From Trametes villosa (Eukaryota > Basidiomycota > Agaricomycetes > Polyporales > Polyporaceae): a DNA stretch of 64,000 bases. The position numbers and the translations under genes were made by a program. Where the stretch lies: contig PUDQ02000009.1 of assembly GCA_002964805.2 (NCBI GenBank), positions 124,001-188,000 of the forward strand. Direction: 5' to 3'. The notes beneath the pieces are model-generated. The model saw only the letters and a list, made by a program, of their open reading frames with translations. It had not been told where the DNA came from and did not search any database. Positions 1-64,000 of the stretch are shown here, in pieces. Every line of letters starts with the position of its first letter. Position 1 is the first letter of the stretch.

Positions 1-536
1 GCGACCTCGGAGATCTCGAGGTTTAGCGTCCGGACCATGTGGAGGATGACCTCGTCGTACGCGGCGATAGTCGCGCGTACGTCCTGCAGCGCCTCCGCCG
101 CTTGCGTCCGTTCAGGCACCACGGGGCCGTCGCTCGTCGGACGTTCAGAGCACGAGCCACGCTTGAGGGAGCGCGTCCGCCGGAGATTGTTCTGCAGATC
201 GCGGATCTGCTCGCGCTGCGCCACCAGCTCGGCGTCCTTCTTGCGCAACGCCTGCTGCTTCCTGCCCAGCTCCTCCCGCGCGAGCGCGTCCATCCGCGAC
301 CAGAACTCCGCCTCGCCGCGCTTCTCCTCCTCGAACCGGCTCGCGCGCCTGCGCTCCGCGACCACCTGGGCCAGGAGCTGCTCGCGCTCCGCCTCCGCCC
401 TCTCCCGCTCGCGCTCCAGCTGCGCGTTCTGCTCGCGCAGCCTGCGCGTGACCGCGTTCGCGTACGTCATGGTCGTGAGGAGCAGCGCGAGGCCCCAGAC
501 GACGTTCGAGAAGGAAAGGGGGGAGGAGGGCGGCAT
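1..536 (-). CDS. Membrane-anchored coiled-coil protein, N-terminal part (runs off window)
   Basis: An open frame reads leftward from an ATG at 536 with no stop before base 1, giving about 178 residues of a longer protein. Residues about 8-27 are hydrophobic (the stretch contains VVWGLALLLTTM) and look like a signal anchor. They are followed by a strongly charged coiled coil of R/E/Q-rich heptads to about residue 135, then a Ser/Pro linker and a segment with EVILHMVRTLNLEI. That last segment resembles EVLALVERINTQIF in the coiled-coil gene at 17.1-18.8 kb, so I infer the same family. The function of the family is unknown to me. Because the frame has no stop inside the window it is easily missed, while the opposite strand shows long GC-rich shadow frames. 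The frame is confident; the product name is only descriptive. Confidence 0.75.
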   Translation of the reverse strand, partial: MPPSSPLSFSNVVWGLALLLTTMTYANAVTRRLREQNAQLERERERAEAEREQLLAQVVAERRRASRFEEEKRGEAEFWSRMDALAREELGRKQQALRKKDAELVAQREQIRDLQNNLRRTRSLKRGSCSERPTSDGPVVPERTQAAEALQDVRATIAAYDEVILHMVRTLNLEISEV

Positions 537-2407
537 GGCGATGTGTTGGGTGGGATCGTTCAGAGAGGTGGTGGGGGACCCATCAGAGATACTGGGGAGC
601 GGCGGACGCGCGCTGCTGGCCACATATCGTGCTGGGCCACGCCGCCTCCGCCAGTCAAGGCGGTGCCTTCGTCAAAAGTAACGCCCTCCGCATGCCCGCG
701 GCTGATGGGCTCACGGGCCTCGGGTCGCGTTGGCGTCGGGCACGAGGCTCGGGCGCCCGCAGACGTTCGGGGCGCGTTCGCAGGCGGAGCTGCCCCACGA
801 AGAGCGCCCTGGCCAGGGGTAATGCCCATGAGATCTCGATGTCGCACAATTGACCGAGTTTCTGCGCGCCGACGTAAAGGAGTGAGAGAGAAGATGTACC
901 ACTCAGCTCCCGGGTGGCAGAAGAGGAGGACGCGGCGTTCCACAATCCGTCTCCGAACCCGAATGCCACGCCGTCGAGGGCTGGTGTCCGGCAACATCAG
1001 TCACCGCTCTGCTTCGTGCGGGCGGCAACCGGCTCCGGTACCCGTGAACGTGGCTGTTTCCCAAGCGCCATGCGGGAACCGCGTGTTTCGTGCTCCCTAC
1101 GGAGAAAGCATGAGAGGACGAGGATAGGATATAGAAAGACAGACCATATAGTACGTGGAGATATTCAGTGCTGGGACCTAGGTCAAGCAGTTTTCGTAAG
1201 CTGAGCAGAGGCAAACGCTATTCCGTCCGAAACCCGAGGATTGCAACGCCAGCCATAGGATGTTGATGTACAGCAAGTACTGACCATTCGTATAAAAGCA
1301 CGGCAGATAGTCGAGAGATGCACATAGCAAGTCCTGGGCGCGTTCGAACGTAGCCAGGAGGGACTTCACCGATATCGCCCACAGTTTTTTCCCTGACTCG
1401 GAAGCGCAACCGAAGACGACCAACGCGCAGGTCGACATATGTTTGAGCATATCGGATATATCAAGTGTAAAAGTCGTTGGTTGCTTGAGGAAGAGACGTT
1501 TCGTGCAGTAAAGCGGGTAGACGGTAAACATTCGCGACTGGAGTCGCACGCAGCACGACAAAGCCAGTATCATACAATCCTGGGTGTTCAGCCTAGAGTG
1601 CGCTCCAGAATTTATCAGACCTGCCAGTAATGCACGAGTTGAGAGACGTATATCAGAACGTTTGCGCAGAGGTCGCGGGGATGGTGGTGAAGGAAGAGAT
1701 GCGACTCCGATTATTCGCCTATTTTCTCTATTTGTCTCTGTTTGTCCCCGCATAACATACTCTCGCTCGTTCAAAGTTACTTACAACCATCCATCACGAC
1801 CACTTCATCCTAGCTTTGGCCCAGGCCCTCCAGCATGAATTGTTCGCATTTGAAAAGCAGAAAATTGGCCGATTTATCCTTATGATGTCCTCCAGAGGTT
1901 GGAAGCTGGCAGGTCTGCGACCCGGAAGTTCGTCGTTGCGCAGCGTCACCTCGAGGTCTACCAGAACTTTTGGCATCCTGGGTCGCCGAAATGCACGGAA
2001 ATGCAGCTCTCAGTGTAAACCCGGCCAATCAACTCCGGATGCGCACCCTCCTGCGGAATCAAGCGCATCCTGGCAACAAATTCTGCTTTGGCAGTGTGAA
2101 CGGCGTGTCATGCAACGTCGGTTCCGAGTGCGAGCCTGCTGCCCGGTGAGTCACGACTGATTTGAATGTGCAGTGAGTGACCTTATACTCTTTGACATCC
2201 TCACTTACATCCGGCCCTACCAGAAGAAGCGTCCAGCGGCGATAGCACCGGTCAGATCAGATAGGACCGTCTGGATGCACTCGTGACACTCTGTCGCTTC
2301 CGAGTCGAATGCAGCGCTGCCGTGAAGGCCACAGCCGATGGCTCCTGAGTATAAGTACCACCCGGACCAGCCTCCATGGTGATCATCACGCCCTCGACCA
2401 CCACACC
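537..2407. other. Intergenic region without a supported gene
   Basis: This separates the divergent coiled-coil gene and hydrolase copy 1. The first 600 bases are GC-rich and the rest is more AT-rich. A 198-codon open frame on the minus strand (1178-1774) has no recognisable domain and no splice-supported extension, and I do not call it. Bases 1870-2010 read like a decayed coding fragment in one plus frame, ending at a stop, but I cannot name it. Just upstream of the hydrolase start, bases about 2343-2381 resemble the 5' flank of the second hydrolase copy. Confidence 0.5.
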
Positions 2408-3837
2408 ATGTCAGTCGACCGAGACCTCGCAGCGGCTATCGCCGCTCTGCCTCCCCAACCCGTACCGGCGGGGATACCCACTCTCGAGGAAGCCAGAGGT
2501 GCGATGAGCAAGCTCATCGCGGGGCCATTTATAGCTTGGCAGAAAGCGCGGTCGCCCGATGGTGAGTGATCAGCCGTTCTGCACTCCAATTCGCTTGAAC
2601 GAACATCTCACTGATGTAGACCTCCCCGGCAGAGTCTACCTATACCGTGACAGATAGGAGCGTGCCAGTCGAAAGCGGCGAAATCACTCTCCGTTGCGTG
2701 GTGCCTGTCGTAGACGGTGATGAGACGTTTCCTCTCGTATTCCATCTGCATGGCGGAGGTATCACATTCCCCTAAATCATTCGCATAATTCGCCCTCATC
2801 TGGTATCCTCAGGCTTCTCACTCGGCGACATTGATTTCGACGACTACTATCTGCGCCGCCTCGCGGTCGACCTCAAGCTCTCCGTTGTAAACGTGGACTA
2901 CCGGTAGGCACTCGTACAACGCGGCCATGCGAGGTATTCGCGCACTGACGCGATTATTGAGTAGCCTGGCGCCCGAACATCCGTTCCCGACAGCAGTCAA
3001 CGACTCCTTCGCAGCGCTGAAATGGGTTCGTCTTCCAGGCCGTACTCGATCCTCGCCGGGCTCACTAGATTGAATAGGTCGTCAACAACGCGCCTTCCCT
3101 GAAAGTCGACCTCACCAAGGGCTTCACCCTCGTCGGGGACTCTGCTGGCGGAAACCTCGCCGCGGTCCTCGCGCACGAGGCGCGCGACGACTCGTTCTTT
3201 GACGGCCGGCGCCCTACTGGCCAGCTCCTGCGTGAGCCTTGGCTTGCTCATCCCGGCGCATACCCGGAGAGGTACGTCCTTCTGCTGGCATACGAAAGGC
3301 GCGCATTATAGAGTGGAGATCACCCGTTGTGGACAGGCTGAAGGAGCACTTCCGCTCTATGGACGAGAACGCGCAGTTCAAGAGCCTTCCGTTTGCGCTC
3401 TCGCGCGAGTCCCTCGATTTCGTAATGGGTTCGTCACACAATTCTATCCACATTTCTGCCTATCAAGCACACACTAAGGACGATATAGGCGCATACCAGG
3501 CACCCCTGACCGACCCGCGCTTCAGCCCCTTCTACCGCCCGTCGCACGCGGGACTCCCCCCAGCATACCTCCAGGTGATGGGTCTCGACACCATGCACGA
3601 CGACGCCGTCGTCTACGAGAAGGAGCTGCAGGCGGCGGGCGTGAAGACGAAGCTCGTCGTGTACGTCCTTGTGTGTCGTACCGTGCCTGTGTGGGGGATG
3701 CTGAACTGCCGCTCGCGTCCAGGTACCCCGGCGTGTACCACAGCTGCCACGCGTATTTCCCGACGATACCCGTGTCTGCGAAGGTCTGGGAGGATGCCCG
3801 AGCGGGGATCGAGTGGCTTCTGCGAGGCGGTGAATGA
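2408..3837 (+). CDS. Alpha/beta hydrolase fold-3 (HSL-like) enzyme, copy 1
   Basis: Eight exons join in frame: 2408-2561, 2633-2758, 2813-2903, 2965-3025, 3078-3271, 3337-3428, 3489-3660 and 3723-3837. The product is a serine hydrolase of the hormone-sensitive-lipase/arylacetamide-deacetylase type, probably cytosolic since no signal peptide is seen. Visible motifs are the oxyanion-hole HGGG (split by intron 2), the nucleophile elbow GDSAGG in exon 5, the acid region PPAYLQVMGLDTMHDD, and a C-terminal YPGVYHSCHAYFPT that carries the catalytic His. The usual HGF is HSC here, whereas copy 2 has HGF. The start was chosen because MSVDRDLAAAIA aligns with MSAVDPDIAAAV of copy 2 at 54.5 kb; an upstream in-frame ATG at 2309 is unlikely. 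All junctions keep frame, so the gene looks intact. The natural ester or amide substrate cannot be inferred. Confidence 0.88.
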
Positions 3838-3994
3838 GAGGCCTGCTCCAATTGTTGCATTATTAATGTACGAGTAGACAAGTTCTGCACGTGAAGGAGC
3901 CGTCGTTCAGTGCACGCAAGTTTCGACGCGACGCACACGCCAACAGCCGTACTTCCCCATACTATCCCGATTGCGAACTTAGCGCAGCGTATCG

Positions 3995-4150
3995 GCCGGT
4001 CGGGCGTGCGCACGAGACCCTTCGCGATAGGCCCAGACGAGGTGAATGCGAGGGTCGCACATCCACCTCTACGCTCTCAAGGGATTTGAACGCACGTAGA
4101 GACTGGCACCCCAAGGGATCGACATCAAGAGTAGATGAATAGCACTCTAT
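3995..4150 (-). pseudogene. Relic of an F-box/LRR gene (C-terminal piece)
   Basis: Read on the minus strand, this stretch gives a peptide containing SLESVEVDVRPSHSPRLG, which aligns with SLESVQVDVQISRSPRLG at the C-terminus of the F-box gene at 7972-9543. The match starts a few codons upstream (YSSTLDVDPLG against YFAGMNVDELAG) and dies out after the conserved part. Only about 50 codons remain, and the flanking frame carries stops. It lies tail-to-tail with hydrolase copy 1. It is a fragment of a third member of the local F-box family, not an expressed gene. Confidence 0.6.
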
Positions 4151-4739
4151 AGCCTATCCACTGCGTCGCACACCAGTCCGGCCGTGTGCTGACGTCGCCC
4201 CGGAAGCGGCGCATGCGCAGCCCGTCGAGCGCGATCGGATATCGCGGCTTGTTAAATACAGAAAGAACGCAGGTCTCCATGAGGACCCCGCTATTTTCAA
4301 CCTGCCTCCAGTCCTACACAGTAACGCTGACGTTCAGTCGCCTCGGTGGCTCCGCGTAGGGCTTCTCTGCGACAGCGCTCGGAGGCCGGGGGCTCGCACC
4401 TTGGGCGGTGCGGACAGGTTCTGTCGCGTCGCTGATGGTAGGCTATACGGAGGTTGCATCAGGCGTGCAGCTCAACGACTTGGGGCCTAAGCATGACGTA
4501 CCACGCGCACTTGCCAGACTATCGAACCCTCCGCGTCGACCGGGACCTCCCTGCGCCAACGAGAGGGTACGCTCAAAGAGACCTCGTCTCGGAAGACGTT
4601 CCTGATGGACTCGCGGGAGTTTATCCTGAAGGGACGTATCTTTTAGCTTCGTGATTGAAAGGTTGTGGGGCAGGTGGAGGGAGGCTCAACTCACACTGCG
4701 AGGACCGAGTTCGCGTAGACTGGGGAGCAATTGGTTAGG
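4151..4739. other. No supported gene
   Basis: A 53-codon frame beginning with the ATG at 4494 and a few other short frames are present, but none shows a domain, splice sites or a matching neighbour. I see nothing else in this stretch. Confidence 0.4.
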
Positions 4740-6220
4740 GACAGTCTATCACAAGCAGAATTCCCCGGAAAATTGACGTACGCTTCACTCCGACGATGCT
4801 AATTCCCGCATATATCAGGTTTCCGGGGAGGATGATCGCCTGGGTAGACATGAGGCCGTGAGCCAACGTGTGGAGAGTAGTGAGCAGCGAGGGCTCACAA
4901 ATACGAAGACCAGAGCGCTGAAGATGCTGGAAGACGAGATTAGAAAGTGAAGCAGTCACGCCTGGGCTCCGCGCGCCCCTAGTGAGAAGTCCTAAACGTA
5001 GCGAGAGGTTCGGGCACGCTCAGTGCGTTCTTTAGGGTTACCGCCGGGCTATTTAATTACCTACCGGTGTTGAACGTATACTTGATCAGGATGACGAGGA
5101 CCGTGTCCGACCTGTCATATGACGCTTCAATGCAGATAGTAGAAGCTATATTGGGTACACCTACCTCTTCGAGCCAATACGGCTCTTCTGGAGCAAGAAC
5201 ACCAGAGCGCCCGTCAAAACGAAGTCGCTCAACACCATGAAGCCGTAAGAGATGGATATCAGCCACTGAGAGGCGACGCGCCGCCATCAGGAAGGCGGTT
5301 TGAGATCGTGAAGATGTGAGATGCGTACGCCGAACTCCTGTTTGAGGTCGCTGATATAGCGAACACTTGTGAACCTGTATGCGAGGTCTCGTGAGGGGCA
5401 TGCTAATGTGCGGCTCGAGCGACGGACGTACGCGATGACGGTAATGGCTATACGATAATGATATTGAGCCGCCTGCGAGTCGCTTTTCGAGTCAGAATAC
5501 GCACCTATCGCGAGCGCTGTACGAAACCCGCTGCTTATCAGCGATACTGCTCAATCCCGATCAAGGGAGGTGCCCGTACAAAGCGCTGTCGTGATCAACA
5601 ATATCTGCAAGGTATGAGCGATGAGAGGCGTACAAGTTATGTTGATAAGTACACATACTGCAGGAACCGCAAGCCAGCGGTAGCACCGCAGTCCAAGGGA
5701 TTGGTGCATGCTCCCACCGTAGTATACACGATGTGCATAGAACCTATTCAGCAGACGTGCGTGGTCGCTCCGTCAGTCACGGCCTCGTTCGAGTGTGCGG
5801 GAGTAACCAGTCTGCTCCATCGGCACAACGCACATTTGGCATATGAAAACGGTAAGACCCTAGCAACCTATGGGTGAGCTTCTGAAGATGCGGTACACGC
5901 GGCACATGAAGCTCACCGTCGTCAGAACAGAGAGCTAGCGATGCCAATTTGAGTTAGAACTTGGTTTTCCCAGTTTGCACGCCAATCACCTACTCGTACA
6001 GACCTATACACTTGGTCAGCACAGCGGACGCTAGCGTGTGGGCCTATAGCGCACCAATGAGCATCTTTGAGGCCCACAACGTTGAATGCTTCCGTGATGA
6101 AGAAGTGGTAACTGACGAACGAATGTGTCAATGAATATCTGGCAACGGAATGAAATTCGGACTTTACCCCACCACTATCCAAAGCCCACTGTGCAAAGTT
6201 TCGAGTATTCTTACCATCGA
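4740..6220 (-). pseudogene. Degenerate DUF6534-type integral membrane protein gene
   Basis: Several minus-strand pieces in the right order resemble DUF6534, a multi-span membrane family common in Agaricomycetes. Bases about 6170-6000 read a piece with FITEAFNVVGLKDAHW. Bases about 5290-5170 read WLISISYGFMVLSDFVLTGA followed by LVFLLQKSRIGSKR. Bases about 5127-5078 read SDTVLVILIKYTFNTG, joined by plausible GT-AG sites. Bases about 4955-4760 include ILPGNLIYAGISIVG. Family members characteristically have a helix-LHRSRTG-like loop, then a KLILYTVNTG-like helix, then PDTLIYAG; all three are echoed here. A TGA sits in frame just before the WLISIS piece and the pieces between are not continuous, so the gene is probably dead. 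The 6.0-6.2 kb piece is the least certain. Confidence 0.5.
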
Positions 6221-7971
6221 ATGAGCTTGGCGCGTAAAGACTGATGGACGAGACGAACATTAGCACGGCAACCTAGGGTCATCCCCGGCGCATTAGCTAC
6301 ATCCTATATTGATGTTCGTTAGGGTCTCCTAGGCGTTACGCACGAAAGCTTTGAGTGACAGCCTGTCATCCACATAAACGGTATAATATTTGTAGGCTTG
6401 ATATAATGTGAGACCGTAGAGTCTATTCACGTGCAATATACGTCAGTCTGTGTACTTGACTACGAAAGGGGTGCACATACATCATCCCAACCACTATGCC
6501 AAGGAATATCGCACCGAAAGTTATGTCGAAGGAAGGTAATCCCTGCATGGTGTGTAGAGAGTACAAAAGGATCAGGTGCGTCGGCAAGCACTTGAGGGGA
6601 TCGCTTTATCTAGTTTCTATAGGTTAGGCACGCGAAAGAGAAGGGGAGATGCAACGGAAGTTCCCTTGTCGGCAGAACCGAGTAAGCGGGAGGATGATCC
6701 ATGGGCTCAGTTTTTACGGACACATGGGCGCCATAACCCAAGGATCGTAAGAATAAGCGACACACCTACGCAGACGTGAAGAATGATATGGACACAAGAA
6801 GTGCGCGCGATGGTGTCTATGGGACTCCATGAACACACCGATGCATCAACACGTCCGATAGACCACGTACTTTCACGGAACCCTGGGCGTAAAGCCTCTG
6901 CGTAGCTTCTCGCTTCCAAATTTGCGGCTGGGCTCTCAAGGGCACAGTCCACCACTACCAGAGCCCATATACTGATAGATAGACAACTCTCTGCGCGCCG
7001 GAGGCAGAGTAGAGCCGGGGTGGGTATACATGCCAGGTGTGATGGCTCTTCGGAAGACGTGATGGGCGTATTCACCTACCGATAGTGAGGCTATGCGTCT
7101 AGCCATAAACTCTCAGCCCAAAGAGCCGTAATGAATAGTTGCCCAGCCTATCCTTGGTTTGAGACCAGCAAAGCAAACCAGCGCGCGCGAGCTGTGACGC
7201 CGCGGGAGCATGTTGGCCGGTGCAATAGAGAAGCCGTGTTGATTTTGCAAGAAGAGTGAGGCAGTTGCTCATAAAACCTGTCATGGCTACTGCCCCAAGA
7301 TGCCGAGTACTAGGGAAGGTGGACGAAGTTGAAAATGGACTGCGAGACTCGTGTCGTGCGACGGCGTTGACAGCCACAATGCTGTGTTTGGCCGTATTAG
7401 GATCGGAGGCTATTGGCGTCCCGATCTTGATCTTCAGCAAATTCCCTGTCCTCGCTCTTGGCTTTTTGCTACGGCGTTGTACGTCGTGTACTTTCTCGAC
7501 TACTTCTCGCTGCGAACGCGTACTCTTGTGTGGGGCATGCTTAAATCGATCGGCTGCTTGAAAGCACTTTAGCGCGCGGGCTTCGCGTAAACTGACTCGC
7601 TGCCCCCGCAATCGGGTCTCCGTCACATGTCTCGCGTGCAGGCTGTATCGACTCGGACTAGGGTGCAGGACATTCCACCTTGGGAGCGGGAGTACGCGAA
7701 CGAGACATGACGTACAGCACGATCGACGCGCGAGTTGAGCAACAGTGAGTGCGCAAGCGTGCGATACAGACAACCAAGCCCCAAGGCCGCGTTTAATGCC
7801 CTGCTTAATTATGCGTAAGCCGCATATCACCGCGCTCGGACGATTGAGCGGGCCTACCTGTGACTTGAAGGAGGTAAATGTGGGAGCCTGACATTGATTT
7901 GTATCGTCAGCGTACAATCGGACGGGAGGTGCTCATGAAGGACCCACCGTTCGGCGCGCACTGGCATATGT
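6221..7971. other. Gene-poor stretch upstream of the first F-box gene
   Basis: The longest frame is 272 codons on the minus strand (7099-7917). It has no domain and overlaps unrelated frames on the other strand, so I treat it as chance. A short plus frame at 6494-6622 has a Cys-rich piece vaguely like a zinc cluster but with wrong spacing. The motif TCAGCCCAAAGAGCC near 7115 recurs near 11868, between the F-box genes, which suggests that flanking DNA was duplicated together with them. Confidence 0.4.
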
Positions 7972-9543
7972 TCATGCCACACTGCCACTCGCTGGCGCGC
8001 TCTCGCGAAGATCCGATCGCGTCATCCGGACGTGCTTGTCTTCCCAATCAGGGCCCAGACGAGGCGACCGCGAGATCTGCACATCCACTTGCACGCTCTC
8101 CAGCGATTCGGACGCGCGCAAGAACTGGCCGGCCAATTCGTCGACGTTCATGCCGGCGAAATAGCGCTCCGTAGGACATTGCTGGAGAAATTTCCTCATA
8201 ATCCTTCCCGGCCGCCGAGGGCCACCCGGGTTGTGCGGGTCGCTGTCCGAGTTGCACGACGAGCACCCATCGCACACGTGGCGGCAGCGTTTGTCCAGCT
8301 CGACCTGTACATCGAGGGAGACGAGATGAAGGTGCGAGAGCGCGCCGGTGAGACGATCCTGTTGGGCAGTGAGTGGCGACACTACCACGGCCAGAGTCGC
8401 ATGACGCACCATGAAGTCGGGGAAATCGCCAGTACTAGGCAAGGAGGACCGCAGCCGCAGGGAGAGCGACCGCAGATCACGCAGCGCGTGGTGGAGACGG
8501 TGGTCGGATAACCACTCGTGGCTGCCGTCGAGAGGAGCCCGCGAGGACTCGAAGACGTGGAGGACGAGTTCTGCCGGGCACGCGTCCGCAAGAGAGTCGG
8601 CGATAAAGTACAGTCCCAGCCTAGATAGGCTCAGCTCGACGCGCCGTATGCGACACGGGGCGCCGACCAGGTAGAGACCGAGCGGCCCGCCCTTGAACGA
8701 CTCGAGTTCTTGCCAGGTGCCCCGCGTGGCGTGTTCGAGCAGGTTGAGCTCCCGGTTTTCGGCATAATCTTCGAGAGAATCATCGTCGAGCGCAATAGAG
8801 TCCTCCTCATAGGTATCGATCTCCAGATGTGCGAGGTTCGGGTAGGCCATCGCCCAGGGCGCGGTGCGGGGACTGTCGACTTGGGTCACGGTGAGCGACT
8901 TCATCTGCGGGTATACCACGGGCTCGGGGGGATAGTAGCGGTATCCCGTCCAGGCCTCGATGCGGAGGCTTCTGAGTGTGTGGCACGCGTTCTTGAGGAG
9001 CTGAGCGGGGTTCATGCGTCTGTTGCGGTCCTCTCCCGTCCACCCCGGCAGGCGTTCCGTTGACAGTTGCAGAAGGGCGGTCTCGAGCGGCCACTGCATC
9101 TCCTCGAGCATCGAACAAGCGAGCTCCTCCAGGTCGCTGATGACTACGTGCTTCACGTTGGGGAGGGAGGCGAGCGCCGCGCCGAGCTTGGGATGCGAGC
9201 CCAGAGTTTCTTCAGCCTCTGAGATCTTCAGGGTTTCGACATTCACCGCAGCCCTAACCGCTATAGAGAACTCCTCAGCGAGACCACGCGTATCCCATAG
9301 GTTTGTCCGGATCTTCAGTTTTCGGAGGAAGCGCCAGCGCTTGCCGTTGTCCGGGCGCATGAAACGCAGAAACAGCTCCGCCTCTTCGCTGGAGTAGAGC
9401 GCAGCTCCTTCGTCAAGGGAGTATTTCGGGGCGGTCTGATACAGTGGCCTACAGGTCTTCATGAGTACGGATAATGTAGGCCGGTCGCAGAAGGTTGCCA
9501 CGAGAAGCAAAATGTCGATGTTCAACGCTGGAGAAGTTCTCGC
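7972..9543 (-). CDS. F-box/LRR-like protein, paralogue 1 (5' end unresolved)
   Basis: A long frame of about 520 codons encodes a protein with a degenerate N-terminal F-box (ILLLVATFCDRPTLSVLMKT, then CRPLY) followed by irregular leucine-rich segments. The layout is that of basidiomycete F-box proteins, which act as substrate adaptors of SCF ubiquitin ligases. It is clearly paralogous to the gene at 10102-11617; for example ARTSPALNIDILL matches ASQSPTLYTGILL. No in-frame ATG exists: the frame is closed upstream by a TGA, and the first conserved residues follow directly on a good acceptor (TTTACAG before 9543). Either a short upstream exon carries the ATG or the start has been lost. A 54-nt stretch within the frame starting GTGCGT (about 8411-8358) lines up with the intron of the paralogue and may be a spliceable intron without stops. 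Confidence 0.72.
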   Translation of the reverse strand, partial: ARTSPALNIDILLLVATFCDRPTLSVLMKTCRPLYQTAPKYSLDEGAALYSSEEAELFLRFMRPDNGKRWRFLRKLKIRTNLWDTRGLAEEFSIAVRAAVNVETLKISEAEETLGSHPKLGAALASLPNVKHVVISDLEELACSMLEEMQWPLETALLQLSTERLPGWTGEDRNRRMNPAQLLKNACHTLRSLRIEAWTGYRYYPPEPVVYPQMKSLTVTQVDSPRTAPWAMAYPNLAHLEIDTYEEDSIALDDDSLEDYAENRELNLLEHATRGTWQELESFKGGPLGLYLVGAPCRIRRVELSLSRLGLYFIADSLADACPAELVLHVFESSRAPLDGSHEWLSDHRLHHALRDLRSLSLRLRSSLPSTGDFPDFMVRHATLAVVVSPLTAQQDRLTGALSHLHLVSLDVQVELDKRCRHVCDGCSSCNSDSDPHNPGGPRRPGRIMRKFLQQCPTERYFAGMNVDELAGQFLRASESLESVQVDVQISRSPRLGPDWEDKHVRMTRSDLRESAPASGSVA

Positions 9544-10101
9544 CTGTAAACCAAGAACTATGAGTAAGAGTGTGACGTGGATGGAAGATGGTCAACAACA
9601 ATATCGTACCATCTTGCGTTAACTCTCCCCTACGGTTGAGTACTGAGTGTCGAGCGATTGCGACGCATCTGGGAGGGGGAGAATGTACGACCATAGGCGC
9701 CCATGGCGAATATTTTCAGCGACGGGCGTTTAGGGTGTTCAGAAAAGCAGTCACTTGTCCCAAGTTGCTGAGCCTCGGGAGATGTTGATAAGGTGCTATA
9801 ACATGGTGTACGCCGAATATAGCCGTGATATCATGACACAAGCCTTCCCCGGGGCCCGGGCTACTAACCTGAGTCACACTACAGCATTAGACTTCCGGGT
9901 GAGGGTAGTATTTACGTTGACAAAGTGCTCCGACGTCAATAGCGGCTTGCTCTAGTGTGACTAGTAAGCATCCCGGAGGGTCGTCATATATACTCTGGGT
10001 ACCTGTACAGAAACCTTCGTCCTTGTGTATCCTGCAAGCTGTATGTCAGCATGCTCCATCGTATATCAGCACCCGCATACGAACCGTCCGCTACAACAGT
10101 G
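9544..10101. other. Spacer between the two F-box genes
   Basis: It should contain the promoter, and perhaps the first exon, of paralogue 1 and the 3' end of paralogue 2, since both read leftward. Short frames here are not convincing, and no repeat or RNA gene was recognised. Confidence 0.4.
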
Positions 10102-11617
10102 TTAGAAGTCATTCTTGATGACCACCTTCCTCTCCCCATTCGTGTCGGCCCGCGTGATCTTCACAATGTTGCCGTCCGGGTTGTAGACGTCGGTCAGCTT
10201 GAATTTGACACTCCGCAGCGTCGGCATCAGGTCGAGGAACCCTCCCGCCAGCCCCCGGAAATTCATGTTGTGCAGGTAACGGCCCGCCGAGCCATTGGGT
10301 CTGATGTAACTCGGGTCTTCCTCTTCTCTTTCAATGAACTGCCAGCCGGCGATCGCGACCGAGAGCTTCTCCAGCTGGAGGTGGCTCACTCCTTGGAGTA
10401 GATACGCCTTTCCCTTCGTTAGTACCCCGTGTCTCTAGCAAGCGCAGGGGATGACGCACCATGTACTGCTCGATGGGTGCGTCCGGCGATACGTCCTCTT
10501 TGAAGTCGATAGAGATATCGAGAGTCCGAAGCCTGGAGGCGCCATCCTTGAACAGCGTGTCGGGAATGTCGAAGGGCCGCTCGTCGAAGAATTCGCCCAG
10601 GGTGTGGAGGCGGAGATAGACGGGGCGGGCACGCTCCAAGACGAGAGCGAGCATGATGAGCTCCGCGTCGTTGGATACGCTGCTGGGAAGAAGCTTCTTG
10701 ACCGGACAGTTCAGCCCGAGCGCGAAGAGCGCCGCAAGGGGGGCATTCACTTCGGCAAGCTCGTTCCAGGCGCGAATACCAGTCTGGGCGTTGAGGTTCG
10801 TTGTGCGCGTCTGCGCCAGAGTGTTGAGAAGCTCGGTAGTGTCCAAAGGGAGATCAGAGTCGCTCCAATGGAGGGTGAGGTGGGAAAGCTCGGGGTAAGC
10901 CTGGACGAGCGCAGCGGTACTAGGGAGCTCGTCGCAAGTGAGTGTGAGCCTTCGCATGCCCGGAAACTGGGGACTTCCGGCGGCGAAGCGATGGCGGTCC
11001 CATGACTCGCACTCGAGGCGTTCCAGAGTGTCGCGTGAATGAGCGAGCAGAGTGACAGGGTTCATGTCCGGGATCGCCGGGAGCTCGTCGTCGTCTTCAT
11101 CCTGCCAGAGCTTCAGCTGCGCGCCGGTGAGCTGCGAGCGCATGTTCTTGATCATCTCGTAGCACCTCTTTCCCATGGAGGAGACCTGGAGGTACTTGAT
11201 AGTGCGTATCTCCGCGAACGCGTCAGCCAGGCCAGGGTGAAAGCCCAGCAGCGCGTCCAGGTCGATGACGAAGACGAGGACTTCGAGGTGAGCCATCTTC
11301 TTGACACACTGGTAGAACATCTCCGCGACGTCTCTGTTCTCGATCCATGTCAGGCCGAAATAGATTTGCCGCAGGTAGGGGAAGCGGGTGCCGCGCTCGG
11401 CGAGGAGGAAGAGACAGAACGAGCGTATGAACGCGTCCGTGTCGCCCGGGCTGTCACGAACGTAGGGACCTTCCTTCAGAATGCGCTTTGGGCCCTCGTG
11501 GTAGAGCGTGCGGCAGGTGCGCATGAAGGCGGCTACGGTAGATCTAGACGAGACATCCATGATGTCCAGGAGGATGCCGGTGTATAGAGTCGGGCTCTGT
11601 GATGCATGAGCGGCCAT
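10102..11617 (-). CDS. F-box/LRR-like protein, paralogue 2
   Basis: It starts at the ATG at 11617 with MAAHASQSP and an F-box-like segment (GILLDIMDVSSRSTVAAFMR, then TCRTLYHEG). Leucine-rich segments follow for about 385 residues. A second exon ending at 10102 encodes a C-terminal block with FRGLAGGFLDLMPTLRSVKF, homologous to the end of paralogue 1. The exons are joined by an intron in about 10375-10458 with a GTGCGT donor and a perfect TACTAAC branch site. The acceptor may be the CCTCCAG before 10375, which keeps frame; the exact junction is uncertain because the homology suggests a few more residues. The predicted role is an SCF adaptor of unknown target. Its divergence from paralogue 1 indicates an old tandem duplication. 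Confidence 0.8.
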
Positions 11618-12059
11618 TGTTCAACTGTGCGACTTCGGATGTTTAGTCCATGTCTAGTTCCTACATAAAGTCTTCAGGAACTCACGTATCTCGCTCGATA
11701 GGTTGTTGGATCTGCGCGACGTGACAAGACCGAACACCACAGCCTGTGCATGGAGAAATTTGCGGTCGTCTGAGTCAAAGGTAAGTACCAACATGCATAC
11801 GTGGTGTCGGGGTTCTTATATGCAACTTGCCTTATTTCTTGTACGAGGCCTGAATGATTCTCGTTCAGCCCAAAGAGCCATAGGCAAAAACACCAAAGAC
11901 GATGGTGGTCAAAGGGAAGGCATGTGAAACAAGCGCCCAAAATCGCCCTACACTCACTTGGCAGACGATTTGCATGTATGCTAGTATACCGTCGGAAAGT
12001 AGAAGCTACCGTAGGGCCTTCCACTGAAGCCGAAGCTCTGTTACAGCCTGAGACAATCT
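11618..12059. other. Spacer with no supported gene
   Basis: This lies upstream of F-box paralogue 2 and downstream of the DUF4246 fragment. It contains the TCAGCCCAAAGAGCC motif shared with about 7115. No gene was recognised. Confidence 0.4.
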
Positions 12060-12727
12060 TTAGTGTTCCCATATATGAAATTCGAGCCCAAATATTTCAT
12101 CGTTGTGCTGCACCACGAAATTCGCCCGCTCCTCCATCAGTTTTGCGCGGTGCTCATCTGCCTCTGCCTGCGACATGTGTCCCGACGTGGCGTACTTTGC
12201 CGCCATCTCTGGGAGCTCCACAGGCAGGTTTTGCGCCATCCGCATCTCCGACACTGCACACCACTCAGAGAGGGCACGTCGCTCGTCGAGTGGATCCTCG
12301 CGAACGGGTCGACTAGGAAAAGGAAAAGGATCTCTCCATATCCCGGCTTCGTCGGGTCCGCGAGCTCGAGCGCGTCCACGCTGTGCTGGTAGACGTTCGG
12401 AAACTTCGCGATGCATTTGTCCTCCTCCAGGACAACACAATGCCTGAACTCTTGGTCGAGCGGATCGCGCCCCGCGAAGCCGGCGTACGCCGCGTAGTAC
12501 TCCTTGTCGTCGTCCTGTTGGTACGGCATCCGGACTCCGTCGTCCATGCCCTGTCCGACGACGGTATGGAAGTCAAGGCGCGACTGCGTGATGTTCTCGC
12601 ACGCGTAGTAGTACAGGCCCGTCGCGACGATGCTCTCGTTTGCCATGCCCTCGACGTGCCACAAGCCGCCGACGTACCGCGGGTTCTCCGGTGTGAGCCG
12701 GAGGACACCGTGGAGCGTTGATATCAT
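12060..12727 (-). pseudogene. Truncated, frameshifted DUF4246 (2OG-oxygenase-like) gene
   Basis: The first frame (12727 to about 12260) encodes the C-terminal half of a DUF4246 protein: LTPENPRYVGGLWHVEGMAN, a segment with ATGLYYYACENIT, then KFPNVYQHSV, ELADPTKPGYGE and LFLVDPFARIHSTSDVP. DUF4246 proteins are long fungal proteins related to Fe(II)/2-oxoglutarate oxygenases, and HVEGM is their conserved metal-site region. The expected continuation, EWCAVSEMRMAQNLPVELP and onward, is in a different frame. Only five bases lie between the two pieces, too short for an intron, so one base has been lost or gained. The several hundred residues normally preceding this point are absent upstream of 12727. 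N-terminal truncation plus a frameshift make a pseudogene the best reading; a sequencing error could explain only the frameshift. Confidence 0.7.
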
Positions 12728-12915
12728 TTATGTTTCGGCTTAGCCTCAGGGAGCCTGGATGGACATCTATGTACTCTCAAACAATACTTGTACGTTCCTG
12801 GCGCACAGTGCGCGGCCGGGTGAAACAAGCCGGTGGTCAGCCAGTGCTTGAGTATCCAAGAGACGGCCGCCCAAGTGCCGCATTTGCAAACCCCTATGGC
12901 ATCCGCCGTTGCCTG

Positions 12916-12921
12916 TATAAA
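12916..12921 (+). promoter_or_regulatory. TATA-like box of the secreted double-psi barrel gene
   Basis: TATAAA lies 177 bases before the ATG at 13098 and is followed by a C/T-rich stretch rich in CTC and CTT, as is common in front of highly expressed basidiomycete genes. It is the only such box in this 370-base spacer. Assignment is by position only. Confidence 0.45.
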
Positions 12922-13097
12922 GCTGGCCGCTCTGCTGGGAGTTTCCCCAGCTAGTCTCGCAGCGCGGTCAGCTCACCCGGACGTCGAACGTCTAGCCATT
13001 CACCTCTTCCTGTACAACACTCCTACTTCACTCTCTCTTCACTCGTCACCGCTGTGCGGCCAGGATCCTTGTGCATTCTCTGTTCATACCTTCAGTC

Positions 13098-13697
13098 ATG
13101 CATCCGTTCGCATCCGTCACCTTCGCCCTCGCTGTTCTCAGCTCGGCTATTGCTGCTCCTGCCCCGATCCCCGATGCTGAGGGCGCCACCCTCGAAAAGC
13201 GCGAGACGCACTCTGGCCAGGTACCGTGTTGCTACATTGCTGGACATCTGCTTGAGGACTACGCTGACTGTACTTTCCTCAGGGCACGTTCTTCAATGCC
13301 GGCCTTGGAGCTTGCGGCGAGAACAACGTGAATAGCGACCACATCGTCGCCATCCCTTCCGCTCTCTTCGGAAAGGGCGATCATTGCGGGCAGGTTTGTC
13401 GCTACCTGAGAACGATGTTATCTAGCACCAGTTCACCATCGCGTGCCTTCGCAGCCCATACAGATCACGAACAAGGCGAATGACAAGAAGGCATCCGGCC
13501 TCGTCCAAGACGAATGCCCCGGGTGTGGCGCCGGCGATATTGGTGGGTGCTCCATCGGAGCGTGCCGTTCGCAGTGTTGATTCGGAATCATGTCCACAGA
13601 CATGAGCCGATCCTTGTTTCAGGCTCTCGGTGCGAGCCCCGACCAAGGTGTCCTCCAGGTTTCCTGGAGCTTTGAGAAGAAAGGCTCCAAGCCTTGA
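13098..13697 (+). CDS. Small secreted double-psi beta-barrel (RlpA/expansin-like) protein
   Basis: Four exons join in frame: 13098-13220, 13283-13393, 13464-13542 and 13600-13697. The protein starts with a clear signal peptide (MHPFASVTFALAVLSSAIAA) and a short propeptide ending in LEKR, a likely Kex2 site. The mature domain has the double-psi beta-barrel hallmarks: GTFFNAGLGACGENN, HCGQ, DECPGCGAGDID (Cys and the family Asp) and GVLQVSWSF at the end. At about 136 residues it matches the single-domain barwin/RlpA-like secreted proteins of basidiomycetes, which are thought to bind or loosen cell-wall polysaccharide or act at the host or substrate surface. No cellulase catalytic domain or binding module is attached. 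Choosing the CCACAG acceptor at 13599 restores the conserved DMSRSLFQALG segment. Confidence 0.9.
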
Positions 13698-14483
13698 GTA
13701 CGTACAGCCGCTCCTGTAGTGCACCACTCGGGAGGCACTCTCTCGGCCCCAAGTTGGCTCGCAATCGGTCTACTGCGATAGGGAGGAGAGCGTAGTTGTA
13801 TGTAGGAGTACGATCTGTAGCATGGTCCATGTCATGCGATGCCGCCAGGTGAATGTCAGATGTTTACGACCACTTCATATGTGGGAATCTCGCGCAAGCT
13901 TGAAGCTTGAAGCTTGAAGGCTCGCGCGCGTGTCTCTGAACCTAATAGCGGGAAGTCCGCGAACCGCGGAGACTGCTTTATCTTATCGACTCAGCACCTC
14001 GTGGTGGCCTCCGCAACAACCAAGGACTAACACTGGTGCTATAGTACGTTACTAACCGTCTGTCAGACAATGGTGCACCACCCGGGGGGAAATCATCGGC
14101 GACGAGGATGAGAGGAGTTGACAAGAAGTAGCCGAGGCGCCAATCATCCCCAACGGCGACTACGGGCGCCTGCGAGGAAGCTAGAAATGAATAGCATTGA
14201 AGGAAAGAAGTTCTGAGGGATGCGAAATTCGTATGTGATGGAGACAGTATGCTTGAAAAGGGTTGCACGGGTAGGGTGAAGGATAGATGCTAGGTACATG
14301 AGAGTGCAAGTAACAGTGGGACGGTGCGCGACACTCGTTGCCGGGGTATGCAGGGCCAGAGGGAAAAGATACTCGCAATGCCCTTCAGTGCGCCAATTCA
14401 GGCTCGTCGTCGTATACTATCTTAGCTGGCCCACTAAACAAGGTCGTCAGCTCAGTATCCCTCCGAAATCGACCCAGAGGCAC
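13698..14483. other. Intergenic region with a short tandem repeat
   Basis: This lies between two convergent genes. It contains three perfect copies of the 7-mer AAGCTTG at 13896-13916. No gene was recognised; short frames here lack domains. Confidence 0.4.
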
Positions 14484-16835
14484 TCACCGCATCTCCTGGC
14501 CCTACCAGTTCTCCAGTGTCAGCAATGTGCAACGGCGAAAAGGAATACGCGCTTACATCCTCTTCCCACCGGATCTGCGCCTGGAGCTCGGTCAGCCCGC
14601 ACATGAGCACGATGTCGAACGCCTGCGCGTAGTGGATGCCGTTCCTGCCCACCCGCGGCGTCTTCACCACCCGCGACGTGTCTGCGAAGATCGTGCACAG
14701 CGTAGTGTAGCAATCTGCGCGCGGTTCAGTCAACGGGCAGCAGGTGCAAAGGAGAACGCCACGAATGCTCACGAGGCTCGAGGTCGACCCACTGGGGGTC
14801 CGCTTTCTTGCCGCGGTAGCATATGATCTCGGCCGACATCGTGTCGAGCGTCTTCGCCTCGCGCGACTCCTTGAAGTACCCCTTCGACATCTCCTCGCTG
14901 CCGCGCACGCGCGTGCCCTGCATGGCAGGGTCAGTTCACGCACTCGCAATTGCAGAACAAAAAAACAGGCGTACCTTGGTGAGGATCGACGAGAAGAAGT
15001 CAGGCACTACGACGCGCCCCGACGGACGGACGATCTTCTTGAAGTTGCGCGCGACGTGCTCCGGGTCCGTCGGGTCGTAGCTGGTGTTGATGACGGTCCC
15101 GTACGTCACCTTGATGACGCGCGCGGACACGAAGTGCTCGAGGTAGAACGAGACGCCTCCTTCGGCGACGGCCTTGCTCCTGTGTAGTCAACAGTGTGAG
15201 TGGGCGGTGTGCGAGGCGCGAACGTTGGGCCTACGTGTGCGTGTCGGGGCGGGATAGCTCGAGGCCAAGGGGCCTGAGCGCTAGCTGCAGGTTGGCGTAC
15301 AGCCAGGGACTCGCGGCGAACCCGCCCACGAGGAAGACGGTCTAAAAAGTCATGAAAAATTCATCTCATTGGCGAGGGCATGGAGACTTGTACCGAGATC
15401 GGGTGCGAGGCTGTTTGGCGCTGCTTCTGGATGGCTGCCACAATCGCGTCAAGGGAAGGCTTGTAGAACGCCTCCATCTCCGGGCTGGGCGCACGGTCAG
15501 TTACCAAGAGCGGCAGCACCAAGTTCCGTCGCAAGGCACTCACCCCGAGAGCAGTAGCTGGCCGCGGCGAATCTTCACCTTAGCATCGTTGCAGCCCATC
15601 GACCCGAACTTGATGTACGACTGCTCCGTCGCATCCCTGAAGATTGGCTTCGTGGACTTGTCGAAGTAGTCCAGCATCGCCTTGATATCCTCTTCGTTCC
15701 CATATGCGGAGTTCCTCAGCCTCTCTAAAGATATTGTAAGCCAACGTCGTATTGAGCTGAAGGACGCATACTCGCCTTGCAAGAACGTCTTTGCCCTGGC
15801 GTTGACCCGCGTAGAGCCCTGCATAATACCTAACGCGGCTTAATGAGATAACTGCCAAACTGATCGAGCCAAGACGTTACTCACAGTCCGCGGAGGCGAT
15901 CTCCTCAACCGACAACGGGCTGGTAGAGATGAAAGAGTAGCTGCTGATGTCAACAGTGCCTCCGCCTGCGTCGACGATCATCACGTTCCGACCGTCCTAC
16001 AGAAGCATACATTAGCAAGGTACACGGACAGACCCCAACTACTTGCTCACTCACCGCGATACTGTCCGTCGTCAAACCACTCCGGATGCAGAAATGCAAG
16101 CTCGCCTCTCCTTCAGTAACGAAGTGCACGCGCGCATGGCCCTCCGGCGTGTCCGGCACAAGGCCCGCTATGATAGCGGCCTGGCGCATCTTGCCCTGCT
16201 GCAAGCCTTCCCATCCATTCGGATGCGACAGCACGAACTCGATGCGGTCCTCGACAGAGTTCCACAGGCTTGCGCCGTTCGCGTGCGTTTCCTCGATGTA
16301 GCGGCGCGTGCATTGGAAGAGGTAGCGCGTGAAGTCGGCGAAGACGTCGACGACGGTCTTGCCTTCGGGCAGAGGAGGTAGGTCACGACGCTTGATCTCT
16401 TCGGAGTCGAGGGTTTCGGGCCTGAGGTGAAGCTTGAACCTGCAGTGGCGCGTTAGGATATCTGGTGGCCTATCAGTGAGTGTGAACGTACCACTCCACG
16501 AAAACCAGATCCTCGTCTTCCGCTTCTAGCTCAATTCCTGGTAGAGCAGCCTCCGCGCCGATGGAGTGCACGGTGCCGTCTCGTCGATAATACAAGATGG
16601 ACGGGATCTTGGAGTCCCCGGCAGAGTTTTCTTGACCAGGGAACCTAGTAGGCGGTAAACGGTCTGCGATGCAAAACGGGTCCTCCAACAACTAAGCTCA
16701 CCGAGTGATGCCCTGGATCCTGGGCGTTTCCCCGGGGTCGAGGATTGCGTATGCTACACCCGAGTATGTTGTGCCGACGTCCATGGCCACGACGAGCTTC
16801 CGGACCGGCCCTTGGTACGGTTGGAGAGGCGCCAT
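14484..16835 (-). CDS. Hsp70-like ATPase (HSPA12-like)
   Basis: A multi-exon gene read from the ATG at 16835. Actin/Hsp70 ATPase motifs occur in order: phosphate-1 loop VVAMDVGTTYSGVAYAIL near residue 15, phosphate-2 loop VMIVDAGGGTVDISSY, and the adenosine motif VFLVGGFAASPWLY. It lacks the canonical substrate-binding domain of Hsp70, which places it with the HSPA12-like proteins greatly expanded in Agaricomycetes and mostly of unknown client. Introns interrupt it about ten times. At the 3' end I prefer splicing of an intron beginning GTAAGC, giving a final ...RWEEDGQEMR and a stop at 14484. Reading through would give a longer, less family-like tail ending at 14452. The last residues are therefore the least certain part. 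It is divergent from the coiled-coil gene to its right. Confidence 0.85.
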
Positions 16836-17140
16836 TTCGGATAGCCAAGTGTGGATAACCGAGAGGTCGAGGAGACGTTGCGGCGCGAGCTCGCTTTATT
16901 CGAACGTCGATGGTGCGTGGTCCCGTGCATGCGGGAGGGTGCGTGCGGACCGGCGCCTACGCCAGTGCGCTGCGGTAATGAACCTCAGATCGCGAAGCAC
17001 TGCGAACCTGCAACACCCAATGCCCTCTCGAGCGTTGATCCCACGAGGAACTCGGCGCGCAGCCTTTCCGGCAGCACGGGTCCTTCGAAGAAGATACCTC
17101 CGCCGTCCTGATCAAACTTTCACGCCCGGAAGCATCTGAA
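16836..17140. promoter_or_regulatory. Intergenic region between divergent Hsp70-like and coiled-coil genes
   Basis: These 305 bases separate two divergent starts and presumably serve both. I see no clear TATA box or gene in it. Confidence 0.4.
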
Positions 17141-18803
17141 ATGAGTCGCGCGGCACCAGCACGCACACGTCCGCTCGCACGCGCCGGAACGGCGAGGCGG
17201 CGTCGTCGGGCTAAGGCCCCGCGCGTGCTGCCCAGGCGACAGCTCACAGCGCCGCCCGTCTCTTGTCCGCCGACCACTGGCATGCCCCTGTTCTTCGCCC
17301 TCCTGCGACGCATCTACCTGTTTGCTATGGAAATGCTCAGAGGCTTCTGGAAAGCTGACAACGACGCCCCGCGGCCGAAGCGCATGAGCTTCATTCGGCG
17401 AGATCGGGACTACCGCCAACGATGCCGCGAACTCGAGGACATCGCTAACGAGCAAGTCGAGGAGATCAAGGCGCTGCAGAGGAGGGAGCGCGCCTCGCAA
17501 GACAAGATCTTGGGCCTTCAAGAAGACATGGGGACAACGCAAGCCGCCCACAAGGCCAGCGACGAGCGCTGCCGCCAACTCAACGACTATGCCCAACAGC
17601 TGAAGAAGCATATCGCCCAGCTCGAGCGCGACGCGCGGACAGCAGCCGGGGCGAAGGCCGAGCTGGAGAAGGCGCTCGCGCAGGCGCAGACGGAGCGCAG
17701 GCAGCTGACGACGCTGCTCGAGACGCGCACGGCGGAGCTCAAGGAGGCGCAGACGTACCTGAACAAGGTCGACGACGTCGCGGACAGCGAGGTGCTCGCG
17801 CTCGTCGAGCGCATCAACACGCAGATCTTCCAGACCGCCGCGAAGGTCTCTGACGACTTCCAGGCGTCCTACGGCGCGCAGAGGAGTCGGAACGTTGTCG
17901 AGGACGCTGTCGCGCGCCTAGAGAAGAACACCATCGTCGGCGCGGAGCTCCCGCTAGTGCTGTGCACGACCGACCACACTGGGGACCCGATCCTCGTGCA
18001 GATCGCGCTCCAGGTCGCGCTCGCGACGTTCGTGTACCATGTCGCGTCGCCGTGGTCGACGTCCTTCGACAAGCAGACTGCATTCCTGCACTCCATATAC
18101 GCGGAGATGTGCAAGCACGGTGGGCACGTCCTCTTGCGCGGACGCGCTCCCGCACTAACCTGGTCGCATTCCCAGAGCCTCAGTCCGTCTTCGGGCGGTG
18201 GAGAACCATGACGCTCACCTACATGCGCAGTGTCGTCTCCGAGAAGACGCACAGCTCGTCCGCCGCCACCTCCAAGATGGTCGACTACGTCACCGACGTC
18301 CTGCTCGCATGCGGCGTGGACGGGTCCCCCGAGCAGGTCCGCGACCTGGCCAAGCAGCACTACGGGAAGCGCCTCAAGCAGCTCGCCACGCACGTCCTCG
18401 ACTTCCGGCGCATCGCGGGCGAGCAGATCGTCTCGCGCGACCTCCAGGTCGTCGTCTTCTGGCCGCAGGAGCCGTTCAACCCTGTGTACATGGACGATGA
18501 GTGGGCGGACGCGAAGAAGCAGCCGGGCACGGCTGCCTCAGCTGGGAACATCCTGTGCACGACGAACTTGGGCCTCATTCGACAGGAGCGCGTGGCTGAG
18601 GCGACGAAGGGCGCTGAGGCTGCGGATGCGATGCGGAAGGTGATTCTGCTGAAGCCCAAGGTCGTATTACAGAGTACCTTGCGCGAGTTGCTGCCCGAGC
18701 CGGAGCAAGATGCGGCACTTGAGGGTACGTCTCATTCTTCACTTCTCGAGATTGTCTGACGACTCAAATGCGAACCACCATAGAATCCGCCATGATTTCA
18801 TAG
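17141..18803 (+). CDS. Coiled-coil protein, second member of a local family
   Basis: Exon 1 (17141-18119) and exon 2 (from 18176) join in frame through a short intron. The N-terminus is Arg-rich; a second start at 17283 (MPLFFALLRRIYLFAMEML) would place a hydrophobic segment at the very N-terminus, as in the gene at the left window edge, and is a real alternative. A long coiled coil follows from about residue 90 to 250, then a globular part with GDPILVQIALQVALATFVY and FGRWRTMTLTYMRSV. This arrangement is familiar to me from Agaricomycete hypothetical proteins, without known function. I favour a last 55-60-base intron (donor GTACGT near 18726) giving a short final exon and a stop at 18801-18803; reading through would stop at 18759. 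The terminal exon region is partially duplicated just downstream. Confidence 0.75.
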
Positions 18804-19260
18804 TCGGTATCTAGCATCACCAGCGTGGTAAGTGACTGCTCGGTACAGCGAAGGACATCTGGACGCACCGCCGGCTTTTCTCCATCTTGACTGCATGTAT
18901 GCGGACCTATGTCGTCAGTACCCGAACATCGATATGCACTTCTTGTCTTGGTAGTAACACGATAGGGACTGAGAACCACGGATAACGGACAATCCCTTGC
19001 GTGAGCTACTGCCTGATCCCGAGAGTCGAAGGTGCGTCTCATTCACATGTCGCGAACCCGTTCGATGACTGAGGTGTCAATCGCACCAGATTCTTCTTAG
19101 CGTCGTCAGTGGCTGCTGCGTCTGGGAGGGACAATTGGACGCACCACGGGCCTGTTTCCCTTCTCGACTGTACTGGAATGTTGTTAACACATGTCTTGCT
19201 GCAACCGGAAACGACCGTCGCAAGAGAGACCAAGAACCATGGATAACGGACAAACAAACT
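18664..19260 (+). repeat. Partial tandem duplication of the coiled-coil gene 3' end
   Basis: Bases about 18675-18975 are matched in the same orientation by about 18992-19255. The second copy opens with a diverged version of the coding segment (LRELLPEPE in the gene, LRELLPDPE in the copy), followed by GTGCGTCTCATTC against GTACGTCTCATTC. Later shared landmarks are GGACGCACC and a GAACCA-GGATAACGGACAA block seen at about 18970 and 19235. The two units are roughly 300 bases long and clearly diverged, so this is an old duplication that left a dead 3' exon downstream. Confidence 0.6.
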
Positions 19261-19835
19261 ACACGTAAGATATCACCACAACTAGAGAGCAGATCGGGGC
19301 CAAGATATAACGGCAAAGAACACGGTCGACGCCTACGGTACCTATGAGGGCAGCGACGGGCAGCGCACGCATGCGCACGACGGGAGGAATAAGGGGTGGA
19401 AGCCAGCGCCGCCGGTGTCAACACCGCAGCGGCTAGGGCGAAGGTGTCGCACTTGGGATAAATAACGGGTATATGCACATAGGATACGACACTGTCGCCT
19501 GCCCTGCGCGATGGAAAGGGAAGGGGGTGACTGGGCACACCGATGGGGAAGGGCAAGGGGATCAACGCGAGCGGGAGCGGGTAGACGGTCGTACGGGAGA
19601 GGGTCGGGTCGGCAAGTCACAAAGGGGACAGGGGGTCATAAATGAAGATCGTAATATAGATGGTCGGAGAAATGACAGTAAGTCGAACACAAGGAGACAA
19701 GGGTCGTCCCTCCCTTGCGGCTCAGGTATAACCGCGAGCGAGGGAGACGTCGGCACCAGTACAAAAATCCTACAGCCAGCGAACACCGGAACGGAACCAA
19801 AGACGGAGGGTGCTTATCGGGTTTGGACGACGAGC
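19261..19835. other. Intergenic, 3' flanks of convergent genes
   Basis: No gene was recognised. The part next to 19836 is presumably the 3' untranslated region of the membrane-protein gene. Confidence 0.4.
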
Positions 19836-21814
19836 CTACTCGGCGGTGCCGACGTACGCGTCGTCTTCGTCATACTTGCTGTACTCGGTGGGGGCGAGGC
19901 TCTTCCTGTTGATAGGGGTGGCCGGGTAGACTGACTCCGGGGAGACAGGTGCCACGGGCGACGCAACGTCGGGAGAGTAGAGCGTACGCATGCCGGAACC
20001 GTTGTACTGCGCGACCGGAGAGGGCAGACCGGGGCTCGCGGCGCCCGTAGCGCGGCGCTCGGCGTAAGCCCTCAGCATCGCGTCAGGAGACATGACACTG
20101 GCGGGCATGGGCTGCATCGGCATCACGCCCATGATGGGCGACTTGGGAGTCTGATGAGTCGGGCTGGGGAGAGCGGGCATGGCGACCTGGGGCTTGAAGA
20201 GCATGTCGTCGTTGTTGGCCATTCCATCACCACCGGTGCGCATCACTAGACGCTAATCAGTGATGCTCAGGAGCGACAGCACGACGGGACACTCACTGGA
20301 CAGGGCAGGCATAACCTCATCAATGCTAGGGCGTGAGCTAGCCTCCTGACCAGCCATGCGAGCGCGGATATCCTCAGCGGTCAAGCTAAGAGCGCCAGCG
20401 GTTTGGATGGGCGACAGGATAGGAGAAGAGTTGCTGGAGCTCTCGGTGGTGGAAGGCTGGCGCTCAGGGAGGGGCGGCGCGGTGCCGACATGGAAGGCGC
20501 GAGACTGACGAGTGCGCCGAGATTCCGTAGACGGGCGAGGGTCAGCGGCGAACGACACCCGGGAAACACGGTTCTCGAATGCGGATGCACGGACACCAGG
20601 GCGGAGCTGCGACATATTCGGCGCGTCGGCGTCGGGCTGGAAGACGCTGCGCGCGCCAATACCTGCATGCCCACCCTCCGCAACGGTAGACGAAGGGCGG
20701 ATAGCGCCGAACGAGAAGGACGACAGACGGTTGCCGGAGTCGTTCGAAACCGCCATGCTGTTGCGGATAGCGGCATTCGCCCCAGCACCGGTCATAGACT
20801 TCCAGTCGGTCGAGATGGTCGACATACGCTTGTCGATGGCCTGGCTGTAGCGCTGGCGCTTCTCCTTGCCCTTAGCGCGACTGATCTTGATGTAGGCAGC
20901 GACGCCGAGACCGGTGAGGAAGAGGAGGGGGATAAGGACAGCCGCAGCAACGGCGCCCTTGGAGAGCCCGTGCTTGTCGGAGGGGGTGTTGTTGACCTGC
21001 TCAACCGCGCCGGCAATCGCGGTGGAGTCGGCGGTACCAGAGTATGTGGCGGTAAACAGAGGGCCGGCGGGTGTGCTGACCATGAAGATCGGTTCACCAG
21101 CAGGGACGATGGTGATTTCAAGGTTGACAGACGAGGTGGAGTTCCACCAGCCAGGCTGTAGGGTGGGGGAGTAGCTGCCGGTCTTGTAGTCGACGTTTTC
21201 CCATTCGTGTATAATGGGATGGGCCGCGCTGGGAGCGTACAGATAGATGTCGACCGCGGTGGCGTCGAGGCATGAAGTGTCCCAGCTGATAGTGACAGGC
21301 TGACTAGCGTCAACGACCTGACCCTTCGTCGGGCTTTTATAGAGGCCTCCAGTCGAGCAATCTAGAGGATGTCTATCAGTTAAATCTTCTACGTCCTTCA
21401 GTGATCATGAGGCATGCATATAGCCAGTGACCGAAGTGCTAAGTCTGCGAATGCGAAATTATTGCATACGCATCTGAACCCTGCCTTGGGTCACCACGAG
21501 GGTATGCCAGATCATCAAGAGCGCAGCCTGCGTATCAGAACGCACATTTGCTAAGGGAGAGGACGGCTGCTTCTCTTACACATGCCAAGTGTTGACCGGC
21601 CCAGCCGGTCAGCCCCGCGCTCTGGTAGACATAACGATCTTGCCCAGTACGTTATTCCACTATCCGAGTTGCACTCACAAATCCTCTACGTCCTCTCCCG
21701 CTGCTTATATGCAGGCATCCGTAACTGAGACGTGGAGATTGACGTACCGTCGCGCTTGTGCTGGTGGCCTGAGACGGCGTGGCCCAGGCGGACAGTCTTA
21801 AAGCCGTTCTTCAT
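19836..21814 (-). CDS. Kre9-domain (Ser/Thr-rich) single-pass membrane protein
   Basis: The well-supported part begins at 21362 and reads a Kre9/KNH-like extracellular domain: PTKGQVVDASQPVTISWDTS, then YLYAPSA, PGWWNSTSSVNL and PAGEPIFMVSTPAGPLFTAT. A short linker leads to one transmembrane helix (AVAAAVLIPLLFLTGLGVAA, then a basic KISRAKGKEKRQR stop-transfer). About 330 cytoplasmic residues rich in Ser and Pro follow, split by an intron at about 20296-20243, with a stop at 19836. It is probably a plasma-membrane or cell-wall-associated protein; Kre9-type domains are linked to beta-1,6-glucan assembly in yeast, but this basidiomycete architecture has no assigned role. The first exon is less sure: the ATG at 21814 opens a 23-codon exon ending in HQHKRDG whose phase fits the 21362 exon, yet it lacks an obvious signal peptide and the intron would be about 380 bases. 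Confidence 0.78.
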
Positions 21815-22239
21815 GATGCGTCTTAAGGAATGTGAGGTTAAAAGAGAGGATGGTGAAGGAAGGGAAGCAGGGCTCGACGACGAGGTCGACGGGGGCGACG
21901 GCGACGGGGGGGAGGAGAACGGCGACGGTGACGGCGAGAAACAAGAACGGCGCGCGGGCGTCAACCTCCACTGGCAGATAGGCGCCCGTCGTCAACCATC
22001 CCCGAAAAGGCAAATTCCGACTCATCCTCGCTCGCGATTGGTTCGTTTACATAGAGTATCATTGACACTATAGTACTGCGATCTAGTAGACTTTTCACTT
22101 CAAACGCGTTACATGAGATGTCTAAACCAACGGCAACAGTGAAGACCCCGACTTAGCATGGCGGCGAAAGTGGGAAAGCAGAAACAAAGACACAGCCAGA
22201 GAACGGGAGGACACCGTCGGGTATTTCGTCCAACTCCCC
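21815..22239. other. Spacer upstream of the Kre9-domain gene
   Basis: A 75-codon minus frame at 21798-22025 contains a hydrophobic stretch (FLFLAVTVAVLLPPVAVAP) that could be a missing signal peptide exon of the Kre9-domain gene, but the frame does not connect without an unproven splice. The minus strand just before 21815 is pyrimidine-rich, as in a promoter. Confidence 0.35.
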
Positions 22240-25200
22240 TCATCGTGTCAGCCGATCCAGACCCTCTGGAATCTACAGCGAGAGACCCAGCCCCAAGTCA
22301 GCAAAGCTACGAGCATACGCCTTGGGGAGGTAAGCCGCCTCACCTGCCATCCGTGATGCTTCGCAGCCCTCTTGTAACCTTCTAACGCCTCGTACATCCC
22401 GTATGCACTGCATCAACCGACCGATAAGTAGCTGCAATCATCGAGAGGCGACGTTCACTCACGTATCCCAGTTCTGCGCCAGACGAGCCGGCCGCGGGTC
22501 GAGGTTGGAAATTGCCAGCCGGATCTGCAAGAGGATCGCAGAGATGCTATTCCGACTGTAAGCGTCGTGACGTCTAAGATGATTGCGAGCAGTCGCTTAC
22601 CCGTAACTCGGGAGCCAACCTGGCCACACCAAGCATTCGTGTCAGCGCTCGCAATGGAAGAGCATAAGATGCGACACGCACCGTCAGCCGTCAAGAGATC
22701 CATGCACATCGATCCACCTGTTGCGCATTAGTCAGTCGACTGCATATAGAGGGAAGTTGACGGGAAACGCACCGCCCGTGACGTGGCCACCGCCACCCTA
22801 CAACCAGCAACGCATCAGCATACAACCAGACTAGACGAGCTTCGGAGTCGTCTGGATACGCACATGGATGAATGGAAGGAATCGCGGCTTGAGGATGCGG
22901 AAGAACGGCGGAGAGTGCGGGAACGTCGGCGGGAACCGAATCTCGAACACCAGCGAGTTCACCTCACTGCAACAGCGTCAGCTCCAGCATATATGCGAAC
23001 GCAACCGGAGACTTACTTGCGCTCCAGATCCTGCGCGATCGGCAAGGACGGCTCGAACGAGTGCAGCTCGACGATCCACTGGTACAGGTTGTCGCCGATG
23101 AGGTCCTCGGGCATGTACCACCCGAGCTCGCGCAGGCTCCGCGCGCCTTCCTGCTCCTTCAGCATTGCGCGGAGCTCTTTCTGTAGCGCCGCGGTCGCCA
23201 TGGGCGAGGCCTCCGCGGGCGGCGGCATCAGGTGCTCAACGCACTTCTCGACCCACTCGCGGTTGTGCTTCCAGTCGTCCACGACGGGACCGTCCGCAGC
23301 CTGTGCATGGGCAGTGGACTCCCCGGCAGGGCCGCCAGTGCCACCGGTGAGGATCTGGACGTCGTCCTCGTCGTAGTCTATCGGGACGAACTCCTCGCGG
23401 CGGGCGGCGAGCAGCTTGTCGAGAGCATACCCCGGCTGCGGAATCCGGATCAGGACGTTCGAAATCGTCAGCGGGTGCGTCGGGTCCAGAGGCACGTATT
23501 GAATCTCTTCCTCTACAGCAGCACCGTCGGCATCTGGGAGTGCAACCGGCGCGGGTAGTTGATAGAGGGCGGGCACAGGAGCGGGGAGCGGTGCCGGAGT
23601 AGCGCTGTGCTGCAGTGGTCCCCGGACCATCAGATACCGGCTGCAGCGAACACATCAGTGCCGACCTCTCGAGTGTCTTCTGGGCGCATACATACCATAC
23701 GATCCATTCGGTCTTGTCCACCACGAAGTAGGGGTTCGCGCTGACAAACTTGTGTGGCAGGTTGACGATCTCCGCGAGCGCGACGCACGCCGTCGCTCTG
23801 ATGGCGCTATTCCGCCAGCACGATGCGGCTCCAGCGGAATAGTGTCCAAGCGATACTGAACCGTCCTTCGCAAAGTAGACCCCTATATCGGACGTCGGAT
23901 TAAACAATAGACAGTGAGTGACAGTACCACTGAGTCTGGAAATCTTCAACGCACCATGGCCATACGCTCTGCCGTGAGCTATCGTTTTAAACCACAGCCC
24001 ATGTCGAATGACCTGAGCAGATGATCGGATTGAGCGGAAGTCCAACGAAGGAAACTGTGCATATACTCACCGAATGCCAGTTCTTGGCTGGTGAGCCATG
24101 GAAGGCCTAGTCATAGTGTAAGTAGGTGCCGAGGTGCGCAAAGCTTAGGAAGGTCTCACGTATAGAGACGGAAACTCGCGCGCCTTCTGGCTCTCTTCCT
24201 GCGCAAGCCGGACAGCGCTGCGGAACTTCGCCTCCGCGTCCGGCGCGCCCACGCTGAAGCGGAACTGGCGCCACGTCGGATCTAGTCTCAGGGTATGAGT
24301 ACCGTGAATGCCACAGAGGCAGTACACTCACCCATGTTCTTGACCTTCTCGTCTTCGGACTGCAGCTCCTCGAGATGGGCGGTGCACGAGGCAACGCACC
24401 ACCGCAGGACCAGCCAGGCCGCCTCGGGGATGGACCGGTCGATGTCTTGCAAGCGGGGCTTCGCCCACCCTGGCTTGCGCGGCTGCTCGAGATGCTTCTT
24501 CAACTCGACGATCTGCGAAGAGCGTTTCAGCAACGCGACCGCGATCAAGGTTGAGGAATCCTTACAGGGGGCAGGTGGTCGATGAGATTCCGAATGACGA
24601 CGCGCATCTAGAGTGAACATCAGCAAATACTGCGCCTATAGATCGTCAAACCACGCACATTCGGGAGATCGAGCTGGTCGAAGTCGTGAAGCCCATCGGG
24701 GTTCGTGGACTCGAGGGATCTGCACTTCACGCGGAGACCCATGCCGATAGGTAGAGGGGCGTCGAGCGCACCCTCTGCTGCGGCGATGTAGGCAAGAGAG
24801 ACGAGCAAGTCTACGACAACCGGGTTCGAACAAATCTCGTACTATAAACGCGTCGGTCAGTAAGATCAGCAAGATCCAGTCGACACCAACCTCTAGCGAC
24901 GGCCCTCTGTTCAAGTTGTAGTACTGGTACGTGCACAGCGGTGAGCTGCACACATAAGGCTTGAGCGCGTCCAGATCGTCCTTGAGCTGTTGGTGACAAA
25001 CGAGGCAGTAGCGAGGGCAGAGCTAGTAGGTAGTCCAAGACGTCAGCCTCCTGGGCAGCGCAGTCGTGGCTCCTGAACTTACCGTGAGCCGCCGCATCAG
25101 GAACGAAAAGGCGACAAGGGGCAGGTTGACTGGATCCTGCGGGTCCCGATCGAGAAGACAGTCTACCGGAAGGTGGTAGCTTTCCGACAGCTCCTCGTCG

Positions 25201-26711
25201 GCGGCATCTGCCTGAGATATCTCCTGTAGAGCAGCCATGAGCGACGTCGCATCAGATACTAATGGACGTACCTTCGCTTTCCGGCGCAGGATATCGTCGG
25301 CCTGCCTCTGGGTCGTCTCGATCTCAGAGCGGAGCAGCTCGGCGCCTGCCCAGCCTAAACGGTACTTGATCCTGAGCTGCAGGAGCGCCAAGAAGTGGCC
25401 GTTGAGCAGGCTTTCTAGTGATGAGCTCAAACTGAAGGGGCGGAAGCCCTGAGTGGCTGTTTCTTCTGCGCCGGTCTCCTCTTCGTCTAACTCGAAGTCC
25501 AGGTCAGTGGGCTGTTCTTCGAGACCGTCCTCTTGCCCGTCCTCCGGTACGGGTTCTGGCGCCAGTGAAGCATCTGCGGCTGCGGCGTAATCCTCCTTCA
25601 GACCGAACTTTCGTAGAAGCTCTGCCGCGTCCTCTTTCGTGGGCTTGTAGTCGGGGGTGAGGCCTACGCGGAAGAGAGGCACGGCGCTGCGGGCGATTGC
25701 CGTTCGAGTGAAAGTGCCGTCTGGCTCGACGACTGGGTGTACGCCTCTCAGTCCCGAAATCAACAGGGTGAGATGATGGGGCCCCGACAGTAGTCGCTTG
25801 TCCCACGCGACGAGCGCGCGGGGGGAGATGTTGTCGGCAAGCGACATAGCGGGCAGGGAGATTGACAAGGCGAAGTCGTCCACCCCAAACCGGATGAAGC
25901 CCGGCTGGTAGCCATGGGCAATGATCTCATTGAACTCCCTGAAAAGTTCGTTAGCCCACGACGTATCCCCTGTGAGCCACGGAGAACAACCTTTGGAGAA
26001 GGGACTTGTCGAACGTTTCGCCGGAGGATTGCGCGCCGAAGAGCTCGGCATCGTCCATGTCGTAGTCGTCCGCGCCGTAGGCATCATCGTCGCTGTCTCC
26101 CATGACATCGGATTGCTCGTCCTCGTCACTCTCATCCTCACCGGACGTGCTTCGAGTTCGGTTGCGACGCATTGTTGCCAACTGCTTGGCGATTCGTTCG
26201 AGCAGCCGCATTAGGAGGTCCTGAATCGTCAGCGAACCGTCCTCGTAGACGGACTCCATAACTGATGTGACTTCTGGCGGGAGATCATGTTGAGATGAAC
26301 AAAAGAAAGAATGGTCGGAAGGATATTCGGATGCATCTAGGATGACTCGCGCGTTAGCTCCTTGAAGTAGGAATTCAAGCAAGGAGCAGTAGAGCTAACC
26401 GGACACAAGAACGGTCAAGGTAGCGTCCAAGTCGCCGTCTACTTGAGAGATCGCGCAGTCGAAAGAGCCATCCTCATCTCCGCGCGTTACAGCTACGACA
26501 AGTCAGACCGTTGAGCGTCTTCATTCAGGAACATCCCTGGTCCCTTACCCAGAAGGCGGAGACCTTGTACTTCTATGCCTTGAGTGGCGGTTTGTGTGGC
26601 GTTCTGTAGGTCGAACAGAAATCGTTTGCGACCTCTTGCTGGTGCGTTGCCGGTCGCCATCTTGCCAGAGCGTACAGTGTCGAGGTCGTCGAGTGTACGT
26701 TTGCGTGGCAT
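22240..26711 (-). CDS. PARP catalytic domain fused to a ubiquitin E2-like domain
   Basis: A long, intron-rich gene read from the ATG at 26711 (MPRKRTLDDLD, with basic patches that could direct it to the nucleus). After an acidic stretch and a long region of unknown fold comes a Cys-rich segment (LCPRYCLVCHQQL and CSSPLC). The ADP-ribosyltransferase signature follows: AFHGSPAKNWHS, HGRAYGHG joined to VYFAKDGSVSLG, and a late DKTEWIV. These fit the H-Y-E triad, so catalytic activity is plausible. The C-terminal part is a UBE2Q-type E2 fold: ELGWYMPEDLIGDNLYQWIV, FEIRFPPTFPHSPPFFRIL, GGGGHVTGG joined to GSMCMDLLT with the expected active-site Cys, and WLPSYG followed by ISAILLQIR. The last exon ends IPEGLDRLTR with TGA at 22240. 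PARP-UBC fusions are a known fungal PARP clade with no established substrate. All junctions I traced keep frame. Confidence 0.88.
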
Positions 26712-27405
26712 GCGATTCTCCTCGAGGACACGCTGCAGCTGCAGTGGCACAGGCTCGTGGCTCGACTTACCGCAGTTCGCGACTTCTATCAACTGCGTGA
26801 CCCTCGTGTGTACCTCGTGTACCACTCAGATTGCACCTTTCGAACGCCGCTACCCCGTGGGTGAGGCTTGCTTGCAAAACCAGGTTTCAGGTGTCCAGCG
26901 AGGCTTGGCCCGCGAGATTCAGCAGCGCAGTTGGTGGCTGCCAGTGAAGTAGTTTGAAGAGAGAGTATGCGCTTGCTGTAGTCGAGGCAACTCGGATGAG
27001 GGCAATGGTGTTTTTGGTATGTTATAGTTCAGGTTCAAGGAGCAGCGAGGCAGCCAGCGCCTACACATATGGCTGGCGAAGGCTCAATGATAGGCGCCGA
27101 AAACTTATGTATATTTCGATCGGCAAACATGCATGGCGCCATGGAGTCTGGACGAACGAGTAAATACACGGGGGACGCGGTGATCGTGATATAAAAGTGA
27201 GCAGGGCCGCGCGCAGAATCGTAGTGTGGAACTGAGGAGATCAATGAATATACAGTGCGACGGCGAGGGGACTCTGAGTCTCGACTCTCGAGGGAGCCTA
27301 AGAAAACAACTTGAAGGCAACGTACAACTTGGACCTACTATCAAGGACGGAATACTGATACAAGACGCTGGGAATAAGGTCGGAACCGGTTACAGGGAGC
27401 GCCAT
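26712..27405. other. Intergenic, no gene seen
   Basis: This is the promoter side of the PARP-E2 gene and the 3' flank of the next F-box gene. It is AT-richer than its neighbours and has only short frames. Confidence 0.4.
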
Positions 27406-28900
27406 CTAGAACCTCTCAAGGAACGCGTCCCCTGTGAACGAACCGGGAACCGCTTGTGAGAACCACTTCATACGACCACGATAAGAGAGCCAACCGACGA
27501 CGTACCGCGCCACACTCGCCCCTGGTTCACTTCGAACACGAGCGCACCGCGACGACGGATGCGATACAAGCTCCCTGTCAGGAACGCCTTCAGCGCGTCG
27601 AAGTCCGACTTTGTGAACTGCCGCTCCAGCTCCGTCACGTCGAGCACCACGCGTGGGCTCAAGAACCGCGCGTCGCTGAGCGTCTCGTCGAGCAGCGGCC
27701 AGTCCATCGCCTGGAGCGGACCCCCGGTGGCGGCTCCCGGGGCGTGCGCGCCGAGGCCGCGGTATGGGTACGCAGGCACGATGCGCGACTTGACACAGCC
27801 CACGGTCCCCGCGATGGTCGAGAGCAGGTCGACGTTCAGCTTGAAGAAGGCGTGGATGTCGTAGAGAGGCGACTGCGTGCCGTAGTGAAGATTGAACACG
27901 AACTCGTCGAGGTTCGTGCACTTGGCGAGGTTGAGGGGCGCCCAGCGCGACCGGTTGTCGTCGGTCTCTCCTGCTCAGCGACTGTAAGGTTCTGTTCATA
28001 AGGAAGAGATTGGTTAGACGTACTGCCGCCTGCGTTGTTCATGACCCCGTTCTGGTTCCATGGCACACCAGGAACCATGCCGCCCGGTGGGAAGACGAGG
28101 TGGTCGTTGTGCGGCAGTAGGCGGGGGGACGGCTTCAGCGACAGGCGCCGCAGCCGCGGCCCGATCTCCGCGAGCAGCTTCCCGACCTCGATGACCTGCT
28201 CCCAGCCTGTGATGCAGTCGTCCAGCTCGAGCGAGCGGAGCGTCTCCCAGTGAGCCATGCGCGTGGGGCGGACGAGCTCCCCGACCAAGCTCGGCAACAG
28301 GCAAGCTAGAGACAGCTCCGTGACCTGCAGGGCGTCGGGCGCGGAGACGGCGCGGGTGGCGGGGACGCGACCGAAGTGCATGAAGCGGAGGTTCGAGTTC
28401 TCCTCTAGCCGGAGGGTGCGTACGACGGTGAAGAGATGGAGGAGGAGGAAGAGAGGGTCGAGGTCATGCTCTGTGACATTGCATCCGGAAATCCTCAGCG
28501 CGGACAATTCGATCGCGGGGGTGGGTGGCGGGTCGCGGCACACGGGCGAGGAGATGAATAGCTTCTCTAGTTCGACGATGCGCACTTTAGGGAGCGCGTG
28601 GAGTACGGCGGCGATGTTCTTCAGGCTGATTCCCCGGTACCCTTCGAGAACAAAGTGTCTGATGTGGCAGCTGACCTCCGGTGTCGATGTGAGATAGTCG
28701 AGGAGATCAGTGAGGGGGGATTTCTCGGGACTGCCGGTGAAGACCTCGAAAAGGTGGTGTCGACTGGATGGCAGCCACGCATGAGATACAAGAGCGCAAG
28801 CACGAAGAGCGGCATAATCGTTGTGCAAGTGGTCGATAATGGTGTCGGTGATCTCTCCGGGGAAGAGAGGGACAATGTCGCGGGTAGGTGCCAGAGACAT
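27406..28900 (-). CDS. F-box domain protein with LRR-like repeats
   Basis: The ATG at 28900 opens MSLAPTRDIVPLFPGEIT, followed by a typical basidiomycete F-box (TIIDHLHNDYAALRACALVS, then HAWLPSSRHHLF). Regular leucine-rich stretches follow, such as LRTLRLEENSNLRFMHFG-like and LRSLELDDCITGW-like segments. Exon 1 ends after NNAGG near 28022 with a GTACGT donor, and exon 2 resumes at RETDDNRSRWAPLNLAKC. A last intron (donor GTACGTCG, acceptor GTTCACAG) leads to a short exon encoding GDAFLERF and a stop at 27406. Reading through the last donor would stop at 27468. It is not closely related to the 8-11 kb pair and carries a better-preserved F-box. The predicted role is an SCF ubiquitin-ligase adaptor of unknown target. 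Confidence 0.85.
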
Positions 28901-30464
28901 GGTGAAAACAAGCGAACGAATCAGAGGGAAGTCGAGTGGGACAAACAACGATGGGCTTGAAGGATGGCACTCTCGTGCAGTGCCAAACTTATAGTCCCTG
29001 GTGTGCACTACCCTTGGTACAAAGAACGATGTCAGCCTAGAAAAACGCAGAGCGCGAGGTGTGCCACTCACTTATCTGCAGTGCACGTGTGCTGCAGCAT
29101 CCCACGGCTCTTTAATCTCCGAGGGTGTTAGGTCTAAAGTCTGTTCAGCCCTTCTCACCTTCCGGGCAGCATACGCAAACATGAGATCAGGTACATAGAG
29201 CGCCGGAATGATAGTTGTAAGGTCGCGGATTTGAGGTGTCATGGTAGATGACACCATGACTGTCCCTTCGAGAGATATGCTGACCTTGGAAAGACCTCGT
29301 ACCACAATATCGAAGGTTTATTGAATTCTAGCCAGTACTTAGCAAGTGGTAGAAAGTAAGTCGCCGCGATCTCGAGTGAGTGGCACAGAGCAGAGTGTCG
29401 CCGGGCGGCCCATGTGCCACACGGCAAACGCCGATCTTCCGTATATGGAATATCTCCACATCCAGATAGTTGGTGCCACTCCGTTGCGTGAGAGCGTTGC
29501 CACAGTGCCACTTGCATCAGCAAAGTGGGTATGAAGGATACAGACAGCGGTAAGACGCTATAGCCTAAGTAGTACGCTGTAGCATTCGTAGTCCACGATT
29601 GATTGCTGACGCGAGACCATGGGCTCTACTAGCTCAGCGTATCGGGTTCCAGGACGCTGCAAGAGGTGGCGCGACGGTCTGTAGCGGGAGACAGACTCTC
29701 GCGCCCGGTCTTGTCTCGCGCTGCAGCGCTGCGCATAGGTCGCTGTAGCGTTCTGACAGGCTCTGTATCGCGTCGCGCCAGCGATTGTAGCGAACCGTAA
29801 TCAATTGCTGGGGATACTATAGTACAACTCGGGTATTAGCGCAGATGCTGCATGCACAGGCGAGAGGTGCACGGCTCGGGCGCGAGGTGTGCGCCATGCA
29901 TGTGATGCAGAGAAATAATGCGATATATAGATTAAAATATTACATTGGGGCCCTCATATACTAGGCTATCACGTAGGTCAGGCGACGCAAAACCAGATTG
30001 TAGGTAGGCGAACTGGAGCGGGAGACCTGTGAAAGCACGAGATTAGCTTGATGTCTAGATGCCACAGTGTAGTAGACAAAGCGTAGGGACAGGACGCAGG
30101 GCGGGGATGAGAGCGAGATGAGCCGGCAAACGGAGCCGCTGTGCAATCTTGTGAGAGAGCCTCAGAGAGCGCATGGGGGGGCTAGTCTCACCTCGAGGAA
30201 GTGGCAGACTGGTGCCCGGCACCGTTCAGCAGTGGTCGGCTGAAAAGGAAAACCTGCGGGAACTGCCGGTCAGAGCCTCACCGGTCGACGGACGGCATAC
30301 AGCACTCACAGGGGCTGATCTGGTAGCGTTTCGAGACGATGGGGATGTTGGCGAGCCCAAATCCTGGACTAGTGATGTCAATATATGCGCATATATGCAT
30401 TCGAAACTCACCACTTGACGAGTCCCGGCCCTCCCTATGAGTCCATCAATAAAGTTCTGATTGT
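28901..30464. other. Intergenic stretch left of the transposon
   Basis: It contains a 77-codon minus frame (29072-29305) whose sequence (DLTTIIPALYVPDLMFAYAA, then TPSEIKEPW) looks protein-like but matches no family I can name. It also holds a stretch at about 29570-29810 with repeated CTGTAGCG, CTGCAG and CTGCAAG words, like the subterminal parts of the adjacent transposon. No confident gene. Confidence 0.4.
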
Positions 30465-30480
30465 ACATCAGCAAATAGGG
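30465..30480 (+). repeat. Left terminal inverted repeat of the transposon
   Basis: ACATCAGCAAATAGGG, the inverse of the right end at 38470-38485 with one mismatch. CTGCAG words at about 30490 and 30511 follow directly, and further TGCAG/TGCAA words occur at about 30663-30805. Confidence 0.65.
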
Positions 30481-31198
30481 GGTAGCGTCTGCAGCCGTCT
30501 GAATCGAGCTGCAGGATAGGTAGTTAGTTGTATCATTAGCAGTACACGGATTGGAATTCCATCTTATCCATGGACTCTACTAGGTTTGGGTAGAGTGATG
30601 GAGTGTGCTGGAGGACGTCGCGCGACACGCGCGAGCCGGCTATAGGAGCCCGCGCGGGATACTCAAACGGCCTGCAGCACGGCGCGCGAGGACTTGCAGC
30701 GCCTTGAAGCCCGATAGACCGCGCCGCGCGGGGTATTGCAAAAGCCTGGAGTACGCCCGCGGGGCCGATGCAAGGGACTAGAGCGTCCGGCGCGGAAGGC
30801 TGCAGTATACGAGAATGTCCTGGCTCTGGGATATAGGAAGGGGCACACCGCGATGCGCGACCGCGCGCGCGAAGAATTTGCGAGCAAAATACTCATATAT
30901 TAGTTGTTTCGAGACACTACAAAGGCTACTCTATGGCGAACGAGGCGGACCAGAGGCTGAGACACAGTTAGAGAGAAGCGAGGAGCCGGGAGACCAAGGG
31001 GGAGCCTGCTCGGACAGAGATGATCGAGCCAGACCAGAGAGCCAGACCAGAGACTGACGAGAGATCCAGGAGCAAGGAGCACGAGCACTTTAAGAGCCGC
31101 TGGCGACGAGGAAAAGGGCATGACCTGCGGAATAACATAGTCATCAGTACACATGTTCAAAGGCCAGTCCTGGCGCCACGCACCTGCTGCGCATGCGT

Positions 31199-33188
31199 TC
31201 ACTGAGACCCGTCCGGGCCCGCCTCAGCAGCGTAAAGAGGCTCGCATTCGCCCTGCTCGACGGGGCCGCTCTGGCTCTGAGTGCCGTCCGCCTCGCGCGC
31301 CGATGCGGAGTCCTCGGTCGCGTCCTCGTCCTCGCCGGCTGGGCTTGTCTTGGCACTGTCGGGCTGCTGCGGCCGCGCATCGGCCTCTTGCGTGGCGTTG
31401 GTCTGGGTTGCCACGGGTGGCAGAGCCTTGGCTGCCTTGCGCGCCTCGATCTCGGCGAGCACGAGGTCGAACGAGGACGGCTCGTCCTCCTCGTCAGACT
31501 CGTCGTCGTCGTCGTCGGCCGACCGCTCGAGCACGCGGCTGTAAAGACATGAGGGTACAAAGCAAATGAAAGATGAGCGTGTCGTGCTTACCGTGTGTAC
31601 CATCGCGTGAGCTCATCACGCCATTCGTGATCGCGCAGGCAAGCGGTCAACACGCTCTTGGTGAAATCCGATATATCGAAGTCGTAGTGATCGTCTTGCC
31701 ACTCGGCCTGCTCGTTGAGCACGAAGCGCATCTGCGGAAACAACTGGACATCAGTAGATTCACAGCGCAATGGCGGCAAACTCACCAGGGTTGCAACATA
31801 GACAATCGTCAGGATGTGAACCCCGTCGTCGTCCCACTCCATCTTGCTGGCGATAGGAGGCTTGCCGCGGTTTTTGGTGCACCCGTACGAGTCTGACGCC
31901 GACGACGGGCCAGTATAAATGAGCTGGAAGAACTGGTGATCCCGGGATGCTGTAGTCAGAGGACGAGGAATCAGAGGCGATGGAAGACTCACCCGGAGCA
32001 TTGCTTTGCTCTTGAGAAAGCCCGCAAACTGATTGCCGGGCTCGTACAGCTTCATGTCATACATAGCGAGCGGCCACTTCGCGCCCGTGACGCGCGTCCG
32101 GCCTCTCTTCTTGGTGCGGATTGCGCGGCAGAACCTATATGAGGATAATCAGTATCACTCCGGCCGGCGACGGGCTCATACCGCACTCTTCCGGGTCCTT
32201 GTCGAACCTCTCCAACAGCGTGACCGGGCAGAGTAAACGCGCGGTCTCAGGGTGCTTGAAACCACGGCTCGTCTTCTCCTTGAGCCCCTTGTTGTCAACA
32301 AACTCGAAGTATTCGAAGAATTTCTCCTTAACCCGGGTGAGGTCGTCGCTCCGGGCTTTGCCCGCGATGGTCTTCATCTGGTAAAGATCAGTCAGCAGAG
32401 TCCTGATGCAAGGCACAGGGCGTACCCATCCGGCCAGATTGGTGACCAGATCGGGCGCTCGGCGCAAGTATGGGACGTTGTCGGCAATTGCTGGGATGAG
32501 GGCCTTGATGCGGTCGAAGTAGATCCTAACTTGCCAGTATTCGTCCCAGACCCTAGATCACAGAGAACAGGTGAGTATATGCGCATACAAGGACAAGGTA
32601 CATACGGGTTTGTGAGCTCCGGATCGTCGTCGCGATACTTGCCATCACGCGCGAGACCTTTTGGCAAAACAATCTTGTACAACACGTCGTCGCCTAAGTT
32701 GCGCGCCAGGAGGCGTGCGAGCTGATGTAGGGCTTCTACGCCATTTTCTATGCGAATAGCCTGGCTATATGCGGTGTCAGTACCGACGGGCACGCATATA
32801 TGCTGACTTACGTTGGGCTAATAAGAATAAGCTGAAGCCGGTTCACGCCTTCGGGATCGTAGGAGAGCACCGTCCCGCTAGGGTCTTCAGTGTCGGCTGG
32901 TTCGGGCTCGGGTGTTGCCTCGCGCGCGTGGTGTTTTGACTTCTTCTTCTTCTTCGGCGCCGGCTCCTCGACCTCTTCACCCGAAGAGGATTCTTCCATG
33001 AGTATGCTGCGCTTGCCTTTCGTTGTGGTCGACGTCTGTTTGGCAGGCTTGACCGGGGCTTTGGCGGGCTGGGCGCGTGGCAGAGTCGAGAGGCGAGCAG
33101 GCGAGGAGGAAGGAGGAGTGTGTAGAGGAGCCGCCTTGGCCTGCGCCTTGGCGGCGACTCGCTTCAAGCTGGAAAAAGCGTTGGTCAT
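31199..33188 (-). CDS. DUF6698 protein, putative transposon accessory factor
   Basis: The gene runs from the ATG at 33188 (MTNAFSSLKRVAAKAQAKAA) through about seven exons to a TGA at 31199. A basic, low-complexity N-terminus with a PKKKKKSKHH nuclear-localisation-like run is followed by the DUF6698 core. Recognisable blocks are KARSDDLTRVKEKFFEYF, GFKHPETARLLCPVTLLERF, a KWPLAMYDMKLYEPGN block matching the family's W-P-x-F-L-Y region, GFLKSKAMLR, HILTIVYVATLMRFVL, and EWRDELTRWY at the end of the domain. A Ser/Asp/Glu-rich acidic tail closes the protein. The function of DUF6698 is unknown. Here the gene sits inside a transposon, head-to-head with the transposase, so a DNA-binding or transposase-partner role is the natural inference. 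No stop or frameshift is seen in the exons. Confidence 0.82.
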
Positions 33189-33445
33189 GTTGAAGGGATG
33201 GTAGTGGTAAGGGAGGAAGAAAGGAAATGGGGAGAACCGGGGAAGAGCGAGTTTTATAGCGACAGAAGAGTGCGGCGGGACAGACTGAATGCGGTCACGT
33301 GGGAGATATCTCTGGCGGACGCGACGCGACGCGACGCGTCCTGGCGCGTCATATGGGCGCTTAGTACTCCGTGCTTTTCGCTCTCACACCTCACGCGGCC
33401 GTCCCATCTCTCTCTCTCCCTCATCCACCCTCGCCGCATACAGCC
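33189..33445. promoter_or_regulatory. Bidirectional promoter region inside the transposon
   Basis: These 257 bases separate the divergent starts of the DUF6698 and transposase genes. A TTTATAG motif at about 33252 faces the minus-strand gene. A CT-rich run (TCTCTCTCTCCCTC) just before the plus-strand ATG is typical of basidiomycete transcription starts. A GACGC direct repeat (GACGCGACGCGACGCGACGCG) occurs at about 33319-33339. Shared control would keep the two proteins at matched levels; this is inference. Confidence 0.5.
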
Positions 33446-36400
33446 ATGGAAAAATGCACGGCCTCCGGATGCAAGTTCAAGGGAGCCGGAAAACGCGGGC
33501 TCGCTATCCATGAAGCTAGCTGCAAGTTTCTCCTCCCGGACATAGCCAAAACTCTACAGAAGCGGGTACTCGAGGACGCCGAGGAAGAACGAGCGCGTAA
33601 GGTTGCCCGGCTACAGGTTACAGAGGAAGAGCCAGACGATGTGAGCTCTCTGACCCAATTACATGATATATTCTAACGCATATAGCCAGGTCCTCCCGCT
33701 GCCCGCTCCCCTAAGCACCCCGCCGCCGGCTCCTCGTACGCGCTCGGGCAGGCCCGTCCGCGTCCCAAAACGGCTTGTCGACTACATTCCTTCGACTAAG
33801 GACGACATGCCCACTCATCTTGCGGAGGCCTTCCCCGACCCGCCGACACAACCTCCGTCTCGATACGTCTCCCCCACGGTCGAGGACGCGCCCGACGAGG
33901 ACTCCGGCGAGGTCTTTCAGACCGAGCCCAACTCGTTCGGTGTTTACCGGGAGTACACCGTTGCGCCACAGCGGGATCCTGAGGCGAACGTCTCTCTGGG
34001 CTCTCTATGCGATGCGCCGACACTCGAGAAGGCCGATCATCTTGCCGACAACCCAGAACTACGGTACTCAAGCATATACTGGCTCACGCGGAACACCGAG
34101 ACCGGTGAAGCCGCAAACACAGCGATCGGGCCCTTCGACAACAAGACTCAGTTCCGCATCACTGACTGGCAGCACAACGCGTCGATTACAAAGTCTATGG
34201 AGGATTTTGACGACCTAATCGACGTCATTAGGTCCGAGGGATTCTCGCCCGAGGAGTTGGCCGGCTTCAGCGCTCACGTCGCCGCGAAGAAGCTCGACGA
34301 ATATAGGCCGCCGAAGGGCATCTTCTCGGCAGAGGATGGCTGGATGGAGAGCTCGGTTGATATACCCCTGCCGAAGGCCAGAAAGAGGTACAGCTCCGAG
34401 GAAGCGGCGCCTACGTTCACAGTTGGCAGCATCCATCACCGGAGCCTCACCGCCGTCGTTCGGGGAGCCGCACAGGACTCCCGCTTTGCCGAGCAAATGA
34501 ACTGGTTCCCTAACATGATGTTCTGGAACCCGCCGCCCTCATCTCGCACTCGCGCCTCCCCAGACTCCCGGCCATCCTCCCCGAGCAACACAGAGCGCAT
34601 TCGTATCATCACAGACTCCTACAACTCGAACCGAATGCTCCGGGAGTTCGCAAGGCTTCGCGCGCAGCCACGCCGCCCTGGAGACGGACCAGACGTGGAG
34701 TACGTTATCGCCAACATCCTCCTATGGTCGGACGCCACCCATCTCACGAGCTTCGGATCGGCCTCCCTCTGGCCGATCTACCTCTACTTCGGAAACCTAT
34801 CAAAGTACGTCCGGGGGATGCCCACCGAATTCGCCGCCCATCACTTGGCGTACATTCCCTCAGTATGTCATTTTGCTTATGCGCCCGTGCCTGTTTGCTG
34901 ATGGTCTTCCCGCAGCTCCCCGACGAACTCAAAGACCGGTACCGGGATGTACACGGCTCCTCGCCATCGGCGGACGTCCTGACCTTTTGCAAGCGCGAGC
35001 TGATGCAACGCATCTGGCTGCTCCTGCTGGACGACGAGTTTATGGATGCGTACGAGAATGGCATCCTGGTAACATGCGGCGACGGTGTGACTCGGCGGAT
35101 TTTCCCCCGGATTTCAACATATTCGGCGGACTACCCCGAAAAGTTGGTTCCTCGATGATGTATCTCATCAGTTTCTGATCGTTGCTGACTACCTGCTTCC
35201 GCACTCCCAGGATCCTCCTCGCTGGCCTGAAGCCACTCTCCAGTCACCCTTGCCCCCGCTGCCTCATCCACCACGACGACATCTGCGAGACCGGCACGCC
35301 TGAAGATGCAGTACGACGGTCGGAAAAGCGCGTCGACACGCCCAGGGTACAGCGCGACATATTACGAGCTCGCAAGCTGATATTCGAGAAGGGCGCTGCC
35401 CTCGGAAGCAAGAAGGTCCAGAGGTACCTGGAGTCGCGCTCGCTCAATCCAATACAGGTGTGTTAAATCGCTCGTAACACGTCTAGTAAGCTGACGGTGT
35501 GCTACAGGCCGCCTTTTCGACACGCTTCTCGCGTTTTGGGGAGAATTTTTATGAGCTCTTCGTCCCCGACCTCATGCACGAGTTTGAGCTCGGCGTGTGG
35601 AAGGGGACGTTCATACACCTCGTCCGTCTCCTCGCTGCGCAGGGCGAGGACGTTGTGCAGGAGTTCAACCGGCGGTGCGTTATATTCCTGCGGCCACACT
35701 CCGCCCAGCTGACTGATGTGCGCCTCCAGCATGCGTCTCATGCCCTCATTCGGACGCGACAAGGTCCGCAAGTTCTGGAGCGACGTCACAGCGCGTAAGC
35801 AACTGGCGGCGCGCGACTATGAAGATTTCCTGATTGTAAGTCTTAACCGTTTGCCGCCGTCTCATCCGCAACAAACTCTAACCCGTCGAGTAGTGCATCA
35901 TACCGGCTTTCGAGGGCCTCCTTCCTCTGGGCGACAACGAGACGGTCCTCGACCTCTTGTTCGAGCTAGCCAACTGGCACGCCCTGGCGAAGCTTCGCCT
36001 CCACACAGAGGTGACGATCGACATCTTCCGCGCGGCAACCTCGCACATGACGGAGGCTGTGCGCACCTTCGCGGATACCACCTGCACTCGCTACGAGACG
36101 CGAGAGCTCGAGAAGGAGGCCGAGGCCCGTGTCCGCCGCGAAGAGAAGAACGTCGGCGGCCCCGCGCCAAACCGTGACCGTAAAGTGGTCCGTTACAACG
36201 TACCTTACACCGTCAAGTTTCACTTCACCGCCGACTACCCCGACGCGATCCTGGAGACCGGCACGACTGACAACGGCAACACGCAAGTCGTAAGTCCAGT
36301 CCGGTGTTCGTAAACAGGCACATCACTGACACATGCACAGGGCGAGCTCGAGCACCGCCATGTCAAGCGCTTGTATGCGCGAACAAACAAGATTCGCTTC

Positions 36401-38128
36401 GCATGTCAGATCACGAAGCTCCACCGCCGCGCGGCCATGCTACGCGCGATGCGGGAGCTTGACGACTACACGCCCCGGCGCATCCGTCTGCGCAAGGCTA
36501 AGAAGGCACGCGCCGCCGCTGCATCACGCGGTGCTGAAGCGGCTGCCGAGGCCGGTGGACACGACACCGACAACCGCCCCGATGCTTCGCTCGCCCCGAC
36601 ACACCCTCTCGACCATTATGCCATCTCGGACAGTCGCCGCCTTCCCATCCGCCTCCACAACTGGCTGAGGCAGCACGACTCGGATCCAGCCGCTGAGGTG
36701 AGCGCCATCCACATGTATCGATGAAACTTACTAACTGGGTACTAGGACTTTATCCCCGGGCTTCACGAGCACTTGCTCAGTCGATTTGTGGACCCGACGG
36801 AGCCGGACGGCCAGTACAGCGCGCGGCAGCTGGATGGCATTGAGATCGAGAACGACCGCCTCTACCGACACAAGGTCTTGCGGGTCAACTACACGACCTA
36901 CGACATGCGCCGCGACCAGGATACGGTCAATCCTCGGACCCACGCGGACGTCATGATGCTGGCCCCCGACACAGACCCCCATCAATTTCTCTACGCGCAC
37001 GTCATCGACATCTTCCACGCGCGTGTGCGCTATACCGGGCCTGGCGCAACACGAGCAACGCGCAAGTTCCAGCGTGTAGATTTCCTCTGGGTTCGATGGT
37101 TCGAACTCGACGAGGACCACCGCGACGGGTTTCAAGAGCGCCGTCTCCCGCGGCTGCGTTTCACAGACGGCACGGACGCCGACTACCCCGCGTTCGGCTT
37201 CGTCGACCCCAACGACGTTCTCCGCGCGGCCTACATACTTCCGGCCTTCGACCACGGGACGACCAACAAGCTCTTGCCGCCCTCGAAACTGGCAAGGCGG
37301 GCGTCCGACAACGACGAGGACTACACATTGTATTATGTGGGCATGTAAGTAGGTTCAACCACGGTACAAGCCTATACTAACCCATCGATTACCAGCTTCG
37401 CTGACCGCGATATGTACATGCGGTACCTAGGCGGGGGTGTTGGCCACCGCGAGAACGGCGTCGACCTCGAAACCTCGAAAGAGCACGCTGTGCGCTGGAA
37501 ACAGGCGGGCGGGTACTATCCCAGGGAGCCCGAGTCCTCGCCTTCACAGTCCAGTGACTCCGACGACTCGGACTCGGACTCCAGTCCGCCTCCGCGCGCA
37601 AACTCGGCGCACAGCACCCTTCAGCCCAGCCCTCCGCGAGTTCGCCCGACAAGTCCGCGCTCCCGGGTCTCTTCATTGGCACCGCGCGACACAGACAACG
37701 AGAATCGACGATCGGCACCTTCGCGCTCCCGGGGGGCGGTCGCTCCGCAGACCCGGAACCGTACCAAGCGCGCCGCCGAGGACGAGAGCTCCGGATTGGC
37801 CGCGCTCGACGAGCTCGAGCCAACGGAAGACGAGCTCGACGAGGAAGAGCTCGACGAGGAAGAGCTCGACGAGGACGACTACGCCGAGGGCGCCGACTAC
37901 GCCGAAGACGACGAGTATGCCGCAGATGACGACGGGGCGGACGGCGAGTTGGACGTCGGAGAGGAGGACGAGTGGGGGGAGGAACTGGACGATGCACTCG
38001 CCTCGGGCGAGGAGGTCACTGACGGCATCGAGCACGCCGCGAGCGTGGCTGAGGGGGAGGAGTGGGAGCTGGATCCCGACGAGTTCTACGATCCCGTGTT
38101 CGCAGCACAGGGCTTCGCCCGTTTGTGA
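33446..38128 (+). CDS. Plavaka/KDZ-like DDE transposase, intact
   Basis: Ten exons join in frame to exactly 1400 codons: 33446-33640, 33690-34862, 34916-35142, 35211-35457, 35508-35674, 35730-35835, 35894-36289, 36341-36697, 36746-37344 and 37396-38128. The N-terminus has a Cys/His knuckle (MEKCTASGCKFKGAGKRGLA, then IHEASC), as in other fungal KDZ-type transposases. The catalytic core shows SDATHLTSFGSASLWPIYLY, LAYIPSLPDEL, TCGDGVTRRIF, CPRCLIHHDD and VPDLMHEFELGVWKGTFIHL, matching the Plavaka consensus blocks that carry the acidic catalytic residues. A large C-terminal extension has a basic patch (RIRLRKAKKARAAAA) and an acidic repeat tail (DEEELDEEELDEDD). No disabling mutation was found, so the element may be young or the gene still in use. 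The family call rests on pattern recall of Plavaka proteins and needs a profile search. Confidence 0.86.
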
Positions 38129-38469
38129 ATAAACATGTTCGAGCGGTGCCTTCGGGGCGTGCAGCGCTAGGTCGGGCAGAGGGAGCTCGGGGCGCACGCT
38201 GCTCGCCTGGGATACACATGTATATTGCATCGCTATAGAGTACACTACTGACTTCATGCAGTACCCTACAGGCATGACTATCCCGCGTTGAAGAACTGCA
38301 GCCTCCGCCTCCGGCGATGAACACTTACAATGCTTTCGCGCGGCCTGCAGGACCGCCACTGAGGAACTGCAAGGGGCTCTCGCGAGTTGCAAGACGGCCG
38401 TAGCGGGCGACGAGCGCCTGCAATCCGCTGCCACCTCCATCTCGCACTGGAGTAGGCTCCATCAAAATT

Positions 38470-38485
38470 CCCTTTTTGCTGATGT
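38470..38485 (-). repeat. Right terminal inverted repeat of the transposon
   Basis: Plus-strand CCCTTTTTGCTGATGT, the inverse of the left end. Inside it, between about 38290 and 38440, lie spaced TGCAG/TGCAA words (38297, 38346, 38366, 38388, 38419) in the orientation opposite to those at the left end. Confidence 0.65.
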
Positions 38486-39129
38486 AGTGGGTTTCTGAGC
38501 GCACTAGTATTGGACCTGAGAGGCAAAGAGACCAAGCTGCAGTCCCATGTAGGGGTAGAGCGTCGGGACTCGGGATTGTAACGAAGAAGCGAGATGGTGG
38601 TGTGAGGAGAGAAGGGGTATGCCCCTTGACGAGCAGGGCGGAGGGTATTTATAGGGAAGTCGTTCTCCAGCGAGTGCTGGGAAGCGTAGAGTATGACAGG
38701 TTTCTCAATTGCAAGCGAGCTGGCGCGATATGCGGCCAAGTGAAGGACTTGGTTGTCTGAAATGACGTCATACGTCAGAACAAGCCCCTCGATTCTCTGC
38801 CGTCGAAGGGTCTTCGATCGAGCAGCCTTCGGGGTCTCGTATCGGGCACGCACGCTCATATGTGCCCCGCGGCGAATGAACATGGCCTGCATACCCTTGC
38901 ACCAACGATTATCGATTAATGTTCGCCGCGGCCGATTGAGGGGTTCGCGCAACGTTGAAGTGGGAGTCACGCAGGAAGCATGGTAAGCTTTCGCCCGAGT
39001 GTTCAATGAATTATAAGTTACGCAGACGCAGTGTCTTATAACCTGGGCTATCCGAGCGTCGTGAGCGGCCTATGCATTACAACGAGCTAGAGAGGTAAGG
39101 TATCGTAGGATGAACGCCTACAGGCTACG

Positions 39130-39265
39130 TAGCATGCGGTTTGAGACTGCAAAGGACTGTAACGGCTTTCAGTACGTCCGCCGCAGACGACGAGCGTCTG
39201 TATCGCGCTGTCTCCTTCATATCGCGCTGTAGCGCGCTAGCTCCGATTTCCCCTTTTGCTGATGT
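39130..39265 (-). repeat. Second copy of the transposon right end (solo end or MITE)
   Basis: Bases 39250-39265 read CCCCTTTTGCTGATGT, the same terminal word as at 38470-38485. The 120 bases before it parallel the transposon's right subterminal DNA: CGACGAGCGTCTGTATCGCGCTG here against CGACGAGCGCCTGCAATCCGCTG there, and a shared block around CTCCTTCATATCGC. No coding part is attached. It ends 111 bases before the ATG of the kinase gene, so it forms part of that promoter. Confidence 0.6.
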
Positions 39266-39376
39266 GCTTACGCCCATCATCTCGCTCTCGAACCTTGGAT
39301 GCGACCTCTCACAGCCTCGCGCGCTGTCTGTTTCTCCCACCTGAGTTCGTAAGGCGTGCCTGACTTGCAGTCAGCG

Positions 39377-40999
39377 ATGTTGCACACCATTGGTTGCCGA
39401 CGGCAAATCCATGCTGGGGTTGCCCCACGCCTCTCGACACGCATTATACCGGGCCGGTATAGCTCAGCTTCTGGAAGGCGGGTGTCTCGTCTATACTCCT
39501 CGCAGTCCTCGGAGAACTGGGATGCGGAGGAGCCTTTAGGTGGCTATGGTACTACGGCTACATCCAGTGGTTATCTACCTGTGGGGATCGGGGACACTTT
39601 AGGGTCCCATTACAGGACGGTGAGAAAACTAGGGTGGGGCGTGTACTCTACCGTGTGGATTGCCGAAGATACTCAGTAGGTTATTGTATAACGTATGATG
39701 GGCTATGTCGTACACTGACCCTATTCACGCTACTAACTTGAAGGTCGAAGTCCGACAAACAGATAACGTATTCTGCTCTCAAAATCCTCAGCAGTACGTT
39801 CCACCAGGGGCCCTTAGGAACTCAACGTCTAACATCGTTGTAGGGATGGCAACGGACGCCCAAGACAAACTCCAAGAGCTCCAGTACATGCAACGAATGC
39901 GAGAGCAGTCTCCTGGTCACCCCGGCTACTCGTATGTCATCCAACTACGAGATCACTTCTACAAGCAAGGGCCGCATGGACGGCATCTCTGTCTCGTTAT
40001 GGAGCCGCTGCTCCAGGACCTCCGCTCCCTTACGCAACGCTTCCGGGATCGGCTGGCACCCCCATATTTTGTTCGACGCGTCGCCCGTCAAATAGTCTTG
40101 GGTCTCCAATACCTCCATGACGAGTGCAACATCGTACACACGGACCTCAAACTGGGGAATATCATGATGGTGCCGCCCGGGGACCCCGCCGCGTTCCTTG
40201 CGATGACCCTACCGAAGCTCCAGGAAACCGAGACTTGCATCGTGATCGGGCCCGACGGGACTCCCATCCCTCGCGTGCACAGTCGGCCGCTACCATACCC
40301 TCTCCCAGACCATTACGACATGTACTCCTTCGACGCATGGGGTGGCGTACAGGTCAAGATTGGTGACGTCGGCGTCGGTATGTTCTCACCTCGATTCTCC
40401 CCAGTTCGGCGCATCTCAGCGTTCCTTCCATCTCCAGCTTGTTGGGCAGACAGGGCCGCAGAGCACTCCGCCGACCTGATACAAGCCCCATCAGTACGCG
40501 CGCCGGAGGTGGCGGTTGGAGCGGGATGGGGCCAACCCGCCGACGTTTGGAGTCTTGGCTGCATGGTACGTGGGGTAGATTCGGATCCATTGCACGCCTG
40601 GTTGACGCAGGCTTCTCAGCTGTACGAGCTCTACATGGGAGAGCCGCTTTTCCGGACCCACGTTGACGACGATTCGGTGCCAACTCTACACATCCTCGCG
40701 GTCGGCGAGTATCCACGCGACCTGATCGCGCGGGGCAGGCGCCGGGACGCGTTCTTCAACGCCGACAGTGAGTACACGCATGCCTATGCACGCTGTTGCC
40801 ATACTGACATTCTTCGCGTGCTTTAGACTCTCTCAAGCGCTCTCCGGGGCGAACGATTCCGTACGACAGCGCCATCCGCGAGCGAGATGCGCCCGACGCC
40901 GCGCTTTTCGCAGACTTTCTCCGGCACATCCTGGTGCTCGAGCCCGACGCGCGCGCGAGCTGCCGGGACCTGTTGACGCACCCGTGGCTCAACCCGTGA
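39377..40999 (+). CDS. SRPK-like serine/threonine protein kinase
   Basis: From the ATG at 39377 the gene has an N-terminal Arg/Ser-rich leader that could be a mitochondrial presequence. The kinase domain follows: YRTVRKLGWGVYSTVWIAED (glycine loop), ALKIL with the ATP-binding Lys, HTDLKLGNIMM (the HTD form of the catalytic loop typical of SRPKs), IGDVGV joined to ACWAD, VRAPEVAVGAGWGQPADVWS with LGCM, and the end LLTHPWLNP. The long insert between the catalytic loop and DVG is the SRPK spacer, short here. DVG replaces the usual DLG/DFG but keeps the metal-binding Asp. Introns fall at about 39679-39743, 39793-39844 (donor GTACGT, branch CTAAC), 40380-40438, 40565-40618 and 40770-40826. These kinases phosphorylate SR-type splicing factors in other fungi; many Agaricomycete paralogues have no known substrate. 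Confidence 0.85.
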
Positions 41000-41699
41000 C
41001 GTTCTTCTACGCCCTTCATGATACCCCGGACGCCTTCCTCGCTACCACGCCACTCGCTGCTGAGCCCGCGTCTCGGCATACTCGGACTACGGGACACACG
41101 CGCTTCATTTAGTCAAACGCACGATGACGTTCTACTGTTCTCACACGATATCCGCGGATCTCCCCGTGTATAGCTATCACCACCTCTGTCAGCCTTACCA
41201 TTACTATATCTATACTCGTATTACGAGCCGTTGGAGACCATGGTCAAACAGGCTTTGAGGTGCAGGGTTGCTCACACTCGTTCGCTCCGCTGACGTCAGG
41301 CCCATGCTGAAAGCACTGGCAGGCGGCTCCTCTGCCCGACATGTGAAGGCGCCTCCGCTCGCTCGTTCCTCCACATGTTCAGAGAAGTCGGCGTCACATG
41401 TAGACTCGGATCCGCAAATCCCAGGTCCTATTCAAATCTACGCGATGACCGCACTACCTTCACCCCGGCGGATCAAACCCGCCCACACCCACACCGGCGG
41501 CAGTAGTCATTCAACAGTTTCCATTCGTCATTTCGTGCAAATCATGCCAGAATACACTGCTGCTGCGATCATACACACGGTCCCTACGGCTGCGTGCGGC
41601 ATGCCTAGCGACCGCCTTTGCTTCGCGTCGTCCAAGAAACACAACAAGCCCACAGTCCAAAAGCCGAAGCCAGGAGGTCCGAATCCGAGGACAACCCGC
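41000..41699. other. Intergenic region between convergent kinase and peptidase genes
   Basis: It holds the 3' flanks of the two genes. Overlapping plus-strand frames here and across the peptidase gene are antisense shadows. Nothing else was recognised. Confidence 0.4.
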
Positions 41700-42622
41700 T
41701 CACGGGCCGGTGTAGCGCACGGTGACGGTGCTGCCGCTGACGGACGCGTCGGTGAGCACGCGCCCGTTCTGCTCCATGTTGATGATCGTCGCGCCCGAGG
41801 GGCCCGCGCCGTTCGCGGTCGCGCCGGTGAAGGTGACGGTGCCCCAGTTCGCGAGCGGCACGAGCCCGGAGTTCTCCTCGAAGTCCTCCACGATCCACTC
41901 CGCGTTCTCCTGGCAGAGCGAGGGCTGGCCCGAGAACGAGTGCGAGACCGTCTGGCCCTTCGAGTGGTTCACGATCGTCGCGGACCCGCCCGTGAGCGAC
42001 GTCGCGGTGACGGAGACGGTGATCGAGTCGCCCGGGCTGAAGGAGATGCCGGAGAAGTCGTGCGCGAAGTCGGGGAACCACTCGTACCAGGCTGTGAGAT
42101 GCGAGCTCAGTATGGGGGGCATGTGGGGCAGGAGAAAGAGCGAGGCGTACCGTCGAAGGAGACGCGGCTGCCGGAGATCGTGAAGTCGATACCGGTCTGG
42201 AGGATGGCGTTGCCGCAGGTGTCGCCGTCGATACCGACCCAGGCGGACGCGGAGTGCGTGCCCGAGCCGCCAGAGGGCTCTTTGGGGGTCGGGACGGTGA
42301 ACGTGCCCGTCACGGTCTTGAAGGTGTTCTATGGAGAGGGTAAATGTCAGTTGGAGCGAACACCACACTGTGAGCATGCTCCTCGACTTACGGCACCAGC
42401 GATGAGGACGGCGCCGGACCAGTTGGAGCTGAACTCGGCGTGGGTCGCGTTGGAGGACTTGTCGACCTCAGACACCACGGTGGTGCTGGGGATCTTGGGG
42501 TGCGACAAGTGCGAGCCCAGGGCGCGGCGGGCGACGCGCTCGTTAAGGCGCTCGCGCGACGAGGGGAGGGCAAACGCCGAGGCGGCGAGCAGCACCTGGA
42601 GGAAGAGGCCAGAGGTGTACAT
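41700..42622 (-). CDS. Secreted G1 family (eqolisin) glutamic peptidase
   Basis: Three exons from the ATG at 42622: a signal peptide (MYTSGLFLQVLLAASAFALP) and a propeptide with paired basic residues, then the mature domain opening at AEFSSNWSGAVLIAGA joined to NTFKTVTGTFTVP. The catalytic Gln lies in WVGIDGDTCGNAILQTGIDF and the catalytic Glu in CQENAEWIVEDFEENSG; both G1 signature residues are therefore present. AWYEWFPDF, SITVSVTATS and the C-terminal STVTVRYTGP are further family blocks. At about 265 residues it has the normal length. Enzymes of this family (scytalidoglutamic peptidase, aspergilloglutamic peptidase) are acid-active, pepstatin-insensitive secreted proteases used in extracellular protein digestion. 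Both introns keep frame and have GTAAGT or GTACGC donors. Confidence 0.93.
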
Positions 42623-45600
42623 GACGACAGGTGAAGGAGGCGAGGTGGGGCGACTCGGCGACTGGGCTGTCTGAACTGGGTGTAACCCGGGTTGAGGAAT
42701 GTCAGGACGACTTTTGGGAGGCCTTTATACTCGCGCGGGGCGTCGCCCAATATCGCCATCGCCGGTATGGGTGTCGATACTCTTGGCCCGCTCGCGGTGG
42801 AGTGATTTGCGAAGGCTTCTCTCCGGGACCCAGCCAGCGGCCGGCACTGTGCAGGATTGCGCTCCAGCCGCTCCGAATGGGAAACCGCATGGTTCTGTGC
42901 TTCGCATGTCACTTGACGGGGAAGATGCATGTGTTCCACGATGATCTAAGAGGACATGTTCTCATGAGCCGGTTTTCCTGGAAGTCAAAGGGGGAAAGCG
43001 GCGGCGCGCCCGTGACCTACGCACGCAACGCGGCTCGTGGCCCTCGGAGTCGATTGCAAAAATAGCACAACGCTGCTGCCCGGCGTTTGCGACATACTAC
43101 GCTCGAAGGTTCGGATAAGGCGCGCGATCAGATACCGGGAGAAGGTGCTGCAGAGAAGACCCGGCGCTGTGGGAGTCTCCAGTGGGAACATACGGCACTT
43201 TGGCCAATAAGCGCTGTTTGCCTCTGATCAGGCTGCAGAGCCGCACGAGGGCCGCACAAGCTAGAGCACCTCGGCACCGACGGACGGTGCAAGGTCTGCC
43301 GAAGCGCATTCACGCGCAGGTTCCCGAGCGCATGCCGTACGCCCTGGAACTCGTTGCGTGAAGTCAGGTGAAGTCGCGTGCGGTGGCCGATAGCGCGAAG
43401 TCTGCACCATGCTGTAGTTGTAATTCAGATACCATGACTGCTCGATTCGTCAGGGTCTCTTGATAAGATTGCAGGGTTGCGGGCTGTTGCGGGATGCAGG
43501 ACGAATGGTACTGTAGCAGGGAAGTGGACGTACCAATAATGACGTCAATATATCTTCGTGAATCTTCGCGAAGGATGGATGGAGAAGGTGGCTGGGACAG
43601 CCTGGTGCTCGTACAGCGTGATGCACGTCCAGGACGTGGGTCGCACACGCCTCAGTACGGGAGCATTCACTGAGGCGGTACTGCAACATGCGGCCCACTG
43701 GCTAGGCATGGAGTTATCTTCCATCTAGACCTGTTCAGCTTCGCATCTGGAGCCGCCTCGCAAGGGGCCTCCAGGGGTTGGAAGCTGATGCGTGTGGAAT
43801 GCAATCCCACTGCCTCATGGTACGTTCAATCTGACAAGACATGACAATTACTCGGTCGGAATGAACAATCCACTGGGATCTGTCAGGCGTACCTCACATC
43901 GCATGGCGGTGGCTACAGGCTCGTACCGCCCCACAGACGACCGTTTCGAGGCCAGCGCAGCATTTCCCTAGTTCTTCGCTTTCGGCATGTCGTAGAGAGT
44001 CGCGTTTATGTGGCCCCAGGGGCTCCGCGGGGTAGCGGAAGAGGCGGTGCTCGAAGAGCATGCTTGACTGAGAACGACAGATGTCAGTTCATCCGCATAC
44101 TTGGACATGTAGCGTATATACCTACTCTAGAACGCATCTGCGCGGCGAGCGACACAGCACACGACCCAGATACAACCGCGATCTCCCGCCCATCCGAGCT
44201 TGAGATGCACATGGACCAGCGAAGTCTGTTGAGGCTCTAGCTGTAGCCCGGCCGAGTCGCGGTGGGACCTCAGCATCGTTCCAGGAATGTTGAGCGGCGG
44301 CGGCACCGGTTCGGCAACAAACTGCTGGGGTGTGGCAGCGGCGTGATGCCAGCAGATCTGTCGGAGATCTCAGAACTCGACTCGTACCTACGCGAGGTTG
44401 TAACATGAGCAGCTCGGTGAGTTCTGTATGCATACATACTGACAGTTCCGGATCTTGCGTGAGGCAAATACATGCGTATACATCGCACTAAGCTATCCCC
44501 GAGCAACTGATAGCGATCGCAGAGGGCATATTTGAGAAGACATGAATTCTTACCGCGCGTACAGAGAGCTTGGCGTATTTTTGCCTTCCTCATAATCTGT
44601 GGGTCATAGAATTTAGAACAAGGACTGCGTGTTCTTCCCTGAATGCATGGCGCGATCAGATAACAGCAGCAAGGAGCATAGAGCAAACGATTAAACTCGT
44701 CCAGCGGCCACGGGTGTACGAGTTGTTTCAGTGTACAAGTTGGGTGGTACCTAGGGGACATATCCTGCAGAGTAGCCTTCCCGGGGGCTGCATAGTTTGC
44801 TGACAAGTCGATACAATACCTAGGAAAACCAAGGATGGGCGGTATATGACGGTTTGAGGGGTAGTAGATCACTGCCATGCCTAGAAACTTGCGTTTTTGC
44901 CTGTTTTCGCCATTCACTTGCTTTGAAGGCGAGAGATACAGCCCATGTCGCGCCGTCGTGAGTTCCACAAAGATGAGGTTGCTAAGTACCAAGGCGCGGC
45001 GGGTTGACTAGCAGTCCTGATCATGGTTGAGAGGAGAGGGGGCCGTGCGGTGGGTGGCGAGTCGGAATGGGCCCAGCACGAAACCGGGAGACGGACGGCC
45101 TGTCGGCGGGGGCCGAGCGCCGAGCGCCGCAAGGGCCCGGGAGGCCGGCGTTGCCTCTGAACTGACTACATACAACGTCAAGGAGTTTCATTCAGATGTA
45201 GATATCATATCCAGACCTGGGGAAATTTCCGAGGTAAATATACCGTCAACTTGTTATACTGGGGCGCCCACAGAAGCCCACAGAGAGCCGGCGGCGACCT
45301 GAGACCAGGTAGAATTCGGAATGCTGCCGGACAACCCGGCGGTACGTAAGCTATTTGGCAATATTTGTGCTTGCATGACGGCCTCCTCGCAGCCCAGGCT
45401 CAGGCTGCGCTGTTCTGCTTGGTACCACGTACGTCCATGAGATCTATGTCGCGACATACTCACCTAAGAGCTTGCGACTCGAGAAAAGCTTGTTTTTACT
45501 ACCTTGCTATATTTCGACTCTGAACATGCGATTGTCGCTTATGTATCCATCTCCAACTCCTGCCAGTGGTCCCTCCATCAAGCCGACTGAACTTGAACCA

Positions 45601-46919
45601 GAAAACGCAAGCAACCTCAGCGCAGGAATGTTGGTTCCTTGTCTACTGCTCACCAGTATATCCAAGAGCCCACTCAAGCCATTTTGACGAGCACGACTAC
45701 TCCTGCATGCGCCACGCACGTTCGTTACTGGTAGCAGGAATAGTGGGCCAATCTTCTCCGCTGAGGAAGCTCCGGGTACGGGCCGCCACCTTCCCAGCTC
45801 TCAGGCTAATCTTGTACTGCAGGTCGTGTGCCCAGATGTTCTGGTCGTTCAGTTATGAAGCGGACGTCTCGAAGGACATCGCCATATACGCCAGGTCTTG
45901 CGCGACGGTCTAGACTCTGCCATCTTCCATGCTGCTCTCAACAGATTGGCCGCGATATTTGTACGAGGTTCTTGCGGGAGCTTCGCAGGACTACTGGGAC
46001 GTTTCTGTGCAACCACGTACTAGAAGTAGAGGGAAGCAGCGCCGCTCGCGTTGACGCCGTACCTGGACAGATCGGCGTTGTACTGGGAACTACCGCACGT
46101 GCGCATACTCAGTGTGGTGAGTCCCATCTCCTGTGTATATCGCTCCCAGGGCTTTCTCTCCCATTCCTGTCGTACCCCTCGGGAAGCGACTAGCTTTGGT
46201 GCCCGCTATGGTTTGCGTGGGCGTCATCGCTCACTATTATGACTTTCCATGTAGGCCCGCTACCTCGCGCACCACCACGGCGGAGAGTTGCGCTTCTAGG
46301 AGCGGACAGCACCTTCGCCCTTACGTGTAACACTAATATGGATAGCATCCGTACTCATCACCAATCACATATGTGGCCCGAAGCACGTCAAACCACTGGC
46401 AGTGCGATTATAGTGCGATTACATGTTTCTACGGTTTGTGCAACTTGAACGCATGACAACCGGCGTCGCCGCCACGAACCTGATCTCGACCACAATGGCC
46501 TATACGCTCCTGCGCTCCGCTCGCTCAATCCGGACTACGGGCCCTCATTCCGCCTTATGCGCCTTCTGCACTAGGCTCCGAAGCCGACGATCGCCTGCGA
46601 CGAGCACAACTCCCGCACGAGAGCAGCGGCGCGTCGCACCCATCCCCGTCCACCGCTTGTACTTGCAACGCTTCTCGCCCCCTTCAGCTACGCACATCGC
46701 CGCTGGCTGGCTACCACTTACACCCTTTCGGCGAACTCGCGCCGCGCGAAGCTCGCCGTTGGGTGACGATGCGCTGAATGCGCTGCGCCCGTCTCATCGG
46801 TAGCCAACGGAGAATAGGGCGCATCCTCCGGACTGTCGTCGTTACCCAAACGGGGCCGGACGCGAGGGCCGTACAGCGCAGCTTGCGCTTCATCTGCCAT
46901 CTACCACCACGGCGAAAGG
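42623..46919. other. Long gene-poor stretch
   Basis: More than 4 kb without a gene I can support. The longest frame (44270-44992, minus, 240 codons) has no domain, odd Cys/Tyr/Arg-rich composition and no splice signals that extend it. Bases about 45720-46010 read in one plus frame as a leucine-rich, F-box-tail-like segment (LRKLRVRAATFPALRLILYC, then DYWDVSV further on), interrupted by an in-frame TAG, perhaps a dead gene. Frames at 46432-46803 are Arg/Ser/Pro-rich and probably chance. No transposase or inverted repeats were recognised. Confidence 0.4.
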
Positions 46920-46926
46920 TATAAAG
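46920..46926 (+). promoter_or_regulatory. TATA box of the small basic protein gene
   Basis: TATAAAG lies 96 bases upstream of the ATG at 47016 and is followed by a C/T-rich leader with CTCTCC and CACAACACC blocks, a common arrangement for strongly expressed fungal genes. Confidence 0.55.
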
Positions 46927-47015
46927 CCTGCACGCCTCTCCTCGTCTCTCTCCAGGCCTCACAGACTCTCCACTCCAACACATCCTCCTCACCCCCACCC
47001 ACAACACCTATCACA

Positions 47016-47346
47016 ATGCCGCCGGCCAAGGGATCTCGTGGTGGTGCTGGTACGCCCTCTCCCCCCTCTCCCCACCCAGTAACCGACTGACCTCGCTCCC
47101 TACCCCACAGCCAGCAGCAAGGCCCCCGCCGACGCCGGCCGCGTCCCCACCACGCAGGTGCGCTCCCCCCTCCTCGCGCCGCCGCACTGACGCCTCATCC
47201 TCCTTCCCTCTTTCTCCTACGTGTGTGTACAGGCCAAGGCGGGCAAGGACGCCGCCAAGGACCCCTCTCCCGCGCGCCCCCAGCGCACTGCTGCCAACGG
47301 CGGGGCCTCGCCCCCCAAGGCCGGCGCCAAGGCCCCCAAGGCCTAG
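47016..47346 (+). CDS. Small Ala/Lys/Pro-rich basic protein, spliced
   Basis: Three short exons (47016-47049, 47111-47157, 47233-47346) join in frame to a 64-residue protein that starts MPPAKGSRGG and ends KAGAKAPKA. It is very rich in Ala, Lys, Pro and Gly with almost no hydrophobic residues, so it should be disordered and basic; a nucleic-acid- or chromatin-associated role is possible but unproven. Support comes from three things: consistent GT-AG introns of 61 and 75 bases, a TATA box and pyrimidine leader upstream, and exon base use unlike the T/C-rich introns. The gene is below usual size thresholds and overlapping longer frames on both strands are shadows. I do not recognise a family. 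Confidence 0.65.
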
Positions 47347-47694
47347 GAGCCGCAGCCGTCCGGCGGTCGGCGGGCGCGGAGCCTGGACGCACCCTGACGG
47401 CGCCGGCGATGTGGAGAGGGGGAGGGCGTTGCCTTGCCCGGCGATGTAGAATCAGAGCGGAGGAGGAGGAGACCGGGAAGACATGCATGCATTGGGATTG
47501 TATACTGCTGCTGAACATCTGGAATGTATAGAGAAACTCGCTCGGATATCGCGTGCTTCCTCAACGCTGCCAGCGGCGGATTACTCGAACACGGAGTGTT
47601 CAGCCACACAAGGAACGCCCATTCAAACGCACCCCTTCATATGTGGGAAAGCTCCGCTTCAATATCGTACAGTACATATGTATGCAAACTATGT
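47347..47694. other. 3' flanks of two convergent genes
   Basis: Only short frames; no element was recognised. Confidence 0.4.
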
Positions 47695-50600
47695 TTACAA
47701 AGGATCTGCTTCAAACAGGGGCATAACCGAGTCCGAGTGAAACTGGGCGAGGAGACTGCGTTTCTTGAGCTTCGCCTCCTCGTCTTCCACCACTTCAGCC
47801 TCCAGCCCGTCGTCTTCGCGCTTCCGCTGTAGCTCGTCGCGGCGCGCTGAGCGCTCGAGGCTTGCCTTCACAGAGCGCTGGACGTCATCAAGGTGTACCA
47901 GTCCGCGGGGTGCCGCCCTCGCGGAGACCGCGCCGACGATGTACTCGAATGTCTTGAGAACGTCGCGCCTGTCGTTGGAAGGCTTCTCGTCCGTGGCGGG
48001 CTTCGCCTCTCCTTCCGCCGCCCGCGCTTTGGCCTCCATCTTCTCAGCGAACGCCTCGAGCGCAGTCGCGAGCTTCGTCCCCTTCCGCAACCGACCGCTG
48101 CCTTCGAGGCGCGCAATGGTCTCCTTCAGCAGCGCCACGTCCGCCTTGGACGGCTTCCGAATCTCCTTACGGTTCCACTCGTACTCGTAGATGCTCTCCT
48201 CGAGCTCGTCCACACGCGGCGCGTCGTACGCGACGTCGTACTGCGTCTCGCGCTGCAGCCACGTCTGCGTCGCGATCTCCAGCGGGGTGTTCCCGACGCC
48301 GTCTTCGAGGTGGAGCACCTCCGCGGGGCCGGCGTCGCCGACGAGGCGCGCGATCTCCGAGAGGCCTTCTTTGACTGCGACGTGCAGGGGCGTTGAACCG
48401 GACTTGTCGCGCAGTGCGAAGACGGAGGTCACGAACGGGAGGAGCAGCCGCACCGCAGGGAGGCTCTTCCGCTTGACAGCGAGGTGTAGAGGCTAGCGTA
48501 GGATCGTTCAGCGCGCGAGCCCGGGCGCGCGGAGAGCAAGACTTACGGTGTTGAGCGCGCCTTTCGATTGTTGCAAGAGCATGCGAGCTGTGACATCTTT
48601 GGGTAATTTCTGCAGGACGTGCTTGAGGAGCTTCAAATGGCTCCCAGACTCGTCGGTCAGGTCGCGGGCGCAAAGAAGATGGTACACGTTCCAACTGAGA
48701 TCATGATATGTGAGCGCAAGTAGAGGTAGCCTTGTTCGAGCAACTCACCCGCGCACGTCCGTCTCTGTGGGCGAGACACCGTTGGACAGCAGGTAGTCGA
48801 ACAGTTCCGGAGAGCATCCCCAGTTTGCGCCCACCAGAATGTGATTGAAGCCGACGAAGTGGATGCTAGGCCATCCGTTCTTTAGTCTCAACAACACACA
48901 ACTCCCTGAGAGTGCACTCACCGAGCCGTCAGCGCACTCTGCATCTCGACCGGGCGGAGCGCTACCACCTCCTTCACCGCGTCAAGGTGCCCGCCAATGA
49001 CGGCCGCAGTGACCGCAGACTCGTTCAGCTCGTTGCTGCTCCAGCCCAGTCTTCCGGCAATCTGGCCCTTGATGCGGCGCAGGTACATCGCCTTCTCATC
49101 GCTATGGGTCGAGGCGTAGTACTCGTACGCAGCGAGCGGGCGGTCCGACGCGAGGTACCGCATGACGCCCACCGCATTAGCCTGCGCGGCGGTCCACAAC
49201 AGCGGAATATCAGAGGTCTTCGTAGTTCCAGGCGCGTTCGGGTCGACCTTCTCCGCGAGATCCTTGCGCTTCTTGCCGTGCACGTTGAGGCCTAGGTATG
49301 CCTTGCTCGAGGACTGCGTCGACTGCCATCGAGGGGCGTCACTATCTTCGTGCTCGTCATGCGACTCCGGAAGCTCGATCCCAGCACCCGTGCGACGGAT
49401 GAGCTCCTCTAGCATGGCTGGCCGGTCGAAGTTGCAGACCCACTTGAGAGCGTCGGCGGGGAGGTCGACTGGCTTAGGGAGGGATTTGTAGAGATCGGCA
49501 ATCTGCACGAAAGCCTCGAAGTCGTCGTCAAGGACGGCCTTGAATAAAGGCGGCCCCGAGTGCCACTTGTCGTCTTTGGCGTGGTATACCAAGTCAGCTA
49601 GCTCAAGCAGCTTCTCGGGCGGAACTTCAGTGTGCACTTCCGATGGCCGGCGGGCGATGTCGACGAAGTTGATCTCGGGCTGCGAGTCCGAATCCTCGTC
49701 ACTCCCGCATCCCGAGTCTGAGTCCGAGTCGTCGATCTCTATAGCTGGTGTGAGGAATATCCGCAGTATTCGCAGATATAAGCTTACCCAGCACCACACT
49801 CTTAGCGATGAACTTGGACTTCTTGTCGTCCTTGGGTTTGTACTGAGCAGCGGCGATGGCAAGAACGAGGCGAGCGGTATCCCATTGGCGGTTGTTCAGC
49901 GCCATGGAAAGCGGGGTAAGCCCTGTTGGCAGAAAGCAGCCACCACGTCAGAGGAGCTGAAGAGGCGAAGCTTTGACACGCACCTTGGTTGTTCAGGAAA
50001 GTGCAAGTGATCAGCAGGACTTTTGCATCGGACTTGCCCTTCCCCTCGCTTGGGAGGCAGAGCGCCTGGATCTTCGCCGTGTCGCCGACACGGCACGCCT
50101 CGAAGAGGTCGTTGTACGCGCCCGTCATATGAGTAGGGATCTCCTCCGACGACCTAGTCCCCGACATCTTGTAGTACGCGACGGCAGCGGAATAGCGCGG
50201 AATGCCATACACACCGCTCCGCCCGAAGTTCGTGTTCACCTGGGTGTCAGGCCCGAAGAGTTCCTTCGCCGACTTCGCGCCATGCGAGACGAGGATCTCC
50301 TCCGCCTCTCGGAAGTACGCGATCGCGGCAAGGTACTTCTCGCGCTTCTCCCCGCACTCCTTGACATCACGCTCGTACGATGTGAGTTGCTCTGACCACT
50401 TGAGCAGCTCCTCCGCATGGGCGCCCTGCCATCCGGGGACAGCGGCGACTTCGCGGAACCGGATTCGTTCTGCGCGCTCGTCCGCTCTGGTAGCGTAGCC
50501 ATCTGCTTCGCTCTGGAGGGCGGGGACAATTGCGCGGACGTAGTCGAGGACGGTCATGTGAGAGTTGTCCCGGTTGCCGATGGCCGTCTTGATGTCGACG

Positions 50601-53562
50601 TTGTACTCCGCACCGATGTCGACGAGCAGGTCTACGACGTGGTCCAGAGATGCGAGGGAGACCTCAACGGGGAAGTACACCTCCCCTCTCCAGTCTTTGT
50701 TCGCGCTCTGCCAAGAGTGCCTAGCCCTGTGTGACATTAACAATCGGTTAGCTGTACGACATAACGAAGGAGAAGCGACATACTTGCGTTCGCGCGCACG
50801 ACTGTAATCCTCCTGATCAAGCACGTACTTCGCTCCATACGCAAGGAGAACTGCAGCGGTCGCGTGGTCTCCCTTCGCAATAGCAGACACGATGGGGAAC
50901 AACGCCTCCAAGCGGTACGTCACCATGTGCGGAGAGTCGAGGACCGCTCTCGCGTTCGGGTCGTGCTCCAGGAGCGTTTCGGTGAGTGCGGGCCGCTTTG
51001 CGCAGACGATCTTGTGGAGAATAGTGAACAGGTTGTCGTCCGCCTCGGAGGATACTGCGCCCTTGGCAATCAGCTTCTTCGCAGCCTCGCATGCAACTGC
51101 GATGTCGCGCGTTATGGCGGTCACCGTGAGCGGATGGAGCGCTTGTGCGTGATAGCGACCAGCCTTGGTGACGAGGCTGGCGTCGGCCCCAGCGGCGAGC
51201 AGCTCGTCCATGGCGGAGAGTGACCCGAACGCGACGGCGTAGTGGAGGGGGGTCAACGCGTAGTCCCAGTCGGGGAGGTTGACGTCGAAGACGTCCGGAA
51301 CGTCATTCTCGTCCTCCGGGATCTGGTCGGCGTCGGGGCTCTGCGTCGCGTCTTTCCCCTTTTTGGGTTCGCCATCCTCCGAGGACCAGTCGTCCTCGCT
51401 GCTGTCGTGCTCTTCCTCGTCCTCGTCATCGCCTTCCTCGGCTTCTTCGGCGTCCTTGTCGTTGGTGCTTACCGCGTCTTTCGCCGCCTGCGCAGCCGCT
51501 TCCTCCTCCTTGGCCTTCTCTGCGTTCACTGCACTTCGCTCGAGCAGCTTTCGTACAACCACGGGTAGATCAAGCTGTGCAGCAAGATGCAGTGCGGTAC
51601 GTCCGTCAACCAGGCGAGCGGTCATCCGCGCCCCCGCCTCGATCAGGTCGCACGCAATCTCTGACTGCCTAGAGAGGATGGCAACTTGCAGAGGGGTACG
51701 ACCGACATGGTCGCGGCGGTCGACGTCTGTACCTTCGTCGGCGATAGCCTTGGCGAGCGTGGCGCGGTCCCCGGCGACAATGGCGTTGAACAGCTTCTCG
51801 GTGGGGCCGATGTATGCCTGCCCAGCCCATTCGCCCTCGTCGATCGGGTGGAAGCTGCCCGAGATGCTCTGGCGCCCGGGGTTCTCTTCGATGAACCTGG
51901 CAAAGTATGAGGAGCGAGTAACACGTCGTCGTCAATGGGACTTACTGCACGCGACCGCGGACGTAGGACTCGTCCTCCGTCTCTTGCAGTTGCTTCTCTT
52001 CCTCGTCCTTAGGCTCGGGACAACACTGCAAGGGCTATGAGAAGGCTACGCGCATCGGCAAGGTGAGCGCATACCTCGCAACAGTCCTCCAGGCATTCAG
52101 ACATCGTCCCAAAGAAAGCCGGGTGGCGATGAAGGCGCCGTCCCTTGTTCTTTGGGTTGTACGGAGCTGCATGACACTTCAGCGCTACGTCTATGGAAGC
52201 AGGGTGCGATTCCACACTTACAGTTCATGCCCAGGTCCTGCCCAATACCATCAGTATCCGAGTTTGCAGTTCAGGAGAACGCACTCACTGTTTGGTAAAC
52301 CAACTTATCGATCCGCCGCGCATCCCACCCAGGACCGTACGGAATGTGGAGGGACTGCACGTCGTAATCGTTCATCTCCAACCCTCCGAGGTCGATGTTG
52401 GCCTTCAAGTCGCCCTTCATCTGCTTTCGACGGCGGCGGCTCCACTCATCTTGCGCAGGAGGGCGGCTTCGAAGGCTACGGCGGTCTGAGAGGTAACGTA
52501 TCTTGGAGTCCGGATCTGCGAGGCGCTCGAGTACGAGCAGGCGCGCCAGACCTTGAACTCGCACGATGGACCGTTCGTAGATCTGCATGTAGAGACCAGC
52601 CGTGAGTGGAGACCGGCCTTGAGCAGGATGAGACTCACGGTAGGGTCAATATCGTCCCTGCGCAGATTGGGGACCTCAACCTCGAATCCGCGAGCGGAAT
52701 ACTTCGCAAGCCGCACTTCGTACGAAGGCGAGCGGCGCGTCATGTCCACAGTATTACACTGCCGCATCATCGCCACGATCGCGCGCGGGTTTGCCCACAC
52801 CCGTTCGCCGTCGTACAGGCAACACGGCGCGTCGACGTCAAACCCAGCCAGGATCTCCGCCGGGGACGAGTAGAGGCGCAGCACGATCTGCACCGAGCGG
52901 TACGGGTACTGCGAGTGGATGGACACGGTGTGCTTCGTGCGGATGCACGTCACGTCCCAGGGCACGGAGTCGCGCACGGCCTCGTAGATCGCCTGCATCT
53001 TCGCCTCGGCCTGCGCGGGCGTGAGGCCGTACAGGAAGAGGTCGACGTCCGAGGTCGGGAACATGTTGCCATGAAAGTACTTGCGCATCGCGCGCTTGGA
53101 GGTCTTCGCAGAGTCCGGCACGGGCAGGAGGCACGCTTGCACGGAACCTCCGGCGACGACGACGTTGCTCCAGTCGGTAAGCTGCGAGAGGGAGCCTTCG
53201 GAGAATATCGCCCAGTTCTTCTTGAACTCCTCCATGCTCGACACAATCGCGGGGTCGCCCTCCTTGCGACGTTGCTTGTCGGACAAGGGGAAAATGTAGC
53301 GCGCAGAGAGGTCATCTTCGCCTCCGACGATCCTGGCGCGCGTTCGCCGAATATCGTCGGGCGCGTCGAACACATCCACTAAGCCCACATAAGGGTCCTG
53401 TAGACGTGGATTGCTCTTGTCTGTGGCGAAGAGCTTGCGAAGCTCTGCTTCATCGTGTAGAGACGGCTGAAGTGCCTTGACGAGAGCGTAGTCGTGTCCG
53501 GGGCCGCCAGGTAGCTGCCCCACACGAGCGAGAAATGCTTGAGCTTCCGGGTTCTGCGGCAT
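47695..53562 (-). CDS. Giant nucleotidyltransferase-like/ankyrin-repeat protein
   Basis: One gene appears to run from the ATG at 53562 (MPQNPEAQAFLARVGQLPGG) to a TAA at 47695 through about ten introns, giving well over 1600 residues. Residues about 125-185 contain NVVVAGGSVQACLLP followed by PTSDVDLFLYGL. This is a G-G-S then D-x-D arrangement like the catalytic motif of the nucleotidyltransferase fold, though with wider spacing than usual. Conserved segments such as SVPWDVTCIRTKHTVSIHSQ and MMRQCNTVDMTRRSPSYEVR follow. The middle and C-terminal parts hold ankyrin repeats: VGRTPLQVAILSRQSEIACD, DGRTALHLAAQLDLPVVVRK, YALTPLHYAVAFGSLSAMDE, NTPLHLAVKRKSLPAVRLLL and SGSTPLHVAVKEGLSEIARL. Between repeats are acidic and helical linkers. 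No signal peptide or membrane helix is seen. Similar proteins exist in many fungi as far as I recall, without assigned function. Two adjacent genes cannot be excluded, but the exons connect without a convincing internal stop and promoter. Confidence 0.8.
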
Positions 53563-54454
53563 GTCTGGGAAAAGTGGATTTCTCAGCTTCCGATATCTGG
53601 AGTCGCAAATACAAGTGTGTGTTGGGGGCCAGCGAACCTGACGAGAGCTGACGAGAGACGAAGACGCACCTGTGTTGTGGGGGCCAACCGTGAACCTGCC
53701 AACAAGAGACGAAGACGCACCTTTTATGCTGGGTCAAGCTCTGCCCCAGTCGCCGAACACGAGGTTCGTGAGAGAGAGATGCAGAGGTGTTGTACGTACA
53801 ACAACATGGTGGCCGGCTGGGCGATGCGCTTAATGACTCCCTCAAAGACTAAATTCGATCATGGCGGGACAGGAGAAAGAGCCACAACCCCGATTCGCAC
53901 GTTGCGGGCGCGTGCTAGCGCGCTCATGCCCATATAAGGGAAATCCCGCCGTGCCCGGTCCCGCGACGCTTGCTTGGCGCCCGGAAGCCGTTCTAGGTTG
54001 TCCGTATGTCGTTCGTCAAGCGGCTCCTGGGATACTTTATGACTGGCCGTGAGTGAATTTATCTTCTTGAGTCATCGTGACCATCTGAGTTCTGCGAATA
54101 GCTCCAGCGCCCTGGTGGCACTTCAAGTTCCTAAACTTTACCTCCAGACATCTTGACCTCCGAGGGGCCCAACGTTTGTGCCATTTCTGATAGCCCATAA
54201 ATAGGCTGGTTATCATGATGGTGCATCCAATGCTCGGTGATCTCGCGTGCAAGTTCGCTCGTGGCCCGGTGCGCACCCCAGGGCCTTGCAAACCGCATAC
54301 GGCACCGTCAGCCCGTGATACTCAGATGATGAGACGGTGCAGCTGCGATCTGCCACCGTCGCCGAAGGTTCACTGGACGCCTGGTTCCTGAGGATAAGTA
54401 CCCAGACGGGGCCACCATGGGAACGATCGCTCTCTCATCGACTGCACCGTGACC
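53563..54454. other. Intergenic region between divergent giant-ankyrin and hydrolase genes
   Basis: It contains the promoters of both genes. Next to the ankyrin gene lies a twofold 50-base repeat, listed separately. Before the hydrolase ATG, the GGATAAGTACCC at about 54393 resembles GTATAAGTACCA at about 2349 in front of copy 1. No gene was recognised. Confidence 0.45.
53618..53722. repeat. Two-copy tandem repeat of about 52 bases
   Basis: Each unit starts with a GTGTTG(T)GGGGGCCA-like block, has GAACCTG inside, and ends with the identical 18-mer AGAGACGAAGACGCACCT (about 53653-53671 and 53703-53721). It sits in the 5' flank of the giant ankyrin gene, 60-160 bases before its ATG. Confidence 0.65.
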
Positions 54455-55937
54455 ATGTCGGCGGTGGACCCTGACATCGCAGCGGCCGTCGCGTCGTTTC
54501 CCCCGCCGCCCCCTCAAGAGAAGACGCCGAGCCTGGAAGAGAGCAAGGCCGCGTTCAACAGGTTCATCGCGGCACCGTTCATAGCGTGGCAGAGAGCACG
54601 GGCTCCCGATGGTGAGCGATGTCCCACACAGGACGTGTATCCATACGACTGACGTTACATGAACGCGCACCCCGCAGAGTCTACCTATACCGTAACAGAC
54701 AAGCCTGTGCCAGTGGAGGGTGGCGAGATCACCATCCGATGCGTCGTGCCCGCAGTCGAGGATGCGAACGCTACGTTCCCTGTTCTCTTCCACCTGCACG
54801 GCGGAGGTACGCTGTCAACTCAATACCCTTCCGTGGGGTGCGCACCCACATCGCAATGTCCCTAGGCTTCACCTATGGAGACATCAACCTGGACGACTAC
54901 TACCTCCGCCGCATCGCTGTCGACCTCAAGATCTCCGTCGTGAACGTCGGGTACCGGTGCGCACTCCGAGTCCCGTCCGGGATTAGAGTGCTTGCGCGCT
55001 CATGCCATCCCCAGCCTGACGCCCGACTACACCTTCCCGACGCCCCTCGATGACAGCTTCGCCGCCCTGAAATGGGTATGTCTTCCTGAACCTACCCAAC
55101 CTACCTCAAGCTCATACAGGCACACAGGTGGCCGAGAACGCGCCCTCAGCGCTGAAAGCAGATCTCGCGAAGGGCTTCATCCTCATCGGCGACTCCGCGG
55201 GGGCGAACCTCGCCGCGGTGCTCGCAGTCCAGGCGCGCGACGACCCGTTCTTCGACGGCCGGCGCCCGACCGGGCAGTTCCTGCGCGAGCCCTGGCTCGC
55301 CCATCCTGACAGCTACCCCGAGGGGTACGTACCATGTCTATCAGCATGTATCGTAGAGACTCGTATATTGGGGGCTCACCGGGGATTCCGAACAGTCTGA
55401 AAGAGCACTTCCGCTCTATGGAGGAGAACGCGCAACACGCGGACCTCCCGCTCGCCCCGACCAAAGAGGGGCTCCTCGCGCTGATGGGTACGTCGCGCGA
55501 CTCCGTGTCGCACAGTCACTTCCCGTGCCGTGTACCAGGCCAGCATGCTCACAGCGCGACGCAGAGGTGTACAAGGCGCCGATCACGGACCCGCGCTTCA
55601 GCCCGGTGCTCAGCCCGTCGCACGCGGGGCTCCCGCCCGCGTACTTCCAGGCGATGGGCCTCGACATGCTCCGCGACGACGCGGTCGTGTACGAGAAGCT
55701 GCTGCGCGAGGCGGGCGTGAAGACGAAGCTCGTCCTGTGCGTCTTCCTTCGAGTTCGAGTGCCGGTATCCTATGATGCCAGTGTAGCAGATTCGGAGGCT
55801 GAACTACCATCTACACCAACAGGTATCCCGGCGTGCACCACGGCTTCCACGCGCAGTTCCCGACGATACCGATTGCGGCGAAGCTCTGGGACGACGCGAA
55901 GACGGGGATCGAGTGGCTCCTGCGCGGAGGCGAATGA
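54455..55937 (+). CDS. Alpha/beta hydrolase fold-3 (HSL-like) enzyme, copy 2
   Basis: This is the intact paralogue of the gene at 2408-3837, with the same exon layout. It starts MSAVDPDIAAAVASFPPPPP. Motifs are FHLHGGG (oxyanion hole), GDINLDDYYLRRIAVDLKIS, GFILIGDSAGANLAAVLAVQ (nucleophile Ser), PPAYFQAMGLDMLRDDAVVY (acid Asp) and YPGVHHGFHAQFP (catalytic His in a normal HGF). The protein ends with EWLLRGGE. It has no signal peptide. Members of this family hydrolyse small esters or act as formamidase- or deacetylase-like enzymes; the substrate cannot be told. Copy 2 has canonical motifs throughout, so it is the better candidate for the ancestral activity. The start at 54455 is the first ATG; a GTG two codons earlier is not needed. 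Confidence 0.9.
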
Positions 55938-56249
55938 GCGGATGTAGAGATGCTATACAGGCACGAAGAGAAGTAAAGAAGAATTTACATACCTTGCAAG
56001 GCACTAGGTCGTACACGATAACCGCCTTGAATATGCTGTCTCGTCTTTGGAAGTCGCGACCCAGCATAGACTCTTCCTGGGACGTAACAGTCGGTACCAT
56101 GGTCGACCAAGAACAGCGACCGCAAGTGCGGATGAGAGATCAGCTCGAACGCACCTTTGACTGAGAGCATGCATTCTTGCTTCATACCCAAAGACGCTAC
56201 GAATCATCGTCAAAGCACACCAACAGCGGCAACTACAGCTTAAAGAGTT
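55938..56249. other. Intergenic, convergent 3' flanks
   Basis: These bases separate hydrolase copy 2 and GPI8. I see nothing in them. Confidence 0.4.
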
Positions 56250-57808
56250 TCATTTCCGAATAGCTATCCATCCTACCAGCAACAACACCACCGCAGTCGA
56301 CGCCCACGCCCGCGCACCCCTCGCCATCGGCGCACCGAGCGTCGACCCGTGCGACACGCGCATAGCCTCGAGGAATGGCGCACTATCCAGCGCGCCCGCC
56401 TCCTCAATCCCCGTGAAGTTGTCCAATTGAGCGTCCGCCCACGAACCCTCGTCCTCAGGCGATGACGGACTCGGCTGGAAGATCAGCGGGGCGTCGAGGG
56501 GCGGGAGGACCTCGGCCTGCGCGACACCGCCGAAGAAGTCGGTGACGAGCGTGTCGCGGAGCGCGCGCGGGAAGAGATCCTCGCGCACGCCTGGGTGCGA
56601 GCCGATCTTCTCGGGGTCGTAGGTGTCGAACTGCATGACGTGGGTCAGCTGTAATAGGGTGCACAGGGTGCGCACGGGCAACGCACGAGGTCCTGCATCG
56701 TGGCCTGGCTCGTCTTGTTGATGCCCTCCATGTACTCTAGGATGTAGTGCGTGTAGCTGTCGATCACCGCTACGCCGATATCCCGGTCGTTCTCATACTG
56801 CAGGACGGTAGGTGGGTGCACTCGGCAATGACGATGCTCATACGCACCGAATACGAGTTCTCATGGATGACGGACGAACCCGTCGCGAGCACGTTAGGCG
56901 AGTAGAACTTGGAGTACATCGTGTTCGCCTGGCACGTGTCGATCATGAAGAACAACTCATTGTACCTGCAATAGCTCAGTGAGCGGCCGGAACGGGCGTA
57001 AGGCGGGAAGGTGGGTGTATGCGCACCGTTTCTTCTCCCACATCTGCGCGACGGCGTCGGCGATATCGAACGCGCTGATCTCCTCGTTGTCCTGGAACTT
57101 GAGGAACTCATTCCCGCCGTGCCCAGTCATATAGATGAACACATTCGAGCGGTCGTCCGTGAGCAGCCGCTTCGAGCGCGGCACCGAGGGGTCCACGCGA
57201 CCTGGTGTGCGGGGCCGCCCGGTTCATACATGCTATTCCCCGTGGACAAGACAAAGACAAGAGAGGGGATGACGTACCTGTGAGGACGCGGAGGAAGTTC
57301 TCCACGGTAACCTCGTACCCGCGGTAGTCGACCTCGATGTTGTCACCGTACAGGTCGAGCGTCTTCGCCGAGCTCGAGTACACGCAGCCGGGGAACTTGT
57401 TGCGCGCGTTGCATGCAGCATCGTCCGCGAGCATGAGAATGATATTCGAATCCGGGATGCCCAGCCGTTTCACGGTGCGGTACCTGCGCGCGCAACACCA
57501 CTCAGCCCTCTGTTCCAGCCCATATCCCCTCACTTCCGAGAGCGTGAGGGCGTACGCGACTCACATTCCCAGCGCGTTAGACATGTGCTGTGAATGCGTT
57601 CAGGACGAGAACGGGTTGCTTGGGTTGGACGGGCGTGACGCACTCTATAATTGAACCAGTATCGCGACGCGCACACCAGCACAGCCCAATTGTTTGTGTG
57701 CGAGGAGCCATGTCGTCCAAAGAACTCAGCAGCAGGCTCGTTCTGTGCACCGGCGGAGAAGGCAAGACATAGCAGGAAGACCAGTCTAGTAAGCCATAGG
57801 CTGAGCAT
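56250..57808 (-). CDS. GPI8: GPI-anchor transamidase catalytic subunit (GPI8/PIG-K)
   Basis: A peptidase C13 family protein that cleaves the C-terminal signal of pro-proteins and attaches the preassembled GPI anchor in the endoplasmic reticulum. From the ATG at 57808 there is a signal peptide ([20 protein letters not shown]), then the very conserved [57 protein letters not shown] and [20 protein letters not shown]. The catalytic His lies in [11 protein letters not shown] and the catalytic Cys in [17 protein letters not shown]. The protein ends with a membrane helix ([19 protein letters not shown]) that anchors it in the ER membrane with the other transamidase subunits. Six introns join in frame with GTGCGT, GTGAGT or GTACGT donors. 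An ATG further upstream in the same frame would only add a low-complexity leader before the signal peptide, so 57808 is preferred. The gene is probably essential. Confidence 0.95.
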
Positions 57809-58497
57809 CGGGCCCCTCCCCTCAATCACTCGAGTATTACGGAGATAGTATACACCAGCCAGAGGAGCCTTTCCTAGGGAATGAGAATGGGGCCCGCCGT
57901 AGTGTGGCCGTCGCGAGTGGGCCTCGAAGAGGTGGTGGTGGTAGAGCCGAAACCGTTGTGTCACGGTCCTGACGCTGTGGCTGCGCGCGATGCTACCAGC
58001 TAGCGCCCATAGCTAGTACAACCCGACTCTCGAGCTTCGAGTCCATCGTGCAGAATCAGTCTACGGTCGCTCCAATCACTGAGAGGAGCCAGGCAGATGC
58101 ACGCTGGACATGGGAGAGAAATAATGGGATTCGGGGAATGCATGAGCGTACACACGAAACTATCATACGGTTGGGCCCTTCCGAGCGGGCCCAAAATGTA
58201 CGGTGCAAGGTGCTAACATACGACAAGACAGAACAATACAAAGATGCGACGTGAATGCGGGGACTAAGTGTGAGCGAGGGGGAGACAGAGACGCGAGGCG
58301 AGGCGGGAATCGAGACAGAGACGTGAGACGAGAGACGAGCGAGCGCGAGGAGAAGGGAGAGAAAGAGAGACATAGCAGGAGATGGTGGTAATACATGCGG
58401 AGCGAAATCGGGCGATATACGGGGCGCAGGGGGAATATGCAGGACGACGGGGGCGAGCTGCAGCTCACGGGGGCGGGCGGCTGGGGGGCGCGCTGAG
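57809..58497. other. Intergenic region with purine-rich tract
   Basis: It holds the GPI8 promoter side and the 3' flank of the histidine kinase gene. A GA-rich tract (GAGACAGAGACG-type repeats) covers about 58262-58385. No gene was recognised. Confidence 0.45.
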
Positions 58498-61400
58498 TCA
58501 CCGGAACTCGCGCAGGAGGGCCTGCATGGGGAACGAAGAACGATGTTGCACCCGGTTCCGCGCCAACGCCATCTTCCTCTCGCCCGCGAGCTTGTTGATC
58601 GAGTTCATCAGGTCACTCCGGCGCAGCGGCTCTGCAAGGGGTGGTCAGCTCAACGAACTCTACGCTCATGTGCTACGGTAGTACGCACTCGTGATGTGGT
58701 CGTCCATGCCTGCTTGCAAGCAGCGCTCACGATCACCGATCACTAGAAGGAGGGAAGGTCAGCATGAGGCAGACCGAGGCCTTGCATCTGGATACTTACT
58801 TGCGTGCGCTGTTAGCGCGATGATAGGTGTGGGCTCCAGACCGTGCGTCTGCTCGTACGTGCGGATGAGCTCCGTCGCTTCCATACCGCCCATGAACGGC
58901 ATAGACACATCCATCTACCCAACGCTTGTCAACTACAACTCGCGATGCGCGGCAAAGAAAGTACTCACGAGGATGACGTCGAACGGCCGGTTGCGCTGCA
59001 CGCGCGCCTTGAACGCGTCGACCGCCAGCTGGCCGTTCTCCGCGATCTCGACCTGGTGGCCGTACTTCTCGAGGATCTTCACCGCGAGCTTCTGGTTGAC
59101 GAGGTTGTCCTCGGCGATCAGGATGTCGTACGGCACATCGTTCTCGGCCACGACTGGCGTGACCGTGTTCGACTCGAGCGCGGAGATCAGCGCCGAGGCG
59201 AGGTCCTGCTCGGACACCGGCGTGGTGATCTGCGAGGAGATGCCGTTGTCCAGGCACCATTTGACTGTAACGCAGTTGAGAATCTGGATCTAGTACAGAG
59301 ATAGCCGGGGATACTCACGGTTCAGGCGGGGGCTCGATTCCTAGATTGTTACATACAAGGTCAGAGACGCTGTACGCTGAGTGAAAATGCATGCCGACGT
59401 ACCGGAGACAATAGCACGATGGGTATATACCGCAGGTGCTCATGCTCCCGCAGGTTCTCGGTCTAAAGACCCAGGTGTAAGCCCGCGGCCATCACAGACG
59501 AATGTAAAGAAACACATACTACGCTCAGAGAGTCAACGACGATGGTATCTATGTGCGGGCACGTCGTCTTGTCCGCGACCTCCGCAACGCTGTGCACGAC
59601 ATACGGCCGGAGGCCGAGCTCGAGCACGCGCTGCACGACGCCGGTGCGGTCGAAGAGGGTGTCCACAAAGAGGATGCTGCGCTTCTGGAACGGCGACATC
59701 TTCGCGAGCGTCGCCTCCATCGAGAGCGGGCTGATTTGCGACGTGATCGTGAAGAAGAACTTGGAGCCGTTCGCGACCTCGGACTCGACCCACATGTTAC
59801 CCATCATGAGCGTGACGAGACGCTTCGAGATGGATAAGCCGAGACCGGTACCACCGTACTCCTAAATATCGGTAAAGGCGACGATGAGCTCGCTGCAATA
59901 TGGGGCTACAGGTAGACCAACTCACCCTAGTCGTCGAGCCGTCTGCTTGACAGAAGGTGTCGAAGATCATCGTGAGCTTGTCCTTAGCGATACCGATACC
60001 AGTGTCGGACACGCAGAACTCCAGAGTGACGTGCATGTCGTCCTTCGCGAGCAGACGACAGCTGAGCGCGACGTGGCCCTTGCGGGAGACCTTCGATGGC
60101 GTGAACTTGATCGCGTTACCGACCAAGTTGGTGATGACCTGGCGCAGACGCAGCGAGTCACCGATGAGCTGGTCGGGGATGTCGGGGTCGACATCGTAGG
60201 TGAGGTCAAGCTGATTCTGGGACGCCCGCACGACTAAGGTCTTGAGGATACCGAAGACCGTCTGCCTGATCGAGTACGACACCTGCTCCATCGTCATCCG
60301 ACCCGCTTCGACTGCACAGTGTGTTAGCACATCATACTTTCGAGAGGTAGACGGAGACGTACTCTTCGAGATATCCAAGATGTCGTCAATGATCAATAAT
60401 AAGGAGCGGGCCAAGCTGTGGACTAAGAGCAAGTTCTCGCGCTGCGACCGGTTCAGGTCGCTGTCGAGCGTGAGTTCCGTCATACCGATGATACCGTTCA
60501 TCGGCGTCCTGTTTGAGCGGCGATCAGCTGGCTGCCCACGCACGGGCCAGAGACACACAAACCTGATCTCGTGTGACATGTTCGCCAAGAACTCCGACTT
60601 CGAGCGGTTAGCCAACTCGGCGGCCTCCCTCGCAGCGGTGTTCTTCTGGATACTGTCGCGCAAGTTGGACACCATCTGGTTGATCTGCGTCTTCAACGAG
60701 TCCATCTCTCCGCTCGCCTCGACGGTGATGAAGCGACTGAAGTCGCCGTCCATGGCCGCCGCCGAGATCTGCGCGAAACCTCTGACTTGCGTCGTCAAGT
60801 TGCTCGCCATCGTGTTCACCGACATCCTGCAAGCGAACAACGGTGAGCATAGCGCGCTTCGATGACGTAGCAGAGGACGTACGTGATCTCCTGCCAGATA
60901 CCCTCGACGTTGCCGACCTCGGCCTGGCCACCGAGCTTTCCTTCGGTACCGACCTCGCGTGCGACCTTCTTGACTTCGGCAGCGAAGATGGCCAACTGGT
61001 CGATCATGCTGTTGATGGTGTTGACGAGATCGAGGATCTCTCCAGAGACCGGGACGCCGGTCACCTTCTGCGTCAAGTCGCCCTTGGCGACAGCGCGCTA
61101 CAGATCCAAGTCAGTACCAGACGGAAGAGGGAATTCAAGTAGCACTTACAGTGGCCTGTGCGATGGTTCGCACTTGTAAGGTCAACTGCAATTGGACGTT
61201 AGTTCGTCGTGCTCGTCAGTACACCTGACGCCTACGGCACGTACGTTCGATGCCATGACGTTGACATTGTCCGTCAAGTCCTACGGAGACAATGAGTCAG
61301 CCAAAATTGCTTCGATCCTACGCGCATATACTCACCTTCCAGGTACCGCCGACGTTGTTGACCTGCGCCTGGCCACCCAACAGACCCTCCGTGCCGACCT

Positions 61401-63708
61401 CCTTCGCGACACGTGTGACCTCGTCGGCGAACAGACTCAAGCTCTCCGTCATGCCGTTCACGGTCTCCTTCAAGTCCAACATCTCTCCGCGGACGTCGAC
61501 CGTGATCCGCTTCGTCAAGTCACCGCCCGCGACGGCCTTTGTGACCTCCGCGATGGAGCGCACCTGGTTCGTCAAGTTCATGGCCATCAGGTTGACATTG
61601 TCCGTCAAGCCCTGTCAACGAGAAAGCTCGTTAGTTACCCGACCTCCGACCGGAGACGCGGACGAACACACCTTCCAGACACCTTGGACGTCAGGGACGG
61701 AAGCCTGTCCACCCATGATACCCTCGGTTCCGACCTCCAACGAGACACGAGTGACCTCGGAGGCCAACGTGGAGAGACGAGCCACCATCTGGTTGACAGT
61801 CGTCTTGAGGTCCAGCATCTCACCCTGCACGTCGACGTTGACGGTCCGGCTCAAGTCTCCGTTGGCGACAGCCTTCGTGACCTCGGAGATAGACCGCACT
61901 TGGTCCGTCAAATTGGTGGCCATTTTCTGTTCGCACAGCGTTATTATGATGAACGCCCGCGCCCTGAAAATCAGAGGATCTACGCACGTTCACGTTCCTG
62001 GTCAAGTCGGCCCAGGTACCCTGCACGCCCTCGACGCGCGCCTGGCCTCCCAAGATACCCTGCGTTCCGACCTCCAACGCGACACGTGTGACCTCCGATG
62101 CGAAGGCGCTCAACTGGTCCACCATGGAATTGACCGTCCGCTTCAAGGTGAGCATCTCGCCCTCGACCTCGATGTCGATCTTCTGCGTCAAGTCTCCGCG
62201 AGCGACAGCCGTCGTAACTTTGGCGATAGACCGCACTTGATCCGTCAAACTTGAACACATTCGATTGACCTGAAGAATGGATCGACGTCAGAGGCAATCG
62301 CGCGAGATCCGAGGGGCGACTCACATTCCGCGTCAACTCTAACCATACTCCTTCGACATCCGGTACGTGCGCTTGACCTCCCAATTGACCTTTAGAACCG
62401 ACTTCCATAGTGACCCGTGTGACTTCTGCCGCTAACGCTCTTAGTCTGACGACCATTCCGTTGACCGTATTCTTCAATTCCAGTATTTCTCCGCGGGCGT
62501 CGACTTCGATTTGTTTGGACAAGTCTCCCAGTGCGACAGCTTTCGTGACCTTTGCGATTGACCGTACCTGGTTCGTCAAGTTTGCCGCCAATTTGTTGAC
62601 AACACCCGTGAGTTCCCGCCATGTGCCTTCGACGTCGAGTACCAGTGCCTGACCGCCCAATTTGCTGCAACGGAGCGTGAGTACGATCCACCAACCAGAT
62701 CCGAAGACGTCAACGTACCCTTCCGTGCCGACTTCCTGACTGACGCGAGTGACTTCCTTTGCGAATTGACCAAGTTTGTCGACCTGTGCCAGGCGGATCA
62801 GCGCGCGCTCCATAAGCGAAAGCTAATCAGCGCACCATAGCGTTGATGACGTCTTTGAGCTGGATCATAACCACACCCTGCACCGGCACGGTGATCTTCT
62901 GAGACAAATCGCCGCGCGCGACGGCGTTGCAAACGCGTGCGACGTCCTGGACCTGGGTCTTCAACAATTTGAGCTCGTCCACGGCGCTCATGCCGCTTTC
63001 GAACGCTGCCGCTGCGAGGGGGCCGGGGGGCACGACGAGAGGGGAGGTGACGTCGCCCGAAGACATGTTCACGATCTTCGAGATGGTCGCGGTGTCCGTG
63101 ATGATTCTGCCACAGCCGGGGCACGACACATGGTCGGCCTGGACGGAGGGGGGTGCCGAGGAGACGTTTGCCGGGTTGCTGCCGGGGCGGCGGACCTTGT
63201 CGAGGGGGTTCACTACGCCGTCGAGGTTAATAGTCATGCCGTTGGGGGTGCGTCCGTGGGGCGCTGCCGGGTGGGGGGTGGGCTCGCTGACGTCGCTCGA
63301 GCCGTCGGACATCTCGACGTCCTTCACGCTGTCCTCGAAGCTCTCCACGGAGCTGGTGGGGGTGAAGAAGGGCGAGGCGGACGAACCGTTCGGGTAGCTC
63401 GACTCGGCGCAGGTGCTGTCGCTGTGCGACGAGCCGGAGGTGGACATAGGAGGGCTGTCTCCGACGCTCCGCCGCTTCTTCGACTCGGGCCCGCAGGCGT
63501 CGGCGGCGCGAATCGAGTTCAACGCCTCCTCTGCGGTGTACATCCGGCGAGCCATCGCGCTCAGAGAGCGCATGACGCTCTCGATCTGCCAATCGCTCGG
63601 ACCGTCATATTTCGGGATGGGCGTCGGGAGGGAGGGGCCGAGCTCGTAGACGGATAAGAGAGCGACCAGATGTGTGAAAAATGGATGTTGGGGTGGTGTT
63701 GTAGCCAT
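58498..63708 (-). CDS. nik1: Group III hybrid histidine kinase with HAMP repeats (Nik1/Os-1 type)
   Basis: A complete cytosolic hybrid sensor kinase read from the ATG at 63708 ([14 protein letters not shown]) to TGA at 58498. After a Ser-rich N-terminus come seven HAMP-like units. Each carries blocks such as [18 protein letters not shown] and [19 protein letters not shown]; the last one, before the kinase core, is shortest. Then follow the H box ([20 protein letters not shown], phospho-accepting His), N box ([14 protein letters not shown]), G1 ([10 protein letters not shown]), F box ([14 protein letters not shown]) and G2 ([14 protein letters not shown]). The receiver domain has [32 protein letters not shown] (phospho-accepting Asp in MD) and [10 protein letters not shown]. 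All catalytic residues are present. In fungi this family acts upstream of the HOG MAPK cascade in osmotic response and is the target of phenylpyrrole and dicarboximide fungicides. The gene has about a dozen introns, several between HAMP units. Confidence 0.95.
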
Positions 63709-64000
63709 CGTCGCAGTTCGCGACGACGACGCGGATGGGGAGGACGGGGAGGACGGGGGAGGTGGTGGGGAGAGCCAAAGCCGGCGGAGGATTATTATTC
63801 TCATTTCTCTCGTATTTCGCACGGTCCACGCATATGGGATAACATGGCACCGTCCCTCCTGTCGCTCTCTCGCTACCCTCTTTTCATGATCAACCATCTC
63901 CTGAACCTTCTCATCGTCTTCAGCTATGCAGCACAAAAACAACGGCCTCCGTAGAGGTCGTATCCTCTGTTCATGCTCGCAACGAATGGCGGAGCCGTGT
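63709..64000. promoter_or_regulatory. 5' flank of the histidine kinase gene
   Basis: On the kinase's strand, the region before the ATG is very pyrimidine-rich (CCTCCCC, CTCCCCGTCC blocks between about 63730 and 63775), as in many basidiomycete promoters and leaders. No TATA box is obvious. Plus-strand frames here are shadows of this tract. Confidence 0.4.

Follow-up and report, generated by a model that had tools for sequence, protein, structure and literature searches.

The 64,000-nucleotide window of Trametes villosa DNA (the whole stretch that was analysed) contains a two-gene element of 8,019 bp, spanning positions 30466-38484; its inverted ends have the form CATCAGCAAAWAGGG, and the duplicated target is TA. 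Judged by its sequence, it is complete and probably autonomous. One of its genes specifies a Plavaka transposase and the other a protein of the DUF6698 family, and there is good support for counting the second among the element's own genes. The reading that we favor, with a probability of roughly 0.6, is that DUF6698 is an element-encoded, TnpA-like transposase partner in a complete two-component Plavaka DNA transposon whose genes share a divergent promoter.

Table 1. Features of the two-gene element and its surroundings (positions in the window).
Feature	Position	Strand	Details
Outer non-autonomous element with CATCAGCAAA ends	29515..39264		host of the two-gene insertion
Left target-site duplication, TA	30464..30465		different dinucleotides in other copies, mostly matching on both sides
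Left terminal inverted repeat, CATCAGCAAATAGGG	30466..30480	+	DUF6698 side
Left subterminal region	30489..30805		four CTGCAG (30489, 30509, 30672, 30800); 0.38 expected in left end
DUF6698 gene	31199..33188	-	8 exons, 540 aa; predicted splicing, no internal stop
Divergent promoter	33189..33445		257 bp, between both start codons
Conserved promoter module	33294..33351	+	GTCACGTG, then GACGC tandem array with ACGCGT, then GCGCGTCA
Plavaka transposase gene	33446..38128	+	10 exons, 1,399 aa; predicted splicing, no internal stop
Right subterminal region	38296..38350		two CTGCAG (38296, 38345)
Right terminal inverted repeat, CATCAGCAAAAAGGG	38470..38484	-	transposase side
Right target-site duplication, TA	38485..38486

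The original prediction had described two intact genes diverging from a 257-bp spacer, and both the distance between the start codons and the open frames of the spliced genes agree with it. So do the profile matches of the spliced proteins: Pfam finds the Plavaka domain PF18759 in the transposase (E 1.8e-27; 96.9 bits against a cut-off of 26.3) and PF20414 in residues 226-430 of its neighbor (E 3.1e-48; 164.6 bits against a curated cut-off of 23.7). The transposase has a zinc-finger-like CCHC pattern at its N-terminus (C4, C9, H22, C26) and the candidate catalytic and motif residues D413, D528, C546-P-R-C549, H638 and E839. All of these other than D413 align with eight other Plavaka ORFs of the genome, and D413 aligns with all seven of those eight that are long enough to include it. 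The basic patches and acidic tails noted earlier are also there: KKKKK at residue 79 and a net charge of -23 over the last 140 residues of the DUF6698 protein, and a net charge of -45 over residues 1301-1399 of the transposase.

What kind of protein is DUF6698? PF20414 carries the name of a family of unknown function, and our literature search found no paper on it. The predicted structure is helical, without a recognised fold: Foldseek comparison of two models with the PDB, comparison of the first model with BFVD, and VIA-align on both models gave no usable match, and a profile search of PDB sequences yielded a single weak match (E 0.67). These searches recognised no DNA-binding fold or domain, no PDB relative and no enzymatic domain. 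Among the matches listed in protein searches, DUF6698 proteins come only from Trametes species and Pilatotrama.

The borders can be placed exactly. Positions 30464-30480 read TACATCAGCAAATAGGG, and positions 38470-38486 carry the reverse complement of this sequence apart from a single mismatch. The original count of a 16-base inverted pair, 15/16 identical, was right about the matching ends but took in part of the TA: because other copies of the element carry other dinucleotides at this place, the outer TA represents the duplicated target and lies outside the inverted repeat, and the ends are therefore 15 bp long (14/15 identical). Among ten copies with two known flanks, this one included, the flanking dinucleotides match in eight (TA, TG, AG, CT, AA, TG, TC, GA) and are unequal in two (C3:29188 and C1:5443361). 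A genome-wide count gives 46 occurrences of the end pattern CATCAGCAAANNGGG and none of its reversed control; the inverted ends are therefore more than chance. CTGCAG is found six times in the 1.09 kb of end sequence and is absent from the 6.93-kb interior (1.86 expected). The repeat stands out only in the subfamily of the 8,019-bp element and in some small elements. The divergent C49, C95 and C16:364k elements lack it at their ends. When repeated 6-mers were tested without prior choice of a word, only four of 13 ends reached P <= 0.05, with words other than CTGCAG at the top in those four; a family-wide subterminal binding motif is therefore not supported.

The element sits inside another, which measures about 1.73 kb once the insert is subtracted and is flanked by a TG duplication of its own (29513-29514 and 39265-39266). 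Two relatives of this outer element elsewhere in the genome (L087 on C41 and L090 on C55; 66-67% identical) provide an empty site for the two-gene element that is approximate and paralogous only.

The case that DUF6698 is a mobile-element protein, as originally proposed, and not a host protein is carried by its linkage and its ends across one genome of 46.7 Mb with 20 DUF6698 loci, in which it withstands both of the tests named with the original prediction. (A technical note: genome searches score the best candidates only, and counts of transposase clusters are consequently lower bounds.) At fifteen loci a transposase of the same lineage is found no more than 6 kb away, where 0.13 would be expected; conversely, 15 of the 18 own-like transposase clusters among the matches listed have a DUF6698 gene. 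None of the 20 is within 6 kb of another Plavaka cluster (at least 47) or of a KDZ cluster (at least 72). The ends likewise flank other copies: nine loci are enclosed together with a transposase by convergent CATCAGCAAA ends, in one case by way of an end with one mismatch. On the DUF6698 side, an end in the right orientation lies no more than 2.5 kb away at 11 of the 20 loci, where about 0.12 would be expected. The pairing is not uniform: at C3:2546k the two genes share one strand instead of lying head-to-head, and at five loci (C12, C49:96k, C1:4706k, C10:3409k, C95:5.5k) no own-lineage transposase was found within 6 kb. At C12 both genes occur on one contig, on opposed strands and with 21 kb between them.

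Paired elements span DUF6698 proteins down to about 20% identity, and the DUF6698 copies are under purifying selection, with dN/dS of 0.08-0.24 in seven usable pairs (12 were computed; those kept were neither near-identical nor beyond dS 1.2). Divergence of DUF6698 and of transposase is closely correlated over 11 loci (Spearman 0.97), which would also follow from simple co-inheritance.

The spacer holds a conserved divergent-promoter module, CACGTG combined with repeated, ACGCGT-like GACGCG, which is a new observation. Of the 13 head-to-head spacers read, 12 contain it; 224.5 kb of background contains no instance. Its strict form occurs at seven sites genome-wide, six of them on the 5' side of own-lineage transposases (control, 0), and it is kept among elements whose DUF6698 proteins have diverged to the limit just given. 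ACGCGT is the G1/S site of MBF, an MBF site that is also described in basidiomycetes (PMC12285235, PMC5137879). A scan for bacterial promoters and terminators, not designed for fungi, found nothing in the spacer.

How does this element relate to known systems? With PlavakaB as described by Kojima (2025; PMC12730594) it has in common a Plavaka-family transposase, CATCA..TGATG termini and 2-bp duplications: PlavakaB duplicates 2 or 3 bp, and here it is TA, with the two unequal copies noted above. PlavakaB transposases are also described with C(2)C and H(3-4)H motifs, and a second H at the latter spacing is not evident in the T. villosa copy. The second gene differs: some PlavakaB families of other fungi carry TET/JBP (PMC12730594), whereas here it is DUF6698, and neither DUF6698 nor the promoter module was found mentioned in the passages of that paper that were consulted. 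Neither element protein matches Tet_JBP (E up to 10), and a PF12851 search gave 0 matches in the T. villosa genome, as it did in control genomes. Kojima groups Plavaka with EnSpm in a CMCT clade (PMC12730594), and En/Spm (CACTA) offers the two-component precedent in TnpA and TnpD (PMC2613891). Both systems combine a DDE transposase with a second element-encoded protein and have small non-autonomous relatives; subterminal repeats like those of En/Spm are shared to some extent, in the subfamily of the 8,019-bp element only. CACTA elements, however, have CACTA termini and a 3-bp duplication in place of CATCA and 2 bp, and the En/Spm proteins arise from alternative transcripts of one gene rather than from two separate divergent genes. 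The general searches that were made brought up no homology between DUF6698 and TnpA. KDZ transposons (Kyakuja, Dileera, Zisupton) are likewise fungal DNA transposons, often with an extra gene, but PF18758, their domain, has no reported match in either element protein (Pfam, E up to 10). With that and the lack of any DUF6698 locus near a KDZ cluster, a KDZ relationship is rejected and the earlier label "KDZ-like" falls. Literature searches on two-gene or cell-cycle-timed fungal transposons brought up nothing on point among the papers listed.

The mechanism that we propose runs as follows. DUF6698, putatively a helical, nuclear, DNA-binding protein, would act with the transposase on the element ends, as an end-binding protein or direct partner, in the way that TnpA works beside TnpD in En/Spm. 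The divergent promoter would fire both genes together through its E-box (GTCACGTG) and ACGCG array, sites through which expression most likely depends on host regulators, the candidates being a G1/S factor of the MBF/APSES type and a bHLH factor. The two proteins, if currently active, would mobilise the element itself and probably its 1.5-1.85-kb non-autonomous relatives with similar ends. One can tentatively go further, at clearly less than even odds: DUF6698 would then be a structurally new class of transposase partner by which a two-component Plavaka lineage is defined, and the elements would use the host-type G1/S (ACGCG, MBF-type) and E-box sites of the divergent promoter to time their own co-expression, making transposition follow host S phase.

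DUF6698 might instead have no role in cutting or joining and serve as an anti-silencing factor that protects the chromatin of the element or removes silencing marks. TET/JBP is thought to act against silencing for other fungal DNA transposons; it accompanies PlavakaB elsewhere (PMC12730594) and has no reported counterpart domain in these two proteins, so that DUF6698 could fill its slot, and such a factor would be just as compatible with the linkage, the purifying selection and the shared promoter. TET/JBP genes, however, have moved between many transposon superfamilies (PMC12730594), whereas DUF6698 keeps away from all other Plavaka and KDZ clusters counted. Its tight co-divergence with one transposase lineage better suits a specific partner, and the lack of a recognised enzymatic domain also speaks against this explanation, which we consider unlikely. 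A self-regulator, binding the shared promoter or the ends and limiting transposase expression or activity (copy-number control), would make sense of a tandem GACGC array that resembles an operator, and TNPA of Spm/En does regulate its own element (PMC2613891). Persistence of the module while DUF6698 itself diverges so far is, on the other hand, better suited to a slowly evolving host factor than to a co-evolving repressor, and this makes self-regulation distinctly improbable.

The reading of DUF6698 as a passenger, or as a host gene that was captured and merely rides in the element, was already disfavored and has very little left to recommend it. Its argument is the four loci at which the transposase was not found nearby (the five listed above, less C12); of these, C95:5.5k has an element end of its own within 2.5 kb, and the partial copies C1:4706k and C10:3409k are almost identical to each other. 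Against it stand the persistence of the pairing across such divergent DUF6698 proteins, the purifying selection, and a tree in which the T. villosa paralogues interleave with Trametes and Pilatotrama proteins. Linkage, ends and selection lead us to reject DUF6698 as a host gene proper.

Preferring the transposase-partner reading, one can say that a domain of unknown function, of which the element protein is a clear member and which is here tied to a transposon lineage, becomes a testable transposon component with exact ends, a partner and a promoter. The prediction is that many of the genes annotated as DUF6698 in mushrooms belong to transposons. And here a promoter module of the host cell cycle appears to have been kept by a DNA transposon through extensive protein divergence, with DUF6698 identity as low as about 20%.

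Both ends of the two-gene element (C9:124001-188000 is the window's place in the 46.7-Mb fungal assembly) carry a terminal repeat: CATCAGCAAATAGGG and, inverted, CATCAGCAAAAAGGG, identical at 14 of 15 positions and flanked on both sides by TA. The original prediction was right about the inverted repeat but wrongly counted TA into it. Judged by other copies, the flanking dinucleotide is a target duplication, outside the repeat, because it varies among copies yet matches in eight of the ten with both flanks known (TA, TG, AG, CT, AA, TG, TC and GA, window and outer elements counted; it is unequal in the C3 (29188) and C1 (5443361) copies). Termini and 2-bp duplication agree with Kojima's definition of PlavakaB (PMC12730594), a likeness in these two features. 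Two genes do diverge from a 257-bp spacer, as had been proposed, both with frames open after manual splicing. Their splice sites are predicted, with unusual donors GTTGGT (transposase) and GTGCGG (DUF6698); a splice-aligner run seeded with the DUF6698 protein gave back the identical protein, a check of consistency and no more. A Pfam search of both proteins finds Plavaka (1.8e-27) and DUF6698 (3.1e-48) and no further domain; the KDZ part of the suggested Plavaka/KDZ likeness has no Pfam match.

An alignment to eight of the genome's high-scoring Plavaka ORFs shows that the transposase keeps D528, CPRC (546-549), H638 and E839, as well as D413 relative to the seven that reach that position; it has several extra segments and, read by eye, a CCHC zinc-finger-like N-terminal pattern (C4, C9, H22, C26). 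Its Pfam score, 96.9 bits for the whole protein, falls far short of those of the genome's best Plavaka copies, whose single exons reach up to 322 bits.

Features of the window (window positions)
Feature	Position	Strand	Details
Outer non-autonomous element	29515-39264		halves 29515-30465 and 38485-39264; CATCAGCAAA ends; TG on both sides
Two-gene element	30466-38484		8,019 bp; terminal repeats and TA flanks
Transposase gene		+	10 exons; 1,399 aa
DUF6698 gene		-	8 exons; 540 aa
Promoter module	33294-33351		GTCACGTG at 33294; GACGCGACGCGACGCGACGCGT..GCGCGTCA from 33318; within spacer
Terminal-repeat match CATCAGCAAACAGG	34890-34903	-	within transposase intron 2
Protein-kinase ORF	39699-40823		Pkinase 2.1e-16; next to outer element
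Ankyrin-repeat open frame	49805-51931	-	709 aa

Without its insert the outer element measures 1.73 kb and aligns (66-67%) with small elements on contigs C41 (L087) and C55 (L090), across the insertion point though raggedly at that spot. This alignment and the second, TG-flanked pair of ends indicate that the two-gene element inserted itself into a non-autonomous one whose ends resemble its own.

How regularly do the two genes keep company? The DUF6698 profile (PF20414) yields 51 exon matches in the genome, making up 20 loci. Fifteen have a transposase of the window's lineage no more than 6 kb away (0.13 expected), which bears out the proposed linkage in this genome, and 14 of these are head-to-head; no DUF6698 locus comes that close to any of the other Plavaka clusters (at least 47) or KDZ clusters (at least 72) among the candidates scored. 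Conversely, DUF6698 is nearby at 15 of at least 18 transposase clusters of this lineage. These cluster numbers are lower bounds because only the best 38 of 106 candidates (this lineage) and the best 123 of 138 (Plavaka) were scored. The one linked locus of other arrangement, a divergent relative at C3:2546432-2552207, has both genes on the same strand. Three lineage clusters have no DUF6698 within 6 kb: C12, where 21 kb of the contig, holding another Plavaka, separates the two genes, strands opposed; C3:3180k, a short fragment; and C3:3947k, matched from residue 120 onward only. The five DUF6698 loci without a lineage transposase at that distance are C12; C1:4706k and C10:3409k, near-identical partial copies; C95:5.5k, identical to the C95:11k copy across 178 codons; and C49:96006-96816, diverged (sharing about 26% identity with the window copy), no lineage transposase being found near, and possibly a domesticated or decayed copy. 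The C49 locus does have a terminal-repeat match in the correct orientation, at C49:103759, 7 kb from the gene.

The ends tell a similar story. CATCAGCAAANNGGG has 46 genome matches (reversed control 0) and the looser CATCAGCAAANNNG has 109 (reversed control 13), with positions for 100 of the 109 among the matches listed. Convergent ends enclose eight of the 20 DUF6698 loci, or nine if one mismatched end is admitted, with a transposase in each, so other copies share the ends, as anticipated; 11 of 20 have, on the DUF6698 side, a correctly oriented end no farther than 2.5 kb away (about 0.12 expected). These elements span 7.6-8.1 kb, the exception being C14 (19.4 kb, transposase interrupted). 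The near copy on C23, with AG at both flanks, is 96.9% identical to the window element on the DUF6698 side (3.4 kb compared) and 91% on the transposase side (1.5 kb compared). Other convergent pairs hold neither gene: eight spaced 1.5-1.85 kb and one of 14.6 kb.

Among 12 pairs of DUF6698 coding sequences, dN/dS is 0.08-0.24 in the seven with usable divergence; of the other five, one pair is identical, another differs by two changes (0.31), and those with dS of at least 1.27 give 0.32, 0.55 and a saturated, undefined value. Transposase and DUF6698 identities to the window copies are correlated (Spearman 0.97) over 11 loci with comparable data, C12 entering as a pair spanning 21 kb; excluded are C33, for which DUF6698 letters are lacking, and C95, C49:212k and C16:365k, whose transposase has no N-terminal match. 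The correlation shows co-inheritance of both genes as one unit; it does not prove contact between their proteins. The DUF6698 family is old, because in a 30-row tree the T. villosa paralogues interleave with Trametes and Pilatotrama proteins in four subfamilies; long branches are involved in some deep joins, and among the four joins that of P0003/P0007 with C10/C12 falls under the support mark.

The spacer's promoter module, defined as CACGTG accompanied within 90 bp by two or more GACGCG (or CGCGTC), is present in 12 of 13 head-to-head spacers with letters at hand (the fourteenth, C33, is outside the sample); in the thirteenth, C9:60k, TCACGTGA is present and the letters stop some 80 bases further on. 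It is absent from the six DUF6698 loci that lack a head-to-head transposase, and from 224.5 kb of background, which includes pieces around other Plavaka copies that may fall short of their promoters; one extra match lies immediately outside the C3 element. Genome-wide, GTCACGTGN{0,30}GACGCGACGCG has seven exact sites, six at the 5' side of lineage transposases (C12 among them) and only C77:370837-370857 away from one; the GACGC array with right-hand GCGTCA has six, of which five belong to these elements and the sixth is at C109 (reversed control 0 for each). A 102-base spacer query finds five places, all within these elements. That the module is kept between elements whose DUF6698 proteins are just ~20% identical points to host factors as its probable readers. 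CACGTG is an E-box, bound by bHLH factors. ACGCGT is the MBF site (MluI cell-cycle box; PMC4862756), Swi6B of the polypore Ganoderma lucidum is reported to bind an ACGCGT element in a one-hybrid test (PMC12285235), and in Cryptococcus replication genes are enriched for this motif (PMC5137879). MBF and E-box control of the transposon through these candidate sites is possible; cell-cycle control of the element is thus a prediction.

Outside the genes, the 1.09 kb of element ends holds six CTGCAG sites (~0.7 expected), against none in the 6.93-kb interior (1.9 expected); the word is also prominent in C23, in the small elements of C19 and C10, and in C3 (29k) at the end next to the transposase. 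No such excess was found in divergent relatives, and an unbiased repeated 6-mer test gives P <= 0.05 in four of 13 ends, CTGCAG being the top word in none of those. CTGCAG clustering is weak evidence for subterminal repeats.

What, then, might DUF6698 do? En/Spm requires two element proteins: TnpD is the transposase, while subterminal repeats are bound by TnpA, a protein not similar in sequence to its counterpart in Tam1 (PMC2613891). Plavaka is grouped with EnSpm in the CMCT clade by Kojima (PMC12730594). DUF6698 would take TnpA's slot beside the transposase, because it is the regular neighbor of one transposase lineage, shares a promoter with it, is conserved and has a basic N-terminal patch. 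We put the probability that it is a TnpA-like partner of the transposase at roughly 0.6; that it is instead an anti-silencing factor seems unlikely, and that it serves as the element's self-regulator more unlikely still. No papers on DUF6698 were found in the literature searched, and the available text of PMC12730594, PMC8290104 and PMC9674265 makes no mention of such a second gene. Two-gene transposons of CMCT type are a known kind; what is new, to the extent of our search, is the DUF6698 partner and the promoter found here.
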